From Mycolicibacterium tusciae JS617 (GTDB lineage: Bacteria > Actinomycetota > Actinomycetes > Mycobacteriales > Mycobacteriaceae): 64,000 nt of DNA. Within the stretch, counting starts at the first letter, position 1, and the number at the start of each line of letters is the position of its first letter. A model generated the notes under the pieces. It was not told the DNA's origin, did not search any database, and saw only the letters and a program-made list of their open reading frames with translations. Positions 1-64,000 of the stretch are shown piece by piece. Location of the stretch: contig NZ_KI912270.1 of assembly GCF_000243415.2 (NCBI RefSeq), forward strand, positions 6,343,837 to 6,407,836, read 5' to 3'. The position numbers and the translations under genes were made by a program.

Positions 1-633
1 ATGCTGCTGCCAGCCTGGCCGTTCCTCGAGAAGAAGTTCACCGGCGATAACGCCCACCACAATCTGCTGCAGCGTCCTCGAGATGCACCGGTGCGCACCG
101 CAATCGGCGCTATGGCGATCGCGCTCTACATGGTGCTGACGCTGTCCGCGATGAACGACGTCATCGCCCTGAAATTCCACATCTCGCTGAATGCGACGAC
201 GTGGATCGGGCGTATCGGCATGGTGGTCGTGCCTGCGATCGTCTACTACATCGCGTACCGGTGGGCCGTGGGACTGCAGCGCAGTGACCGCGCGGTGCTG
301 GAGCACGGCATCGAGACCGGCATCATCAAGCGACTGCCGCATGGTGCGTACATCGAGCTGCATCAGCCGCTCGGCCCGGTCGACGATCACGGTCACCCAA
401 TTCCGTTGGAATACCAGGGCGCAGCGGTTCCGAAGCGCATGAACAAGCTCGGCTTTGCCGGCGAGCCCGGGTCGGGCAGCTTCCTCACCGCCGACCCGTT
501 GTCGGAAAACGAGCAGCTTGTCGAGGCTGCGCACGCCGCGGAGCGCAAGTCGCTCACCGCATTACGTGAGCACCAGGACCGCAACGGTTCCTCAAACGGG
601 TCGTCGAATGGCTCGTCGAACGGACATCACTGA
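1..633 (+). CDS. qcrB: Cytochrome bc1 complex cytochrome b subunit QcrB, C-terminal part
   Basis: This is the last 210 residues of QcrB, the membrane subunit that oxidises menaquinol in the mycobacterial bc1-aa3 supercomplex. The true start lies left of the window, so the ATG at position 1 is internal. Two hydrophobic helices are visible at about residues 33-55 and 67-86, followed by the long cytoplasmic tail typical of actinobacterial QcrB, with a motif [18 protein letters not shown] and a low-complexity end made of GSSN repeats. The downstream genes mmpS3, ctaF and ctaC on the other strand match the usual mycobacterial neighbourhood. The family call is firm; the quinone site cannot be checked because it is outside the window. 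Confidence 0.95.
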
Positions 634-639
634 GTTGGT

Positions 640-1350
640 TTACGCGCTCTGGTCCTCGAGCAGGGCGCGTAACTCACGCAGGTAGAACCACGGAATCGCC
701 GGCATTGCCAGCGTGACAAGGCCACCGAGCGCGAAGAGTACCCATGCGGCTACGTCGCTCTCGACGGCCATCAAGTAGGTCGCCACGCCTATCGCCACCA
801 TGGCGATGCCGATCGCACACGCGATGAAAACCGCGCAGCGCAGCCACACCTGGTCGATGGCGGCCACAAGTGGTGCGGGCAGCGACGTGCTGTGCGTGAC
901 CGCTGCCGCGTAACCGGGGCCGGCGTGGATCCGGCCCGCCGACGTCCCCGCCCCCGAGATCCGCAACTTCTCGGTCTGTGTCTCCTGCCCGCGTGCTGTC
1001 TCTTGCCGTCGCCCCGGCGCCTGTCGTGGGTCGGGCCGGGCGGGCGGCTCGACATCGGACATCGCGTCGCGGCGAGCCCGAATCAGAAGGGGCACTGCGC
1101 CGATGATCACCGCAGCCGAGATCGCGATGACGACGTAGAGCAGCCAGGGGGTGCCCGAGCTGCCCGACGATTCCTGCTGGCCGCCGCCGAGGTCGACCAG
1201 GGCCACGGTGGCTGCGACGGCGGCACCAAGCGCTAGGAGCCATATCCCCGCGCAAGTGCCGAGCAGGATCCGGTCGGTGCGGTCGAACTCGCCTGGGACA
1301 AGGCCCGCGCGCATCCGCTGGCTGGCCGCGGAATCAGTTGTATATGGCAT
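640..1350 (-). CDS. DUF2561-like four-helix membrane protein (Rv2197c-type)
   Basis: A 236-residue membrane protein with four predicted helices at roughly residues 28-50, 68-88, 171-193 and 200-222, and a polar Arg/Gln/Pro-rich loop between helices two and three. I chose the ATG at 1350 ([10 protein letters not shown]) because it overlaps the mmpS3 stop codon as TGATG, which suggests translational coupling. An upstream extension to 1506 would run through mmpS3 and is rejected. It sits where M. tuberculosis has Rv2197c, between qcrB and mmpS3. No catalytic motif is visible and the function is unknown; location suggests association with the respiratory complex or the cell envelope, which is inference only. 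Confidence 0.8.
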   Translation of the reverse strand: MPYTTDSAASQRMRAGLVPGEFDRTDRILLGTCAGIWLLALGAAVAATVALVDLGGGQQESSGSSGTPWLLYVVIAISAAVIIGAVPLLIRARRDAMSDVEPPARPDPRQAPGRRQETARGQETQTEKLRISGAGTSAGRIHAGPGYAAAVTHSTSLPAPLVAAIDQVWLRCAVFIACAIGIAMVAIGVATYLMAVESDVAAWVLFALGGLVTLAMPAIPWFYLRELRALLEDQSA

Positions 1351-2186
1351 CAGCAGGCTGTCTGTGCGGAGTTGTTGGTATTCGACGACAGCACCGTGCC
1401 GTCGCTGGTCGTGATCGAGCAGTTGAGCCTGCTCACCAGGAACAGACTGGAGGCCTGCACGGAGCCCACCTCGGACTGCGAAATGGGCGTGACGGTCAGA
1501 GACCACGGGATGTAGACGTTTCGCTGTGTGCGGCTGCGACCGGACGCATCGATGTAGGTGACCGTGATGATGTCTCCCGGCGCCTTGGTCCCGGTCACCG
1601 AGTACGTGACCTGGCGTGGCCCCGGGCGAGTCGTGGCAGGCGGTGGTGGCGGCGCGGTCTCCGGCGGTGGCGGCGGCACCTCAACGGGCGGCGGTGGTGG
1701 CGGAGGCGGTTCCGGCTCTTGGGTCACGGTCACGGTCTCCGGCGGCGGTGGCGGCTCTGTCGGCGGCGGCGGTGGGGGCGGCGGTGGCGGAGTCGTTGTG
1801 GTGATCTCGTCCTGCACCGGCGGCGGAGGCGGTGTGCTGGTCGTCGTCTCCGGCGTCGCGAGGTTACTGGTGTCGGTCCGGGTCACGAGCACCGACACCG
1901 AGACCACCAACGCGATCGCCGCGACGATGGCCACCACCCCGACCACCCAGGGCCACCGCGGCGGTTCGGCCGGTACGGCGTGCTCGCTGGGCTCGTAGCT
2001 TTCGTAGTCGTACAGACCTGAGTTGGCAGGTACATAGGGACCGCTGGTGAACTGTTCGGCCTCAGGGGCGGAGTACGCCTGCGAGTAGGCATCGGTTTCG
2101 CTGCTCTCCGGCCTGGCGGAGCTGCTGGGGGGCTCCTGACCAGGAAGATCGTCCCCTTCGTGATCCGGGGGGTTCGGCCCGCTCAT
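1350..2186 (-). CDS. mmpS3: MmpS3-like membrane protein with polyproline segment
   Basis: A 278-residue protein of the MmpS family. An acidic, Tyr/Ser/Pro-rich cytoplasmic N-terminus (residues 1-77) leads into one transmembrane helix (about 79-101), then a long extracytoplasmic polyproline and Thr-Val region (about 105-175), and a C-terminal globular domain of about 85 residues with two cysteines. MmpS proteins usually partner MmpL transporters, but no mmpL gene is nearby, as is also the case for MmpS3 in other mycobacteria. The stop overlaps the start of the downstream membrane protein gene. The polyproline codons create long glycine-rich open frames on the opposite strand that are artefacts. 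Confidence 0.88.
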
Positions 2187-2371
2187 TTACGCCTATCCTT
2201 CTCGACTCTCACCTGGGGCGTAATCGGCCGCGTGTGCGCGACAAGCGGCTGACCGTGCCTCGGCAACACTACCCAAACACCGGATCCGGACGACTCTCAC
2301 AGCACGGATAACCGACGAAGTAGTGCCCCGATTGTGACCTTGTCCGGGATGGTATTCGTCCCGTCCAGGCG

Positions 2372-2791
2372 TCAGTGCTTCTCGGGTCCGGTGTAGTACT
2401 CGAACACCAAGCCGCCGACGGTCGTCAGCACGAAGCAGACACCGGCCACGATCAGCCACGGGAGCCAGAGGGCGACGCCAACGGCGGTGACGGACGCCGA
2501 CAGCGCGATGAAGATCGGCCACCAGCTGTGCGGGCTGAAAAAGCCCAGCTCGCCGGCGCCGTCGCTGACCTCGGCGTCTTCGTAGTCCTCGGGCCGGGTG
2601 TCAAGGCGCCTGGCGACGAACCGGAAGAACGTACCGATGATCAACGTCAGCCCGGCCGTCATGACCAAAGCCGTTGCTCCGGCCCATTCCGTCCCGCCGG
2701 GACCGAACAGCTCGGTGAGCACGACGTAGACGATGGCCGCCAGGACGAAGAACGCGGTCAGGAACTCGAACAGCCTGGCTTCGATATGCAT
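2372..2791 (-). CDS. ctaF: Cytochrome c oxidase subunit IV (actinobacterial CtaF)
   Basis: A 139-residue four-helix membrane protein of the small actinobacterial oxidase subunit family. It begins [17 protein letters not shown] and has paired helices at about residues 5-28 and 36-56, a polar linker with [10 protein letters not shown], then helices near 88-108 and 110-128. It is a structural subunit of the aa3 oxidase in the bc1-aa3 supercomplex. It lies 9 nt downstream of the ctaC stop on the same strand, so the two genes are very likely co-transcribed. A 185-nt gap separates it from mmpS3, in which I see no gene. Length and order match Rv2199c. Confidence 0.92.
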
Positions 2792-2800
2792 CTGGTGTCC

Positions 2801-3835
2801 CTACTTGCTGGCCTGCGTGAGCTGTGGCGCCATCTCACCGCGGCGGGTGTCGAACGGCCGCGTGGTGACTGCCGTGGGCGATTGATTGATGGCCTGCAGC
2901 GCCTCGGCGTTGGTCTTGCCGCCGATGCGCTGCTCCAGGTACGCCTTGAAGTCGTTGGGCGACACCACCCGCAGCTCGAAGTTCATCATTGAGTGATAGG
3001 TGCCGCACATCTCCGTGCATCGCCCGACGAACGCGCCGTTCTGGTTGATCTCGGTGATCTGGAAGGTGTTGTCGGAGTTGTTCGCCTGCGCATTCGGTAT
3101 CACGTCGCGCTTGAACAGGAACTCCGGCACCCAGAAGCCGTGGATGACATCGGCAGAGTTGATCTGGAACTCGATGCGCTTGCCCGAGGGCACCACCAGC
3201 ACCGGGATCTCGGTCGACGTGCCGAGCGTCTCGACCTTGTCGAAGTTCAGATAGGAGCGGTCTTCGGGGTTCTTGTCCCCGATGACACCGAACTCGCCGC
3301 CGTGCGGACCCTCCACACCTTCAGGCCCAGAGGCGACCGCCTCCTTGCGCTCCGGGTCGGCTCCGTCGTAGTTGAACGTACCGTCCTGGAAAGCCACCTT
3401 CTGGTAGCCGAACTTCCAGTTCCACTGAAAGGCGGTGACGTCGATGACGACGTCGGGGTTGGGCTCCTTGTGCAGCATCCGTTCCTGCACCACGACGGTG
3501 AAGTAGAACAGCACCGAGATGATCAGGAAGGGCAACACGGTGAGCACCAGCTCAAGCGGCATGTTGTAGCCGAACTGGCGGGGCAACTCCGTGTCGCCCT
3601 TCTTGTGCCGGTGAAACGCCGAGGTCCAGAAGATCAGGCCCCACACGATCACACCGACGACCAGCGAGGCGATCACCGAGCCAATCCACAGCTCGCGGTT
3701 GACATGCGCCTCGGGAGTGATGCCGCGAGGCCACCCTAGGCCGAGAACCTCGGACCAGTCACACCCGCTGAGCAGCACCGTCATGCTGCCGAGAACGACC
3801 GATAACGCCACCACCTTCACACCGCGAGGTGTCAC
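2801..3835 (-). CDS. ctaC: Cytochrome c oxidase subunit II, lipoprotein
   Basis: A 344-residue aa3 oxidase subunit II carrying the CuA centre that takes electrons from the bc1 complex. The GTG at 3835 is preferred because AGGAGG lies 7 nt upstream; a longer frame to 3913 lacks such a site. The N-terminus is a lipoprotein signal ending in the lipobox LLSGC, with Cys25 as the lipidated residue. Two further transmembrane helices follow near residues 50-75 and 97-118. The CuA ligands are visible near the C-terminus as [12 protein letters not shown] together with the earlier His in DVIHGFW. It is divergent from asnB and heads the ctaC-ctaF pair. Confidence 0.95.
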
Positions 3836-3842
3836 GCCGGCG

Positions 3843-3848
3843 CCTCCT
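3843..3848 (-). promoter_or_regulatory. Shine-Dalgarno site of ctaC
   Basis: A perfect AGGAGG on the minus strand, 7 nt before the GTG at 3835. It decides the start of ctaC over the longer upstream frame. Confidence 0.8.
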
Positions 3849-3940
3849 AGAAGTCGGGACAGAAAGCCGAATACTACGCAGCGTAGACCACCTCTGGACG
3901 CGGGTCTCGACACAGGTCAGGGATTAGGCATACTGGCGCG

Positions 3941-5920
3941 GTGTGCGGACTGCTGGCCCTGGTTACCGACCCGTCGGGTATCGGCGGGCAGGAGCGAAGC
4001 GACCGGGGAATCGGTGAGGAGTCCGCAGACCTTGTAGCCGCGGTTTCGGGCGCGTCGCATCTGATGCGCCACCGCGGTCCGGACGAACCGGGCACGTGGT
4101 CCGACGGCGCAGCGCCGCCAACCACGGTGCTGGGGTTCAACCGGCTGTCGATCATCGACATCGCCCACAGCCACCAACCGCTGCGCTGGGGCCCGCCGGA
4201 GTCCCCCGACCGTTACGTCTTGGTGTTCAACGGCGAGATCTACAACTACCTCGAGTTGCGCGAGCAACTGCGCGTCGAGCACGGCGCCGTATTCGCCACT
4301 GACGGCGACAGCGAGGCGATCGTCGCCGCCTACCACTACTGGGGCACGGCAAGCCTGACCCGGCTGCGCGGCATGTTCGCCTTCGCCCTGTGGGACACCG
4401 ACGAAGGTGAATTGTTCTGCGCCCGTGACCCATTCGGCATCAAGCCGTTGTACATGGCGACCGGGGCGGGCGGAACCGTGTTCGGCAGCGAGAAGAAGTG
4501 TCTGCTGGATCTCGCCGGGATCATCGGAATCGACCTCGGCATCGACGAGCGCGCCGCGCAGCACTACACCGTGCTGCAATACGTGCCGGAACCCGAGACG
4601 CTGCACCGCGGCGTGCGCAGGCTCGAATCGGGCAGCTACGCCCGCGTGCGGCCGGGACAGCCGCCCCAGGTGACGCGGTATTTCACCCCGCGGTTCGCCG
4701 CGGTTCCTTTTTCGTCCGGCGACGAACGCGCGCGCTACGACGAGATCACCGCCGTCCTGGAGGACTCGGTGGCCAAGCACATGCGCGCCGACGTCACCGT
4801 CGGTGCGTTCCTGTCCGGCGGCATCGACTCCACCGCGATCGCCGCCCTGGCCATGCGGCACAACCCGCGGCTGATCACGTTCACCACGGGCTTCGAACGG
4901 GAGGGCTACTCCGAGGTCGACGTCGCCGTCGCGTCGGCCGAAGCCATCGGCGCACGGCACGTGACGAAGGTGGTAAGCCAGGCCGAGTTCGTGGCGGCGC
5001 TGCCCGAAATCGTCTGGTATCTCGACGAACCCGTCGCCGACCCGGCGTTGGTGCCGCTGTTCTTCATCGCCCGCGAGGCGCGCAAGCACGTCAAGGTGGT
5101 GCTGTCGGGCGAGGGCGCCGACGAACTGTTCGGCGGCTACACCATTTACCGGGAACCGTTGTCCCTGCGTCCGTTTGACTATCTGCCGCGGCCGGTGCGT
5201 CGGTCACTGGGTCGCGCGTCACGGCCGCTGCCCGAGGGTTTGCGCGGCAAGAGCCTGCTGCACCGTGGATCACTGACTCTCGAAGAGCGTTACTACGGCA
5301 ACGCGCGTAGCTTCTCCGATGCCCAGCTTCGCGCGGTACTGCCCGGCTTCCGGCCGGAATGGACCCACACCGATGTCACCGCACCGATCTACGCCGCGTC
5401 CGACGGCGCCGATCCGGTGGCCCGCATGCAGCACATCGACCTGTTCACCTGGCTGCGCGGCGACATCCTGGTCAAAGCCGACAAGATGACGATGGCCAAC
5501 TCACTGGAGTTGCGGGTGCCGTTCCTCGATCCCGAGGTCTTCGCGGTGGCGTCACGGCTTCCGCTGGACCAGAAGATCACCAGGACCACCACGAAGTTCG
5601 CGCTGCGGCGCGCCTTGGAGCCGATCGTGCCCGCGCATGTGCTCAACCGTCCGAAGCTGGGCTTCCCGGTACCCATCCGGCACTGGCTGCAGGCCGGTGA
5701 ACTGCAGGACTGGGCGTATCGGACGGTCGCCTCATCGGCGGCAGGCGACCTGATGGATCTGAGCGCGGTCACCCGGATGCTCGACGAACACCGAAGTGGC
5801 ATAAGCGATCACAGCCGACGACTGTGGACAGTGCTGATCTTCATGCTGTGGCACGCCATCTTCATCGAGCGCAGCGTGACCCCACAGATCAGCGAATCGA
5901 CCTACCCCGTACAGCTGTAA
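3941..5920 (+). CDS. asnB: Asparagine synthetase (glutamine-hydrolysing)
   Basis: A 659-residue class II glutamine amidotransferase that makes asparagine from aspartate, ATP and glutamine. The GTG start is followed at once by TGC, giving the catalytic Cys exposed after Met removal (MCGLLALVTD). The N-terminal glutaminase domain holds RHRGPDEPG and FNGEIYNY; the synthetase domain holds the PP-loop SGGIDSTA at about residues 291-298 and GEGADELFGGY. The length agrees with mycobacterial AsnB. CATACT lies 6 nt upstream of the start and could be the -10 of a leaderless transcript, but this is weak. Its stop abuts the stop of the convergent adenosine kinase gene with no intergenic base. Confidence 0.95.
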   Translation: MCGLLALVTDPSGIGGQERSDRGIGEESADLVAAVSGASHLMRHRGPDEPGTWSDGAAPPTTVLGFNRLSIIDIAHSHQPLRWGPPESPDRYVLVFNGEIYNYLELREQLRVEHGAVFATDGDSEAIVAAYHYWGTASLTRLRGMFAFALWDTDEGELFCARDPFGIKPLYMATGAGGTVFGSEKKCLLDLAGIIGIDLGIDERAAQHYTVLQYVPEPETLHRGVRRLESGSYARVRPGQPPQVTRYFTPRFAAVPFSSGDERARYDEITAVLEDSVAKHMRADVTVGAFLSGGIDSTAIAALAMRHNPRLITFTTGFEREGYSEVDVAVASAEAIGARHVTKVVSQAEFVAALPEIVWYLDEPVADPALVPLFFIAREARKHVKVVLSGEGADELFGGYTIYREPLSLRPFDYLPRPVRRSLGRASRPLPEGLRGKSLLHRGSLTLEERYYGNARSFSDAQLRAVLPGFRPEWTHTDVTAPIYAASDGADPVARMQHIDLFTWLRGDILVKADKMTMANSLELRVPFLDPEVFAVASRLPLDQKITRTTTKFALRRALEPIVPAHVLNRPKLGFPVPIRHWLQAGELQDWAYRTVASSAAGDLMDLSAVTRMLDEHRSGISDHSRRLWTVLIFMLWHAIFIERSVTPQISESTYPVQL

Positions 5921-6901
<981 letters not shown>

Positions 6902-7040
6902 TCACCCTTCATTTATTAAGCCGTCTAGATAAACCTTACTCAGCGAGCGCCCCTCGCGAGGTGCGCTAACCTGCGTACGAGTACCCGTGGGGCCACTGTA
7001 GACAGACCAAATCCGACGCACACTTCTGGGGAGCAAATAC

Positions 7041-7709
7041 ATGTCCGGTCCGTACCCGCCCGAATACGGCGTCGGACCGACCGGCCCGCAAACGTATCCG
7101 GGCACGGGTCCGCAACCATTTCCCGCGCAGCCCTTTCCGGAACCCTATCCGGAGAACGTCGGCTCGCCGTATCCGGGAATGTTGCCGCCCCCGGTGCGGT
7201 ATCCGAAGAAGCGGCGCTGGCCGCTGATCGCGGGCGCGCTGCTGGCGGTCCTCGTGATCGCGGCGACCGTAACGGGGATCGTGCTCGCATCCCGCGGCGG
7301 CGAGGCGTCGGGATCCGGCACGCTGACCGACGCGTCGGCCCAGGCAGCGATCCAGGAGTATCTGGATGCCATGACCAACGGTGACGACGAGACGGTCGCC
7401 CGGCACACGTTGTGCGGGATGTTCGACGCGGTCAAGGAACGCCGTTCCGACCTGGCGCTGGCCGGCCTGGCCAGCGACGCCTTCCGCCAGCAGTACGGGC
7501 GCGCCGAGGTGACCTCGATCGACAGAATTGTGATGTGGTCACCGCATCAAGCGCAGGTGCTGTTCACCATGCAGGTCGAGCCGTCCGGTAGCTCCCGCCG
7601 CGGCCAGCCGCGAATCGAAGGCGAACAACAGGGTGTCGCACAGCTGCTCAACCAGGACAACGAGGTGCTGGTCTGCTCTTACCTGCCGCGGACGGCCGGT
7701 CAGTACTGA
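7041..7709 (+). CDS. Single-pass membrane protein with proline-rich N-terminus (Rv2203-type)
   Basis: A 222-residue protein. Residues 1-53 are rich in Pro, Gly and Tyr, then a basic PKKRRW stretch precedes one transmembrane helix (about 59-80). The external part (about 90-222) looks like the NTF2-like or DUF4878-type fold common in actinobacterial membrane proteins, with an opening helix AAIQEYLDAMTNGDDETV. A GGGGAG motif lies just upstream of the ATG. The position between adoK and the ErpA-like gene matches Rv2203. Function is unknown. Confidence 0.78.
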   Translation: MSGPYPPEYGVGPTGPQTYPGTGPQPFPAQPFPEPYPENVGSPYPGMLPPPVRYPKKRRWPLIAGALLAVLVIAATVTGIVLASRGGEASGSGTLTDASAQAAIQEYLDAMTNGDDETVARHTLCGMFDAVKERRSDLALAGLASDAFRQQYGRAEVTSIDRIVMWSPHQAQVLFTMQVEPSGSSRRGQPRIEGEQQGVAQLLNQDNEVLVCSYLPRTAGQY

Positions 7710-7710
7710 A

Positions 7711-8073
7711 TCAGTTGAACGAATCGCCGCAGGCGCAGGAGCCCGTGGCGTTCGGGTTGTCGATCGTGAAGCCCTGCTTCTCGATGGTGTCGACGAAGTC
7801 GATGACGGCACCCTGTACGTAGGGCGCGCTCATGCGGTCGATGATCAGCGCGACGCCGCCGAACTCGGCGGTCACGTCCCCGTCCAGAGACCGGTCGTCG
7901 AAGAACAGGTTGTAGCGCAGCCCGGCGCAGCCACCCGGCTGCACGGCGATGCGCAGGGCCAGGTCGTCGCGGCCCTCCTGATCCAGCAGCGCCTTGGCCT
8001 TGGCGGCGGCGGCATCGGTCAGCTTCGCGCCATGGGTGGCGGTCCCGGTGGCCGACTCTTCCTGAACAGTCAT
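7711..8073 (-). CDS. HesB/IscA/ErpA-type iron-sulfur cluster insertion protein
   Basis: A 120-residue A-type Fe-S carrier, corresponding to Rv2204c. The conserved core begins LTDAAAAKAKALLDQEG and contains the three ligand cysteines: one in PGGCAGLRYNL and two in the C-terminal CACGDSF. These proteins receive and pass on Fe-S clusters to apo-enzymes, plausibly including LipA further along this window. AGGAG lies 5 nt before the ATG. Its stop meets the stop of the convergent upstream-numbered gene, with one base between them. Confidence 0.93.
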   Translation of the reverse strand: MTVQEESATGTATHGAKLTDAAAAKAKALLDQEGRDDLALRIAVQPGGCAGLRYNLFFDDRSLDGDVTAEFGGVALIIDRMSAPYVQGAVIDFVDTIEKQGFTIDNPNATGSCACGDSFN

Positions 8074-8174
8074 TACGTCTCCTGTAAAGCCTCATCAAAT
8101 GTTCGGCGTACTAGCTCAACGGTACCTTGTCCCGGCCCTATTCCCGACTTTGTCCCCAGGTCCCCCCGGGCGCT

Positions 8175-8205
8175 TTGACTGTCGGAGGCGGCCGGAAGTT
8201 AACCT
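8175..8205 (+). promoter_or_regulatory. Candidate promoter for the DUF3043 gene
   Basis: TTGACT at 8175-8180 and TAACCT at 8200-8205 are spaced by 19 nt. The second hexamer ends 7 nt before the GTG at 8213, so the transcript may begin at or next to the start codon (leaderless). Spacing and hexamers fit a mycobacterial SigA-type promoter; this is inference from sequence. Confidence 0.5.
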
Positions 8206-8212
8206 GACAGGC

Positions 8213-8902
8213 GTGAACCTGCTGGGCCGAAAGAAAGACAACGCGCGGACACCGGAATCCGATGTGTCCGAAGACACCGCCGAGACCGGCCTCGAGGGCG
8301 ACGCTGGAAAGTCCGGGGAGCCCCGGACGACCGCTCCCAAGGGCCGACCAACGCCCAAACGTAGCGAGGCCACCCGCAAGCGGGGGCCGGTGGCGCCCGC
8401 GCCGATGACCACCTCAGAAGCGCGGAAACGCCGCAAGGAATCGCGCAGCAAGCTGAGCCGTGAAGAGCGCAAAGCCGACAAGGTGACGCGCCGCGCGGAC
8501 ATGGCGGCACGCCGCGAGAAGATGATGGCCGGCGACGACGCCTATCTGCTGCCGCGGGACAAGGGTCCGGTGCGCCGATATGTGCGCGACGTGGTCGACT
8601 CCCGCCGCAATGTGCTCGGCTTGTTCATGCCCGCGGCGCTCGTTCTGATCTTCGTGATGCTCTCGGTGCCGTCGGTCGCGGTGCAGCAGCTCATCTCCCC
8701 CGCCATGCTGGTGCTGGTCCTCATCATGGTGATCGATGGGTTCCTCCTCGGCCGCAAGGCCAACCGCCTGGTCGACGAGAAGTTCCCCGATAACGCCGAG
8801 AGTGGTTGGAAGTTGGGCTTTTACGCCGCTAGCCGCGCCTCGCAGCTCCGCCGGATGCGGGCGCCGAGGCCGCAGGTGAAGCGCGGCAGCAGTGTTGATT
8901 GA
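8213..8902 (+). CDS. DUF3043 membrane protein (Rv2206-type)
   Basis: A 229-residue protein. The first 125 residues are strongly charged and basic, with repeated Arg/Lys/Glu runs typical of a cytoplasmic or nucleic-acid-contacting tail. Two adjacent helices follow at about residues 140-160 and 162-182, joined by SVPSVAVQQLIS, and the short C-terminus is basic. I chose the GTG at 8213 (VNLLGRKKDN) over the ATG at 8099 because of the TAACCT hexamer 7 nt upstream and the better fit to Rv2206. Function unknown. In M. tuberculosis, as I recall, a glycerate-kinase-like gene (Rv2205c) precedes it; here that gene is absent. Confidence 0.82.
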   Translation: MNLLGRKKDNARTPESDVSEDTAETGLEGDAGKSGEPRTTAPKGRPTPKRSEATRKRGPVAPAPMTTSEARKRRKESRSKLSREERKADKVTRRADMAARREKMMAGDDAYLLPRDKGPVRRYVRDVVDSRRNVLGLFMPAALVLIFVMLSVPSVAVQQLISPAMLVLVLIMVIDGFLLGRKANRLVDEKFPDNAESGWKLGFYAASRASQLRRMRAPRPQVKRGSSVD

Positions 8903-8919
8903 CGGAACCTGAGACCCTG

Positions 8920-9462
8920 GTGCGCATCCTGGTGCTCGGTGGCATCCGGTCGGGCAAATCGCAATGGGCAGAGTCGACGATCGCCGAGATCGCCCGGTCG
9001 CTCGACGCGGCGGCGGTGCGCTACTTGGCCACCGGCCCCGTGGCCGCTGCGGATACCGAATGGTCGGCGCGGGTCGAGGCACACCGCCGACGCCGGCCGG
9101 CGAGTTGGTCCACGGTCGAAACCGCTGACGTAGCAATGCAGTTGCGCTCAGATGACGCCATGGCGACCGTGGTCGACGACATCGGCGGATGGCTGACCGC
9201 GGCGATGGATCGGACGAACGCGTGGAACGACGGATCCGTGTCTGCCGACGTCGACGACCTGGTCGACGCGGTGGGTTCGTTCGGTTCTGCGCTGGCACTC
9301 GTCTCTCCCGAGGTCGGGCTGACGGTGGTGCCTGCAACGGAGTCGGGGCGGCGGTTCGCCGACGAACTCGGCACCCTCAATCAGCGGCTGGCCCAGGTGT
9401 GTGACCGCGTGGTGCTCGTGGTCGCCGGCCAGCCCGTCACCGTGAAGGATTCGGTCCGGTGA
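8920..9462 (+). CDS. cobU: Adenosylcobinamide kinase / adenosylcobinamide-phosphate guanylyltransferase
   Basis: A 180-residue CobU/CobP enzyme that phosphorylates adenosylcobinamide and then attaches GMP in late cobalamin assembly. The P-loop GGIRSGKSQ sits at residues 7-15, and the guanylylation region follows around [11 protein letters not shown], where the active His is expected. I take the GTG at 8920 ([14 protein letters not shown]) as start; a TTG at 8899 overlapping the previous stop is the alternative and would add seven residues. The stop overlaps the cobT start as GTGA. The order cobU-cobT-cobS makes a clear nucleotide-loop assembly operon. Confidence 0.9.
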
Positions 9463-10514
9463 CCGACTTCGATGCCGTCTCGCCACCGGACCCCGACAGC
9501 GCCGTCGCGGCACGTGCCCGCCAGGCGCAGTTGACCAAACCACCGGGCTCGCTGGGCAGGCTGGAGGACCTGTCGGTCTGGGTGTCGGCGTGTCAGGGCG
9601 TTTGTCCGCCCCGGCAGTTCGAACGGGCGCGGGCGGTCGTGTTCGCCGGCGACCACGGCGTCACCGCGGCGGGCGTGTCCGCCTACCCGGCGGAGGTCAC
9701 CGCCGCGATGGTCGCCAACTTCGATGCGGGCGGGGCTGCGATCAACGTTCTCGCCGAAGCGGCGGGCGCGACCGTGCGCGTGGTCGACATCGCGGTCGAT
9801 GCCGAAGAACCCGTCACTGCGTCGATCGGTGCGCACAAGGTCCGCCGCAGCAGCGGCAACATCGCCGTCGAGGACGCGTTGACCGACGACGAGGTTGCCG
9901 CGGCGCTCGATGCCGGACGGCGGATCGCCGACGAAGAGGTCGACTCGGGTGCAGACATCCTGATCGTCGGCGATATGGGCATCGGAAACACCACACCCGC
10001 AACGACTCTGATCGCCGCACTGACCGATTCCGAGCCGGTCGCAGCGGTCGGTCGCGGCACCGGCGTCGACGACGCGGGATGGGCCCGCAAGACCGCCGCC
10101 ATCAGGGATGCACTTTTTCGGAGCCGCGGATCAGCAGGCGATCCCGTTGCATTGCTGCGGGTTTGCGGCGGGGCCGATCTGGCGGCGATGGCGGGATTCT
10201 GTGCCCAGGCCGCAATCCGGCGCACACCGGTGCTGCTCGACGGCGTGGTGGTGACGGCCGCGGCGCTGGTGGCCGAGGCGCTTGCGCCGGGTGCCAAGCA
10301 GTGGTGGCAGGCGGGCCACCGGTCCACCGAACCGGCGCATGCCCTGGCGTTACAGCGACTGGACCTCGAACCCATCGTCGATTTGGGCATGCGACTCGGC
10401 GAGGGCACCGGTGCCGCGGTCGCACTGTCCGTAGTGCGAGCCGCGGTGGCGACGCTGTCGTCGATGGCGACCTTCGACGAGGCCGGTATCACCAGCTCAT
10501 CCGATAAGCGGTGA
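9459..10514 (+). CDS. cobT: Nicotinate-nucleotide--dimethylbenzimidazole phosphoribosyltransferase
   Basis: A 351-residue CobT that makes alpha-ribazole phosphate from dimethylbenzimidazole and nicotinate mononucleotide for the cobalamin lower ligand. Characteristic stretches are [12 protein letters not shown] near residues 25-36, [16 protein letters not shown] near 63-78, [11 protein letters not shown] near 172-182 and [11 protein letters not shown] near the C-terminus, the last containing the catalytic Glu region. The GTG start overlaps the cobU stop by 4 nt and AAGGA lies upstream. It is followed 7 nt later by cobS. Confidence 0.95.
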
Positions 10515-10521
10515 ACCGTTC

Positions 10522-11253
10522 GTGATCCGCTCGGTCGCTGGAGCGCTGGCGTTCGGCACCGTACTCCCGGTGCGCTCGTCAGCGCCGTTCGGCCGAGCTG
10601 CGCTGACCGCGCTTCCGCTGGTCGGCCTGGCATTGGGAGCCGCGGCGGCCGCGACACTCTGGGCGTCGCAGTGGGCCTTCGGGCGATCGAACCCGTTGGG
10701 TGGCGTGCTCGCGGTCGCGGTGCTCCTGCTCGCCACCCGTGGCCTGCATGCCGACGGACTGTCGGATACCGCTGACGGCCTCGGCTGTTACGGCCCACCA
10801 CCCCGCGCGCTGGAGGTGATGCGCGACGGGTCCGCAGGGCCGTTCGGCGTCGCGGCGTTGGTGGTCGTGCTCATGGCACAGGCGTTCGCGTTCACGGCAT
10901 GCAGCGCAGTCGGCGTGATCGTCGCGGTCACGACGGGACGGGTGGCCGCGGTGCTGGCCTGTCGCCGCTCGGTATCCGCCGCGATGGGGAGTTCGCTTGG
11001 GGCCAGGGTCGCAGGCACCCAACCGATCGCGGTGGTTGGGATGTGGGCAGTCGTGGTCGCAACCGCGGCAGTGGTGGCGGGCCCGCGACCGTGGCAGGGA
11101 CCGCTGGCCGTCCTCGTCGCGCTGGCTTGCAGTGCGGCGCTGGTGGCGCACTGCGTGCGCCGATTCGGTGGTATCACCGGCGACGTGCTGGGTGCGGCGG
11201 TCGAGATCGCGACGACGGTGGCCGCTGTCGGGCTGGCGATCGGTCCGCACTAA
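10522..11253 (+). CDS. cobS: Adenosylcobinamide-GDP ribazoletransferase (cobalamin synthase)
   Basis: A 243-residue polytopic membrane enzyme that joins adenosylcobinamide-GDP to alpha-ribazole, the last step of cobalamin synthesis. It starts GTG ([17 protein letters not shown]). The conserved acidic segment [16 protein letters not shown], which binds the metal and substrate, is at about residues 75-90, and several hydrophobic helices fill the rest. The start is 7 nt after the cobT stop, so it closes the cobUTS operon. Membrane location and length fit the family. Confidence 0.94.
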
Positions 11254-11364
11254 CCGCGCGCGGGCCCCAGAACGCGGCACCAAGAATCTGTCAAGAATTC
11301 GTCAAGGGCGGCATCGGAGTCTTTTCCTGACCCACAAGGGGATCGACAACCGAGAGGAACCGCA

Positions 11365-11703
11365 ATGCCCACCTTCCGCCACCTCACCGCGTTCATCGGC
11401 GCCGCTGCCGTCACGTCCACCCTGGGCATCGCCGCGCTCGTCAGCGCCGGCGCCGCAGGTGCCACCACCACCGACGACATGTTCGTCAGCGTGCTGGCCG
11501 ACGAAGGCATCACGCCGCCCTCGACCCAGGAAGCGGTCAGCCTCGCCACCGACGTCTGCTCGATGTTCGACAAGGGCCAGTCGCTGTACGACGCCGTCGA
11601 CTCCGTCTCCACCACCACCGATTTGGCGGAAGAGGACTCCGCGTTCTTCGTCGGCGCGTCTGTCGCCACGTACTGCCCCGAGCATGACGCTGCCGTTAGC
11701 TAG
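11365..11703 (+). CDS. Small exported DUF732 protein
   Basis: A 112-residue secreted protein with a Sec signal peptide (about residues 1-33, cleavage likely after AGA) and a DUF732 domain containing two cysteines (VCSMFDKG and TYCPEH) that probably form a disulfide. DUF732 proteins are small, abundant and largely uncharacterised exported proteins of mycobacteria. GAGAGGA precedes the ATG. Its TAG stop overlaps the TAG stop of the convergent ilvE gene within the same four bases. It occupies the slot between cobS and ilvE where M. tuberculosis has a different gene (Rv2209). Confidence 0.85.
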
Positions 11704-12806
11704 CTGAGTCTGGCCATCCAGCCGTGCGTGTCGGCGAACGTGCCCCGCTGAATTCCGGTCAGCGTGTCGCGCAGGGCCATGGTGATTTCGCCGGGGCCGC
11801 CGTCGGCGATGGTGAACTCGCCGTCGGCGTGCTTGACGCGGGCGACGGGTGTGATGACCGCCGCGGTGCCGCAAGCGAAGACCTCGGTGATCTCGCCTGC
11901 CGCCGCCTTCTTCTGCCATTCGTCGACGTCGATCTTGCGTTCCTCGACGGCGAATCCGGCGTCGGTTGCCAACTGCAGCAAGGAATCTCGTGTGACACCG
12001 GGAAGTATCGAGCCGCTCAACTCCGGGGTGACCAAGCGTGCCGAACCGCCGCTGCCGAACACGAAGAACAGGTTCATGCCACCCATCTCTTCGACATAGC
12101 GACGCTCCGCGGCATCCAGCCACACAACCTGATCGCAGTCGTTCTCGGTTGCCTGCGCCTGCGCGAGCAGTGATGCGGCGTAGTTGCCGCCGAACTTGGC
12201 GGCGCCGGTGCCCCCGGGGCAGGCGCGCACGTACTCCGTCGACAGCCACACGCTGACCGGTTTGATGCCGCCCTTGAAGTACGCGCCGGCCGGCGACGCG
12301 ATGACCATGTAGCGGTACTCGTTGGCTGGTCGCACACCGAGGCCCGGTTCGGTGGCGATGGTGAACGGGCGCAGGTACAGCGACTCTTCACCTCCGGCCG
12401 ATGGCACCCACGGCTCGTCGACGGCGATCAGTTGGCGCAGCGACTCGATGAACACCTCCTCGGGCAGTTCGGGGATCGCGAGGCGTCGCGCCGATGTCCT
12501 CAGTCGCCGGGCATTGGACTCCGGCCGGAACGACACGATGGATCCGTCGGCCCAGCGGTAGGCCTTGAGCCCCTCGAAGATCTCCTGGGCGTAGTGCAGC
12601 ACGATTGCCGACGGGTCGAGTTGGATCGGGCCGTAGGGGGTCACCCGCGCGTCGTGCCAACCCTTGCCGTCGATGTAGTCGATCGACACCATGTGGTCGG
12701 TGTGGAACTGGCCGAATCCGGGATTGGCCAGGATCGATGCCCGTACCTCGTCGCTCGCCGGAGTTGCGTTGCGCTCAACGGTGAACTCGAGGGGGCCGTC
12801 AGTCAT
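11700..12806 (-). CDS. ilvE: Branched-chain amino acid aminotransferase
   Basis: A 368-residue fold-type IV PLP aminotransferase that makes leucine, isoleucine and valine from their keto acids. The PLP lysine is in [14 protein letters not shown], and the phosphate-binding part near the C-terminus shows [10 protein letters not shown] chose the ATG at 12806 ([13 protein letters not shown]), which gives the same length as the M. tuberculosis enzyme; upstream in-frame sequence to 12917 overlaps the end of gcvT. It is downstream of gcvT on the same strand with a 22-nt gap. Confidence 0.95.
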
Positions 12807-12828
12807 GCAGCGATTGTATATCCGCTGA

Positions 12829-13947
12829 CTACCGAGTTTTCGGCTCGACGAATGGCGGCCTGACGACCTCACATTCGAGGGCGCGGCCGCGGACGTCGAC
12901 CGAGACTGTCTGCCCATCGGCGATCTCGGCGTCGGTGTCGATCAGCGCGAGTGCGATGCCGACTTTCAAAGTCGGAGAGAATGTTCCCGATGTCGTGACG
13001 CCGACCTGGCGGTCCCCGTCGAGCACGGCGAGGTTGGGCCGCAGCACCCCGCGTCCGACAGCCTTCAACCCGCGCAGCAGCCGTCGCGGTCCGGCCTCCT
13101 TCTCGGCCAGCAGCGCCTCGCGGCCCCAGAATGCGTCCTTTTTCCAGCCGATGGCCCAGCCGCACCGCGCCTGCAGCGGCGACAATTCGAGGGACAGTTC
13201 GTGGCCGTGCAACGGGTAGCCCATCTCGGTGCGCAGGGTGTCGCGGGCACCCAGGCCCGCCAGCTCTCCCCCGGCCGAACCGACGGCGTCGACCAGCGCG
13301 TCGAACACCACGGGAGCCTGATCCCACGGCGGCAGCAGCTCATAGCCGTGCTCGCCGGTGTAGCCGGTGCGGCACACGCGCACCGGGACACCGTTGAATT
13401 CGGCGTCGACGTACGCCATGTAGTCCATATCGGTCGCCAGCCCCAGTGCGGCGAGGACGTCGGGCGACTTCGGTCCCTGCACCGCCAGTACCGCATAGGA
13501 CCGGTGCTCGTCAGTGATCGTGAGCCCGGCGGGGGCTCGTTCGGCCAGCGCGGCGACGACGGCGGCGGTGTTGGCCGCATTGGGCACCAGGAAGATCTCG
13601 TCGTCGGATACGTAGTACGCGATCAGATCGTCTACCACCCCGGCAACTCCGCCTGAGTCGGTGCAGCACAACGTGTATTGCGCCTTGCCGGGCCCGATGC
13701 GACGCAGGTCGTTGGTGAGCGCGGAGTTGACGTAGGCGGCCGCACCCGGACCGCGCACCAGTGCCTTGCCGAGGTGACTCACGTCGAAAAGACCCACGGC
13801 CTCCCGCGTTGCGGTGTGCTCGCTGACGGTGCCGGCATAGGAAACCGGCATCAGCCAGCCGCCGAATTCGGCGAAGCTGGCGCCGAGCTGACGGTGACGG
13901 TCCTCGAGGGGACCCTGCAAGACTTCGCTCGCCTGCGTCTTCTCCAC
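12829..13947 (-). CDS. gcvT: Glycine cleavage system T protein (aminomethyltransferase)
   Basis: A 372-residue GcvT, which transfers the methylene group from the aminomethyl-lipoyl H protein to tetrahydrofolate and releases ammonia. The N-terminal signature [18 protein letters not shown] and the segment [16 protein letters not shown] are typical, and the C-terminal beta-barrel part includes [12 protein letters not shown]. The start is a GTG. The T protein depends on lipoylated GcvH, so it links loosely to the lipB-lipA genes in the same window. No gcvH or gcvP is nearby, as in M. tuberculosis. Confidence 0.95.
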
Positions 13948-13991
13948 GCAATCAACCCTAATCGGACCGTCGACGCTGGCAGACTCGGGGC

Positions 13992-15077
13992 GTGGTCGAT
14001 TTCGACGCCCTGGAGGCAGCCGGAATCGCGAATGCGCGCCAGCGTGCCGCGCTCATCGAGTATCTGGACGGTCTGGGCTTCACGACCGACGAAATGGTCG
14101 AGGCCGAGCGTCGCGGGCGCCTGTTCGGGCTGGCCGGCGATGCGCTGCAGGGGCCCGGCCCGCCGACCCACAGCCTGCGTACGGCGGCCGAGGCAATCAG
14201 GATTCCCGTCGAGGAGGTCGCGACCGCCTGGGCGGCGATGGGGCTCTCGATCTCGGAGATGGACGCACGCACGTTGAGCCATGCCGACGTCGACGGGCTG
14301 ACGATGTGGGTGGCCATCAAGAATCTGGTCGGCGACGATGCCGCGCTCGGGTTCCTGCGGGTGCTCGGAAATTCGATGGCCAGGCTGGCCGAAGCGGCAG
14401 GGACGATGGCGCGCATGGTGCAACCCGATCTGCTGATGGTGGTCAGCGGCGACGAACTCACCACCGCGAAGGCGTATCGCTCGGTCGCCGAGATCACGCA
14501 CCGGTTCGACGTGCTGATGAACGCGGTGTTCTGGCAGCACCTCGACAGCGCCCGAACCCATTTCGAGGGAGTCGTCACCGATGCGTCGGCGAACGTGACG
14601 TGTGGGATCGGATTCGCGGATATGACCGGCTTCACGACGCTCACGCAGACGCTCCCGCCGACCGAACTGTTCACGCTGCTCACCGACATCGGCGGCTCGG
14701 TTTCGGACATGGTGCACGGCGCCGGCGGCCGTCTGGTGAAGTTCATCGGCGATGAGGTGATGTGGGTGACGTCGACGCCCGAGCTGTTGGTCAAGGTGGC
14801 GGTGGACCTTGTCGAGCACTCACGGGCCCAGGAAGTCGGCCTGAAGGTGCGCGCTGGACTCGGCTACGGCTCAGTGCTGTCCATCGCAGGCGATTACCTC
14901 GGTACTGCGGTCAACCTGGCCAGCCGATTGGTGGACGCGGCGGCGCCGGGTCAGATCCTGGCATCAGCCGACGTTCGCAACGCGCTGCCCGACCTGCCTG
15001 CCATCGCCCTGGAGCCGTTGATACTCAAGGGGTTCGACGATCCGGTCCTGGCCTACGACCTGCGTCTCTCCCGCTGA
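13992..15077 (+). CDS. Class III adenylate cyclase (Rv2212-type)
   Basis: A 361-residue cyclase with an N-terminal helical regulatory domain (about residues 1-190) and a C-terminal class III catalytic domain. Catalytic features are visible: the first metal Asp in [12 protein letters not shown] (about residue 211), the substrate-specifying Lys and second metal Asp in VKFIGDEVM (about 249-257), and the Asn and Arg that stabilise the transition state in AVNLASRLV. All key residues of an active ATP cyclase therefore appear present. The N-terminal domain resembles that of Rv2212 and Rv1264, which are reported to respond to pH and fatty acids; applying this here is inference. Start is GTG, 44 nt from the divergent gcvT start. 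Confidence 0.9.
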
Positions 15078-15081
15078 GCGA

Positions 15082-15087
15082 TAGGGT
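15082..15087 (+). promoter_or_regulatory. Candidate -10 hexamer for leaderless pepB transcript
   Basis: TAGGGT ends 8 nt before the GTG at 15096. The spacing fits transcription beginning at the start codon. It overlaps the very end of the preceding intergenic space after the cyclase stop. Confidence 0.45.
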
Positions 15088-15095
15088 TGTCGTTC

Positions 15096-16619
15096 GTGAG
15101 CCCAGCAAATTCCGGTTATCAGGCCCCCACCGTCACCGTCAGCTCGTCGCTGCCCAAGCGCAAGGTCGACGCCGTGCTGATCGTGCCCGTGGTCAGCGGG
15201 TCCGACGATGACGCCAGGGCGACGGTCGTCGCGAATCCTTTCCTCGACGCCGAGGCGGTGGGTGAGATCGAGGTGGCCCTCGAAGCGCTCGGCGCCAAGG
15301 GCACCCCAGATCAGGTAACCAGGGTCATCGCACCGTCGCTCCCGGTGACCAGCGTGGTGGCGATCGGGCTGGGCAAGAACAGCGGAGAGTGGCCGGCCGA
15401 CGTGATCCGCCGAGCCGCCGGGGCGGCCGCGCGATCGCTCAACGGTGTCGAGACGGTATTCACGACGCTGTCGGACATCGACCTGGGCGCCGCAATCGAA
15501 GGGCTGATCCTGGGCGCATACCGGTTCAGCGAGTTCCGCAGCGGGAAGACCGCTCCCAAGGACAACGGGCTGCGCGCGATCACCGCACTGGTGGTCGACA
15601 CCAAAGCGAAGACGAAGGAAGCCGCGGTCAGGGCCGCTGACATCGCGACCGCCGTGGCGACCGCGCGCGATTTCGTGAACACTCCGCCAAGCCACCTTTA
15701 CCCCGCCGAATTCGCCAAACGCGCAAAGGGTTTGGGAGAAGATGCGGGCCTCGATGTGGAGGTGCTCGACGAGAAGGCGCTCTCCAAGGACGGTTACGGC
15801 GGGATCGTCGGCGTTGGCAAGGGCTCATCGCGCCCGCCCCGGCTGGTCCGACTCGCTTACCGCGGGGGCAAGGGCAAGAAGTCGAAGAAGGTGGCCCTGG
15901 TCGGTAAGGGCATCACGTTCGACACCGGCGGCATCTCGATCAAGCCGGCCGCCAACATGCACCACATGACCTCGGATATGGGCGGCGCCGCCGCCGTCAT
16001 CGCCACCGTGGTGCTGGCCGCCAAGCAAAAGCTGCCGATCGACGTCATCGCGACGGTGCCCATGGCGGAGAACATGCCCTCGTCGACCGCGCAGCGGCCC
16101 GGCGACGTGCTCACCCAGTACGGCGGCATCACGGTCGAGGTGATCAACACCGACGCCGAGGGCAGGCTGATCCTGGCCGACGGCATCGTGCGGGCCTGCG
16201 AGGACGACCCCGACTACCTGATCGAGACGTCGACGCTGACCGGCGCCCAAACCGTAGCGCTCGGTGCGCGCACTCCGGGCGTCATGGGCAGCGAGGAGTT
16301 CCGTGATCGGGTGGCCCAGCGCAGCCAGCAGGTTGGCGAGAATGCGTGGGCCATGCCGTTGCCCGAGGAACTCAAGGACGACCTGAAGTCGACGGTCGCT
16401 GATCTGGCCAACGTGAGCGGTTCGCGCTACGCCGGAATGCTGGTCGCCGGTACGTATTTGCGCGAGTTCGTCGCCGACGGGGTCCAGTGGGCGCACATCG
16501 ACATCGCTGCGCCGGCGTACAACACCGGCGGACCGTGGGGTTACACCGGCAAGGGCGGCACCGGCGTGCCGACGCGGACGATGTTCGCCGTCCTGGAGGA
16601 CATCGCGCAGAACGGCTAA
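15096..16619 (+). CDS. pepB: Leucyl aminopeptidase, M17 family
   Basis: A 507-residue cytosolic M17 aminopeptidase that removes N-terminal residues with two metal ions. The catalytic C-terminal domain holds [16 protein letters not shown] (about residues 265-280), with the metal-binding Lys and Asp, and [12 protein letters not shown] (about 350-361), with the Asp/Glu ligands and catalytic Arg; TSDMGGAA lies between. I prefer the GTG at 15096 (VSPANSGYQ) to an upstream TTG because of the TAGGGT hexamer 8 nt upstream. Rv2213 is the counterpart. In M. tuberculosis ephD follows; here two insertion sequences lie between. Confidence 0.94.
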
Positions 16620-16681
16620 CCAGTCAGCGGCCGCTCCGTCGAACGTGGGTTACCCGCACGCCGTAGCCCGGCGTTGTCAAG

Positions 16682-16697
16682 CGGTCAATGCAACGTC
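16682..16697 (+). repeat. Left terminal inverted repeat of the IS30 element
   Basis: CGGTCAATGCAACGTC. It pairs with the right copy at 13 of 16 positions and lies 9 nt past the transposase stop. Confidence 0.7.
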
Positions 16698-16706
16698 GGC
16701 TGTTGG

Positions 16707-16871
16707 TCAGGCTGCTTGGTCGATGAGTGCGGCGAGTCGGTCGGCGGGCGTGTCGAGGTCCAAGGTAGGTCGGGGTCGGGTGTTGAGTTTGTCTTGGATC
16801 CGTTTGAGGTCGGCCTTGGTGTGCATGCTCAGGTCGGCGCCCTTCTCGAACCAGAACCGCAGGAGCCGGTT
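16707..16871 (-). pseudogene. 3' part of the split IS30-family transposase gene
   Basis: The minus strand encodes 54 residues and a TGA: NRLLRFWFEKGADLSMHTK is followed by a segment ending ALIDQAA. This is the C-terminal end of an IS30 transposase. Joined to the part at 18188-19234 it continues in frame directly after NENT, restoring a 403-residue protein. The break falls two codons after the catalytic Glu of the DDE triad. It is cut from its start by the IS110 element, so no complete transposase can be made. Confidence 0.88.
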
Positions 16872-16878
16872 GATGCTT

Positions 16879-17943
16879 CTATGTCAATGCGAGTGGTTGG
16901 CATCTGGCGATTTGGTGCTGCCAGGAGGCTTGGTCGGTGTGCATCGCTCGGTAGATCACATCGACGAGGTGGCGCTTGAGGATGCGTCTGGCGCCGCGGG
17001 CACCCTTCGTCGGTTCTTGGCGTGCGATGAGTTTTTGAGCCGCCGGGTTGAAGCGTGTCTGCACGATCGCCGCCGTGTAAAGGACGCTGTTGAGACGGCG
17101 GTTGCCGCCTCGATGAAGTCGGTGACGTTCGTTGTCTGATGAATAGACGGGAATCGGAGCGCACCCGGTGTAGCGGGCTAGTTTGGCTGAGCTCGAAAAC
17201 CGTTCGATGTCACCGATTTCGGAGAGCAGCACCGCTGCGGAGTTGTGGCTGATCCCGGTTATTGCCAACAGGTTCGGCGTAAGGGGCGTGACGAGCTCTT
17301 TGATCCTGATGTCGAGATCGTGGATGCGGTTGTTGGCCTCGGCGAGCTCGCTGATCATCGTGACGATCACCTGTCGTACGTGGATGCCCACCTCTGCGGC
17401 TTCGAGCCGCGCGGTCAACGCCGCTACTACCTTGGCCCGCGCCAGGTCGCCGGGCGTGTGGTCAAGCCACAGATGCGATTGCGCCTTGAGCTGGTTGATC
17501 ATCATGGTGCGGCGTTTGACGAGGTCAGCACGGTAGTCGGTGAGAACGCGGAGTTCGCGGACCCGCTCGTCGATGCGATGGCGGGTCAGATCCGGTGTCG
17601 CGATCGCGGCATGTGCGGCCGCGACGGCATCGATGGCATCTGACTTGGAGCCCGTGGCGGCGTGCAACTTACGATGCGCGGCGGTCAGCCGGCTAGGAAC
17701 CCACACCACCTCTTGACCCGCAAGCAGCAGTCCATCGGCCAGCCGGCGGGCAAAGCCGTGACCGTCTTCGATGGCCCAGGTCACTGGGGTGGCGTCCGTG
17801 ATCGCGCGAATCCAGGTGAGCACCGCGGTAATCAGCAGCCCATCGTTTTTCACGGTCAGCGGCTTGCCTATGCGATTACCGCGAGCATCGACAGCCACCG
17901 CAACATGGACGTGCTTGTGTGGGTCGATCCCTACTGTCACCAT
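16879..17943 (-). CDS. IS110-family transposase (DEDD recombinase)
   Basis: A 354-residue recombinase. The N-terminal RuvC-like domain shows the acidic set Asp7 (VGIDPHKH), Glu59 (AIEDGHG), Asp102 and Asp105 (SDAIDAV). A coiled-coil linker follows (about residues 125-215). The C-terminal Transposase_20 domain contains LLAITGISHNSAAVLLSEIG, GCAPIPVYSSDNERH, where Ser268 or Ser269 is the likely catalytic serine, and HRGGNRRLNSVLY. GGAGGG lies 8 nt before the ATG. Length and motifs suggest an intact, potentially active enzyme. Family members use a bridge RNA to choose target and donor DNA; whether this one does is inferred. Confidence 0.92.
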   Translation of the reverse strand: MVTVGIDPHKHVHVAVAVDARGNRIGKPLTVKNDGLLITAVLTWIRAITDATPVTWAIEDGHGFARRLADGLLLAGQEVVWVPSRLTAAHRKLHAATGSKSDAIDAVAAAHAAIATPDLTRHRIDERVRELRVLTDYRADLVKRRTMMINQLKAQSHLWLDHTPGDLARAKVVAALTARLEAAEVGIHVRQVIVTMISELAEANNRIHDLDIRIKELVTPLTPNLLAITGISHNSAAVLLSEIGDIERFSSSAKLARYTGCAPIPVYSSDNERHRLHRGGNRRLNSVLYTAAIVQTRFNPAAQKLIARQEPTKGARGARRILKRHLVDVIYRAMHTDQASWQHQIARCQPLALT

Positions 17944-18187
17944 CGAAATGTCCCTCCGCTCATCCGGGTGACGGGACGATGGCGGGGGCTCTGCCCGGTG
18001 GACAGACCTATTGCGAGTTGAAGGCTCAGCAGGCTTCTATCAGGTCACACCGGTCAGGGCTCTTGCCTCGAGCCGCTGTGGACAAATCAACGGAAGGCCA
18101 TTCACGGCACGTGTTTTCCGAGTCACCGAGCAGCTCACCGGGTCGGCTCCCGTCGAAACCGTCCGGTTCTAACACTGTGCACCAATA
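17944..18187 (-). ncRNA. Candidate bridge-RNA region of the IS110 element
   Basis: The 244-nt non-coding left end of the IS110 element, read on the minus strand toward the transposase. It contains a small perfect hairpin near the outer end (arms AACCG and CGGTT with a 2-nt loop, 18157-18168) and further short complementary stretches. In the IS110 group such a region produces the bridge RNA with target- and donor-binding loops. The exact RNA ends and loops cannot be fixed by eye. Confidence 0.45.
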
Positions 18188-19234
18188 GGTGTTCTCGTTG
18201 GTGCCCCGTTGCCAGGGCGAGTGAGGATCGCAGAAGTAGACCGGCGCCTGCAGTTGCAGATCGATGGTGCGCCAGTTGGCCATCTCGCTGCCCCGGTCCC
18301 AGGTGATGGTGCGCCGCAGGTGCGCCGGCAGCTCGCTCATCGCCCCGATCATCGCGGTGGCCACCGACTCGGCGGTGTGATCGGCGGGCAGGTGTAACAG
18401 GATGGTGAACCGAGTACTGCGCTCCACCAATGTGCCTATGGCACTGGTATTTCCGGCGCCCATGATCAAGTCTCCCTCCCAGTGCCCGGGCACTGCCCGG
18501 TCGGCGGCCTCGGCGGGGCGATCACGGATGGTGAAGACCGATCCCGGTGGATAGACGCCGGCACGGGTGACCGACCGGTGGGGTTTACGGGCCGCCCGTT
18601 TGGTCGATAGACACTTGTGCAGGTCAGCCCGGAGTTGACCACGGGTTTGGACGTAGAGGCATTTGTAGATGGTTTCGTGGCTCACCCGTGCCAGCTTGTC
18701 ATCGGGATGATCGCGGACCAACAGCTCGGAGATCAGCTTCGGACTCCACCCGTCGTCCATCGCCGTTTCGATCATGGCGCACAGCACCGGGTCATCGAGG
18801 GTGAACCCCTTGGGACGCTTGGCCTTCTGAGCAGCCCGGGCATGGGCCATCCCGGCGTGGTAATCCCCGTCAGGGTTGCTGTTGCGGTGCACTTCTCGCC
18901 AGACGACGCTGGCGTCCCGGCCGATCTTCTCGCCGATCCGTTCGTAGGTGAGCCCGTTGTCGCGGCCGCGCATGATCTCGATGCGTTCATCCAGGCTGAG
19001 GCGATGCCCCCGGCCGCCGAGACGGTCGGGATCGCCGGAGGTGATCAGGCCGTGGGTTCTCTCGGAGTTCTGTCCGCGCAGTAGTGGCATTGCGCCAGCC
19101 TGACGCCACCACAGACTCGCCGCCGTAGTCGACACGCCCATGTCCCTGGCCACCCGCTCCAACGGCTCACCCAGGCAGACCCGATCGAACAACTCCCGCC
19201 GCGTCGACCTCGAATGCGGATAACCACTCGGCAT
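18188..19234 (-). pseudogene. 5' part of the split IS30-family transposase gene
   Basis: The first 349 residues of an IS30 transposase. An N-terminal HTH region (SLDERIEIMRGRDNGLTYE) precedes the DDE catalytic core, with Asp in GHWEGDLIMG, Asp in ITWDRGSEMA and Glu in QRGTNENT. Reading continues past 18188 into IS110 DNA for about 54 foreign codons to a stop near 18026, giving a chimeric end. The ATG at 19234 is chosen because GAGGGG lies 6 nt upstream; a TTG at 19240 is possible. Inactive unless the inner element is removed precisely. Confidence 0.88.
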
Positions 19235-19254
19235 GTGCAACCCCTCTGATCACA

Positions 19255-19270
19255 GATATTGCACTGACCG
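19255..19270 (-). repeat. Right terminal inverted repeat of the IS30 element
   Basis: Read on the minus strand it is CGGTCAGTGCAATATC, matching the left end. It lies 20 nt upstream of the transposase ATG. Confidence 0.7.
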
Positions 19271-19360
19271 TATGAATCCGCCCCCGGTTTGGCGTGACAC
19301 AACCCCACACTCGTGAGTGGCAGCAGGTCCATCGGCTCGGCTACTCGACCGATCCGTTAG

Positions 19361-21112
19361 TCAGAGCACGTTGCCGCGGGCGGTGCTGCGCATCACCTGC
19401 GGCAGTATCCGGGAAACGCCGTAGAGGAGGTACGCCTCGGGCGCGACGGGCCGGATCGCCTTGTTCTTCTTGACCGACGACACGATGGCCTTCGCGACCT
19501 TGTCCGGACCGTAACGCCTTACCGCGAAAGCCTTTTCGATCTGCGCCCGACGCGCATCGACCCTCTCCGCCTTGTTGGCGGGCACATCGAACCGCGTGGT
19601 GTGCACGATGTTCGTATCGATCACCCCGGGACAGACCGTCGTCAGCCCTATTCCGGCCTGGTCCAGTTCAGCGCGCAGACAGTCGCCGAACATGAAGACG
19701 GCGGCCTTGCTGGTGGCGTAGGCGTTCATCGACTGTTGCGGCGAGTACGCCGCCATCGACGACACGTTCACGACGTGACCACCTGCTCCGCGATCGACCA
19801 GCCGACGACCGAATGACCTGCAGCAGTTGACGACTCCGCCGAAGTTGATATTCAGCACCCGGTCGTACTGGTCGCGTGGCGTATCGAGGAACATTCCGGT
19901 GTGGCCGACGCCCGCGTTGTTCACGACGACGTCGGGGACACCGTGCTCGGCACACACCGTCTCGGCGAACTGCTCGACGGCGTCGGCGTCGGCGACATCG
20001 AGGGTGTACGCATGGGCCACTCCGCCCCGTGACGCGATCGTGGCGGCGGTTTCCTTCACACCTGCCTCGTCGACGTCGCTGATCACCAATTCGGCGCCCA
20101 GCCGGGCGAATTCGAGTGCGGTAGCGCGACCGATGCCGCTGCCGGCTCCGGTGACGGAAACCAGCGTGTCACCGAATTCCTCGCGGGCCCGGCCGGCCTG
20201 CGCCCGCAATAGCTCTCTGCTCGGCGGCTTGCCCTCGAGGAAGTCGGCGAACTGGTGTACCGAACGCGCGATCGTCGCGGGGTGCGACATCGGCGACCAG
20301 TGGCCTGCGTGAATGTCGCGGCGCCATAACCGGGGCACCCAGTTTTGGGTGTCGGCGTAGACGTACGGCCGCACGAACGGATCTCTTGTGTTGACGATGA
20401 GCTGAACCGGAACGTCGACATAGTGATCGCGTCGTGCGGAAATGAACCCGCGAAAGTAGTTGGCGCCATACACCTTCAGGCTGTTGGCGGCGTCGCTCTT
20501 GTAGGTCTGTGAATGGTGGACCTGGTCGGCGGGTATGCCGTCGCGGTTCTTCAGCATCAACGTGAGGCGGTCGGCGACAACCTTGCGGACGGCCATCGGC
20601 GCCAGCCGGGGCACCGAGAACAAAGCCATGTACGACAGCGGCAGCGTCTGGCCGAGCGCCTGCGCGAACCGCCTGGGGCGGTATGGCCGTTTGAGGTTGC
20701 CCATGACGAACCGGTTCACGTGATCGATGCTGGGACCGGACAGGGACGTGTAGGACTCAATGCGATCACGTGCGTCGGGCCGCGCGAGGTACTCCCATAT
20801 GCCAGCCGATCCCCAGTCATGAGCCAGCACATGCACCTTTTCGCCCGGCGCGAGGGTGTTGACCACGGCGGCAAAATCATCGGCGTAGCAGGACATCCTG
20901 TATTCGGCGGTCGACTTCGGGGCCGAGGAGCTGCCCACCCCGCGGTTGTCGTAGCGCAGGATGCGGAACCGGTCCGCCAACAACGGGGCGACGCCATCCC
21001 ACAACACGTGGGAATCGGGCCAGCCGTGGACCAGCACGATCGTGGGTCCGTCGGGGTTGCCTTCTTCGTAGACTGCGATCTGAACGCCGCCGCTGCTGTC
21101 GACGAACTGCAT
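19361..21112 (-). CDS. ephD: EphD: epoxide hydrolase-like domain fused to a short-chain dehydrogenase
   Basis: A 583-residue two-domain protein. The N-terminal alpha/beta-hydrolase half has the oxyanion motif HGWPDS (about residue 29), the Asp nucleophile in AHDWGSAG (about 99) and a C-terminal His in HAGHWSPM. The second half is an SDR with VTGAGSGIGRATA (about 317), the catalytic Ser in NVSSMAAYS and YATSKAA with Tyr and Lys. Mycobacterial EphD has been linked to epoxide hydrolysis and to changes in mycolic acids; the exact substrate here is inferred. GGGAGG supports the ATG at 21112, with a GTG three bases earlier as alternative. It lies 90 nt from the IS30 end. Confidence 0.92.
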   Translation of the reverse strand: MQFVDSSGGVQIAVYEEGNPDGPTIVLVHGWPDSHVLWDGVAPLLADRFRILRYDNRGVGSSSAPKSTAEYRMSCYADDFAAVVNTLAPGEKVHVLAHDWGSAGIWEYLARPDARDRIESYTSLSGPSIDHVNRFVMGNLKRPYRPRRFAQALGQTLPLSYMALFSVPRLAPMAVRKVVADRLTLMLKNRDGIPADQVHHSQTYKSDAANSLKVYGANYFRGFISARRDHYVDVPVQLIVNTRDPFVRPYVYADTQNWVPRLWRRDIHAGHWSPMSHPATIARSVHQFADFLEGKPPSRELLRAQAGRAREEFGDTLVSVTGAGSGIGRATALEFARLGAELVISDVDEAGVKETAATIASRGGVAHAYTLDVADADAVEQFAETVCAEHGVPDVVVNNAGVGHTGMFLDTPRDQYDRVLNINFGGVVNCCRSFGRRLVDRGAGGHVVNVSSMAAYSPQQSMNAYATSKAAVFMFGDCLRAELDQAGIGLTTVCPGVIDTNIVHTTRFDVPANKAERVDARRAQIEKAFAVRRYGPDKVAKAIVSSVKKNKAIRPVAPEAYLLYGVSRILPQVMRSTARGNVL

Positions 21113-21150
21113 CACGCCTCCCGCGAGTTAGTGGGACCGCTGGTACCGTA

Positions 21151-21504
21151 TCAGCCTTCGAGCTCCTCGCGGGCGGCACGTTTGCGTTCGATCCGGCGTC
21201 GAGCGTCGTAATCGCGCATCCGCTGCGGGTATCCGACCTTCTGGACGTCGTAGACCGGGATGTTGAGCCGGTCCGAGAGCCGGCGAGCTCCGGCATCTCC
21301 CCCGGCACGCCGCCTCGTCCACTCGCCGTCGGCGGCCACCAGGACGACCGTGACGTCGGTGACCGTGGTTTTCGGCTCGACAAAGGCCTCGACACCGTGA
21401 TGGTCGGCCACCCACTGCCGGAGGTATTTCAGATCCGCGGCCGGGTCGTTTCCGCCGCCTTTGCCCTTGCGCGCGCCGCGCGAGAATCTGTCGAACAAAC
21501 CCAC
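21151..21504 (-). CDS. Conserved mycobacterial protein of unknown function
   Basis: A 117-residue cytoplasmic protein starting VGLFDRFSRGARKG. It has a basic Gly/Lys N-terminus, a central compact domain with alternating beta strands (VTDVTVVLVAADGEW) and a strongly basic C-terminal helix rich in Arg and Glu. No catalytic motif is visible. I prefer the GTG at 21504 with GGGAG upstream; a GTG at 21516, which has AGGAGG 12 nt upstream, is a real alternative. It lies 38 nt upstream of ephD on the same strand and could be co-transcribed with it. Function is not recognised. Confidence 0.65.
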   Translation of the reverse strand: MGLFDRFSRGARKGKGGGNDPAADLKYLRQWVADHHGVEAFVEPKTTVTDVTVVLVAADGEWTRRRAGGDAGARRLSDRLNIPVYDVQKVGYPQRMRDYDARRRIERKRAAREELEG

Positions 21505-21652
21505 GTCGGGTCGCACTCCCTTCGTCTACCTCCTTCGATAGTGCCAGAGCATCGGCTCACCGACTCTGCGACAAAAGCTTGGTACAGACGTGACAGGATG
21601 GGAACAGAAAAATCGACCACCTGCGACAGACCGTTCGAGGGAGCCCAAAAGC

Positions 21653-23437
21653 ATGGCCATCTCCGTTCAGATGCCCGCACTCGGAGAGAGCGTTACCGAG
21701 GGGACTGTCACCCGCTGGCTCAAGCAAGAGGGAGACACGGTCGAGGTCGACGAGCCGCTGCTCGAGGTATCCACGGACAAGGTCGACACCGAGATCCCTT
21801 CGCCCGCGGCCGGCGTGCTGCAGAAGATCGTCGCCCAGGAGGACGACACCGTCGAGGTGGGCGGTGAACTCGGGGTCATCGGTGAGGCGGGTGAATCGGC
21901 CCCAGACGACTCAGGCTCAGACGACTCTGACTCCGACGACTCTGCTTCCGACGAGAAGCCGGCCGAGGAGCCCGCCGCTCAAGAGGAACCCGCCGCCGAG
22001 GAGCAGGAGGCAGAACCCGAGCCCGAGAAGGAGCCCGAACCCAAGCCGGCCGCCAAGTCGTCGGGTTCGGCGACATCGGTGAAGATGCCGGAGCTGGGTG
22101 AGTCGGTGACCGAGGGGACCGTGACCCGGTGGCTGAAGAAGGTCGGCGACTCGGTCGAGGCCGATGAGCCTTTGGTCGAGGTGTCCACGGACAAGGTCGA
22201 CACTGAGATCCCCTCGCCGGTGGCCGGAACGCTGGTGTCGATCACCGCCGAAGAGGACGACACCGTCGAGGTCGGTGGCGAGCTCGCCAAGATCGGCGAC
22301 GCGGATGCCGCGGCCGAGCCCGAACCCGAACCCGAACCTGAGCCTGAGCCCGAGCCCGAACCTGAGAAGGAACCCGAGCCGGAGCCTGCGCCCAAGGAAC
22401 AGTCCAAGCCCGAACCCAAGCCGGAGCCCAGGCCAGAAACCAAGCAGGAGCCGAAGCCCGAACCCAAGTCGCAGCCCGCGGCGGAGGCGCCGTCAGGTGA
22501 TGGCTCGCCGTATGTCACGCCGCTGGTACGGAAGTTGGCTGCGGAGAACAACGTCGACCTCGCGTCGGTGAAGGGAACGGGTGTCGGCGGGCGGATCCGC
22601 AAGCAGGACGTCGTCGCGGCCTCGGAAGCCAAGAAGGCACCGCCGGCCCAGGCGCCGGCGTCGCCTGCCGCGTCGCCCAAGGAGGCGCCCGCACCTGCGC
22701 CCGCCCTCGCGCATCTGCGTGGCACCACCCAGAAGGCCAACCGGATCCGTCAGATCACCGCGAAGAAAACCCGCGAATCCCTGCAGGCCACAGCGCAGTT
22801 GACGCAGACCCACGAGGTCGACATGACCAAGATCGTGGCGCTACGGGCACGCGCGAAGAACGACTTCGCAGAACGAGAAGGCGTCAACCTGACGTACCTG
22901 CCGTTCATCGCCCGCGCCGTCATCGACGCGCTGAAGGCGCATCCGAACGTCAACGCCAGCTACAACGAAGAGTCCAAGGAGATCACCTACTACGACGCCG
23001 AGCATCTGGGCTTCGCGGTGGACACCGAGCAGGGCCTGCTCTCGCCGGTGGTCAAGAATGCCGGGGACCTTTCGCTGGCCGGGCTGGCACGCGCCATCGC
23101 CGACATCGCCGACCGTGCACGCTCGGGGAACCTCAAGCCCGACGAGCTGTCCGGCGGCACGTTCACCATCACCAACATCGGCAGCCAGGGCGCTCTCTTC
23201 GATACTCCGATCCTGGTCCCGCCGCAGGCGGCGATGCTGGGCACCGGCGCGATCGTGAAGCGGCCGCGGGTGATCGTCGACGCCTCGGGCAATGAGTCGA
23301 TCGGTGTGCGGTCCATCTGCTACCTGCCGCTGACTTACGACCACCGACTGGTCGACGGTGCGGACGCCGGACGTTTCCTGACCACCATCAAGCGTCGTCT
23401 CGAAGACGGCGCATTCGAGGCCGATCTGGGCTTGTAA
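21653..23437 (+). CDS. sucB: Dihydrolipoamide acyltransferase, E2 component (DlaT/SucB)
   Basis: A 594-residue E2 with two lipoyl domains (residues 1-78 and about 143-220), each with the lipoylated Lys in [13 protein letters not shown] (the first is Lys43). Linkers are acidic and rich in Glu-Pro repeats. A peripheral-subunit-binding domain follows ([14 protein letters not shown]), then the catalytic domain ending in [18 protein letters not shown] with the active His. In M. tuberculosis this protein serves pyruvate dehydrogenase and the peroxynitrite reductase complex. A GAGGGAG site supports the ATG at 21653. It lies close to lipB and lipA, which make its cofactor. Confidence 0.95.
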
Positions 23438-23467
23438 GCCGACGACCGGGAAGGACTGCCGCCTGTC

Positions 23468-24376
23468 GTGTCCGACACCGTCATTGCGATCGCCGGATCT
23501 TCCGGTCTGATCGGTTCAGCATTGGTGTACGCCCTGAGGGCGACCGATCGCCGGGTGCTGCGGATCGTGCGCCGCGCGCCGTCCAACGCCGACGAGGTGT
23601 TCTGGAACCCCGACACCGGCGAGTTCGACCCGAGCGCGCTGGCGGGGGTCGACGCGGTGGTGAACCTGTGCGGCGTCAACGTCGCCGACAAGCGATGGTC
23701 GGGTGCGTTCAAGCAGAGTCTGCGCGACAGCCGCATCGGACCCACCGAGGTGCTGTCCTCGGCGGTGGCGGAGGCCGACGTCCCGGTGCTGGTCAATGCC
23801 AGCGCCGTCGGTTACTACGGTGACACCGGCAGCCGCACGGTCGACGAGACCGCACCGGCGGGCACCGGATTCCTGGCCCAGTTGTGCCAGGACTGGGAGG
23901 CCGCGGTTGGGCCGGCCGAGAATGGCGGCGCCAGGGTGGTGTCGCTGCGCTCGGGCCTGGTGCTGACCGAGGCCGGCGGGGTGCTGAGCCGCCTCAAGAC
24001 GCTGTTCTCGCTGGGCCTGGGCGCCCGGCTCGGCAACGGACGCCAGTACATGCCGTGGATCAGCCTCGAGGACGAGGTGCGCGCCATACTGTTCGCGATC
24101 ATCCACGACGGATTGTCGGGCCCGGTGAATCTGACCGGACCGGCGCCGGTCACCAACGCCGAATTCACCGCCGCCATGGGCCGCGTCGTGAATCGCCCCA
24201 CACCACTGATGGTGCCGGGCTTTGCATTGCGGGCCGCGCTCGGCGAGTTCGCCGACGAGGGCCTGCTCGGTGGCCAGCGTGCCATTCCCGCCGCTTTGGA
24301 GCGCGCCGGATTCGAGTTCCACCACAACACGATCGGCGAGGCGCTGGCATTCGCCACCGCGCCGAAAGCCGGCTAG
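23468..24376 (+). CDS. NAD-dependent epimerase-like protein, TIGR01777 family
   Basis: A 302-residue Rossmann-fold protein of the YfcH/SulA-like family, matching Rv2216. The nucleotide-binding Gly motif is [13 protein letters not shown] near residue 8; [14 protein letters not shown] and [12 protein letters not shown] mark the family; a DUF1731 C-terminal part ends near HHNTIGEAL. The start is a GTG with GGAAGGA upstream. The biochemical role is unknown in most bacteria. It lies between sucB and lipB, 30 nt after sucB, so co-transcription with sucB is plausible. Confidence 0.9.
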
Positions 24377-24380
24377 CGCG

Positions 24381-24386
24381 TACCGT
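24381..24386 (+). promoter_or_regulatory. Candidate -10 hexamer for leaderless lipB transcript
   Basis: TACCGT ends 7 nt before the lipB ATG at 24394, immediately after the stop of the upstream epimerase-like gene. Confidence 0.45.
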
Positions 24387-24393
24387 CAAAGTC

Positions 24394-25074
24394 ATGGCGC
24401 CAGGGTCCATTCGGTCGACGCCCGCACCCATCGAGGTGCGGCGACTGGGCACCGTCGACTATCGACAGGCCTGGCAACTGCAGCGCGAGCTGGCCGACGC
24501 CCGCGTCGCCGGTGGCCCCGACACGCTGCTGCTGCTCGAGCATCCGTCGGTGTACACCGCAGGCAAGCGCACGCTGCCCAGTGAAAGGCCCGGTACGCCC
24601 GACGTTCCCGTGATCGATACCGATCGTGGCGGCAAGATCACCTGGCACGGTCCCGGACAGTTGGTGGGATATCCGGTCATCGGTCTGGCCGAGCCGCTGG
24701 ATGTGGTGAATTTCGTTCGGCGCCTTGAGGAATCGCTGATCAAGGTGTGCGCGAACCTCGGCCTGGAGACCGGCCGGATCGAGGGCCGCTCCGGGGTGTG
24801 GGTGCCCAGCCGAGGTGGGCGCCCGGCCCGCAAGGTGGCCGCGGTCGGCATCCGGGTGTCGCGGGCGACGACGCTGCACGGGTTCGCGCTGAACTGCGAC
24901 TGCGACCTCGCCGCGTTCTCCGCGATCGTGCCGTGCGGCATCTCCGATGCCGGCGTCACGTCGTTGACCGCCGAGTTGGGCAGGCAGGTCCGTGTCACAG
25001 ACGTCCTCGAACCGGTGGCTGCTGCCGTCGGTGACGCCCTCGACGGCCGCCTATCGGTAGCATTGACCCAGTGA
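24394..25074 (+). CDS. lipB: Octanoyl-[acyl-carrier-protein]:protein N-octanoyltransferase
   Basis: A 226-residue LipB that moves an octanoyl group from ACP to lipoyl domains. The family motif [17 protein letters not shown] is at residues 79-95. The catalytic dyad is visible: Lys147 in ARKVAAVG and Cys181 in [13 protein letters not shown]. The ATG at 24394 follows a TACCGT hexamer by 7 nt. Its stop overlaps the lipA start as GTGA, so LipB and LipA are translationally coupled and act in sequence on proteins such as the E2 encoded just upstream. Confidence 0.95.
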
Positions 25075-26063
25075 GCGTTACACCGGAGGGCCGAAAGCTG
25101 TTGCGTCTCGAGGTACGCAATGCCGAGACGCCGATCGAGCGTAAGCCGCCGTGGATCAAGACCCGCGCCAAGATGGGCCCGGAGTACAAAGAGCTCAAGG
25201 CACTGGTCAAGCGCGAAGGCCTGCACACCGTGTGCGAAGAGGCGGGCTGCCCGAACATCTTCGAATGCTGGGAAGACCGCGAGGCCACCTTCCTCATCGG
25301 CGGCGAACAGTGCACCCGCCGCTGCGACTTCTGCCAGATCGACACTGGCAAGCCCGCTGAACTCGATCGTGACGAGCCGCGCCGCGTCGCCGAGAGCGTG
25401 CAGGCGATGGGGTTGCGCTATTCGACGGTTACCGGGGTGGCGCGCGACGATCTCCCCGACGGCGGCGCCTGGCTGTACGCGGAGACCGTGCGCGCAATCA
25501 AGAAACTCAACCCGAACACCGGGGTGGAGTTGCTGATCCCCGATTTCAACGCCGAGCCGGATCTACTGGCGCAGGTGTTCGAGGCCCGCCCAGAAGTATT
25601 GGCGCACAACGTCGAAACGGTGCCGCGCATCTTCAAGCGAATCCGGCCGGGCTTCCGCTACGAGCGCAGCCTTTCGGTGTTGACCGCCGCACGCGCCGAC
25701 GGCCTGGTCACCAAGTCCAATCTGATCCTCGGCATGGGTGAGACACCCGACGAGGTCCGCACGGCACTGACCGATCTTCTCGAGGCGGGTTGCGACCTCG
25801 TCACCATCACCCAGTACCTGCGGCCCTCGGTGCGCCATCACCCGGTGGAGCGCTGGGTCAAGCCCGAGGAATTCGTCGAGCACGAGCGTTTCGCGACCGA
25901 ACTCGGATTCGCGGGTGTACTCGCGGGCCCGCTGGTGCGGTCGTCCTACCGCGCGGGCCGGTTGTATGCGCAGGCGGTTGCGGCCCGGCCTTCGGGAGGG
26001 GCCGCGGCGGCGACATCTGACGCGGGAGGGGCCGCGGCGGCGACATCTGACTACGTATCCTGA
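25071..26063 (+). CDS. lipA: Lipoyl synthase (radical SAM)
   Basis: A 330-residue enzyme that inserts two sulfurs into octanoyl-lipoyl domains. The auxiliary 4Fe-4S cluster cysteines are Cys55, Cys60 and Cys66 ([12 protein letters not shown]), the radical SAM cluster cysteines are Cys81, Cys85 and Cys88 (CTRRCDFC), and the Ser ligand of the auxiliary cluster lies in VRSSYRAG near the C-terminus. The last 23 residues are an Ala/Gly/Thr/Ser tail made by an in-frame 30-bp tandem repeat, unlike the body of the protein. The GTG start overlaps lipB by 4 nt. Confidence 0.96.
25993..26051 (+). repeat. Two-copy 30-bp tandem repeat at the 3' end of lipA
   Basis: A 29-bp unit occurs at 25993-26021 and again at 26023-26051 with a 30-bp period. 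It adds GGAAAATSD twice to LipA without breaking the frame. Its reverse complement contains GATGTCGCCGCC followed after one or two bases by GGCCCCT, the same words found at the start of ptpA at 56865-56894. Confidence 0.85.
26056..26061 (+). promoter_or_regulatory. Candidate -10 hexamer for the DUF4191 gene
   Basis: TATCCT ends 6 nt before the ATG at 26068 and overlaps the last codons of lipA. It suggests a leaderless transcript starting at the ATG. Confidence 0.5.
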
Positions 26064-26067
26064 ACAA

Positions 26068-26820
26068 ATGGCGAAATCCCGCAATCCTGCTGCGAACAAG
26101 GCGGCCAAGGCCGAGGCCAAGGCGGCCCGCAAGGAAGCCTCCAAGCAGCGTCGCAGTCAGCTGTGGCAGGCGTTCCAGATTCAGCGCAAAGAGGACAAGC
26201 GGCTACTGCCCTACATGATCGGTGCGTTCGTGCTGATCGTGGCGGGTTCTGTGGTGCTCGGTATCTTCGCGGGCGGGTTCACCACGTACATGATGATTCC
26301 GCTCGGCGTGGTGTTGGGGGCGCTCGTCGCCTTCATCATCTTCGGTCGTCGTGCGCAGAAATCGGTGTACCGCAAGGCCGAGGGCCAGACCGGTGCGGCG
26401 GCGTGGGCGTTGGATAACCTGCGCGGCAAGTGGCGCGTTACTCCCGGCGTAGCGGCCACCGGTCATTTCGACGCGGTGCACCGGGTGATCGGGCGCCCCG
26501 GCGTGATCTTCGTGGGGGAAGGCTCGGCGAGCCGGGTCAAGCCGCTGCTGGCGCAGGAGAAGAAGCGCACCGCCCGACTGGTCGGCGACGTCCCGATCTA
26601 CGACATCGTGATCGGCAACGGCGATGACGAAGTTCCACTGGCCAAGCTCGAGCGCCACCTCAACAAGCTGCCCGCCAACATCACCGTCAAGCAGATGGAC
26701 TCGCTGGAGTCGCGCCTGGCCGCGCTCGGCACCAAGATCGGGCCCGCCGCGATGCCCAAGGGGCCACTCCCCGCGCAGGCCAAGATGCGCGGCGTCCAGC
26801 GCACGGTCCGACGGAAGTAG
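26068..26820 (+). CDS. DUF4191 membrane protein (Rv2219-type)
   Basis: A 250-residue protein. The first 45 residues are very rich in Lys, Ala and Arg; two helices at about 51-71 and 74-92 form a hairpin in the membrane; the C-terminal cytoplasmic domain (about 105-250) is basic and contains VIGRPGVIFVGEGSASRVKP. It matches Rv2219, which sits between lipA and the glnA1 region in mycobacteria. Function unknown. The start is set by the TATCCT hexamer 6 nt upstream; the longer frame to 25915 would overlap lipA deeply. Confidence 0.85.
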   Translation: MAKSRNPAANKAAKAEAKAARKEASKQRRSQLWQAFQIQRKEDKRLLPYMIGAFVLIVAGSVVLGIFAGGFTTYMMIPLGVVLGALVAFIIFGRRAQKSVYRKAEGQTGAAAWALDNLRGKWRVTPGVAATGHFDAVHRVIGRPGVIFVGEGSASRVKPLLAQEKKRTARLVGDVPIYDIVIGNGDDEVPLAKLERHLNKLPANITVKQMDSLESRLAALGTKIGPAAMPKGPLPAQAKMRGVQRTVRRK

Positions 26821-26846
26821 CCGCGCAGACACCCGGGGGGAACCAA

Positions 26847-28679
26847 TTGTGTACTGCGTGCGAATGGGCCCCGCACTTCGCTGCATTCGGGTCGAGTAGC
26901 CGCGCGCATCTGACGCGTCGCACCCTGCTGACGGCCGCCGCCGTCACGGTTGCGGTGACAGCGACCAGCTCGTGTTCGGTGCAGCCCGGATCCCAGGCGC
27001 CGGAGACGTCACCCGGATCCGGCGCCGATTCCCCGCCTGCCGACTTCGTGTTCCGCAACGGTCCGATCTACACGGTCTCGACCGCGGCGCCATGGGCCGA
27101 GGCCGTCGCCGTCACGGGCAATGCGATCAGCTACGTCGGCGACGAAGCGGGTGCGATGGCGCTGGCCGGACCAGACACCAAGGTCATCGACCTCAAGGGC
27201 CGGCTGCTCATGCCCGGCTTCGTCGAAGGACAAATCCATCCATTCCTCGGGGCGTTTCTGACCACGGGTGTCGATCTGCAGGTGCCGACGGGCACCGATG
27301 CGCTGGCCGCGATCGCGAAGTACGCAAAGGAAAATCCCGACGGTCCAATTCGCGGATTCGGTTGGCGCGTCGACATGTTCGGCCCCGAGGGGCCCACCCG
27401 CACCGACCTCGACAAGGTGCTGCCGGACCGTCCCGGCTTCTTCTTCGCCATCGACGGACACAGCCTGTGGGCCAATAGCAAGGCCCTGGAGAAGGCAGGC
27501 ATCACCCGCGAATCCGAGGACCCGATCCCCGGATTCAGCTACTACGTGCGCGACGAGAACGGCGAGCCCACCGGATACGTACTGGAAGTCAACGCCGTCC
27601 TCGGACTGGTCAACGCCATCGAACCGATCTCACCGGAGACAATGGGAAGCCTCATGGAGGCGTGGCTGCCGAAGGCTTCGGCGGCCGGCATCACGTCGGT
27701 GTTCGACGCGGGCGTGCCACCCATCGGCGATGACCAGGGTGCATTGATCGAGCTCTACGCCGATACGGAGGCCAAGGGGGCGCTACCGTTCCGCGTCGTC
27801 GCCTCCTACAGCGTGAAATCCGCACCCGTCGACGACGCGGTGGCCAGGCTGACCGATATCCGCAACCGGATCTCGACCGAGCTGGTCCAGGTCGGAGCGG
27901 TCAAGGTGATCGGCGACGGGACGCAGGGCGGGTACACCGCCTGGCTCATCGAGCCCTACGCCGACAAACCCGACTCCACCGGCGCATCCCCGTTCACCGA
28001 GGACCAATGGCATCAGCTGGCCGGTGAAGTCGACGCCGCCGGTTTCGACGTGCACGTCCACGCGTGTGGTGAACGCACCGCGCGGACGGCTCTGGATTCC
28101 ATCGAGCGCGCCATCGCCGCGAACCCGCCCCGCGACCGCAGACACACCGTTGCCCATCTGGTCTACGTCCAGGATCCCGACAGCCGGCGGTTCGGCGAGC
28201 TCGGCGTCGTCGCCCAGTTCTCCGCGAACTGGATGTCGGCCGACCCCGACACCGTGCTGAACATGGCGGCGCGCTACGGGCGGCCCCGCCAGGACCTCTT
28301 CTATCGCACGCAGGACGTGCTGCGCTCCGGTGGCCGCATCTCGCTGGGCACCGACTGGCCCGCGGCGGGCTACTTCTCGACCTACAAACCGCTGGATTCG
28401 ATCCAGATCGGGGTGACGCGCCAGCTCATCGGGAAGCCCGACGCCGAGGTGCTGGCGCCCGCCGACCAGCGGCTGTCGGTGGCCGAGGCGGTGCACGCCA
28501 ACACCCTCGGCGCTGCCTACCAGATCAGGTTGGATGCTTTGGTGGGCTCGCTGGAGGTCGGCAAGCTCGCCGACTTGATCGTGCTCGACAAGAACATCCT
28601 GGAGATCGATCCGCACGACATTCACCAGGCGAAGGTCACGATGACCATGATGAATGGCCAGGTCCGCCACGAGGGCTGA
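26847..28679 (+). CDS. Tat-exported lipoprotein amidohydrolase (Amidohydro_3 / YtcJ-like)
   Basis: A 610-residue metal-dependent hydrolase-fold protein with a Tat-type signal (TRRTLL at residues 23-28) and a lipobox-like TSSC at Cys43, so it is probably an exported lipoprotein. Amidohydrolase features include DVHVHACGERTA, HTVAHLVY and SLGTDWPAAG near the C-terminus. At the usual first metal motif HxH it has Gln129-Ile-His131 (VEGQIHPF), so one expected His ligand is missing. The TTG start follows a GGGGGG stretch by about 6 nt. It has no counterpart at this place in M. tuberculosis and looks like an accessory gene. Substrate unknown. Confidence 0.82.
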   Translation: MCTACEWAPHFAAFGSSSRAHLTRRTLLTAAAVTVAVTATSSCSVQPGSQAPETSPGSGADSPPADFVFRNGPIYTVSTAAPWAEAVAVTGNAISYVGDEAGAMALAGPDTKVIDLKGRLLMPGFVEGQIHPFLGAFLTTGVDLQVPTGTDALAAIAKYAKENPDGPIRGFGWRVDMFGPEGPTRTDLDKVLPDRPGFFFAIDGHSLWANSKALEKAGITRESEDPIPGFSYYVRDENGEPTGYVLEVNAVLGLVNAIEPISPETMGSLMEAWLPKASAAGITSVFDAGVPPIGDDQGALIELYADTEAKGALPFRVVASYSVKSAPVDDAVARLTDIRNRISTELVQVGAVKVIGDGTQGGYTAWLIEPYADKPDSTGASPFTEDQWHQLAGEVDAAGFDVHVHACGERTARTALDSIERAIAANPPRDRRHTVAHLVYVQDPDSRRFGELGVVAQFSANWMSADPDTVLNMAARYGRPRQDLFYRTQDVLRSGGRISLGTDWPAAGYFSTYKPLDSIQIGVTRQLIGKPDAEVLAPADQRLSVAEAVHANTLGAAYQIRLDALVGSLEVGKLADLIVLDKNILEIDPHDIHQAKVTMTMMNGQVRHEG

Positions 28680-28692
28680 GTGTCAGCGCCGC

Positions 28693-28749
28693 CGAACGTG
28701 AGCTCGTGTCCGAAGAATCGCCGATTCTTCGAGCACAACTTCACGTTCG
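28693..28749. repeat. 57-bp palindromic repeat, copy A
   Basis: Outer arms CGAACGTGA (28693-28701) and TCACGTTCG (28741-28749), inner arms CGAAGAATCG (28711-28720) and CGATTCTTCG (28722-28731) around one central base. All are symmetric about 28721. It lies between the amidohydrolase stop and the DUF559 gene start and matches copy B at 49 of 57 positions. Confidence 0.92.
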
Positions 28750-28785
28750 ACGGAACCAGCCGGGTTGCCCCACCGTCGAATCGAT

Positions 28786-29637
28786 GTGCAGCCTTTCCTC
28801 GGCACCGAGGCGCTCGCCGCCGGTGTGGTCACTCGGTATCAGCTCGCGACGCGTTACGACGCGCTCTTCCGCAACGTCTACGTGCCCAAGGGGCAGGCGG
28901 TGACACCGATAGACAGGGCGATCGGAGCCTGGCTGTGGTCGGGCAGGCGCGCGACGGCCGCTGGACTTTCCGCGGCCGCGCTCCACGGATGTCGTTGGAT
29001 CGACGCGAGATTGCCCGCCGAGCTCAACCAAGCCAGCAGACACAGGACGACGGGCATCGTGCTCCACAGCGACACCCTTCATGAGGACGAACGTTGCCTC
29101 GTCAAGGGTGTACCGGTGACGACGGCCGCCCGCACGGCCTTCGACCTCGGCCGTCGCCCCGGTACCGAGAGAGCCGTGATCCGAATCGACGCGCTGACAC
29201 AGGCAACCCGCCTCAAGGCAGAAGCAGTCGACGCCCTTGTCGAGCGCCACCGCGGCGCCCGCGGGCTGGTCAACCTGCGCAAAGCCCTTGAGCTTTCCGA
29301 CCCCGGCGCGGAGTCACCCCAGGAGACCCGGACGCGCCTGGTCCTGACCGCCGCAGGCTTGCGGCCCACGCACACACAGATCGACGTGTTCGACCGATAT
29401 GACCACGTCGGGCGTATCGACATGGGGTATCTCACCTGGAAAGTCGGCGTCGAGTACGACGGCCATCAACACTGGACCGACCCATTGGTACGCAGCCGGG
29501 ACATCGAACGTCAGGCGGAGCTCGAGGCGCTCGGATGGCGGATTGTGCGGGTGAACGCAGATATGTTGCGGTACCGGAAGCCGATCATCGTCGCGCGTAC
29601 CCGTGCCGCGCTGCGGGCAGCGGGCGCAGCTGTCTGA
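28786..29637 (+). CDS. AbiEi-like / DUF559 (Vsr-type) endonuclease-like protein
   Basis: A 283-residue protein with two parts. The N-terminal half (VQPFLGTEALAAGVVTRYQL and the following region ending GLSAAALHGCRW) resembles the winged-helix start of AbiEi-type antitoxin proteins. The C-terminal part has the DUF559/Vsr-like nuclease pattern: GRIDMGYLTWKVGVEYDGHQ, then a helix with RSRDIERQAELEALGW and IVRVNADML. Asp and Glu in these strands could bind metal. I prefer the GTG at 28786 over a TTG at 28765. The gene is bracketed by two 57-bp palindromic repeats, the second beginning at the base after its stop. No partner toxin or methylase is adjacent. Nuclease activity is inferred. Confidence 0.75.
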   Translation: MQPFLGTEALAAGVVTRYQLATRYDALFRNVYVPKGQAVTPIDRAIGAWLWSGRRATAAGLSAAALHGCRWIDARLPAELNQASRHRTTGIVLHSDTLHEDERCLVKGVPVTTAARTAFDLGRRPGTERAVIRIDALTQATRLKAEAVDALVERHRGARGLVNLRKALELSDPGAESPQETRTRLVLTAAGLRPTHTQIDVFDRYDHVGRIDMGYLTWKVGVEYDGHQHWTDPLVRSRDIERQAELEALGWRIVRVNADMLRYRKPIIVARTRAALRAAGAAV

Positions 29638-29694
29638 CGAACGTGAGCTTGTGTTCGTAGAATTACCGCTTCTTCGAACCCAACTTCACGTTCG
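29638..29694. repeat. 57-bp palindromic repeat, copy B
   Basis: Same outer arms as copy A (CGAACGTGA at 29638-29646, TCACGTTCG at 29686-29694); the inner stem is degraded. It starts at the base after the DUF559 stop codon, and its outer right arm, read on the minus strand, supplies the TGA stop of the neighbouring RDD gene. Confidence 0.92.
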
Positions 29695-30171
29695 CCGCAC
29701 CACCGCGGTGTTGGTGAAGCGATCCTGATAGCCGCGCAGATCGCTGTCGGTGAACAGTGCCGGGATGACGAAGAACACGAGGATCCCGCGCACGGTCGCG
29801 CGGCCGAGCCCGACGTGAATCCGGTTGTCGATGGAGGCCACGCGCAGGCCGAGTGCCAACTGGCCCGGGGTGAAGCCGAAGAGTCGCACCGAAATGATGC
29901 CGAGCACGACCCAGACCACCGCGATCGACGAGGAACCCCACGGCGAGTACAGGAAGGTCTGCTGGTTCATCAGCCCGAGCGCGACAACAAGCCCGACAAG
30001 CCCGTAGGCGATGAACCAGTCGATCAGCAGCGCAGCGATGCGCCTACCGAACCCAGCAATCGAACCGGGGCCGGATTCGGGCAAACCAAGGCGCTGACCG
30101 GGATATTCGTTGAGTCCTGATTCGCTGCCCGGTTCGGACCCCGACAGCCAGGACCCCAATGCGCGGGCCAT
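29686..30171 (-). CDS. RDD family membrane protein next to glnA1
   Basis: A 161-residue protein with three hydrophobic helices (about residues 44-66, 79-100 and 126-145) and the RDD signature RRIAALLIDWF with Arg and Asp. The segment TPGQLALGLRVASID is also typical. RDD proteins are conserved beside glnA1 in mycobacteria; their role is not well defined, though transport has been suggested for some. The last residues VVRRT and the stop codon come partly from the 57-bp repeat copy B, so the natural C-terminus may have been altered by that repeat. Confidence 0.85.
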   Translation of the reverse strand: MARALGSWLSGSEPGSESGLNEYPGQRLGLPESGPGSIAGFGRRIAALLIDWFIAYGLVGLVVALGLMNQQTFLYSPWGSSSIAVVWVVLGIISVRLFGFTPGQLALGLRVASIDNRIHVGLGRATVRGILVFFVIPALFTDSDLRGYQDRFTNTAVVRRT

Positions 30172-30199
30172 ACTGTCAGGATATGCGCTGCGGCATTGC

Positions 30200-30237
30200 G
30201 TAACTTCGGCGCAACATGCGGTTGATGACGGTGCAAC
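30200..30237 (+). promoter_or_regulatory. Candidate GlnR operator upstream of glnA1
   Basis: GTAAC, 6 nt, GCAAC, 6 nt, TTGAT, 6 nt, GCAAC. The spacing equals that of actinobacterial GlnR boxes (gTnAC-n6-GaAAC pairs). It lies 53-90 nt before the glnA1 start, a suitable place for nitrogen-controlled activation. Two of the four half-sites match well and the third is poor. Confidence 0.5.
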
Positions 30238-30289
30238 ATCGTGTCCATACCGTCAACGCGCGGGTTACCAGATATAAGGAGAGTTCTCA

Positions 30290-31726
<1,437 letters not shown>

Positions 31727-31740
31727 CAGAGCTCTGAGGT

Positions 31741-31776
31741 GAAGGGCCGGGTGGCGTTCGCGCCATCCGGCCCTTC
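31741..31776 (+). terminator. Hairpin terminator after glnA1
   Basis: A 16-bp near-perfect stem (GAAGGGCCGGGTGGCG with CGCCATCCGGCCCTTC) with a TTCG loop starts 14 nt after the glnA1 stop. There is no strong U-tract, as is common for mycobacterial terminators. Confidence 0.75.
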
Positions 31777-31811
31777 GTCATATGGCTGTGAAAATTCCGT
31801 CCGGCTGCGCG

Positions 31812-31817
31812 TAGGGT
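31812..31817 (+). promoter_or_regulatory. Candidate -10 hexamer for the DoxX gene
   Basis: TAGGGT ends 8 nt before the ATG at 31826. GAGGGA also lies between them, so both leaderless and short-leader starts are possible. Confidence 0.4.
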
Positions 31818-31825
31818 CGAGGGAC

Positions 31826-32350
31826 ATGACGACCAATCTGGATGCCCGCCTCGCGGGCTACCACTCACCCGTCCTGAGCATCTTCCGCATCATCTTCGGA
31901 CTGCTGTACATGATGCACGGCACGCAGAAGCTGTTCGATTGGCCGATCGCGGCACCCGCGCCGATCGAAACCGGCTCCTTCCCGTTCTGGTGGGCCGGGC
32001 TCATCGAAGTCGTGCTCGGCCTCTTGATCACAGTCGGACTGTTCACCCGGATCGCGGCGTTCATCGCTTCGGGCGAGATGGCATTCGCGTACTTCTATGC
32101 GCATTGGCCCATCCTCAAGGGCGACGCGACGCAGCCCTTCTGGCCGATCGCCAACGGCGGCGAACTGGCCGTCCTGTACTGCTTCGGCTTCCTGCTGCTC
32201 GCCACGACCGGCGCGGGCGCCTGGGCGGTCGACAGCCGCCGGCGCGGCCGGGTGGCCGGAACGACTGCGACGGCCGGCCGCCCCCTGGTCACCGGGACTG
32301 CGGCGCCACGTGCGCGCGGCGGATTGCTCAGCCGGTTCCGCCGCCGCTAG
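31826..32350 (+). CDS. DoxX family membrane protein
   Basis: A 174-residue protein with four hydrophobic helices and the DoxX signature: LSIFRIIFGLLYMMHGTQKLF at the start, and WWAGLIEVVLGLLITVGLFT in the second helix. The C-terminal tail (about residues 140-174) is basic and likely cytoplasmic. In mycobacteria some DoxX proteins work with SodA and thiol homeostasis, but many are uncharacterised, so no specific role is claimed. The start follows TAGGGT by 8 nt. It sits after the glnA1 terminator and is probably transcribed separately; it converges on the oxidoreductase gene with no intergenic space. Confidence 0.87.
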   Translation: MTTNLDARLAGYHSPVLSIFRIIFGLLYMMHGTQKLFDWPIAAPAPIETGSFPFWWAGLIEVVLGLLITVGLFTRIAAFIASGEMAFAYFYAHWPILKGDATQPFWPIANGGELAVLYCFGFLLLATTGAGAWAVDSRRRGRVAGTTATAGRPLVTGTAAPRARGGLLSRFRRR

Positions 32351-33208
32351 TCAGTCGAGCGCCATGTCCTTGCGAAACTTGCGCATGCCGTCGATCTTGT
32401 CGTCGAGCGTCGCCAGCGGGCCCGAATAGAACATCCACGGCATGGTGATGATGCCGTCGATCCCGCCCGCCTGCGCACGCTCGTAGTGCTCAGGGGTGAA
32501 CGCATCGGTGAGCGGGGTGATGACGGTGAAATCGTCCATCGTCAGCCCCTTTTCGGCGCGCAGTTCGCGTAGTTTCTCGATGCGCAACAGCGCCTGGTCG
32601 GTGTTGATCAGGTCGCCGATCCACCCGTCGTGCTTTGCCGCGCGACGCAGCGCGATGTCGGACAGTCCGCCGACGAAGACCGGGATGTGCGGCGGCGTGG
32701 GCTCCATCTCCAGCCGCGGCGTCTGGTAGAACTCGCCGTCGAACTCCGTCCAGCCCGGCTTCCAGAGTTCCTTCATCAGCTGCAGCATCTCGTCGGTGCG
32801 CTTGCCGCGACGGGCGAACTGCTGCCCCATCAGGGTGAACTCCTCCTCGCACCAGCCCACACCGATACCGAGTTCCAACCGTCCGCCGGCCAACACTGCC
32901 GCCGTACCAATGGATTTCGCCGCCGAGTACGGATCACGCATGGCGGGCAGGTACACCGTCGTGACGAACCGCAGCCGCGTCGTGACCATCGCCAGGGCGC
33001 CGATCAAGACCCACGGATCCGGCCAGTCGGTGAATGCCTCCCACCGCCGCTTGCCGTCCTTGGTGTAGGGATACGGCGTCTTCAGCGTTTCGAGGTTGAT
33101 CACATGGTCCGGAATCCCCAGGCCGTCGTAGCCGAGCTCGTCGGCAGCCTTGGCGATCTCGACGACTTCACCCGTATCGAGAAAAGCCGCGCTCACATAG
33201 ACTTTCAT
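32351..33208 (-). CDS. LLM-class F420-dependent oxidoreductase (TIGR03619-like)
   Basis: A 285-residue TIM-barrel flavin/F420-dependent enzyme of the luciferase-like family. Typical stretches are AKAADELGYDGLGIPDHV near the N-terminus, LRFVTTVYLPAMRDP in the core, GGRLELGIGVGWCEEEF and VPVFVGGLSDIALRRAA-like text (IPVFVGGLSDIALRRAA) in the last third. Mycobacterial members usually use F420 rather than FMN. The substrate is unknown. Its ATG overlaps the upstream thioesterase stop as ATGA, so the two genes form a coupled pair reading away from glnE. Confidence 0.87.
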   Translation of the reverse strand: MKVYVSAAFLDTGEVVEIAKAADELGYDGLGIPDHVINLETLKTPYPYTKDGKRRWEAFTDWPDPWVLIGALAMVTTRLRFVTTVYLPAMRDPYSAAKSIGTAAVLAGGRLELGIGVGWCEEEFTLMGQQFARRGKRTDEMLQLMKELWKPGWTEFDGEFYQTPRLEMEPTPPHIPVFVGGLSDIALRRAAKHDGWIGDLINTDQALLRIEKLRELRAEKGLTMDDFTVITPLTDAFTPEHYERAQAGGIDGIITMPWMFYSGPLATLDDKIDGMRKFRKDMALD

Positions 33209-33840
33209 CCAGCGTCACGCGCCCACGCCGGCCGGATGAAGACACCTTCCGCCTCGACTGTCGGACCGTCGGCGTCCTTCAAATATCCTCTGGCGTACGT
33301 CTTCACGCCCTCGGACCGCTCCACGAAAGCCTCCGCGCGCAGCGGGCCCAGCGGCGTGCCACGCAGGTACCGCAGTGAGATGGTGCCGGTGAACTTCGGC
33401 TGCGTCAGCCCTTCGCTGGCCGCCTCACCGAGGAGGTGGTCGAGCACCAGGGCGCAGATGCCGCCGTGCACCCATCCGGGTGGCCCCTCGTAGGCGCCGG
33501 ACAACGTGAACTCGCTCCAGCACTGACCGTCGTCCTCGTGATGGATGACCATCGGCGGTGCGATCGCATTGCGCAGCCCCACAGCGGGATTGGCCCATGC
33601 CAGCGGTCGCCCGGTGGCCTCATGGCGCAGAGTCGTCGTGACGGAACGCTGCTTGCTTTCGAGCAGCTCAGTCAGCGCCGCGATCCTGTCCTGGGCGTCG
33701 CGAACAGTGTCCTCGTCGACCTCGGTGTGCAGGCCGGCCTCGATGAGCCTGCGCAACGATTCCGTCAGCGGTCCGTAGAGCGCGCGCTGTCGCTCGTACT
33801 CCGCATCGCTGATGACGTCGAACCCGAAGTCCATGCTCAT
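33205..33840 (-). CDS. PaaI-type hotdog thioesterase
   Basis: A 211-residue protein whose second half is a hotdog-fold thioesterase: PGWVHGGICALVLDHLLGEAA (about residues 120-140) carries the HGG motif with the active-site Asp on the central helix, and TGTISLRYLRGTPLGPL follows. The first 60 residues are a charged helical extension. It probably hydrolyses an acyl-CoA. It is coupled by a 4-nt overlap to the downstream F420-type oxidoreductase and lies 22 nt after glnE on the same strand. Confidence 0.85.
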   Translation of the reverse strand: MSMDFGFDVISDAEYERQRALYGPLTESLRRLIEAGLHTEVDEDTVRDAQDRIAALTELLESKQRSVTTTLRHEATGRPLAWANPAVGLRNAIAPPMVIHHEDDGQCWSEFTLSGAYEGPPGWVHGGICALVLDHLLGEAASEGLTQPKFTGTISLRYLRGTPLGPLRAEAFVERSEGVKTYARGYLKDADGPTVEAEGVFIRPAWARDAG

Positions 33841-33862
33841 TCGCTGTACCTATTCACCCTGC

Positions 33863-36829
33863 TCACTCACCGAAAACCTTTCGTACCACTGCTTTTGCCC
33901 GCCTGGTCACCCGCAGGTAGTTGTCGAGGAACTCGCCGCCGTCGTCGCTGTCCCAGCCGGCGGCCAACGCCACCGCGTTGAGCTGACGGCCCGGTCCCGG
34001 TAGCTGATCGGTGGGCTTACCGCGCACCAGCACCAGCGCATTTCGCGCGCGCGTCGCAGTCAGCCAGGCCTGCCGAAGCAACTCGACGTCGCCCTCCGCG
34101 ATCAGCTCGGCGGCGCCGATCGCGTTCAACGCGTTCAACGTCGAAGTGCAGTGCAACGCAGGCACTTTGTCTGCATGTCGCAGCTGCAGCAGCTGCACCG
34201 TCCACTCGATGTCCGCGAGCCCGCCGCGGCCGAGCTTGGTGTGGGTGTTGGGGTCGGCGCCGCGCGGCAGCCGCTCGGCGTCGATGCGGGCCTTGATCCG
34301 CCTGATCTCCTGCACCGCCTGCTGCGAGACCCCACCAGATGGGTAGCGCGTCTTGTCGATCATCAACAAGAAGCGTTCCCCCAAGTCCGGATCGCCCGCC
34401 ACGCGATGCGCGCGCAGCAGCGCCTGCACCTCCCACGTCTGGACGTACTTCTCGTAGTACGCCTCATACGAGGCGAGCGTTCTCACCAACGGACCGTTGC
34501 GGCCTTCTGGCCGCAGATTGGCGTCAACCTCCAACGGCGGATCCGCGGACGGTGTGCCCAGCAGCGCGCGCACCTTCTCGGCCACCGATACCGACCACTT
34601 CACCGCCACCGATTCCTCGACGCCGTCGTTAGCTTCACACACGAACATCACATCGGCGTCCGACCCGTAGCCCAGTTCCGCACCGCCGAGTCGCCCCATC
34701 GCGATCACCGCGATGCGGGCAGGTGCGCCGTCGTCGCCGGTGTTGTCGCGGATCACCGCTTCGAGTGCGGCCTGTAATACGGCCACCCACACCGATGTCA
34801 GCGCGTAACACACGTCGGTGACCTCGAGCATGCCCAGCAGGTCGGCCGACGCGATGCGCGCCAGCTCCCGCCTGCGCAACGTGCGCGCCGCGGCGATCGC
34901 CCGCACCGGATCGGCGTGGCGGCCCGCCGACGCCACAAGCGCGCGAGCGACTCCGTCAGGCTCGACTTCGAGCAGCTTGGGGCCACTCGGGCCATCGGCG
35001 TAGAGCTGGATGACCTCCGGGGCCCTCATCAGCAGTTCCGGCACGTAGGCGGAGATACCCAGCACCCGCATCAGCCGCTTGGCCACCGCGCCCTCGTCGC
35101 GCAGCGTCGACAGATACCACCGCGCATCGGACAGCGCCTCGCTGATCCGCCGGTACGACAGCAGACCCGCGTCAGGGTCGGGCGTGTCGGAGAGCCAGTC
35201 GAGCAGCGTCGGCAGCAGAACCCGCTGCACCTGCCCGCGACGGCCGCCCTCACCCGTCAACGCCCTCAGGTGGGTCAGCGCGCTCTGCGGACCTTCGTAG
35301 CCCAGCGCGGCCAGCTGGCGCTCGGCGGCGTCGGCGCTCAACCCCTCCGGAATCCCGAATGCACCAACCGATTCCAACAGCGGTTGATAGAAGAGTTTGG
35401 CGTGCAGCCGCGACACCCGCATGTTCTGCCGCTTCAGCTCTTCGCGCAGGACGCCGAGGGCGTCGTGGGTGCCATCGGGGCGGACGTGGGCGGCCCGCGC
35501 CAACCAGCGCAGCGCCTCGTCGTCGTCGTCGTCGGGAAGCATGTGCGTGCGCTTGAGCCGCTGCAGTTGCAACCGGTGCTCGAGTAGGCGCAGGAACTCG
35601 TAGGACGCCGTCAGGTTCGCCGTGTCGTCGCGGCCGATGTAGCCGCCATTGCCGAGCGCGGCCAATGCGTCGACCGTCGACGCCACACGGAGCGATTCGT
35701 CGTTGCGGCCGTGCACCAGCTGCAGCAGCTGGACCGCGAACTCGACGTCGCGCAGCCCGCCGGTGCCGAGCTTGATCTCACGGGTCCGCATGCCTGCGGG
35801 CACGTTCTCGACGACGCGCCGCCGCATCGCCTGCACCTCGGGAACGAAGTCCTCCCGTTCGCACGCCGTCCACACCATCGGCATCAGCGCCTCGATGTAG
35901 CGCTTGCCCAGCTCGGCGTCACCGACCGCGGGCCGTGCCTTCATCAACGCCTGGAACTCCCACGTCTTGGCCCAGCGCTGGTAGTAGGCCACATGGGAGT
36001 CCAGCGTGCGTACCAGCTGACCCCGTTTGCCCTCGGGGCGCAACGCCGCGTCAACTTCGAAGAACGCATCCCCGGCGAACCGCATCACCTCGCCGGCCAC
36101 CCGGGTCGCGATCGGAAGTTCGGACTCCGCCGAACCCTCCGCCACGAAGATCACGTCGACGTCGCTGACGTAGTTCAGCTCGCGCGCGCCGCACTTGCCC
36201 ATCGCGATGACGGCCAGCCGTGGCGGTTCGTCGCACCCCACCGCCTTGTGCGCGACAGCCATCGCGGCATCCAGCGCGGCGTCGGCAAGGTCGGATAGAT
36301 GTTCACCGACGGTCGGGAACGGAAGGACGGGTTCGTTCTCGACGGTCGACGCCAGGTCCAGACCCGCGAGCACCAACAGCCGGTCGCGGTAGAGGCATTG
36401 CAGCGGTTGTAAGGCATCCGTTGCGTCCGTTGCCTTTTCGGCTAGGTCACGAAAGGTTGCGCGCACCTCGTCGGCCGAAGGCAGCGTGACGCCTCCCGCC
36501 AGCAATTGCCAGCTCTCCGGGTGCGCGACCAGGTGGTCACCGAGTGCCAGTGACGAGCCGAGCACACCGAACAGCCGGCCCCGCAGGCCGCGGTCGGTGA
36601 GCAATTCCCGGTTGAGGATGCCCCAGCCGTCGCCCAGCGCGTCGACCAACCGCACCATCGTCGCTAGGGCGTTGTCGGCGTCGGGGGCGCGCGACAGTGA
36701 CCACAGCAACTCGACGTGCGCGTCGGTGTTCCACCCGAGCCGATCCAGATCGGTGGGCGCGGTGGGTTCGACCAATCCGAGCCGTCCTACGCTGGGCAGC
36801 TTCGGACGCTGCGTCGCGGGTTTGGCCAC
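33863..36829 (-). CDS. glnE: Glutamine synthetase adenylyltransferase / adenylyl-removing enzyme
   Basis: A 988-residue bifunctional GlnE with two nucleotidyltransferase domains. The N-terminal domain carries [16 protein letters not shown] and the C-terminal one [16 protein letters not shown], each with the paired Asp metal ligands. By analogy with E. coli the N-terminal half removes AMP from and the C-terminal half adds AMP to the Tyr of GlnA1. The start is a GTG. It lies between glnA2 and the thioesterase gene on the same strand, 35 nt downstream of glnA2, forming the conserved glnA2-glnE unit. Confidence 0.95.
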
Positions 36830-36864
36830 GGCTCGACGTTAGCGCACCGGCAGTACGTGCCGAA

Positions 36865-38205
36865 TTACAGAGACAGGTAGGCCTTGAGCTCATACGGCGT
36901 GACGCTGCTGCGGTAGTTCTCCCACTCGGCTCGCTTGTTGCGCAGGAAGTAGTCGAACACGTGCTCCCCCAACGCTTCTGCCACGAGTTCGGAGTTCTCC
37001 ATCTCGCTCAGCGCCACCCCGAGGCTGCCAGGCAGCTCCTTGTAGCCCATCGCGCGGCGCTCCTCGGGCGTGAGGTTCCATACGTTGTCCTCGGCCTGAG
37101 GGCTGAGGACGTAGTTCTTCTCGATGCCGCGCAGTCCGGCGGCGAGCAGCACGGCGAAGCTCAGATACGGATTGCACGCCGAGTCGGGACTGCGCACCTC
37201 GACGCGTCGCGACGACGCCTTGCGCGGCGTGTACATCGGCACCCGCACCAGCGCCGAACGGTTGGCCGCTCCCCAGGACGCCGCGGTCGGCGCCTCGCCA
37301 CCGTGGACCAGCCGCTTGTAGGAGTTCACCCACTGGTTGGTGACGGCGCTGATCTCGTTGGCGTGCTCGAGGATGCCCGCGATGAACGACTTGGCGACGT
37401 CGGAGAGCTGCAACACGTCATCCGGACTGTGGAATGCGTTGGTGTCGCCCTCGAACAGACTCATATGGGTGTGCATCGCCGATCCGGGATGCTCGGAGAA
37501 CGGCTTGGGCATGAACGACGCCCGCACCCCGTCGGCGAGCGCGACCTCTTTGACGACGTAGCGGAAGGTCATGACGTTGTCGGCCATCGACAGCGCATCG
37601 GCGTAGCGCAGGTCGATCTCCTGCTGGCCAGGCGCACCCTCGTGGTGGCTGAACTCCACCGAGATGCCCATCTGCTCGAGCGCGTCGATGGCGTGGCGGC
37701 GGAAGTTCGGCGCGGCGTCGTGCACCGCCTGGTCGAAATAGCCGCCGTTGTCCGCGGGCACCGGAATAGAACCGTCGTATTCCCCCGGCTTGAGCAGGAA
37801 GAACTCGATCTCGGGGTGCACATAGCAGGAGAAGCCGAGGTCACTGGCCTTGGACAGCTGCCGACGCAGGACGTGCCGGGAGTCCGCCCATGACGGCGAA
37901 CCGTCCGGCATCGTGATGTCGCAGAACATCCGCGCGGAGTGGTGGTCGCCTGCGCTGGACGTCCACGGCAGCACCTGGAACGTCGACGGATCCGGCCGCG
38001 CGACCATGTCGGCCTCTGAGACGCGGGCGAAACCCTCGATCGCCGACCCGTCGAAGCCGATGCCCTCCTCGAATGCGCCCTCCAGTTCGGCGGGCGCGAT
38101 GGCGACGGATTTCAGGTATCCCAAGACGTCGGTGAACCACAATCGGACGAAGCGGATATCGCGTTCTTCCAGCGTGCGCAGCACGAATTCCTTCTGCCGG
38201 TCCAT
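36865..38205 (-). CDS. glnA2: Glutamine synthetase-like protein GlnA2
   Basis: A 446-residue GS-I-alpha type enzyme. Signatures are GIGFDGSAIEGFARVSEAD near residues 48-66, KPFSEHPGSAMHTHMSLF (ATP site), and [17 protein letters not shown]. The region equivalent to the GlnA1 adenylylation site reads NVWNLTPEERRAMG, with Trp-Asn-Leu in place of Leu-Tyr-Glu, so GlnE control by Tyr adenylylation is unlikely. Mycobacterial GlnA2 is dispensable, and some actinobacterial paralogues act on polyamines; which applies here cannot be told. TACCCT lies 6 nt before the ATG, and a GlnR-like half box lies 23-38 nt upstream. Confidence 0.93.
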   Translation of the reverse strand: MDRQKEFVLRTLEERDIRFVRLWFTDVLGYLKSVAIAPAELEGAFEEGIGFDGSAIEGFARVSEADMVARPDPSTFQVLPWTSSAGDHHSARMFCDITMPDGSPSWADSRHVLRRQLSKASDLGFSCYVHPEIEFFLLKPGEYDGSIPVPADNGGYFDQAVHDAAPNFRRHAIDALEQMGISVEFSHHEGAPGQQEIDLRYADALSMADNVMTFRYVVKEVALADGVRASFMPKPFSEHPGSAMHTHMSLFEGDTNAFHSPDDVLQLSDVAKSFIAGILEHANEISAVTNQWVNSYKRLVHGGEAPTAASWGAANRSALVRVPMYTPRKASSRRVEVRSPDSACNPYLSFAVLLAAGLRGIEKNYVLSPQAEDNVWNLTPEERRAMGYKELPGSLGVALSEMENSELVAEALGEHVFDYFLRNKRAEWENYRSSVTPYELKAYLSL

Positions 38206-38211
38206 GTCCGC

Positions 38212-38217
38212 AGGGTA
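38212..38217 (-). promoter_or_regulatory. Candidate -10 hexamer for leaderless glnA2 transcript
   Basis: TACCCT on the minus strand ends 6 nt before the ATG at 38205. Confidence 0.45.
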
Positions 38218-38227
38218 TGCACCGGCT

Positions 38228-38243
38228 GTTAAATCTGTGTTAC
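38228..38243 (-). promoter_or_regulatory. Candidate GlnR half box upstream of glnA2
   Basis: On the minus strand GTAAC, 6 nt, TTAAC. One a-b pair of the actinobacterial GlnR pattern is present; a second pair is not clear. It overlaps the -35 area of the candidate leaderless promoter. Confidence 0.35.
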
Positions 38244-38265
38244 ATGCCAGCTGCGATTATCGGAG

Positions 38266-38712
38266 TCAGGCGTCGAGTTCGTAGCTCAGCCAGGTCGATT
38301 TCGCCGCACCGATACCGTCGTAGAGCCGTTGCGCCGTCGCGTTGTCCGGCGCCGTCTCCCACACCAGCTTCTCGGCGCCGCGATCGCGGCACAGCGCAAG
38401 ACCGCGGTCGATCAGGGCCCGCCCGGTGCCTGTGCCGCGAGCCGCCGACTCCACATACAGGTCGTTGAGCACTCCCACCCGGGCGGCGTACAAGGTCTGC
38501 CAGGACCAGTAGATCGTCGCGAATCCCAAGGGTGTTCGGTCGCCGCGCGCAATCAGCTGCAGCCCCTCGTCGGGGTTCTCGATCAGGGCGTTGGCCAGCG
38601 CCAGCAGGCGATCATCGGGCGGATCCACGCGATAGAAATCGCAGTAGCTCCGCATCATCGGCATCAGCTCCGGGAGGTCCGACGCGGTAACCGGCTCGAT
38701 GGTCAGTCGCAT
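38266..38712 (-). CDS. GNAT family N-acetyltransferase
   Basis: A 148-residue GNAT. The acetyl-CoA pyrophosphate loop is visible as SAARGTGTGRALIDRG (about residues 88-103), preceded by the beta strand ARVGVLNDLYVE and followed by GAEKLVWETAPDNATAQRLYDGIG, the usual last strand and helix. The acceptor is unknown. Its ATG overlaps the last 10 nt of the upstream protease gene, so the two are coupled. Confidence 0.87.
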   Translation of the reverse strand: MRLTIEPVTASDLPELMPMMRSYCDFYRVDPPDDRLLALANALIENPDEGLQLIARGDRTPLGFATIYWSWQTLYAARVGVLNDLYVESAARGTGTGRALIDRGLALCRDRGAEKLVWETAPDNATAQRLYDGIGAAKSTWLSYELDA

Positions 38713-40217
38713 CGGACGCCTTCAGGTGGGACGGTGAGGTCGACCAGGTAGGTCGCCGCGATGTCGTCGACGCAGCCCTCCCCCTGGAAGCCGACGGTGT
38801 GCTGGGTGCCCACGAAGGTGACCAGTGTGCCGCCGAGCTGGCGGGCCAGGTCGACGCCCGCCTCATACGGCGTGGCTGGGTCGTTGGTCGTCGATATGAC
38901 CAGGATCGGCGGCAGCCCGTCGACCTTGATCTCGTGTGGCTCGGTCGTCGGCGGCACCGGCCAGAACGCGCAGGTTCCCATTGGCGCGTTGCCGGTGAAC
39001 TCGCCGTAGCTCATGAACGGCGCCGCCTCGCGGGCCCGCCGGTCTTCCTCGATGACCTTGGCGCGGTCGGTCACCGCAGGCTTGTCGACGCAGTTGACCG
39101 CAACCCGGACATCGGTCGAGTTGTTGTAGTGGCCGTTCTCGTCGCGGCCCATGTAGAGATCCGCCAGGGCCAGCATCGTGTCGCCCTCACCGCTCTTGAT
39201 CTCGGTGAGCGCCTGGGTGAGATGGCGCCACAGGTTCGGCGAGTACAGCGGCAGGATCGTGCCGACCACCGCGTCGGAGTAGCTCAGCCCGCGTGGATCC
39301 CGGGTCTTGAGTGGCTTTTCGACCAGCGGGTCGACCAGGCTGCGGTAGATGTCGACCGCCTTCGCGGGGTCGGTGCCCAGCGGACACTCTGGATCGGTGG
39401 CGGCACAGTCGGCGGCGTAGTCGTCGAACGCGGTCTGGAATGCCTTGGCCTGGCGGATGTTGGCCTCGGTCGGGTCGGCGTTGGGGTCGATGGCCCCGTC
39501 GAGGATCATCGCCCGCACCTTGTCCGGATAGGCCTCCGCGTACAACGCCCCGATCCGGGTGCCGTACGAGTAACCCAGGTAGGTCAGCTTCTCGTCGCCG
39601 ATAGCCGCGCGTATCGCCTCGAGATCCTTGACGACGCTCGCGGTTCCGACGTTGGCCAGGAACTCGTCACCCATCTTGTCCACGCAGCGCTGCACGAACG
39701 CCTTGGTTTCGGACTCGATGTGCTCGACACCCTCCGGGGTGTAGTCGACCTGCGGGTCGGCGCGCAGCCGATCATTGTCCGCGTCGGAGTTGCACCACAC
39801 CGCGGGCGTGGAGTTCGCCACGCCACGCGGATCGAAGCCAACCAGGTCGAACCGTTGACGGACCGAGTCGGGCATCATCCCCAGCATGCTCGTGGCGGCC
39901 TGAACACCCGACTCCCCCGGGCCGCCCGGGTTGACGACCAGGGAGCCGATCTTGTCGCCGGTTGCCTTGAACCGGATCATCGCGATCCGCGCGACGTCCC
40001 CGTCGGGCTTGGCATAGTCCACGGGCACCGACAGCATCCCGCACTCGGCACCCGCCGGCGCGGGCTCACCGTCGGACGCGCTGTTTTCGCACTCTCCCCA
40101 CACGATGGGCGATCCCGGCGGCGGTACGGCGACCACGCCGCGGCCCTCGACCAGGTTGGTGCAACCGGCGACCAGCAACATCAACGTGGTCACGAGGACG
40201 CCGATCTTCAGGGTCAT
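38703..40217 (-). CDS. caeA: Cell-envelope serine protease of the CaeA/Hip1 type
   Basis: A 504-residue exported alpha/beta-hydrolase. The ATG at 40217 (MTLKIGVLVTTLMLLVAGC) gives a lipoprotein signal with Cys19 in the lipobox; an ATG at 40235 is less likely. The oxyanion region VVNPGGPGESGV, the nucleophile Ser in GYSYGTRIG, an Asp in TNDPATPY and the His in GTQHTVGF form the expected triad, followed by a paired-Cys C-terminus. M. tuberculosis Hip1 cleaves GroEL2 and affects envelope integrity. That species has two adjacent paralogues (Rv2223c, Rv2224c); here only one is present. Confidence 0.9.
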   Translation of the reverse strand: MTLKIGVLVTTLMLLVAGCTNLVEGRGVVAVPPPGSPIVWGECENSASDGEPAPAGAECGMLSVPVDYAKPDGDVARIAMIRFKATGDKIGSLVVNPGGPGESGVQAATSMLGMMPDSVRQRFDLVGFDPRGVANSTPAVWCNSDADNDRLRADPQVDYTPEGVEHIESETKAFVQRCVDKMGDEFLANVGTASVVKDLEAIRAAIGDEKLTYLGYSYGTRIGALYAEAYPDKVRAMILDGAIDPNADPTEANIRQAKAFQTAFDDYAADCAATDPECPLGTDPAKAVDIYRSLVDPLVEKPLKTRDPRGLSYSDAVVGTILPLYSPNLWRHLTQALTEIKSGEGDTMLALADLYMGRDENGHYNNSTDVRVAVNCVDKPAVTDRAKVIEEDRRAREAAPFMSYGEFTGNAPMGTCAFWPVPPTTEPHEIKVDGLPPILVISTTNDPATPYEAGVDLARQLGGTLVTFVGTQHTVGFQGEGCVDDIAATYLVDLTVPPEGVRCD

Positions 40218-40274
40218 GGGACCACATGCTGCCATGACCCCACATCGGCCCTGGCTAGGCGGCTATCGCATGGC

Positions 40275-41666
40275 TCATTTGGTGGCGGCGAGCAACTCGT
40301 CCAGAGCGGCCTTGAAGTCGTCGGCCATGTTCCACAGATCGGGCAACAACTCCGGACAGGACACGATGCCGACGTTGAGCTTCCCGGCCAGCGACATCAC
40401 GGTGATGTTCAGGCCCGAGCCATGGAAGATCGGCCCGAGCGGGTACATCGCGTCCACCTCGCAGCCCAGGTAGTAGAGCGGAACCTGTGGGCCGGGGACG
40501 TTGGAGATGACGAGGTTGTGCACCGGCCTGGCCCCGCTCAACCGGCTGGCCGCATAGACGCGCATCGCGACCCCGAACACCGCCGGGGCGGCAAACTGGG
40601 TCCAGTCCTGCAGCAGGGTCGCTCCGATCGCCGAACTATGTTGTTTGGCAACCGAATTCGATTCGGCGATGGACTTCAGCCGCTCAGCCGGATCGTCGAT
40701 GTGGGTCTCCAGCTTGGAGAACATCCCCGACACCTGATTGCGGCCCGGCCGGTCCGACTTGTCGTGCACCGAGACCGGCACCATCGCCACCAGCGAGTTC
40801 TCCGGTAGTTCGCCGCGGTCGCTCAGGAACTTGCGCAGCACACCGGACACCAGCGCCATCACCACGTCGTTGACCTTGGCCCCGAAGTGGTTCTTCACGG
40901 TCTTGATGTCCTCGAGGTCGAGCTGCGCGAAAGCGACGTTGCGGTGGCCGGTGACATTGTTGTTCCACGCGGTCTTCGGCGCCGCGAAGGGCGCGGTCAT
41001 GGCGGTGCCACCGCGCGCCCGCCGTGCGGTGTCCACGACAGTCGACAGGGTCGACGGCAGCGCGTTGATGAGCTTCAGCGGCCGGCTGGCGAACTTGATG
41101 GCACCGGATACCGCGATCTCCAGCTCGCTCGCATCACCGGGACCGTCCACCGGGTCCGGTGGCGGGGCATCGGCTTCGGTACTGCACAGCTGAGACATCA
41201 GGTTGGCCCCCGATACGCCGTCGACACCGGAGTGATGGACCTTGGTCATCACGACGATGCGCCCGCCCTCCTGCGGGTCGGTGCCTTCGACGTTCTCGAT
41301 CACCCACTTCTCCCACAGCGGCCGGCTGCGATCCAGCGACAACGACGCGATGTGCCCGCAGATCTCGGCCAACTCGCGCCGGCCTCCCGGCGACGGCAAG
41401 CCGATGCGGTGCAGGTGCCGGTCGACGTCGAAATCCTTGTCGTCCACCCACACCGGATGATCGAGGTTGAACCGGCTGTCGGCGAGCTTCTCGCGAAACT
41501 GCGGCATCGCCTTGATCCGCAGGTCGAATGCGTCGCGGAATTTATCGAAGGTGTACCCGCCCGGCATGGTCGAGGTGTCCAGCTCGAGGATCGAGCACAC
41601 GTGCAGGGGCTGCTGGGCGGTCTCGAGATACAGGAAACTGGCGTCGAGTCCGCTTAACCGTTGCAT
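40275..41666 (-). CDS. WS/DGAT-family acyltransferase (triacylglycerol synthase-like)
   Basis: A 463-residue wax ester synthase/diacylglycerol acyltransferase. It begins MQRLSGLDASFLYLET, the usual family opening, and carries the catalytic HHxxxDG motif as KVHHSGVDGVSG near residue 134. The C-terminal domain includes NVPGPQVPLYYLG and the PLGPIFHGSGLNI stretch. These enzymes join acyl-CoA to diacylglycerol for lipid storage. The start at 41666 is preferred to the frame start at 41711 by homology to the family N-terminus. It lies 57 nt from caeA and is not at this location in M. tuberculosis as I recall. Confidence 0.9.
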   Translation of the reverse strand: MQRLSGLDASFLYLETAQQPLHVCSILELDTSTMPGGYTFDKFRDAFDLRIKAMPQFREKLADSRFNLDHPVWVDDKDFDVDRHLHRIGLPSPGGRRELAEICGHIASLSLDRSRPLWEKWVIENVEGTDPQEGGRIVVMTKVHHSGVDGVSGANLMSQLCSTEADAPPPDPVDGPGDASELEIAVSGAIKFASRPLKLINALPSTLSTVVDTARRARGGTAMTAPFAAPKTAWNNNVTGHRNVAFAQLDLEDIKTVKNHFGAKVNDVVMALVSGVLRKFLSDRGELPENSLVAMVPVSVHDKSDRPGRNQVSGMFSKLETHIDDPAERLKSIAESNSVAKQHSSAIGATLLQDWTQFAAPAVFGVAMRVYAASRLSGARPVHNLVISNVPGPQVPLYYLGCEVDAMYPLGPIFHGSGLNITVMSLAGKLNVGIVSCPELLPDLWNMADDFKAALDELLAATK

Positions 41667-41726
41667 CACGCCGATGTTAGGCGGGGCGGAGCTGACTGTG
41701 AGGAAATCCACTCAACGCGCCTTTTA

Positions 41727-41744
41727 ACTTTCGGCGCTGAAAGT
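41727..41744. repeat. 18-bp palindrome between the acyltransferase gene and panB
   Basis: ACTTTCGGCGCTGAAAGT, with 6-bp perfect arms around a 6-nt centre. It sits in the 158-nt divergent intergenic region and could be an operator for either gene or a small hairpin. Confidence 0.4.
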
Positions 41745-41824
41745 GGCAGACTGAACAGGTCAGACGAACCCGGGGACCCGGATGGGCCACGAGGATCGAC
41801 CAGACCAACGCATGAGGGACAACG

Positions 41825-42688
41825 ATGTCTGAGCAGACTGTCTATGGTGCTGTCGAAGAAAAGCCGCGTACCTCCGCCGAATTGTCCGCACCGCGGACGA
41901 AAGTAAGAACCCTCCACCTGCAGAAGTGGAAGGCCGAGGGCCACAAGTGGGCCATGCTGACGGCCTACGACTACTCCACCGCCCGCATATTCGACGACGC
42001 CGGCATTCCCGTCCTGTTGGTCGGCGACTCGGCGGCCAATGTGGTCTACGGCTATGACACGACCGTGCCGGTGACCGCCGACGAACTCATCCCGCTCGTG
42101 CGCGGCGTCGTCCGTGGTGCGTCGCACGCGCTGGTGGTCGCCGACTTGCCGTTCGGCAGTTACGAGGCGGGCCCGGCGCAGGCCCTAGCCACCGCGACGC
42201 GGTTCATGAAGGAAACCGGTGCGGGCGCGGTCAAGCTGGAGGGCGGCGAGCGCGTCGCCGATCAGATCGCGACGTTGACCCAGGCCGGCATCCCGGTGGT
42301 GGCTCATATCGGGTTCACTCCGCAGAGCGTCAACGGACTGGGCGGCTTCCGCGTCCAGGGCCGCGGCGATGCAGCCGAGCAGACCGTCCACGACGCAATC
42401 GCCGTGCAGGAAGCCGGCGCGATCGCCGTGGTGCTCGAGATGGTGCCCGCCGAATTGGCCACTCAAATCACCGGCAAGCTGACCATCCCCACCATCGGCA
42501 TCGGTGCCGGTCCCAACTGCGATGCCCAGGTGTTGGTGTGGCAGGACATGGCGGGTATGACGAGCGGCAAGACCGCACGATTCGTCAAGCGGTTCGGTGA
42601 TGTCGGCGCTGAATTGAGCCGCGCTGCAACGCAGTACGCCAACGAGGTGGCCAGCGGGACATTCCCCGCCGAAGAGCACTCGTTCTAG
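41825..42688 (+). CDS. panB: 3-methyl-2-oxobutanoate hydroxymethyltransferase
   Basis: A 287-residue TIM-barrel enzyme that makes ketopantoate from ketoisovalerate and methylene-THF in the pantothenate pathway. [34 protein letters not shown] with a metal-binding Asp, [18 protein letters not shown] and [18 protein letters not shown] are standard. GAGGGACAACG precedes the ATG. It ends 4 bp into the convergent enoyl-CoA hydratase-like gene. Confidence 0.96.
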
Positions 42689-43464
42689 GAGAACTCGGGT
42701 TTCCGCTTGGCCATGAAGGCGTCGACGCCCTCGCGGCCGTCGGCGGAGTTGGCACGGTCGGCGATCAGCCGGCTCTCGAATTCCATCTGCTCTTCGAGTC
42801 CGCTGCTGAATGTCGACAGCATCAGTGCCTTCACGCCGCCGTTCGATCCGGCACAGGTGGCCGCCATCTTCTCGGCGAGCGCATCTGCACGTGCGGCCAG
42901 TTGATCGTCAGCCACCACCTCGGTGACCAGACCCCACTGCGAGGCCTCCTGCGCCGAGAGGGTCCGGTTGGTCAGCATCAGCTCCTTCGTCTTGGTGATC
43001 CCGATGAGCCGTGGCAGAAAGTAGGACGAGCTGCCGTCCGGGGAGAGCCCCACCTTGGTGTAGGCCATGGTGAACGACGCCGACTCCGCGGCGAGCACCA
43101 AATCGCCCGTCACCGCGATCGAGAAACCCGCTCCGGCTGCGGTGCCGTTGACCGCGGTGATGAGCACGGCGTCCATCCGCGAGAAGCTCGAGATCGCGCG
43201 ATGCAGTTCGTTCGCGACGCCCTTGATGTGCAATCCGCGGTCGGGAGCGGGCGCGAATGACTTCAGATCGCCTCCGGCACAGAAGAAGCGACCCGACCCG
43301 GTGAGTACGACGACCTTGGTCGCCGCGGTGTCGCAGCGCCGCGCGGCGTCGGCGAGCTCGCGAGTCATGGTGTCGTTCATTCCGTTTGCGGCGTCGGGCC
43401 GGTTCAGCGTGATCCGGGTGATGGCACCGGACGGCTCGAACTTGATCGTCTCGTAGTCGGTCAC
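42685..43464 (-). CDS. Enoyl-CoA hydratase/isomerase family protein
   Basis: A 259-residue crotonase-fold protein, GTG start. Oxyanion-hole segments are [12 protein letters not shown] (about residues 60-71) and [14 protein letters not shown] (about 109-122). At the second catalytic position, where hydratases have Glu, the text reads [18 protein letters not shown] with Asp instead, which is more like isomerase or other crotonase functions than a classical hydratase. Substrate unknown. It overlaps panB tail to tail by 4 nt and is divergent from the CYTH-CHAD gene. Confidence 0.87.
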
Positions 43465-43549
43465 CCCTGGACCTTAGCGCCGGTATCGGGGGGCTCGAGC
43501 GCTCCCCCGGCCTGCTCGTTCACCTGCATATGGCAGTCTTGCCCGCACC

Positions 43550-45031
43550 ATGGGCAAATCCTCTTCGCAGTACCTGGAGGTCGAGCGGAAGTTCGACATC
43601 GTCGAATCGACGGTGTCCCCGTCGTTCGACGGCTTGTCGGCGGTTTCCCGGGTGGAGCGCTCCCCTTCGCAACAGCTCGATGCCGTCTACTTCGACACCC
43701 CCGGCCGTGATCTGGCCGCCCGCAAGGTCACATTGCGCAGGCGCACGGGCGGCGCCGACGCCGGGTGGCACCTGAAACTGCCCGCGGGACCCGATGCCCG
43801 CACCGAAGTGCGCGAGCCCCTTGGCTCCTCTGCCGACGACGTAGTACCTGAGGCGCTGCGCGACATCGTGTTGGCCATCGTCCGGGACCGCCCACTGTCG
43901 CCGGTTGCACGTATTTCGACCAGCCGCACCGTCGACGTGTTGCGCTCGGCGGACGGCACGCCCCTCGCCGAATTCTGCGACGACCAGGTCACCGCCCAAG
44001 CTGGGCCAGACGGCGCAGAACAGCAGTGGCGCGAATGGGAACTCGAGCTCGCGCAGGGCGGCGATCGTGACCTGCTGGAGCGGCTCGCCAACAGGCTTCT
44101 CGACGCCGGCGCGGTACCCGCCGGGCACGGTTCCAAGCTGGCCAGGGTGCTCGACGAGGAGTCGACTGACGACGCACCTGAGCCGCCGGACGACCCCATC
44201 CACCGGGCGGTCGCCGAGCAGGTCGCGGAATTACTCGTGTGGGACCGCGCCGTCCGCGTCGACGCGTATGACTCGGTGCACCAGATGCGGGTGACCACCC
44301 GCAAGATCCGCAGCCTGCTGCAGTCCTCGGAAGAAGCGTTCGGAATCTCCGACGACGCGTGGATCCTCGACGAGTTGCGGCAGCTGGCCGCCGTGCTGGG
44401 GGTCGCGCGTGACGCCGAGGTGCTCGCCGAGAAGTACGAGAAGGCACTCGACGAACTGCCCGCGGAGCTGATCCGCGGGCCCGTGCGCGAGCGATTGGTC
44501 GACGGTGCGAAGAAGCGCTACCAATCGGGGCACCGGCGGTCGCTGATCGCGATGCGCTCGGCACGCTACTTCCGGCTGCTCGACGCGCTCGAGGCGTTGG
44601 TGGCCACCGCTCCACCGCCGGCGCCCTCAGACGAGGCGGAGCCGGAGACCGCAACCATCGACGCGGCGTACAAGCGGGTGCGTAAGGCCGCCAGGGCCGC
44701 CGAAGCCGCGGCTTCCGAGGACGAGCGCAATGAAGCACTGCATCGAATCCGCAAGCGCGCCAAACGGCTTCGCTACACCGCGTCGGCGACCGGCGCCGAC
44801 AAGGTGGCCGAGCGCGCGAAGTCCGTTCAATCGGTGCTTGGCGATCACCAGGACAGCGTGGTAAGCCGAGCCCACCTCAGCAGTGAGGCCGAGATCGCGC
44901 ACGCCGCCGGCGAGGACACCTTCACGTACGGGGTGCTCTATCAGCTCGACGACGCTCTGGCGCGCCGGGCGGATGCAGACCTCGGCGGGGCGATCAAGAA
45001 GCTGCACAAGTCAGTGCGCAAGGAACTTTGA
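43550..45031 (+). CDS. CYTH and CHAD domain protein (Rv2226-type)
   Basis: A 493-residue protein with an N-terminal CYTH triphosphate-tunnel domain and a C-terminal CHAD domain. The CYTH signature ExExK is Glu10, Glu12, Lys14 (YLEVERKFD), with basic strands such as KVTLRRRTGGADAGWHLKLP later. The CHAD part has conserved His and basic helices, for example DSVHQMRVTTRKIRSLL and LHRIRKRAKRLRYTA, which bind polyphosphate. The pair suggests action on polyphosphate or related inorganic triphosphates. Its last 21 nt overlap the convergent small sigma-like gene. Confidence 0.92.
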   Translation: MGKSSSQYLEVERKFDIVESTVSPSFDGLSAVSRVERSPSQQLDAVYFDTPGRDLAARKVTLRRRTGGADAGWHLKLPAGPDARTEVREPLGSSADDVVPEALRDIVLAIVRDRPLSPVARISTSRTVDVLRSADGTPLAEFCDDQVTAQAGPDGAEQQWREWELELAQGGDRDLLERLANRLLDAGAVPAGHGSKLARVLDEESTDDAPEPPDDPIHRAVAEQVAELLVWDRAVRVDAYDSVHQMRVTTRKIRSLLQSSEEAFGISDDAWILDELRQLAAVLGVARDAEVLAEKYEKALDELPAELIRGPVRERLVDGAKKRYQSGHRRSLIAMRSARYFRLLDALEALVATAPPPAPSDEAEPETATIDAAYKRVRKAARAAEAAASEDERNEALHRIRKRAKRLRYTASATGADKVAERAKSVQSVLGDHQDSVVSRAHLSSEAEIAHAAGEDTFTYGVLYQLDDALARRADADLGGAIKKLHKSVRKEL

Positions 45032-45238
45032 TCGCCCAGACGGACCCGCCGACGCAACGATGCGCTGCAACGCTTTCATTGCGTCGTGCAGTTCGTCGCG
45101 CACCGCGCGCTCGGTGATTCGGTATTCGGCGGCGATCTGCGCCGTGCTGCGCTCCAAGTAGTACGCCCGGTAGATGACCGCGCGGTGCGGATTCGAGAGC
45201 ATCGCCATGGCCTGCCGAATCGGCGTGCGGCCGGTCAT
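45011..45238 (-). CDS. Small sigma-70 region 4-like protein
   Basis: A 75-residue protein that is little more than a sigma region 4 helix-turn-helix: NPHRAVIYRAYYLERSTAQI, then AAEYRITERAVRDELHDAMK. It lacks region 2, so it cannot be a complete sigma factor; it may bind DNA or RNA polymerase as a modulator, or be a remnant. Its ATG overlaps the GntR stop codon as ATGA, suggesting that both are made from one message, and its 3' end overlaps the convergent CYTH-CHAD gene by 21 nt. Confidence 0.65.
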   Translation of the reverse strand: MTGRTPIRQAMAMLSNPHRAVIYRAYYLERSTAQIAAEYRITERAVRDELHDAMKALQRIVASAGPSGRSKFLAH

Positions 45239-45903
45239 GGTGACACCACCGCGTATGGGTCGAGCACCGATGGATGGTCGACGAGGTAGTCGAGGATGTG
45301 GTCATGCGCCTTGGCGAGGTGCTCGCTGGTGAGACGCGCGGTCGTGGCCGCATCGCCGGATTCGACGGCGGCCAGTATGTCCCCGTGCTCGGACCCGATG
45401 TGCCCGGTCTGGCCGACCTCGAGATGCAGGAACACGTAGCGGTCCGTCAGTCGGCGCAACTGCTCGATCAGTTCGATCGTGCGCGGACGGTGGGCCCGGC
45501 GGTAGACGGCTGCGTGGAACTCGGTGTTGGCAGCCAACCACGTTCGCGCATCGATGGGCTCTGACATGATCGCCAGCTGCTTTCGCATGTAGAGGACGTC
45601 GGCGCGACCGACGTTGGGCACGGCGATCTCGGTGGTCCTCGGCTCGATCGACAACCGGAGCTCATAGAGCTCCTGCAGTTCTTCGACCGACATGCGGGTG
45701 ACGATCGCGGTGGCATTGGACAGCGGCTGAACCAGACCTTCGCCTGCCAGGATCGCGAGCGCGTCGCGCACCGGGATCCGGCTGACGCCGAACCGTTCGG
45801 CGAGGCCGACCTGGGCGAGCTTCGAGCCCGGCGCGACGTCGCCGTGCATGATCTCGGTCCTCAACTGCGAAGAAATGCGTGTGGCCGAACTCTCGAATGC
45901 CAT
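45235..45903 (-). CDS. GntR-family (FCD) transcriptional regulator
   Basis: A 222-residue regulator with an N-terminal winged helix (SSQLRTEIMHGDVAPGSKLA, then LAERFGVSRIPVRDALAIL) and a C-terminal FCD ligand domain with possible metal-binding His residues (NTEFHAAVYR, SEHGDILAA). I chose the ATG at 45903 (MAFESSATRISS); the frame extends upstream through the promoter. The ligand is unknown. The palindrome TGTATACA 31 nt upstream is a likely autoregulatory site. It is coupled to the small sigma-region-4 gene. Confidence 0.88.
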   Translation of the reverse strand: MAFESSATRISSQLRTEIMHGDVAPGSKLAQVGLAERFGVSRIPVRDALAILAGEGLVQPLSNATAIVTRMSVEELQELYELRLSIEPRTTEIAVPNVGRADVLYMRKQLAIMSEPIDARTWLAANTEFHAAVYRRAHRPRTIELIEQLRRLTDRYVFLHLEVGQTGHIGSEHGDILAAVESGDAATTARLTSEHLAKAHDHILDYLVDHPSVLDPYAVVSP

Positions 45904-45933
45904 AGCGACGTCCTGTCTACGATCTTGATTTCG

Positions 45934-45941
45934 TGTATACA
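45934..45941. promoter_or_regulatory. Candidate GntR operator
   Basis: TGTATACA, a perfect 8-bp palindrome 31 nt before the GntR start. GntR/FadR-type regulators often bind sites centred on TATAC-like palindromes. Confidence 0.45.
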
Positions 45942-45969
45942 GGCGCCGGCTGTGAACAACCGTAGAGAA

Positions 45970-46402
<433 letters not shown>

Positions 46403-46405
46403 CAA

Positions 46406-46413
46406 TAAACTTA
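46406..46413. promoter_or_regulatory. Overlapping divergent -10 elements of rnpB and the AraC gene
   Basis: Plus strand TAAACT at 46406-46411 ends 6 nt before the AraC ATG at 46418. Minus strand TAAGTT at 46413-46408 ends about 6 nt before the 5' end of rnpB. The two -10 hexamers share four base pairs, so polymerase cannot occupy both at once. Confidence 0.5.
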
Positions 46414-46417
46414 GCTC

Positions 46418-46873
46418 ATGTCCCAGGTGCCGCCCGCCCGTTATCTCCTGCGGGCCAAGGATCTGGTCGACGCACGCTATGCGGACCCCATCACCGTCGA
46501 CGACCTCGCCGCCGCGGCCGGGCTTTCGCGGGCGCATTTCAGCCGGATGTTCACGCGGACGTTCGGCGAATCGCCGCGGGCGTATCTGCAGACGAGGCGT
46601 TTGGAGCGCGCGGCCTCGCTGCTTCGCCACACCGACCGCTCGGTGGCCGACATCTGCGTGATGGTGGGCCTGCAGAGCGTGGGGTCGTTCACCACCAGCT
46701 TCTCGCGCGTGTACGGCATGCCACCCGCGACCTACCGGGCGAGTATGCCGCCAGCGGTCATCTATGCGCGCGTTCCGAGTTGCATCCTGGCGCGCGACAC
46801 CCGTCCGCCCGCCGACAGCCGCCTTCGCAAGACAGCACACGGGGAGAAGACGAGCGGTAGCAGCCGACCGTAG
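46418..46873 (+). CDS. AraC-family transcriptional regulator
   Basis: A 151-residue regulator consisting almost only of the AraC double helix-turn-helix: ITVDDLAAAAGLSRAHFSRM is the first HTH and VADICVMVGLQSVGSFTTSF the second, ending in RVYGMPPATYR. There is no N-terminal sensor domain. It precedes by 10 nt a VOC protein gene, a pairing often seen where the regulator controls a glyoxalase-like enzyme. The start lies 6 nt after a TAAACT hexamer that overlaps the rnpB promoter. Confidence 0.9.
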   Translation: MSQVPPARYLLRAKDLVDARYADPITVDDLAAAAGLSRAHFSRMFTRTFGESPRAYLQTRRLERAASLLRHTDRSVADICVMVGLQSVGSFTTSFSRVYGMPPATYRASMPPAVIYARVPSCILARDTRPPADSRLRKTAHGEKTSGSSRP

Positions 46874-46876
46874 CGT
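46871..46876 (+). promoter_or_regulatory. Candidate -10 hexamer for the VOC gene
   Basis: TAGCGT ends 7 nt before the ATG at 46884 and overlaps the AraC stop codon. Confidence 0.4.
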
Positions 46877-46883
46877 CGTGCGC

Positions 46884-47321
46884 ATGATGAAAATCGGTAG
46901 CGCCCACCTGTGGGTCCATGATCAAGACGCTGCACTCAAATTTTGGACGGACCTCGTCGGAATGGAAGTGCGGCAGGATGTTTCCCTACCCGACCTCGAT
47001 AACACCTTCCGCTGGTTGACCGTTGGCCCGCCAGGTCAGGACGATGTATCGCTCGTCTTGATGGCGATCCCCGGCGAACCCGTGATGGACGAAGCGACGC
47101 GCAAGCAGGTGCAGGACCTGACCGCGAAGGGCTTCGCGGGCACCGTATTCCTGACCACGAACGACGTCCAGTCCGACTACGACGACATGACCTCGCGCGG
47201 CGTCGAATTCACCGAACCACCGCATCAGATGCCGTATGGCATCGACTCAGGATTTCGCGATCCGTCGGGAAACAGTGTGCGACTCACCCAATTGGCGCCG
47301 CCTCCGGCCAATACTGTCTAG
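46884..47321 (+). CDS. VOC (glyoxalase/bleomycin-resistance-like) protein
   Basis: A 145-residue vicinal oxygen chelate protein with two beta-alpha-beta-beta-beta modules. Candidate metal ligands are His in MKIGSAHLWVHDQDAALK at the start and residues in GIDSGFRDPSGNSVRLTQL at the end, where the terminal Glu typical of many members is replaced by Arg-Leu-Thr. It could therefore be a binding protein rather than an enzyme. It follows the AraC regulator and is directly followed by the methyltransferase gene, whose GTG begins at the base after its stop. Confidence 0.85.
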   Translation: MMKIGSAHLWVHDQDAALKFWTDLVGMEVRQDVSLPDLDNTFRWLTVGPPGQDDVSLVLMAIPGEPVMDEATRKQVQDLTAKGFAGTVFLTTNDVQSDYDDMTSRGVEFTEPPHQMPYGIDSGFRDPSGNSVRLTQLAPPPANTV

Positions 47322-47813
47322 GTGCGAACGACCACCGCGGCACTCGGTTCGGCAGCCTTCTTCGTCGTCGCGCCTGGGACGTTCGTCGGGCTGGGCCCGT
47401 GGCTGATCACCCGATGGGAGATCCCCGAGTCCAGCCCGCCGCTGCGTTTGGCGCTGGGAGCGGTGTTCGTCGTCGCGGGCCTGATCCCGCCGGTGCACGC
47501 GTTCATCCAGTTCGCCAAGGCGGGCGGAACTCCGATGCCCGTCGCGCCGACCGAACGGCTCGTCGTCACGGGGTTCAACCGATTCGTCCGCAACCCGATG
47601 TACGTGGGACTGTTGATCGCGATTCTCGGCCAGGCGCTGCTCTTCGACAGCCTGGCGCTCGTGGTCTATGCGCTGATTGGGTGGATCGCCACAGCTTCGT
47701 TCGTGCACTGGTACGAAGAGCCCACGCTGGTGCGCACCTACGGAGAGCAGTACGAGGAGTACCGCCACAATGTGCCCGGGTGGACTCCACGCCTCACGCC
47801 ATGGACGGCTTAG
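47322..47813 (+). CDS. Isoprenylcysteine carboxyl methyltransferase-like membrane protein
   Basis: A 163-residue integral membrane protein of the ICMT/PEMT superfamily. It has about four helices, with the characteristic GFNRFVRNPMYVGLLIAILG and EEPTLVRTYGEQYEEYRHNV motifs near the SAM-binding region. Bacterial members methylate lipids or small molecules; the substrate is unknown. The start GTG follows the VOC stop without a gap. AraC regulator, VOC protein and this gene probably form one operon. Confidence 0.87.
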   Translation: MRTTTAALGSAAFFVVAPGTFVGLGPWLITRWEIPESSPPLRLALGAVFVVAGLIPPVHAFIQFAKAGGTPMPVAPTERLVVTGFNRFVRNPMYVGLLIAILGQALLFDSLALVVYALIGWIATASFVHWYEEPTLVRTYGEQYEEYRHNVPGWTPRLTPWTA

Positions 47814-47862
47814 GTTCGGCACCCAGATCTCACACCTGGCCGACCGTCGTCGTCTTCAAGGT

Positions 47863-48375
47863 ATGAACACACGACACGCCCTCATCGACAGCCGCCTGGA
47901 CGAACTCACCGTGGTCGCCGATGGCAACGCGCTCACCGGTATCTACTTTCGGCACCACTGGCATCGGCCGGGTCAGGCCGCCTTCGGTGCTCGCGTCGAC
48001 GCGCAATCCGATGCCGTGCTGGCCGATGCGAGCGCCCAGCTGACGGACTACCTCGCCCGCGAGCGCGACGACTTGGACCTGCCGGTCAGCCCACGTGGCG
48101 ACCAGCGGCAGCAGCGGATCTGGAAAATGCTGTCCGCCATCCCCTACGGCGGCACGGTCACCTACGGAGAACTCGCCGCCGCACTCGCCGACGGAACGGC
48201 AGCGTTTCAGGTCGGCCAGGCCGTCGGCCGCAATCCGCTGTGCATCGTTGTTCCGTGCCACCGGGTGGTCGGGAGCAATGGTCAGCTGACCGGCTATGCG
48301 GGAGGCCTGAAACGCAAGCAGTTCCTGCTCGAACTCGAAGAGCCCGCCGACGTCAAGGCGGCGAGGCTGTTTTGA
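47863..48375 (+). CDS. ogt: Methylated-DNA--protein-cysteine methyltransferase
   Basis: A 170-residue suicide repair protein that removes alkyl groups from O6-alkylguanine. The active site IVVPCHRVVGSNGQLTGYAG and the HTH stretch IPYGGTVTYGELAAAL are present. The start ATG at 47863 (MNTRHALIDS) is set by the family length. Its stop overlaps the next start as TGATG, coupling it to the 2OG-Fe(II) oxygenase. With the next two genes it forms an alkylation-repair group. Confidence 0.93.
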   Translation: MNTRHALIDSRLDELTVVADGNALTGIYFRHHWHRPGQAAFGARVDAQSDAVLADASAQLTDYLARERDDLDLPVSPRGDQRQQRIWKMLSAIPYGGTVTYGELAAALADGTAAFQVGQAVGRNPLCIVVPCHRVVGSNGQLTGYAGGLKRKQFLLELEEPADVKAARLF

Positions 48376-49091
48376 TGCCCGACACCACTTGGCAGAAGCG
48401 TGTCGACTCGGGCGACTGGGAGGCAATCACCACTGAGCTCAACGACTTCGGAGGCGCGATGCTGCCCAGGCTGCTCACCGATGATGAGGCTGAGGCGATC
48501 CAACGGCTGTACCCCGATGACCGCATGTTCCGCGCGACCATCGACATGAGTCGATACCGCTTCGGCGAGGGCGAGTACCGATACTTCCATCAGCCCTATC
48601 CCGAACCGATCGAGGCGCTCAAGGGATCGTTGTACCCCCGGCTACTACCCATTGCGCGCGACTGGTGGGGCAAGCTCGGCCGGGAGTCGCCGTGGCCGGA
48701 CACCCTCGACGACTGGCTCGGCATGTGTCACGCGGCGGGCCAGGAGAGGTCCACCGCGATACTGCTCAAGTACGGCGCGGGCGATTGGAATGCGCTGCAT
48801 CGAGATCTGTACGGCGAGTTGGTGTTTCCGCTACAGGTCGTCATCAACCTGAGCGAGCCGGGCGTCGACCACACCGGCGGTGAATTCCTGCTCGTCGAAC
48901 AACGGCCCCGGGCCCAGTCGCGCGGCATGTCGACATTGCTGCCGCGCGGGCACGGCTTCGTGTTCACCACCAGGGAGCGGCCGGTGCGATCGGCGCGCGG
49001 GTGGTCGGCGTCGCCGGTACGCCACGGCGTCTCCACGGTCCGCTCCGGCCGACGGTTCACGCTCGGCCTGGTCTTCCACGACGCGGCGTGA
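48375..49091 (+). CDS. 2OG-Fe(II) oxygenase, repair-associated
   Basis: A 238-residue oxygenase. The iron ligands appear as His and Asp in NALHRDLYGE and the distal His in SPVRHGVSTV, with Arg for 2-oxoglutarate a few residues later (RSGRRFTLGLVFH). The C-terminal layout resembles the bacterial family found next to Ada and Ogt genes, related to AlkB by fold. Oxidative dealkylation of DNA is therefore plausible but inferred. It overlaps ogt by TGATG and is 3 nt before the next gene. Confidence 0.8.
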   Translation: MPDTTWQKRVDSGDWEAITTELNDFGGAMLPRLLTDDEAEAIQRLYPDDRMFRATIDMSRYRFGEGEYRYFHQPYPEPIEALKGSLYPRLLPIARDWWGKLGRESPWPDTLDDWLGMCHAAGQERSTAILLKYGAGDWNALHRDLYGELVFPLQVVINLSEPGVDHTGGEFLLVEQRPRAQSRGMSTLLPRGHGFVFTTRERPVRSARGWSASPVRHGVSTVRSGRRFTLGLVFHDAA

Positions 49092-49094
49092 GAG

Positions 49095-49382
49095 ATGCCG
49101 CGCTACACGCTGATTGGTCCGAGCGGTGCGATGTATGCGTCGTCGCGGCCGGGCACTTTCGGCGGCCATCGCGCCGCCCGGATCTACGGATGCCTCGACT
49201 GCCGCTCGGCGCGGCGGGCGATCGACAACGGCGGCTACGTCAGGCATCGAGTCTTCTTCGCCGACGAACCGACCGCCGTCGCGGCGGGTTACCGGCCCTG
49301 CGCGCGGTGCCTGCCTGACCGCTACCGCGAGTGGAAAGCCAGCGCCCAGGCAGTCGATTGTCCGTCCTATGGTCGAGATTGA
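49095..49382 (+). CDS. Stand-alone Ada-type zinc-binding domain protein
   Basis: A 95-residue protein with the four-cysteine arrangement of the Ada N-terminal domain: YGCLDCRSARRAI carries CxxC and GYRPCARCLPDRYREWK carries the second pair, with the typical intervening HRVFFADEPTAVAAG. In Ada one of these cysteines accepts methyl groups from phosphotriesters. No transcription-factor or methyltransferase domain is attached, so this is a split Ada part next to Ogt. Its last 7 codons lie in a 22-nt inverted repeat arm. Confidence 0.78.
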   Translation: MPRYTLIGPSGAMYASSRPGTFGGHRAARIYGCLDCRSARRAIDNGGYVRHRVFFADEPTAVAAGYRPCARCLPDRYREWKASAQAVDCPSYGRD

Positions 49383-49437
49383 ACTCAGGGTCGTTCAGCC
49401 GATCACAGCCATGGCTTCAATCTCGACCGTAGGACGG
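49362..49437. repeat. Inverted repeat, 22-nt arms
   Basis: Arms 49362-49383 and 49416-49437 match at 21 of 22 positions and are separated by 32 nt. The left arm overlaps the end of the Ada-like gene; the right arm lies in a RidA-like remnant. It could fold as a large hairpin and act as a two-way terminator between converging genes. Confidence 0.8.
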
Positions 49438-49457
49438 CCGACAGGACTCAGCCCGAT
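49395..49457 (-). pseudogene. Possible 3' remnant of a RidA-family gene
   Basis: The minus strand reads IGLSPVGRPTVEIEAMAVIG and then TGA, which resembles the last strand of RidA/YjgF proteins (typically VEIEAxAV). No N-terminal part is present; upstream is the overlapping methyltransferase end. The fragment is short, so the identification is tentative. Confidence 0.35.
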
Positions 49458-50083
49458 GCGCGCCGCCGCAGCACGATGACGTTGTCATGCCAGATGAAGG
49501 GCTCCCTGTCGGGCCAGGTCACCTCTCGCTCGACCACTTTCGTCTGTGGCGGCTCCCATTCCGCGTCGGGCAGACTCAGCGCGGCGACCACCTCCTCCGG
49601 ACTCAGGAACATGTGGCGGTGGTGGTCCAGCTTCGAGTCCCCCGGCGGCGGCGCGCTGTGGTCCACGATCAACAGCGTGCCGCCCGGTTTCAGGGCCTCG
49701 GCTGCCCGGCGGAATACACGGGTGCGGTCCAGCGGCAGAGTGGAATGAAAGAAGTGGGCACTCACCAGGTCGAATTCGCCGTCCGGAAAGGTTTCCGACA
49801 GGTCGTGCTGCTGGAAGTCGATCTGGTCGAGCACGCCGCGCGCCTCGGCTGCCGAACGCGCGCGCTGTAGTGCGGTATCCGAGATGTCCACTGCGACGAC
49901 GTCCCAACCACGGTCTGCCAGCCACACCGAGTCCGCTCCCTCGCCGCAGCCGAGGTCGAGCGCCCGACCGATCGGCAGGTCGGGGACCACCTCGGCGAGG
50001 CGGAGGTTGACCCGTCCGCTCCACACCCGGTCGCGTTCTCCGTAGTGCTGCTCCCAGTGCTCTTTGGCGTCAGGCGTTGACAC
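49448..50083 (-). CDS. Class I SAM-dependent methyltransferase
   Basis: A 211-residue methyltransferase with motif I as ALDLGCGEGADSVWLA (about residues 41-56), then VVAVDISDTALQRA, FDLVSAHFFHSTLP and PGGTLLIVDHS. The substrate is unknown. GGGAG lies 7 nt before the GTG at 50083, so I prefer this start to 50113. It overlaps the upstream oxidoreductase gene by 14 nt in a different frame. In other actinobacteria the two activities occur as one fused protein; here they are separate, coupled genes. Confidence 0.88.
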   Translation of the reverse strand: MSTPDAKEHWEQHYGERDRVWSGRVNLRLAEVVPDLPIGRALDLGCGEGADSVWLADRGWDVVAVDISDTALQRARSAAEARGVLDQIDFQQHDLSETFPDGEFDLVSAHFFHSTLPLDRTRVFRRAAEALKPGGTLLIVDHSAPPPGDSKLDHHRHMFLSPEEVVAALSLPDAEWEPPQTKVVEREVTWPDREPFIWHDNVIVLRRRASG

Positions 50084-51026
50084 GGTTTCTCCCTTCAGGA
50101 ACGGCCAGACCATACTCGTCGGCCATCAGACTCTGCACCACCGCGGCGGCCGCGTGTGAGCCGCTCGCGATCGCCGCGGCCACCTGTGGCATTTGCACGC
50201 TCAGATCGCCTGCGGCGAAGACTCCCGCTGCCGTCGTCCGGTAGAAGCCGTCCACCGCGATCGGGTTCTCGGCGACCGGCGTCGGTTCGGCGGCCTCGGC
50301 TCCCAGCTGACCGGCCAGCGTCGACCGCTGGTGGAGTGTGGTGGCCACCAGTACACCGGTCCGCGCCAGTCGGGTTCCGTCGGTGAACAGCACAGCGGTC
50401 AGTTGACCGTTGTCGGAGGCGAGTTCTGCCACGCTCCGCTCGTCGACGGCGACGCCCGCCGCGGCCAGGCGGGCGCGGTCTTCGTCCTCCATGTCGTCGG
50501 GTCCGTCCGTCAGCACGACGATGTCGTCGCTCCAGCCGCGCAGCAGCAGCGCCGAGTGCACCGCGCGTTGACCCCGCGCCAGTACGGCCAAGGGCTGATC
50601 CCGCATCTCCCAGCCGTGACAGAACGGGCAATGGAACGCCGACCCGCCCCACAGCTCCTCGAGTCCGGGTAGCGAGGGCGGGCGGTACTCCATGCCGGTC
50701 GCCAGCAGCACTCGTCGCGTCCGCTCGCGGCTGCCGTCGGCGAGCTCGAGGACGAACCCACCATCCGACCGTTCACCGGACACGACGTCGCCGGCGCGCA
50801 CCTCCACGCTCGGATAGGCCGTCAGCTCCCGGCGCCCGATGTCGTAGAGCTCGGACGGATTACGGCCGTCGTGGCCGAGCAAGCCACCGATGCCGTGAGC
50901 AGCCAGATTGCTCTGCGCTCCGGCGTCGATCAGCAGGGTGCGTCGTCGCGCCCGCCCGAGCACCAGTCCCGCGCTCAGCCCGGCCGCACCGCCTCCGACG
51001 ATGATGCAGTCCCACGTGATGTCCAT
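50070..51026 (-). CDS. Thioredoxin reductase-like NAD(P)/FAD oxidoreductase
   Basis: A 318-residue flavoprotein. The FAD site is IIVGGGAAGLSAGLVLGRA near residue 8; the redox pair is FHCPFCHGWEM (CxxC) in the middle domain; FAAGDLS near the C-terminus is the second FAD contact. It probably reduces a disulfide or works with the neighbouring methyltransferase. The ATG at 51026 is preferred; an ATG at 51047 would add seven residues. It is divergent from the XRE-cupin regulator 46 nt away, its likely controller. Confidence 0.88.
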   Translation of the reverse strand: MDITWDCIIVGGGAAGLSAGLVLGRARRRTLLIDAGAQSNLAAHGIGGLLGHDGRNPSELYDIGRRELTAYPSVEVRAGDVVSGERSDGGFVLELADGSRERTRRVLLATGMEYRPPSLPGLEELWGGSAFHCPFCHGWEMRDQPLAVLARGQRAVHSALLLRGWSDDIVVLTDGPDDMEDEDRARLAAAGVAVDERSVAELASDNGQLTAVLFTDGTRLARTGVLVATTLHQRSTLAGQLGAEAAEPTPVAENPIAVDGFYRTTAAGVFAAGDLSVQMPQVAAAIASGSHAAAAVVQSLMADEYGLAVPEGRNRVNA

Positions 51027-51067
51027 GCCTCCACCTTGCAGGCGCATATCAAAAGTGCCAAGCTTTC

Positions 51068-51082
51068 TTGCCATGCAGGCAA
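51068..51082. promoter_or_regulatory. Palindrome over the XRE-cupin start codon
   Basis: TTGCC-ATGCA-GGCAA, with 5-bp perfect arms, spans the ATG at 51073 and lies 42-56 nt from the divergent oxidoreductase start. It is a plausible operator for the regulator encoded there. Confidence 0.4.
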
Positions 51083-51645
51083 ATGACGAAGTCAGCGTCG
51101 ATGTGCGGGTGCGGCGACGCCTACGCGACTTGCGTATGCAACGTGGACTTACGCTGGACGAGGTTGCGGGCCGATCCAGCATCGACGTGTCGACACTGAG
51201 TCGCCTCGAGTCCGGCAAGCGACGGCTTGCCCTCGACCATCTCCCCCGCCTCGCCGCCGCACTATCGGTGAGCACCGACGAGTTGCTTCGCGCACCCGAG
51301 GCGGAGGATCCGCGCGTCCGGGCAAGCTCGCATACCAGCCACGGGATCACCTACTGGCCGCTGACCCGGCAGGCCGCGGGCGGGCTGCACGCGTACAAGA
51401 TCCGGATCAGCCCCCGTCGCCGCACACCGCCTGCCGAGTTGCCCGTCCATGAGGGCCAGGAGTGGATGTACATCCTGTCGGGTCAGGTGCGGCTCATCCT
51501 CGGAGACCGGGACTTCACCGTCAAACCCGGTGAGGCCGTTGAGTTCTCGACGTGGACACCGCACTGGTTCGGAGTGGTTGACGGGCCCGCCGAGGCGATC
51601 ACGATATTCGGTGTGCACGGCGAGCGGTTACATCTGCACGGCTAG
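51073..51645 (+). CDS. XRE-family regulator with cupin domain
   Basis: A 190-residue regulator. An N-terminal XRE HTH (RRLRDLRMQRGLTLDEVAGR and SSIDVSTLSRLESGKR) is followed by a C-terminal cupin (LPVHEGQEWMYILSGQVRLI, then VKPGEAVEFSTWTPHW) that likely binds a small ligand. It is divergent from the oxidoreductase-methyltransferase pair and probably controls it. The start codon lies in a palindrome. Its stop overlaps the convergent SRPBCC gene by 4 nt. Confidence 0.9.
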   Translation: MQANDEVSVDVRVRRRLRDLRMQRGLTLDEVAGRSSIDVSTLSRLESGKRRLALDHLPRLAAALSVSTDELLRAPEAEDPRVRASSHTSHGITYWPLTRQAAGGLHAYKIRISPRRRTPPAELPVHEGQEWMYILSGQVRLILGDRDFTVKPGEAVEFSTWTPHWFGVVDGPAEAITIFGVHGERLHLHG

Positions 51646-52136
51646 GAGTTTCTCGAAATTCGTGATGCCACAGCAATCTCGGCGAGGTGCTTGAGGGAGT
51701 TGTCGAGGTGCTGCCGGTCGAACGGCGGGAACCCGATCTCCTCGCGAATGGCCGGCGGCACCGCCGACCAGTCATACGTCAGGGTGACCTCCGTCCGGTC
51801 GTCGCCGATTGGACGGAGGTCGTAGCGCCAGATCCAGCCGCCGAAGTCGAGGTTGCCGTCGTTCGCGCCTTGGCCCGGCAGCCACGCAATCGTATGCGGA
51901 GGCGCGAAGACCTCGACACGGTTGGCGATCTCGTAGTGCATGCCCCCGTAATTAGCGTGGTACATCGCCATCCGGAAGACCTGGCCGACTTCGGTCAGAC
52001 GCTTGCCGTCGAGCGACTCCCGGACCCAGCCGGTGCCGTCGATCGCCTGATGGGTCGTCGGGTCGGCCAGCACATCGAACACGGTCTCAGCCGGCGCATC
52101 TACGGCGCAGGTCGATTTCATTGTTTCGTCAGTCAT
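51642..52136 (-). CDS. SRPBCC (START-like) protein
   Basis: A 164-residue helix-grip protein of the polyketide cyclase/dehydrase or AHSA1-like type. It begins MKSTCAVDAPAETVFDVLAD after five residues, with AWLPGQGANDGNLDFGGW and YDLRPIGDDRTEVTLTYDWS later, and the long C-terminal helix typical of the fold. Such proteins bind hydrophobic ligands; the ligand is unknown. It ends 4 bp into the convergent XRE-cupin gene. Confidence 0.85.
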   Translation of the reverse strand: MTDETMKSTCAVDAPAETVFDVLADPTTHQAIDGTGWVRESLDGKRLTEVGQVFRMAMYHANYGGMHYEIANRVEVFAPPHTIAWLPGQGANDGNLDFGGWIWRYDLRPIGDDRTEVTLTYDWSAVPPAIREEIGFPPFDRQHLDNSLKHLAEIAVASRISRNS

Positions 52137-52180
52137 GCCCGTACCGACCCATGGCGGCTCAGAAACTCATCGAGCCCTAC

Positions 52181-53266
52181 CTAGCCCAGATAGGCCGTTT
52201 GATTGACCAGCCTCACCGAGGCGGCCCCGTCGGGATAGAACTCGGCGATCGACAGCGACGCCAGGTCCAGATGCATTCGGTACAGGATGCTCGGGCCCGC
52301 ATCGAGCGCCATGCGCAGCAGTGTCTTGATGGGCGTCACATGCGACACCAAGAGCACCGTCTCACCCGGATGCTCGGAGATGATCCGTGCCCTGGCCCGC
52401 CCGACACGCTCGGCCGCGGTGTCGAAGCTCTCCCCGTCGGGCGGCGCCACGCTGGTGTCGCGCAGCCATCGCTTGTGCAGCTCCGGATCGCGCTCGGCCG
52501 CTTCGCCGAACGTCAGCCCCTCCCAGCCCCCGAAGTCCGTCTCGATCAGATCGGCGTCGACGGTGACGTCGAGGCCGAGTGCTTTTGCCGCCGCCTCGGC
52601 GGTGTCGTAGGCGCGCTGCAGTGGCGAGGTGATGACGGCTGCGATGCCGCTCGTGCCGGCGACCAGAAACTGCGCGGCCGCTTCGGCCTGGCGACGGCCG
52701 AGGTCGGTCAGCGCCGGGTTGCCGCGGCCCGAATACCTACGCTCTAAAGATAATTCGGTCTGCCCATGCCGCAGCAGTTGGAACTGGGTTGGCGCACCCC
52801 GCGCGCCGGTCCAGCCTGCGGGGTTGGGGCGTTCGGGCTTGGCTTCCGCCGGTGTCTCCAGCTCGGCGGCCGCATCCATCGCCTCGTTGGCCAGCCGGTC
52901 GGCGTGGCCGTTCTTCGCCCGCGGAACCCAGGTGTAGGCGACGTGATCGAATCGCGTCGACAACGCGGTGGCCTCTTGATGCAGCGGCACCATGTCCGGG
53001 TGCTTGACCTTCCAGCGCCCCGACATCTGCTCCACCACCAGCTTGGAGTCCATGTTCACGTCGACCTCGGAGGCGCCCAGTTTCGCGGCCTCCTCCAGGC
53101 CGGCGATCAGCCCGCTGTACTCGGCGACGTTGTTGGTGGCGCGGCCGATGGCTTGCTTGCGCTCGGCGAGAACGGTGTTGCGGTCCGCGGTCCACACCAC
53201 GGCGCCGTAGCCTGCCGGGCCCGGATTGCCGCGCGATCCCCCGTCGGCCTCGACGATAACTTTCAC
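52181..53266 (-). CDS. Bifunctional RNase H / acid phosphatase (Rv2228c-type)
   Basis: A 361-residue fusion. Residues 1-130 are RNase HI: VEADGGSRGNPGPAGYGA with the first Asp, NNVAEYSGLIAGLE with Glu, VNMDSKLVVEQMSG with Asp and HADRLANEAMD with the last Asp. Residues about 160-361 are a histidine phosphatase with LLRHGQTELSLERRYSG and a second His in LVSHVTPIKT. In M. tuberculosis Rv2228c shows RNase H and alpha-ribazole phosphatase activity, linking it to cobalamin synthesis. The GTG at 53266 overlaps the upstream gene stop as GTGA. Confidence 0.93.
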   Translation of the reverse strand: MKVIVEADGGSRGNPGPAGYGAVVWTADRNTVLAERKQAIGRATNNVAEYSGLIAGLEEAAKLGASEVDVNMDSKLVVEQMSGRWKVKHPDMVPLHQEATALSTRFDHVAYTWVPRAKNGHADRLANEAMDAAAELETPAEAKPERPNPAGWTGARGAPTQFQLLRHGQTELSLERRYSGRGNPALTDLGRRQAEAAAQFLVAGTSGIAAVITSPLQRAYDTAEAAAKALGLDVTVDADLIETDFGGWEGLTFGEAAERDPELHKRWLRDTSVAPPDGESFDTAAERVGRARARIISEHPGETVLLVSHVTPIKTLLRMALDAGPSILYRMHLDLASLSIAEFYPDGAASVRLVNQTAYLG

Positions 53267-54000
53267 GCGCCGGTTCCCTTGACCCGCAATAGAATTGCAC
53301 CGCACTCGGGACAGCGAAGCACGTCGTCCTCGGCGGCGGCGGAGATCCTGGCCAGTTCGCCACGGTCGATCTCGATCCGGCAGGCGCCACAGCGGCCGCC
53401 CTGCAGCAGGCCTGCGCCCGCCCCGCCGCGGGTCCGCTGACGCTCATACAGCGCAACCAGATCGGCATCCAGGCCGGCCACCAGTTCGTCACGCCGCGAC
53501 AGGGATTGCTGACGTAGTTGGTCGAGTTCACTGCGCGCTTCGTCGCACGCGCGCTGAGCCTCCCCCAGCTCCTTCTGCAGCTCGTCGATCTTGGTGAGCT
53601 CGGCGGCCTGCTGGGTCTGCAGCGCCTCGCGATGCTCCATCACTTCGATCAGCGAGTCCTCCAATGAGGCCTGCCTGCGCTCCAGCGTCTCGAGCTCGTG
53701 CTGTAACTCCGTGAGCTGCTTGGCATCCGTAGCTCCCGAGTCAAGCAGCTTGCGGTCGCGGTCCTCGCGCTGGCGGACGGAGTCGATCTCGGCTTCGAAC
53801 TTGGCCACCTGCTCGTCGAGGTCTTCCAGCGCAATCTGCAGTGCAGCCAGCCGATCGTTGGCCTCGCGATGCGTAGCTTGAATGGCTTCGAGCCGCTCTA
53901 ACTCGACGAGGTGGCCCGCCCGGTGGTCGATCCGGCCCCGCTCAGCGTCGAGTTCAGCCAGTTCGAGCAACGAACGTTGATGTGTTACTTCAGCTTTCAT
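53263..54000 (-). CDS. Coiled-coil protein with C-terminal zinc ribbon (Rv2229c-type)
   Basis: A 245-residue protein made of a long antiparallel coiled coil (about residues 10-180, dense in Glu, Leu, Arg and Gln) and a C4 zinc ribbon at the end: [11 protein letters not shown] and [12 protein letters not shown]. It resembles the family that includes Helicobacter HP0958, thought to bridge nucleic acids or proteins. Length equals that of Rv2229c. It overlaps the upstream NIF3 gene by 11 nt and the downstream RNase H gene by 4 nt. Confidence 0.92.
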
Positions 54001-55132
54001 GCTTCGTTCTCTCGACATTCCACGGGTCAGTACGAACCGCTGACACCAGCACGGGTAAAGCCTCACCAAAATGACCACGTAAAACTTCGGCCGCCTGCGC
54101 GCACCACGGGTATTCGCTTGCCCAGTGTGCGACGTCGACGAGCGCCACCTCAGATGCACGCCGGTGCTCGTCAGCCGGATGGTGCCGTAGGTCGGCGGTC
54201 ACGTAGGCCTGCACCCCGGCGCTCCCGACGGCCCCCAGCAGCGAATCACCCGCTCCGCCGCACACGGCCACCCGCGACACCGTGGTCTCGGGATCGCCGG
54301 ACGCACGGATACCCCACGACGTGCCGGGCAGTGCATCATGCACCCGCGAGACGAAGGCCGACAACGTCTCCGGCCTCGCCAGGGTGCCGACGCGGCCCAG
54401 CCCGACGTTGCCGGGCAGGGGCGCGAGCTCGAAGACATCGAAGGCAGGCTCCTCGTAGGGATGCGCGGCGCGCATCGACGCCAGCACGTGACCGCGCACC
54501 TCCGACGGCGCGATCATCTCGACCCGTTCCTCAGGCACCTGTTCGATGTTCCCGACGGTGCCGATGGCCGGCGTCGCACCGTCGTGCGGAAGGAACTGAC
54601 CGATGCCAGTGGCGCTCCAGCTGCAGTGCGAGTAATCGCCGATGCGTCCGGCACCCGCGCCGAACATCGCTTCCCTTACCGCGCCGGCATTTTCGGGGTT
54701 TTCGCTGGGGACGAAGACCACCCACTTGTCCAAACCCGTTCCGGTCGGGATCGGAGCAAGGACCTCTTCGACTGTGAGACCCAGTGCGTCGGCTAGGGCG
54801 TCGGACACTCCCGGCGACGCCGCGTCAGCGTTGGTGTGCGCGGTGAACAGCGCCCTTCCGGTGCGGATCATCTGATGCAGCAGCGCACCTTTGGCGGTGT
54901 CGGCGGCGACGGTGTCGACCCCCCGCAACAGCAGCGGATGATGCGCGAGCAGCAGTCCACCGTGTGGCACCTCGGCGACGACGGCAGCGGTGGCGTCGAC
55001 GGCGACCGTCACCGTCTCGACGATCTCCGAAGGGTCACCACAGACCAGGCCAACCGAATCCCAGTCCATGGCCAGGCTCGGCGGATAGGCCGCCTCGAGA
55101 ATGTCGATGACGTCCGACAGCCGCACGCTCAC
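53990..55132 (-). CDS. NIF3-family protein (GTP cyclohydrolase-type di-metal fold)
   Basis: A 380-residue NIF3 protein. The metal-binding core is seen as [12 protein letters not shown] and [11 protein letters not shown] in the N-terminal part and [12 protein letters not shown] with a His and Glu near the end. A middle insertion (about residues 130-240) with the PII-like fold includes [15 protein letters not shown]. The role is unknown despite wide conservation. The GTG at 55132 overlaps the cobC stop by 4 nt. The gene is part of a chain of overlapping genes that also holds two cobalamin-related functions. Confidence 0.92.
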
Positions 55133-56151
55133 CCGACCACCTCGCCCATCGCCTGGACCAGCACCGGCCACTCGCGCCGCACCGCAGCACGCAGGAACTG
55201 GCCGTCCAGTCCGACGAAGGTGTCACAACGTCTCAGTGCTATGCCTTTGCCGTCGAGGTGTTTTCGCATCAGTTCGGCATCCTCGACGGCGAAGAGGACA
55301 AAGGGCGCGCATCCATCGACAACATCTATGCCGATGCTAGTCAGCCCGTTGACCATCTCCGCGCGCAGGCGGTGCAGCCGTTGCGCGCCGCGCTCGGCCT
55401 CGACAACGGCTTCCGGTGCGCTGCAGGCGGCGATCGCCTCGAGCTGCAATGTGCCCAGCGGCCAATGGGGGCGCCGCGCGGTCATCTCGTCGAGCAGCTC
55501 GGCGGGGCCGAGCGCATAGCCGACGCGCAGGCCGGCTAGCGCCCATGTCTTCGTCAGGCTGCGCAGCACCACCACGTCCGGCAGCGCTTCGGCCGCCAGT
55601 GACTCCGCCTCGCCGGGTATGGCGTCCGCGAACGCCTCGTCGACGACGACGACGCGGCCCGGCCTGCGCAGGGCAGCGATCTGCTCGCGGGGGTGCAGCA
55701 CCGACGTCGGGTTGGTCGGATTCCCGACGATGACAAGGTCGGCATCCTCGGGTACGGCGCCGTCGCTCAGGCGGTAGGGCGGGGCGAGCACGACGTGTCC
55801 GAACGCCACGCCGGCGGCGTCCAGCGCGGCCTCTGGCTCGGTGAACGACGGCGCGATCAGTGCCACAGACCGCGGCCGCAGGCCGGCCAGCAGTGCGAAC
55901 CCCTCGGCTCCGCCGGCGAGCAGGGCAACCTCGTCCGTGCGACGCGAATGTCTGGCGGCGACGGCGGCCCGCGCCCGCTGCTCGTCGGCCTCACTGGGGT
56001 AGGAGCCGAGGTCGGACATCCGCGCGGTGAGCCGATCGACCAGCCAGGACGGCGGCTGGTCTGAGCGGACGTTGACGGCGAAGTCGAGCATGCCCGGACC
56101 TGCGGCCTGGTCGCCGTGATAGCGCGCTCCCGGACGGGATTGGCTTGCCAC
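55129..56151 (-). CDS. cobC: CobC-like PLP-dependent aminotransferase (Rv2231c-type)
   Basis: A 340-residue fold-type I PLP enzyme annotated in mycobacteria as CobC, related to threonine-phosphate decarboxylase and histidinol-phosphate aminotransferase. The PLP lysine is in [18 protein letters not shown], and [18 protein letters not shown] and VVVDEAFAD precede it. In cobalamin synthesis it would supply aminopropanol phosphate; histidinol-phosphate-like activity is a reported alternative. The GTG at 56151 is preferred to 56232. It heads the leftward chain CobC, NIF3, zinc-ribbon protein and RNase H/phosphatase. Confidence 0.85.
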
Positions 56152-56188
56152 ATCACGACAGTAGTGGGCCGTCGGGGACAATGAGTTT

Positions 56189-56842
56189 GTGACGGCCTGC
56201 CCGCAATTGGTGCTCTTCGACCTCGACGGCACCCTGACCGACTCGGCTCAGGGCATCGTGGCCAGTTTCCGCCACGCACTGGGCTCGATCGGCGCCGTCG
56301 TTCCCGACGGTGACCTGGTCGGCATGATCGTGGGCCCGCCGATGCATCACACGCTGCAAAACATGGGTCTGGGTGAGCAGGCCGACGCCGCGATTGCCGC
56401 GTATCGGGAGGATTACCTGGCCCGCGGCTGGGCGATGAACCGTCCGTTCGACGGGATTCCCGCGCTGCTCGCCGACCTGCGCTCCGCGGGGGTTCGGCTG
56501 GCGGTGGCCACCTCCAAGGCCGAGCCGACAGCGCAGCGGATCCTCGCCCACTTCGGTCTCGACGGCCACTTCGAGGTCATCGCGGGCGCCAGCGTCGACG
56601 GCATACGCGCGACGAAGTCCGAGGTCGTCAAGCATGCGCTGGCCCAGCTGGAGCCATTGCCCGAGCGGGTGCTGATGGTCGGCGACCGGTCACACGACGT
56701 CGAGGGCGCCGCGGAGCACGGCATCGACACCGTGGTGGTCGGGTGGGGATACGGCCAGGCGGACTTCGACGGCCCCGACGCGGTCGCCGCCCACGCCCAC
56801 GTCACGACCGTGGACGACCTGCGGGAGGTGCTCGGTGTCTAA
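56189..56842 (+). CDS. ptkA: HAD-superfamily protein, PtkA type
   Basis: A 217-residue HAD phosphatase-fold protein. The catalytic DxD motif is LVLFDLDGTLTDS (Asp at residues 11 and 13), motif II is VATSKAEP and motif IV is VGDRSHDVEGA. In M. tuberculosis the protein next to ptpA is reported as a tyrosine kinase that phosphorylates PtpA; this copy lacks the N-terminal extension of that protein, so the kinase role is uncertain. The GTG start is 37 nt from the divergent cobC. It overlaps ptpA by 8 nt. Confidence 0.82.
   Translation: MTACPQLVLFDLDGTLTDSAQGIVASFRHALGSIGAVVPDGDLVGMIVGPPMHHTLQNMGLGEQADAAIAAYREDYLARGWAMNRPFDGIPALLADLRSAGVRLAVATSKAEPTAQRILAHFGLDGHFEVIAGASVDGIRATKSEVVKHALAQLEPLPERVLMVGDRSHDVEGAAEHGIDTVVVGWGYGQADFDGPDAVAAHAHVTTVDDLREVLGV
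56824..56829 (+). promoter_or_regulatory. Shine-Dalgarno site that supports the first ptpA start
   Basis: GGAGGT lies 5 nt before the GTG at 56835, within the end of ptkA. The second possible start at 56865 has no such site. Confidence 0.65.
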
Positions 56843-56894
56843 TGTCGCCGCCGGGGCGGCTCCGGTGTCTGATGTCGCCGCCAGGCCCCTGCAC
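56835..56894 (+). repeat. 30-bp imperfect tandem repeat at the 5' end of ptpA
   Basis: Two units, 56835-56864 and 56865-56894, share GTGTCTRATGTCGCCGCC. The second unit also shares GATGTCGCCGCC and GGCCCCT, separated by a single base, with the reverse strand of the lipA 3' repeat. Confidence 0.8.
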
Positions 56895-57371
56895 ATCACC
56901 TTCATCTGCTCGGGCAACATCTGTCGCTCGCCGATGGCGGAGAAGATGTTCGCGCACCAGATCAACGAGCGCGGCCTGGCGCACGCCGTGCGGGTGACGA
57001 GCGCCGGGACCGGCGGGTGGCACGCGGGCGAACCGGCGGACCGAAGAGCCACCCACGTCCTGCGCGCACACGGCTACCCCACATCGCACTCTGCGGCGCA
57101 GATCGACGACGACCATCTGTCCGCCGACCTTGTCATCGCACTAGGCCGAAATCACGTCAGGATCCTGTCGGAGATGGGCGTCGAGGCGGACCGGCTCCGG
57201 ATGCTGCGATCCTTCGACCCACGGCAAGGGGCACATGCCCACGACGTCGAGGATCCCTACTACGGCGGCCACGACGACTTCGAGGACGTCTACACCGTGA
57301 TCGACGCGTCCCTGCCCGGCCTTCATCGGTGGGTCGACGAGCAGCTCACCGCCCGGGGAATCGCAAGCTGA
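56835..57371 (+). CDS. ptpA: Low-molecular-weight protein-tyrosine phosphatase
   Basis: A 178-residue LMW-PTP. The P-loop is FICSGNICRSPMAEKM (CX5R, Cys and Arg in the catalytic site, about residues 25-35), and the general acid Asp is in VEDPYYGGHDDFEDVY. M. tuberculosis PtpA is secreted and blocks phagosome acidification; in a saprophyte the role may differ. The first 20 residues are a two-copy repeat (SNVAAGAAPV and SDVAARPL) encoded by a 30-bp tandem repeat. GGAGGT favours the GTG at 56835 over 56865. Its stop overlaps the next ATG as TGATG. Confidence 0.92.
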   Translation: MSNVAAGAAPVSDVAARPLHITFICSGNICRSPMAEKMFAHQINERGLAHAVRVTSAGTGGWHAGEPADRRATHVLRAHGYPTSHSAAQIDDDHLSADLVIALGRNHVRILSEMGVEADRLRMLRSFDPRQGAHAHDVEDPYYGGHDDFEDVYTVIDASLPGLHRWVDEQLTARGIAS

Positions 57372-58198
57372 TGAAACGTCTGGCGTTCCTGCTGCGGCCG
57401 TCCTGGCTGGTCCTGTTCGTCGTGGTGGTCGCGTTCGCCTACCTGTGTTTCACCGTGTTGGCGCCCTGGCAGCTCGGAAAGAACACCAAGACGTCGCGGG
57501 AGAACAACCAGATCTCGCACTCCTTGACCGTGGCACCGGTGCCGGTGACAACGCTTTTACCGCACCAGGATTCGTCGGCGCCGAATGAACAGTGGCGCCA
57601 GGTCACCGCCACCGGAACGTACCTACCCGATGCCCAGGTGCTGGCCCGGTTGAGGTCGATAGAGGGCGAACCAGCCTTCGAGGTGTTGGTGCCTTTCGCC
57701 GTCGAGGGCGGTCCGACAGTGCTCGTCAACCGCGGCTACGTACGCCCCGAAGGGGGCTCGAAAGTGCCCGCGATTGCTGCGCCGCCCACGGGATCAGTGA
57801 CCATCACCGCCCGGCTGCGGGATTCCGAAGGGCGGGTGCAGGGCAAGGAGCCGTTCGGGCCGGACGGCGCGCAGCAGGTCTACTCGATCAACCTCGAGCA
57901 GATCTCCGCGGTCACCGGGGTACCACTGGCCGGCTCGTACCTGCAGTTGGTCGAGGATCAGCCCGGCGGACTCGGCGTGATCGGGCTGCCGAACCTCGAT
58001 GCCGGTCCGTTCCTGTCGTACGGCATCCAGTGGATCGCGTTCGGCATCATCGCGCCGATCGGCCTTGGTTACTTCATCCGCGCCGAGATCCTGCAGCGGC
58101 GACGGGAGAAGGCCGCCAAGGACGCCGCGGACGCCAAGCCGGATGCGCCCGTCACGACCCAGGCGAAGCTGGCCGACCGTTACGGCCGGCGGCGCTGA
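57371..58198 (+). CDS. SURF1-like cytochrome oxidase assembly protein
   Basis: A 275-residue membrane protein with one helix near the N-terminus (about residues 12-33) and one near the C-terminus (about 216-238), enclosing a periplasmic SURF1 domain. Signatures are TVLAPWQLGKNTKT and VLVNRGYVRPEG, with SYGIQWIAFG in the last helix. SURF1 helps assemble haem a into the aa3 oxidase, so it works with CtaC and CtaF encoded at the left of the window. It overlaps ptpA as TGATG and the convergent cobD by 47 nt. Confidence 0.92.
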   Translation: MKRLAFLLRPSWLVLFVVVVAFAYLCFTVLAPWQLGKNTKTSRENNQISHSLTVAPVPVTTLLPHQDSSAPNEQWRQVTATGTYLPDAQVLARLRSIEGEPAFEVLVPFAVEGGPTVLVNRGYVRPEGGSKVPAIAAPPTGSVTITARLRDSEGRVQGKEPFGPDGAQQVYSINLEQISAVTGVPLAGSYLQLVEDQPGGLGVIGLPNLDAGPFLSYGIQWIAFGIIAPIGLGYFIRAEILQRRREKAAKDAADAKPDAPVTTQAKLADRYGRRR

Positions 58199-59123
58199 GG
58201 ACCAGCGCCACGATCGCGGTCGCCACCTGCACGGCACGTGACAGGCGCACGGCTCGCGCAAGGTCGGAAACCGACGGTGGCCTACCGTCGCCGAGTGTCG
58301 GCCGGATTTCGAGTTGGTGGGCGTACTGGGTCGGACCACCCAACCGCACTCCCAGCGCGCCGGCGAAGGCGGCCTCCACGACACCGGCGTTCGGGCTGGG
58401 ATGACGTGCCGCGTCGCGCCGCCATGCCCGCCACGCTCCGACGGGTGACCCACCGACCACCGGTGCACACACGACGACCAGGACAGCCGTGGCGCGGGCG
58501 GCGACGAAGTTGGCGGCATCGTCGAAACGCGCTGCAGCCCAGCCAAATCGGTCATAACGCGGCGAGCGGTGACCGATCATCGCGTCCAGGGTGTTGGCGC
58601 CGCGGTAGACCAGGATCGCGGGAACGCCGCCCACGGCGCCCCACAACAGCGGGGCGACCTGCGCATCGGAGGTGTTCTCCGCGACCGACTCCAGCGTCGC
58701 CCGGGTCAGGTCGTCGGCATCGAGGACGGACGGATCCCGTCCGCACAACGACGGCAGCAGGCGCCGGGCCGACTCGATGTCTCCCGCCGCGAGGTGAGTC
58801 GCCATCCGGTCGCCGGTACGGGTGAGCGACGTTCCACCCAGTGCCACAAAGGTCGCCGCGGCGGTGGTCGCTGCGATCGGCCGTCCCCTGCCTCCGGTTA
58901 CCCGCTCGATCAGCATGCCGGCCGCGCCGAGGGCCCCGAGCAGAGCCGCGGTGTGCACCACACCGGCGGCGCGGGTGTCCGCGTAGCTCAGCCGCTCGAA
59001 AGCCGCTGCGCCGCGGCCAAACAGCGCGACCGGATGACCCCGGCGAGGGTCACCGAACAGCAGGTCGGCCAGCCACCCCGCCGCGATTCCGGCGACGCGG
59101 CCGCGACGGCGAGGCGAGATCAC
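58152..59123 (-). CDS. cobD: Adenosylcobinamide-phosphate synthase
   Basis: A 323-residue polytopic membrane enzyme (CobD/CbiB) that attaches aminopropanol phosphate to adenosylcobyric acid. LLFGDPRRGHPVALFGRG near residue 22 and LESVAENTSDAQVAPLLW near 144 are the family signatures, and GANTLDAMIGHRS follows. The start is a GTG. It belongs to the same pathway as cobU-cobT-cobS and cobC in this window. Its 3' end overlaps the SURF1 gene tail to tail by 47 nt. Confidence 0.93.
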   Translation of the reverse strand: MISPRRRGRVAGIAAGWLADLLFGDPRRGHPVALFGRGAAAFERLSYADTRAAGVVHTAALLGALGAAGMLIERVTGGRGRPIAATTAAATFVALGGTSLTRTGDRMATHLAAGDIESARRLLPSLCGRDPSVLDADDLTRATLESVAENTSDAQVAPLLWGAVGGVPAILVYRGANTLDAMIGHRSPRYDRFGWAAARFDDAANFVAARATAVLVVVCAPVVGGSPVGAWRAWRRDAARHPSPNAGVVEAAFAGALGVRLGGPTQYAHQLEIRPTLGDGRPPSVSDLARAVRLSRAVQVATAIVALVLSAAGRNGRPASPGS

Positions 59124-59228
59124 CCCGGCAGCGTCTCACAAAGCGGTGTACTCGCAATCACCGGTAATGCCGCCCAGCGCAGTCGGGGGGTCCATGATCA
59201 CGACAGACACAACAACGAGGAGTCCGCC

Positions 59229-59624
59229 ATGCCCTTTCCAGCGCTCAACCACGTGGCAGTGACAGTGCGTGACCTCGAGGTCAGCGGTCCTTGGTACCGG
59301 GCCTTGCTCGAGACCGAACCGGTCCTCGACGAGCACACCGATGCCGGGTTCCACCATCTGGTGTGGGCTTTCGACAACGGCACCCTGTTCGGCATCCACC
59401 AGCATGATCAGCAGGCGCCCGACGAGCGATTCGCCGAGTCCCGGGTCGGGCTGGACCACGTCGGCTTCGGATGCGCGAACCGCGCCGAACTCGAGGGGTG
59501 GGTCACTCGGCTGGAGGAACTGGGGATCGAGCACGGCGGAATCGTCGACGAGGGCTACGGGTCGGGCCTGAGTTTCCGCGATCCCGACGGCATTGCGCTG
59601 GAGTTCTTCGCGCCGCCGAGCTGA
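59229..59624 (+). CDS. VOC family protein
   Basis: A 131-residue vicinal oxygen chelate protein. Probable metal ligands are His8 (LNHVAVTVRD), His in LDHVGFGCAN and Glu in GIALEFFAP at the end, which fits an active glyoxalase or dioxygenase-type fold. AGGAG lies upstream of the ATG. The substrate is unknown. It is divergent from cobD with a gap of about 105 nt in which I see no gene. Confidence 0.88.
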   Translation: MPFPALNHVAVTVRDLEVSGPWYRALLETEPVLDEHTDAGFHHLVWAFDNGTLFGIHQHDQQAPDERFAESRVGLDHVGFGCANRAELEGWVTRLEELGIEHGGIVDEGYGSGLSFRDPDGIALEFFAPPS

Positions 59625-59701
59625 ATCTATGGGGAAGTCCACTATCCGCATCTTTTGGGCGGCCGCGCACTGACGTCGTACCGGATCAACGTGTACGCCG
59701 C

Positions 59702-60772
59702 CTACCCCAGGTTGACGACGGTGCCCGACGCCGGGTCGACCTTCCCGTCCAGCAGCTCGAGGTAGGCCCGCCGGATGTCCTCCTCGGTCGAAATCCCCTC
59801 GATCCGAAGCCAACCGGCGGCCCACTGTGCGAACGGCGTCCACGATTCGGCGACCTTACGGTCAAGCTCCGCGGTCCCCCAGTCGTTACCACGCTTGGTG
59901 ATCCGATCGGGCGCGAAGAAGAACGTCGGCCTGGGACCCGCGAGTTCGCCTGCCCCCTGCGCTATTTGGGTCCAGTGGGTCGCGCCGACGGTGGAGCTGT
60001 GTGCCAGCCGACCGCCATAGTGGGCGTGAACATCAGTGCGTACCGCGCCGTCCCCCGAGATGTCGACGTACACCGCCCGCTCCCCGGGGAGCTCCGACAC
60101 CGACTCGTACAGGCACACCGAGTCGTAGATGTTCAGGCCTTCGACAAACTCGCGGTTGCCTTCCGATGTCAGGCCCACGACGTTGATGCCGTCGCGCTTG
60201 GCGAGCAGATAGGCCGCGATGATGGCCGTCTTCGACGACGCACTGGAGATGACGATCGTGTCGGCGTCGAAGAAACTCTCGTCGGCGAGGAAATCATCGA
60301 TCAGGAACGACGTGAAGAAGAGCGGGAAGAACAGGATGTGCTCGGCCTCGCGGTCGGCCGAATAGACGGGGTCGGTCTCGATGTCGCGGTAACCCTGGTA
60401 GGCCGACGGCAGATTGGCCCGGTGCGGCGCGGCGTCGAAGAAGCCCTTCTCGTTGATGCGGGCCGGGACGACCACCAGGTGGGTGGCGCACGGCAGGTAG
60501 CCGTAGACCCGCATGCCCTCCGGCACACCGGAATTCCGGGACTCCTCGACGTGGGCGTAGCCCCAGACGTTCAGCTTGCCCCAGCCCGGTTCCGACGCCG
60601 GGAAGAAGTCCCAGTAGTTCATCGCGTCACCGAACACCGCGTAGGTGATGTTGTTCGCGGTCAGCCCGAACGCCTCGATGCGGAGCAGCGCCTCGCCGTC
60701 GGCCAGCGGCGGCGGGTCACCGTTGACGATGCGGGTGTCGTGTAGATCCTTGCGGTTCAGCTCGAAGTCCAC
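59702..60772 (-). CDS. DUF2855 family protein
   Basis: A 356-residue protein of the DUF2855 family, whose fold is like that of MDR-type reductases. It starts VDFELNRKDLHDT; EALLRIEAFGLTANNITYAV resembles the MDR N-terminal barrel, and TIVISSASSKTAIIAAYLL occupies the place of the nucleotide-binding helix but without the usual Gly pattern. Function unknown. I prefer the GTG at 60772; an ATG at 60805 would overlap the nitroreductase gene by 23 nt. It lies 10 nt downstream of that gene, on the same strand. Confidence 0.85.
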   Translation of the reverse strand: MDFELNRKDLHDTRIVNGDPPPLADGEALLRIEAFGLTANNITYAVFGDAMNYWDFFPASEPGWGKLNVWGYAHVEESRNSGVPEGMRVYGYLPCATHLVVVPARINEKGFFDAAPHRANLPSAYQGYRDIETDPVYSADREAEHILFFPLFFTSFLIDDFLADESFFDADTIVISSASSKTAIIAAYLLAKRDGINVVGLTSEGNREFVEGLNIYDSVCLYESVSELPGERAVYVDISGDGAVRTDVHAHYGGRLAHSSTVGATHWTQIAQGAGELAGPRPTFFFAPDRITKRGNDWGTAELDRKVAESWTPFAQWAAGWLRIEGISTEEDIRRAYLELLDGKVDPASGTVVNLG

Positions 60773-60782
60773 GCAACCAGCT

Positions 60783-61436
60783 TTACATAAACGCGCGGTT
60801 GCCATACCGGTCGAGTGAAACCAGCTCTCCGACCGGTCGCCGTGTCGTGGGCCCGTACTTGCCGATCGGCCAGCCCATCGGGATCACCGCACATGGGGTG
60901 ACATTCCACGGCAGTCCCAACGCGCGCCGTGCCAGCAGCTTGCTCCACAGCGGAATGGTGATCAGCGCCGCGCCCAACCCGGCGGCGCGTGCGGCCAACA
61001 AGAGGTTCTGCACAGCCGGGTAGATCGAACCGTAGGCACTGGTAACCGCGACGGGCGGCCACGGCGGGACGACACCTTTGAGGCACGCGACGATCACCAC
61101 GGGAATGTCGTCGAAGTGTTCGACCTGCCACCGCACGGCCTTCTCGTTGCGGAGCATCTTCTCGTCCATCCGGCTGCCGAGCGCGCGCTTGTACATTTCG
61201 CCGCCGAAATTGATGGCCGTGCGGTTCAAGCGGCCGAGTTTCGCAACGACCTCGCGGTCCTTGACGACGATGAACTCCCAGTTCTGCGCGTTGGAGCCCG
61301 TCGGAGCCTTCATGGCCAGCTCGAGAATATGGAGCACCAGCGCGTCGTCCACTGGATCACTCTTGATCCGGCGGATCGCCCTCTGAGTGCGCATCGCCTC
61401 TTCGAGCGACATGGTCAGGGGTTCTTGTTGCGTCAT
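60783..61436 (-). CDS. Nitroreductase family protein
   Basis: A 217-residue flavin-dependent enzyme. RTQRAIRRIKSDPVDD is the first FMN contact, AMKAPTGSNAQNWEFIVV the second, and AVQNLLLAARAAGLGAALIT the helix over the flavin; MGWPIGKYGPTTRRPV is near the end. Many members reduce nitro compounds, quinones or other acceptors; the true substrate is unknown. ATG at 61436 is preferred over a GTG two codons earlier. It is the first gene of a leftward pair with DUF2855. Confidence 0.9.
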   Translation of the reverse strand: MTQQEPLTMSLEEAMRTQRAIRRIKSDPVDDALVLHILELAMKAPTGSNAQNWEFIVVKDREVVAKLGRLNRTAINFGGEMYKRALGSRMDEKMLRNEKAVRWQVEHFDDIPVVIVACLKGVVPPWPPVAVTSAYGSIYPAVQNLLLAARAAGLGAALITIPLWSKLLARRALGLPWNVTPCAVIPMGWPIGKYGPTTRRPVGELVSLDRYGNRAFM

Positions 61437-61525
61437 GACCACAATCCCAGCACGGTCAGCATTCAGATAAACGGGATGGGTGCGTGGGCCCGAGCTGAAT
61501 CGCGACTAGCGCCCGTGCCTGAGGT

Positions 61526-61897
61526 CTACTGCAGGGCCACGGGCACGGTCATCATCAGCACGACCAACATCAGTACCAGCAGAAACCAGCCGGCACCCTG
61601 CCAGATCCACCAGCGACCCCGTGCCCGCCAGACCTGGTACGTGCGCACGACGGCCCCTACGCCGCCGAGCAGCAGAATCAGCGGAGAGCCGATCCCGAGC
61701 AGGTTTCGTTGAACCTGGCTGCACTGCGCTAGCGCCTCGTCACCGGTCCCTGACTTGCAGCCACCCACCGACAGCAGTCCCAAGACCAGAACCAACACTG
61801 CGACAGCCACAACCACGCCCACGAAACGGACGGCGGCGGCGAACGTACGCTTCGCTTGTTCTCCGTGCGAGCCGGACGACATCGCCGGAGTGTTCAT
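61526..61897 (-). CDS. Small hypothetical membrane protein
   Basis: A 123-residue protein with three hydrophobic helices at about residues 23-46, 69-86 and 102-121. An external loop between the first two (GGCKSGTGDEALAQCSQVQ) has two cysteines that could form a disulfide; the second loop is rich in Arg and Trp (VWRARGRWWIWQ) and probably cytoplasmic. I do not recognise a family. It stands alone between the nitroreductase and SPFH genes, with gaps of about 90-100 nt on each side. Confidence 0.65.
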   Translation of the reverse strand: MNTPAMSSGSHGEQAKRTFAAAVRFVGVVVAVAVLVLVLGLLSVGGCKSGTGDEALAQCSQVQRNLLGIGSPLILLLGGVGAVVRTYQVWRARGRWWIWQGAGWFLLVLMLVVLMMTVPVALQ

Positions 61898-61996
61898 AGT
61901 TGAGCGATTACCCTACGCGCACGCGCCGTCGTCGCTGCGGTTTCCGTGAGTCGTCATGTGGTCTTTATTTTCCGGTCGGACTGGGGCCGGTTCGGA

Positions 61997-62875
61997 CTAC
62001 TGGCTGAGCCGGAAAGGCTGGCCTGCAACGCTTTCGAGTGGCAGACCGCGGGGATCGTCGGGGATCTTCTGTATGTCTACGCGCGAAGTCTCGCCGTTGG
62101 GTAGCGCGGCGCCTATCTTTTGAGGGGTGGCCTTCTCCAAAAACCGGAGCAGTTCGACGGGGAACGGGAGCACCAGAGTCGAGTTCTTCTCGGCGGCGAC
62201 CTCGACGACGGTCTGCAAGAGCCTCAGTTGTAGCGATGCCGGGTGTTCAGCCATGACCTCTGCGGCTTCGGCGAGTTTGGCAGATGCCTGCAGTTCGCCG
62301 TCGGCTGTGATGACTCGTGCCCGTCGCTCACGCTCGGCCTCCGCTTGGCGTGACATCGACCTTTTCATCGAATCGGGCAGGACGACGTCCTTGATTTCGA
62401 CCCGGTCGATGTGCACCCCCCAGTCGAGCGCGGGGCTGTCGATCATCAATTCCAGGCCCTGGTTGAGGCGTTCGCGATTGGACAGCAGGTCATCCAGGTC
62501 GCTCTTACCGATGATCGAACGCAGCGATGTCTGTGCGACCTGGCCGATGGCCGACATGTAATCCTGGATGTCGACCGCGACACGCACCGGGTCGGAAACA
62601 TTGAAGTAGATGACGGCATCCACGCGGACAGTCACGTTGTCGCGGGTGATGCCGTCCTGCGCCGGAATGGGCATCGTGACGATCTGCATGTTGACTTTTG
62701 AGAGGCGATCGGCGATCGGAACTAGCATCGTCAGTCCCGGCGGGCGGATGCTGGTTTGTACACGACCGAATCGGAACACGACGCCTCGTTCATACTGTTT
62801 GATCACGCGCAGGTTGGTTCCCAGCCAGAGCGCACCAAGGCCCAACGCGACGGCCACTGCGTAGACGACGGTCAT
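61997..62875 (-). CDS. SPFH/band 7 (slipin-like) membrane protein
   Basis: A 292-residue slipin. A single N-terminal helix (about residues 3-22) precedes the band 7 domain: LRVIKQYERGVVFRFGRVQ, TRDNVTVRVDAVIYFNVSDP and the coiled helix SMSRQAEAERERRARVITAD. Such proteins form membrane rings or scaffolds and are often stress related. GGAG lies 7 nt before the ATG at 62875, and I prefer this to the frame start at 62950. No partner NfeD gene is adjacent. Confidence 0.9.
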   Translation of the reverse strand: MTVVYAVAVALGLGALWLGTNLRVIKQYERGVVFRFGRVQTSIRPPGLTMLVPIADRLSKVNMQIVTMPIPAQDGITRDNVTVRVDAVIYFNVSDPVRVAVDIQDYMSAIGQVAQTSLRSIIGKSDLDDLLSNRERLNQGLELMIDSPALDWGVHIDRVEIKDVVLPDSMKRSMSRQAEAERERRARVITADGELQASAKLAEAAEVMAEHPASLQLRLLQTVVEVAAEKNSTLVLPFPVELLRFLEKATPQKIGAALPNGETSRVDIQKIPDDPRGLPLESVAGQPFRLSQ

Positions 62876-62999
62876 CTTTTTCTCCGTTCCGCCCGGGCTG
62901 CGATTGTCGGTACTCGTTGTGAGCTCGGGCTCTAATCGTGGTGAAAGCATCAGGCCTCTCGACAGAGCGGTCGGGCTCCCACCGTTGCGGGTGCCGCAC

Positions 63000-63329
63000 C
63001 TACGCGGCGACCTCGATCAAGGCTGACAGCGCGGCGGGACGCAAAACAGGATCGGTCCGGCGCGCAATCGTGGTATCGAAAGCCGCGGTACGCGGCAGCG
63101 GCGCACGCTGCCGGCTTCGGACTTCGGTCTCGGTGAGCGTGCGTGGTGCCAACAGCACACATCCCGTGATCGCGGCCGCAGCCAACAGCGCTCTAGTCCT
63201 CGCCCGCTGGCGGGCAATGTCGGTCACCTGCGGCTCCTCACTACCTAAGAGACGCACCAATTCCGGGCTCTCCCAGCGCATTCGGCGCGCGATCTCACGC
63301 AGGGCCTGGTGTTCGTCGTCACTGAGCAA
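63000..63329 (-). CDS. DUF3040-like protein
   Basis: A 109-residue protein. The TTG at 63329 is taken as the start because AGGAGG lies 6 nt upstream and because DUF3040 proteins begin MLSxxEQ; here the text is LLSDDEHQALREIARRM. A basic region and one transmembrane helix (about residues 44-62, ALLAAAAITGCVLLAP) follow. DUF3040 proteins are small membrane proteins of actinobacteria with unknown role. Its start overlaps the last 11 nt of the upstream gene. Confidence 0.72.
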   Translation of the reverse strand: MLSDDEHQALREIARRMRWESPELVRLLGSEEPQVTDIARQRARTRALLAAAAITGCVLLAPRTLTETEVRSRQRAPLPRTAAFDTTIARRTDPVLRPAALSALIEVAA

Positions 63330-63891
63330 GACGCACCTCCTGAATTTCACTGACGCCGACGACGTCCCTGTCCCTGCGCGGCGCTCCACCTTCGGACTCC
63401 CAACGCTGGTGTGCCATGTGCGCGAATCGGCGATCTTGCGCCTCCCGCGGCCCGATCCCGAGCAATTCATCGGGTGTCGAAAAATCGTCAGGCTTCGATG
63501 CCGTCATCACAATCGTGTACGCCCGAATCGGGTTGGTGTAGGGAGGGACGACCAGCAAAACCACCCTGCCTCTATTGCCGATCACCGACACTGTGTTGGT
63601 CGAAGTAGTGCTGGAACCCTCGAGAATGGTGGTTTGGCCCCTGAACTCCATACGCAATGACTGTGGCGCCCAACCGATCTCGTCGTAGACAACTCGGTCG
63701 ACGGACCCTACCCGCGGTTCCAAGGCCGCGAGCAGCGGAGGTAGTTCAATGAACAACTGATCGGTCCGGGGCCACCAGGCGCCCTGCACAAACCCGCCGG
63801 TGCGATCGGCGGGCTTCACCCGCAATCGGAGATAGCCGAGTTTCGATAGGCGCGCTTGCGCCGTTCCGAAGGACAGACTTGGTGCGGACAT
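63319..63891 (-). CDS. DUF5994-like protein
   Basis: A 190-residue soluble protein beginning MSAPSLSFGTAQARLSKLGY. LRLRVKPADRTGGFVQGAWW and PRTDQLFIELPPLLAALEPR match the DUF5994 pattern, and VVLLVVPPYTNPIRAYTIV is a hydrophobic core strand pair rather than a membrane helix. Function unknown. GGGAG lies 8 nt before the ATG. It overlaps the DUF3040 gene by 11 nt, so the two are probably co-translated, with the SPFH gene further downstream on the same strand. Confidence 0.7.
   Translation of the reverse strand: MSAPSLSFGTAQARLSKLGYLRLRVKPADRTGGFVQGAWWPRTDQLFIELPPLLAALEPRVGSVDRVVYDEIGWAPQSLRMEFRGQTTILEGSSTTSTNTVSVIGNRGRVVLLVVPPYTNPIRAYTIVMTASKPDDFSTPDELLGIGPREAQDRRFAHMAHQRWESEGGAPRRDRDVVGVSEIQEVRLAQ
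63336..63341 (-). promoter_or_regulatory. Shine-Dalgarno site that decides the DUF3040 TTG start
   Basis: AGGAGG on the minus strand, 6 nt before the TTG at 63329. Confidence 0.7.
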
Positions 63892-64000
63892 GTACGGACT
63901 CCCGCCTGGAGGTATGCGATGAATGGGCAGATCGTGTTTCGAGTTAGGTTCATTCGCTCATAGATGCCGTCCTGTGCCGGGCCGTCCCGGCCGCCACTCT

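Follow-up and report, generated by a model that had tools for sequence, protein, structure and literature searches.

The closest described system to the locus examined here is the REPtron, in which a TnpA-REP (RAYT) gene lies beside its cognate REP palindromes and, according to the available text of PMC8266576, behaves more like a housekeeping gene than like a transposon. PMC6006769 reports that, of the subclasses of these HUH enzymes, its sampled Actinobacteridae have none but the IS200-type 1.1; a palindrome-bracketed AbiEi-Vsr system, if real, would fill a gap in this group. The protein studied in this work also resembles members of three other well-recognized groups, the AbiEi antitoxins of the AbiE system, the Vsr very-short-patch repair endonucleases together with the MTES_1575 REases, and the EDxHD or Vsr-like homing endonucleases, such as I-Bth0305I. 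The gene of a homing endonuclease sits within the recognition site of its enzyme, and the empty allele has that site intact.

The locus lies in the window, that is, the whole stretch of 64,000 nucleotides of Mycolicibacterium tusciae JS617 DNA that we analysed. It shares with the REPtron, as the available text of PMC8266576 presents it, a resident and housekeeping-like gene beside palindromes, cognate copies dispersed mostly in intergenic regions, and co-evolution of protein and palindrome. Compared with the same text, however, it differs in several respects. Its enzyme combines a Vsr-fold nuclease with an AbiEi-like domain, in place of the HUH transposase of the REPtron; the REPtron palindrome spans 20-50 nt after GTAG, whereas most palindromes here are 56-57 bp long and have CGA/TCG ends; the gene is closely framed by two direct copies, unlike in the REPtron; and there are 1-10 copies per genome and class, counted by exact pattern, rather than hundreds. 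We found no description of a palindrome-bracketed AbiEi-Vsr system in the open-access literature searched.

Results

The gene and its two palindromes are listed in Table 1. The two window copies are identical at 49 of 57 positions by pairwise comparison, and their outer arms, CGAACGTGA and TCACGTTCG, are the same in both. A half-site probe finds four matches in the window, all inside copies A and B, where 100 shuffles average 0.00, and the next-best 57-mer match to copy A elsewhere in the window reaches 32/57. The bracketing of the gene by this pair is not due to chance. Single-strand DNA folding gives a long inner stem for copy A and a broken one for copy B, and the TGA of the gene stands immediately 5' of copy B, while the last two codons and the stop of the convergent RDD gene come from the final 9 bp of that copy. 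On re-measurement, the arm identity, the match between the copies, the exact abutment and the unequal wear of the inner stems all agree with what a sequence-only reading of this DNA had reported. Several homologues begin with MxPF, so the true start of the gene may lie downstream of the one annotated, as entered in the table.

Table 1. Positions of the features of the palindrome-bracketed unit in the window
Feature	Positions	Strand	Remarks
Palindrome A, 57 bp, upstream copy, class CGAACGTGA	28693..28749	.	ssDNA hairpin -17.4 kcal/mol, z -3.97
AbiEi-like / Vsr-DUF559 fusion gene	28765..29637	+	possible true start GTG 28786 (homologues)
AbiEi-like N-terminal region, residues 36-169	28870..29271	+	
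Vsr-fold nuclease domain, residues 182-288	29308..29628	+	E187, D219 and H236 invariant in 28 aligned proteins
Palindrome B, 57 bp, downstream copy, abuts the gene's stop codon	29638..29694	.	-14.9 kcal/mol, z -5.36
Final two codons plus stop of the convergent RDD gene (CGA ACG TGA), within palindrome B	29686..29694	-	

The window protein matches the Pfam MTES_1575/DUF559 and AbiEi models, and its predicted structure aligns with Vsr and AbiEi folds across nearly the full length, the closest structures including the homing endonuclease I-Bth0305I (3r3p) as well as AbiEi. It has a Vsr fold with conserved acidic and His residues, as expected of a Vsr-like or DUF559-MTES_1575 nuclease, and it is not an HUH-superfamily tyrosine transposase. 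Model matches and fold comparison thus bear out the earlier assignment of an AbiEi-like N-terminus and a C-terminus similar to Vsr and homing endonucleases. The protein shares its N-terminal region with the AbiEi antitoxin by both models and structure but has that region fused to a nuclease domain; it shares the C-terminal fold and a Pfam match with Vsr and the MTES_1575 REase, as these are covered in the available text of PMC3710099, but adds the AbiEi-like domain and flanking palindromes. Unlike the locus of an EDxHD or Vsr-like homing endonuclease, this one has intact palindromes on both sides and further copies elsewhere. Of the 198 genomes sampled from the genus, 195 have homologues at E 1e-30. 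Purifying selection acts on the gene, with dN/dS of 0.08-0.24 across the 25 closest usable pairs, which were taken from 56 equal-length pairs of 80-97% identity and are not mutually independent.

We fetched 150 homologous loci, placed 147 with full flanks and retained 111 after dropping identical gene segments. The match between the 57-mers on the A and B sides beats every one of 111 shuffled controls in 89 of the 111, at similar spacing, and 22 fail this two-sided test; 98 pass if a strong one-sided palindrome is accepted, and 13 have no convincing palindrome on either side. When lengths of 55-58 bp are tried, with ties assigned to 57, the best palindrome is 57 bp long in 95/111 units on the A side and 96/111 on the B side. 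At least 17 of 24 arm pairs are formed in 68 (A) and 75 (B) of the 111, compared with 1 of 222 shuffled flanks. The gap between the end of copy A and the aligned gene start is about 15-30 bp in most loci, and copy B begins within about 10 bp of the aligned gene end; among the exceptions, gaps reach about 90 bp and overlaps about 20 bp. The copies of the unit in genome G133 (locus L054) have mutually inverted centres (ATCGCCGAT and ATCGGCGAT) with their arms in direct register, a possible trace of hairpin processing. These results support the earlier proposal that gene and palindrome belong together. The possibility, raised with that proposal, that orthologous loci carry the gene without any repeats holds for a minority, 13/111 by the loosest rule.

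The sequence of the palindrome varies between loci and matches within a locus. The classes seen include CGAACGTGA, CGAACGTTCCTTACC, CGAAACTGA, CGAACCTGA, GTGTGAAGAAGATCGCGAGA, CGAACGTCGACTTGTTG, CGAGTGGCCAGTTATTGCACG and others, and the copies of one unit in G105 are 56 bp long. Inspection by eye, with no shuffled control, suggests the same layout, with yet other sequences, at around 14 of 30 loci in further genera and families of the order. Among the nine Pfam matches in the window's own genome, bracketing is clear at L013, L015 and L016; at L019 and L020 there are palindromes or partial repeats, and at L012 and L014 these are one-sided; the flanks of L017 and L018 were checked and contain no convincing palindrome. 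L013 (G000:C4:385141) is a very distant DUF559 paralogue (26% identity) between two exact 60-bp repeats that contain an unrelated palindrome. An exact DnaA box, TTATCCACA, occurs in the upstream flank of 15 of the 111 units (L180, L183, L193, L201, L209, L282, L290 and eight others) and in none of the downstream flanks; it lies 42-67 nt 5' of the aligned gene start, at the centre of the palindrome chosen by the finder in 7 of the 15, and DnaA control or a link with replication is possible.

Palindrome distance rises with protein distance in the 61 of 111 units that have clear palindromes on both sides, the rest being left out for weaker palindromes (Mantel r 0.636; largest of 2000 permutations 0.249). 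Linked descent alone gives some such correlation, so a test in trans is more telling. We compared palindrome classes over 198 genomes, with unit genomes defined from 70 loci in 63 genomes, so that "other" genomes may hold further units. Palindromes of the CGAACGTTCCTTACC class are found in 3 of the 198, with 10 copies each in G066 and G068 and 2 in G144. G066 and G068, with eight solos each, are the only CGAACGTTCCTTACC-class unit genomes among the 63 examined, and the homologue examined in G144 is not bracketed by a CGAACGTTCCTTACC palindrome. These two genomes seem not to be closely related, as their RDD proteins are 60% identical, while their unit proteins are 76% identical. In the CGAACGTTCC class, 2/2 unit genomes carry solos, 8 in each, compared with 1/196 of the others. 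Extra solos are present in 9/11 unit genomes of the CGAAACTGA class against 13/187 others (Fisher p 2e-8) and in 6/7 of the CGAACGTGA class against 61/191 others (p 0.007), p-values that are optimistic because the genomes are related. Cognate palindromes are thus dispersed in the genome of the resident gene, with exceptions: solos are missing from two unit genomes of the CGAAACTGA class and from one of the CGAACGTGA class. Solos in genomes without the unit may be leftovers, copies belonging to other units, or independent of the protein. The class match over 198 genomes contradicts the possibility that the repeat is simply common genome-wide with no link to DUF559 genes.

Within the CGAACGTGA class, 83.7% of arm cells are paired compared with 81.8% in shuffled columns, and doubly changed cells number 43 compared with 30.2, both measures lying above at least 495 of 500 shuffles. 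Strict selection for a hairpin is rejected, since this covariation is modest, and recognition of the duplex by a dimer is about as likely as recognition of a hairpin.

Palindrome contexts were read in part of 68 genomes, for which the per-genome counts are complete. At 71 of 79 palindrome places there is no homologue within 1.2 kb; for seven solo places the scan covered 400 bp on each side, and the matches in the window's own genome do not lie near these seven. One own-genome match (L011/L023, three mismatches) lies within coding sequence and was discounted as a chance hit. Flanking frames are clear at 82 of the 93 places found, 43 convergent, 33 tandem and 6 divergent, unit copies included, whereas 2216 random window points, mostly intragenic, give 237, 1803 and 176, respectively. 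The flanks of 90 copies prefer CGC|palindrome|GCG, with CGC outside each end, and show no excess of target-site duplications longer than 2 bp over shuffled flanks. One clean empty site, GAAGGCC-CG-GCAG in G146 against GAAGGCC-[CGAAAC...GTTTCG]-GCAG in G000, shows that solo L378 is an insertion at CG with a 2-bp duplication. The other six of the seven solos tested gave no clean empty junction, and two of these six are shared with G170.

The site beside the RDD gene was inspected in 70 of 104 genomes with a match, a few loci ending early at contig ends. Full units are present in G000, G133, G040, G192, G028 (with a broken gene) and G042. In G098 the site holds a distant homologue, 43% identical, whose palindrome is of another type; in G171 there is a short piece of homologous sequence. 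Solos of several classes occur by score in G068, G153, G052, G087 and G109 and by eye in G079, G102 and, as a worn copy, G002, and another palindrome type is found in G065, G107 and G122. In the remaining inspected sites the scan found no palindrome or there is other sequence; the site is empty, without palindrome, in the close relative G170. G192 and G028 (unit) and G153 (solo) share one insertion point. Further palindrome types, AAACCGACG... and GTTGATnCAGAACT..., occur at the RDD site in L110, L111, L115, L139 and L146, the latter type also beside the distant homologue in G098. By eye, L165, L167, L168 and L173, from four genomes, have just 3' of the RDD stop a box like TCGAAC-N4-GTTCGA, the mycobacterial SOS box, and the possible start of a 13E12/DUF222-type gene. 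A second site lies between the convergent ends of an apparent histidine kinase gene and an apparent FKBP-type gene. It was searched in 25 genomes, three of them readable on one side only; G000 has a unit there with repeats identical over 62 bp, and among the 22 readable relatives G102, G192, G153, G068 and G011 have solos of four classes. Both convergent sites thus hold units, solos of different classes, or neither, depending on the species. Between two groups of genomes, DUF559 identity (72-77%) is higher than RDD identity (57-62%), and within one group the two are about equal; the unit at the RDD site may have descended vertically or been transferred.

Discussion

We consider it probable that this locus is a REPtron-like pair, in which a resident AbiEi-Vsr gene with its own flanking 57-bp palindromes is accompanied by dispersed solo copies that the protein would help to spread. 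The sequence-only reading had proposed a unit that spreads as REP-associated transposases or homing nucleases do. The likeness to REP-associated transposases fits best, because genomes with a unit are enriched in solos of its class, and the dispersal of palindromes is supported. The mobility of the whole cassette is less so, since both flanks are common to 21 of 25 close pairs and all six members of the window class that were checked adjoin the RDD gene. Purifying selection, mostly shared flanks and the constant RDD neighbour make the gene look resident and the palindromes scattered. Cargo of a plasmid or phage was also considered and rejected, as we found no relative in the plasmid collection (E 1e-20) or the phage collection (E 1e-10).

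The strongest competitor, which we nevertheless regard as unlikely, takes the whole unit as a selfish mover, either a homing endonuclease or a one-gene transposon, with the solos as recombination scars comparable to solo LTRs. Direct repeats at L189, L013 and L382 that are exact over 58-62 bp, the solo of G153 at the insertion point of the unit in G192 and G028, the presence of I-Bth0305I among the closest structures and the patchy units at the RDD site, missing in G170, would all suit such an element. However, the genomes examined carry one unit per class with up to 8 solos, the paralogues in the window's own genome are strongly diverged, with 26-71% identity to the window protein, and both the shared flanks and the search of plasmids and phages speak against a mover. 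Rather improbable in our judgement is that the palindrome is an operator at which the AbiEi-like domain represses its own promoter through copy A, with copy B and the solos as further binding sites or passive repeats, and with the nuclease acting elsewhere, for example in defence. The AbiEi similarity and the modest pairing covariation, which suits the half-sites of a dimer, are consistent with this explanation, and the DnaA boxes, found upstream and never downstream, point to regulation at copy A; but it leaves unexplained why copy B stands at the stop codon in most units and why class-matched solos are dispersed, often at convergent gene ends.

It is very improbable that the repeats have no functional connection with the nuclease gene and are simply dispersed palindromes or terminators, an alternative that the earlier reading had kept. 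Most copies are indeed solo and about half lie between convergent genes, but bracketing, geometry, sequence co-variation and class match largely contradict it, and the window copies have neither a T-tract terminator nor an Rfam match near the cut-off. As candidates in their own right, a terminator was rejected for want of a T-tract at 28500-29900, and a structured RNA because the sole Rfam match scores 16.8 bits, far under the cut-off of 40. An integron attC site was considered for the 57-bp palindrome length only and set aside by eye. Integron gene cassettes have attC core sites and an integrase.

In the REPtron-like pair that we favour, the protein would recognise two half-sites of its own palindrome, as a duplex or as an extruded hairpin, and a Vsr-type nick or cut at the palindrome would then help to copy palindromes into CG-containing sites behind genes, approximately CGC-CG-GCG, with a 2-bp CG duplication. 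The gene itself would mostly stay in place, and recombination between the direct copies could delete it, with a solo left behind. Binding, cutting or spreading of the palindrome by the protein is an inference. By its enzyme and its repeat tag the locus falls outside the REPtrons, whose palindromes of 20-50 nt adjoin a GTAG (or CGTC) tag that is not seen here, and our claim is that it may work like one. What sets the system apart is that it lacks the enzyme that defines the REPtron, its nearest kin; its proposed way of working is not new.

A broader proposal, to which we give even chances, is that the AbiEi-Vsr (DUF559) proteins of Mycobacteriales form a second, HUH-independent class of palindrome-dispersing enzymes. 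Each would recognise a lineage-specific 57-bp palindrome and copy it by a Vsr-type nick or cut to CG sites behind genes, with specificity changing together in protein and palindrome, and would thereby fill the role played in other phyla by REP transposases. If this is true, unrelated enzymes have given rise to REP-like systems on two or more occasions, and a highly prevalent mycobacterial protein family gains a proposed function and one cognate DNA site per gene. The many natural protein-palindrome pairs of varied specificity would then make both the recognition code and the dispersal mechanism directly testable.
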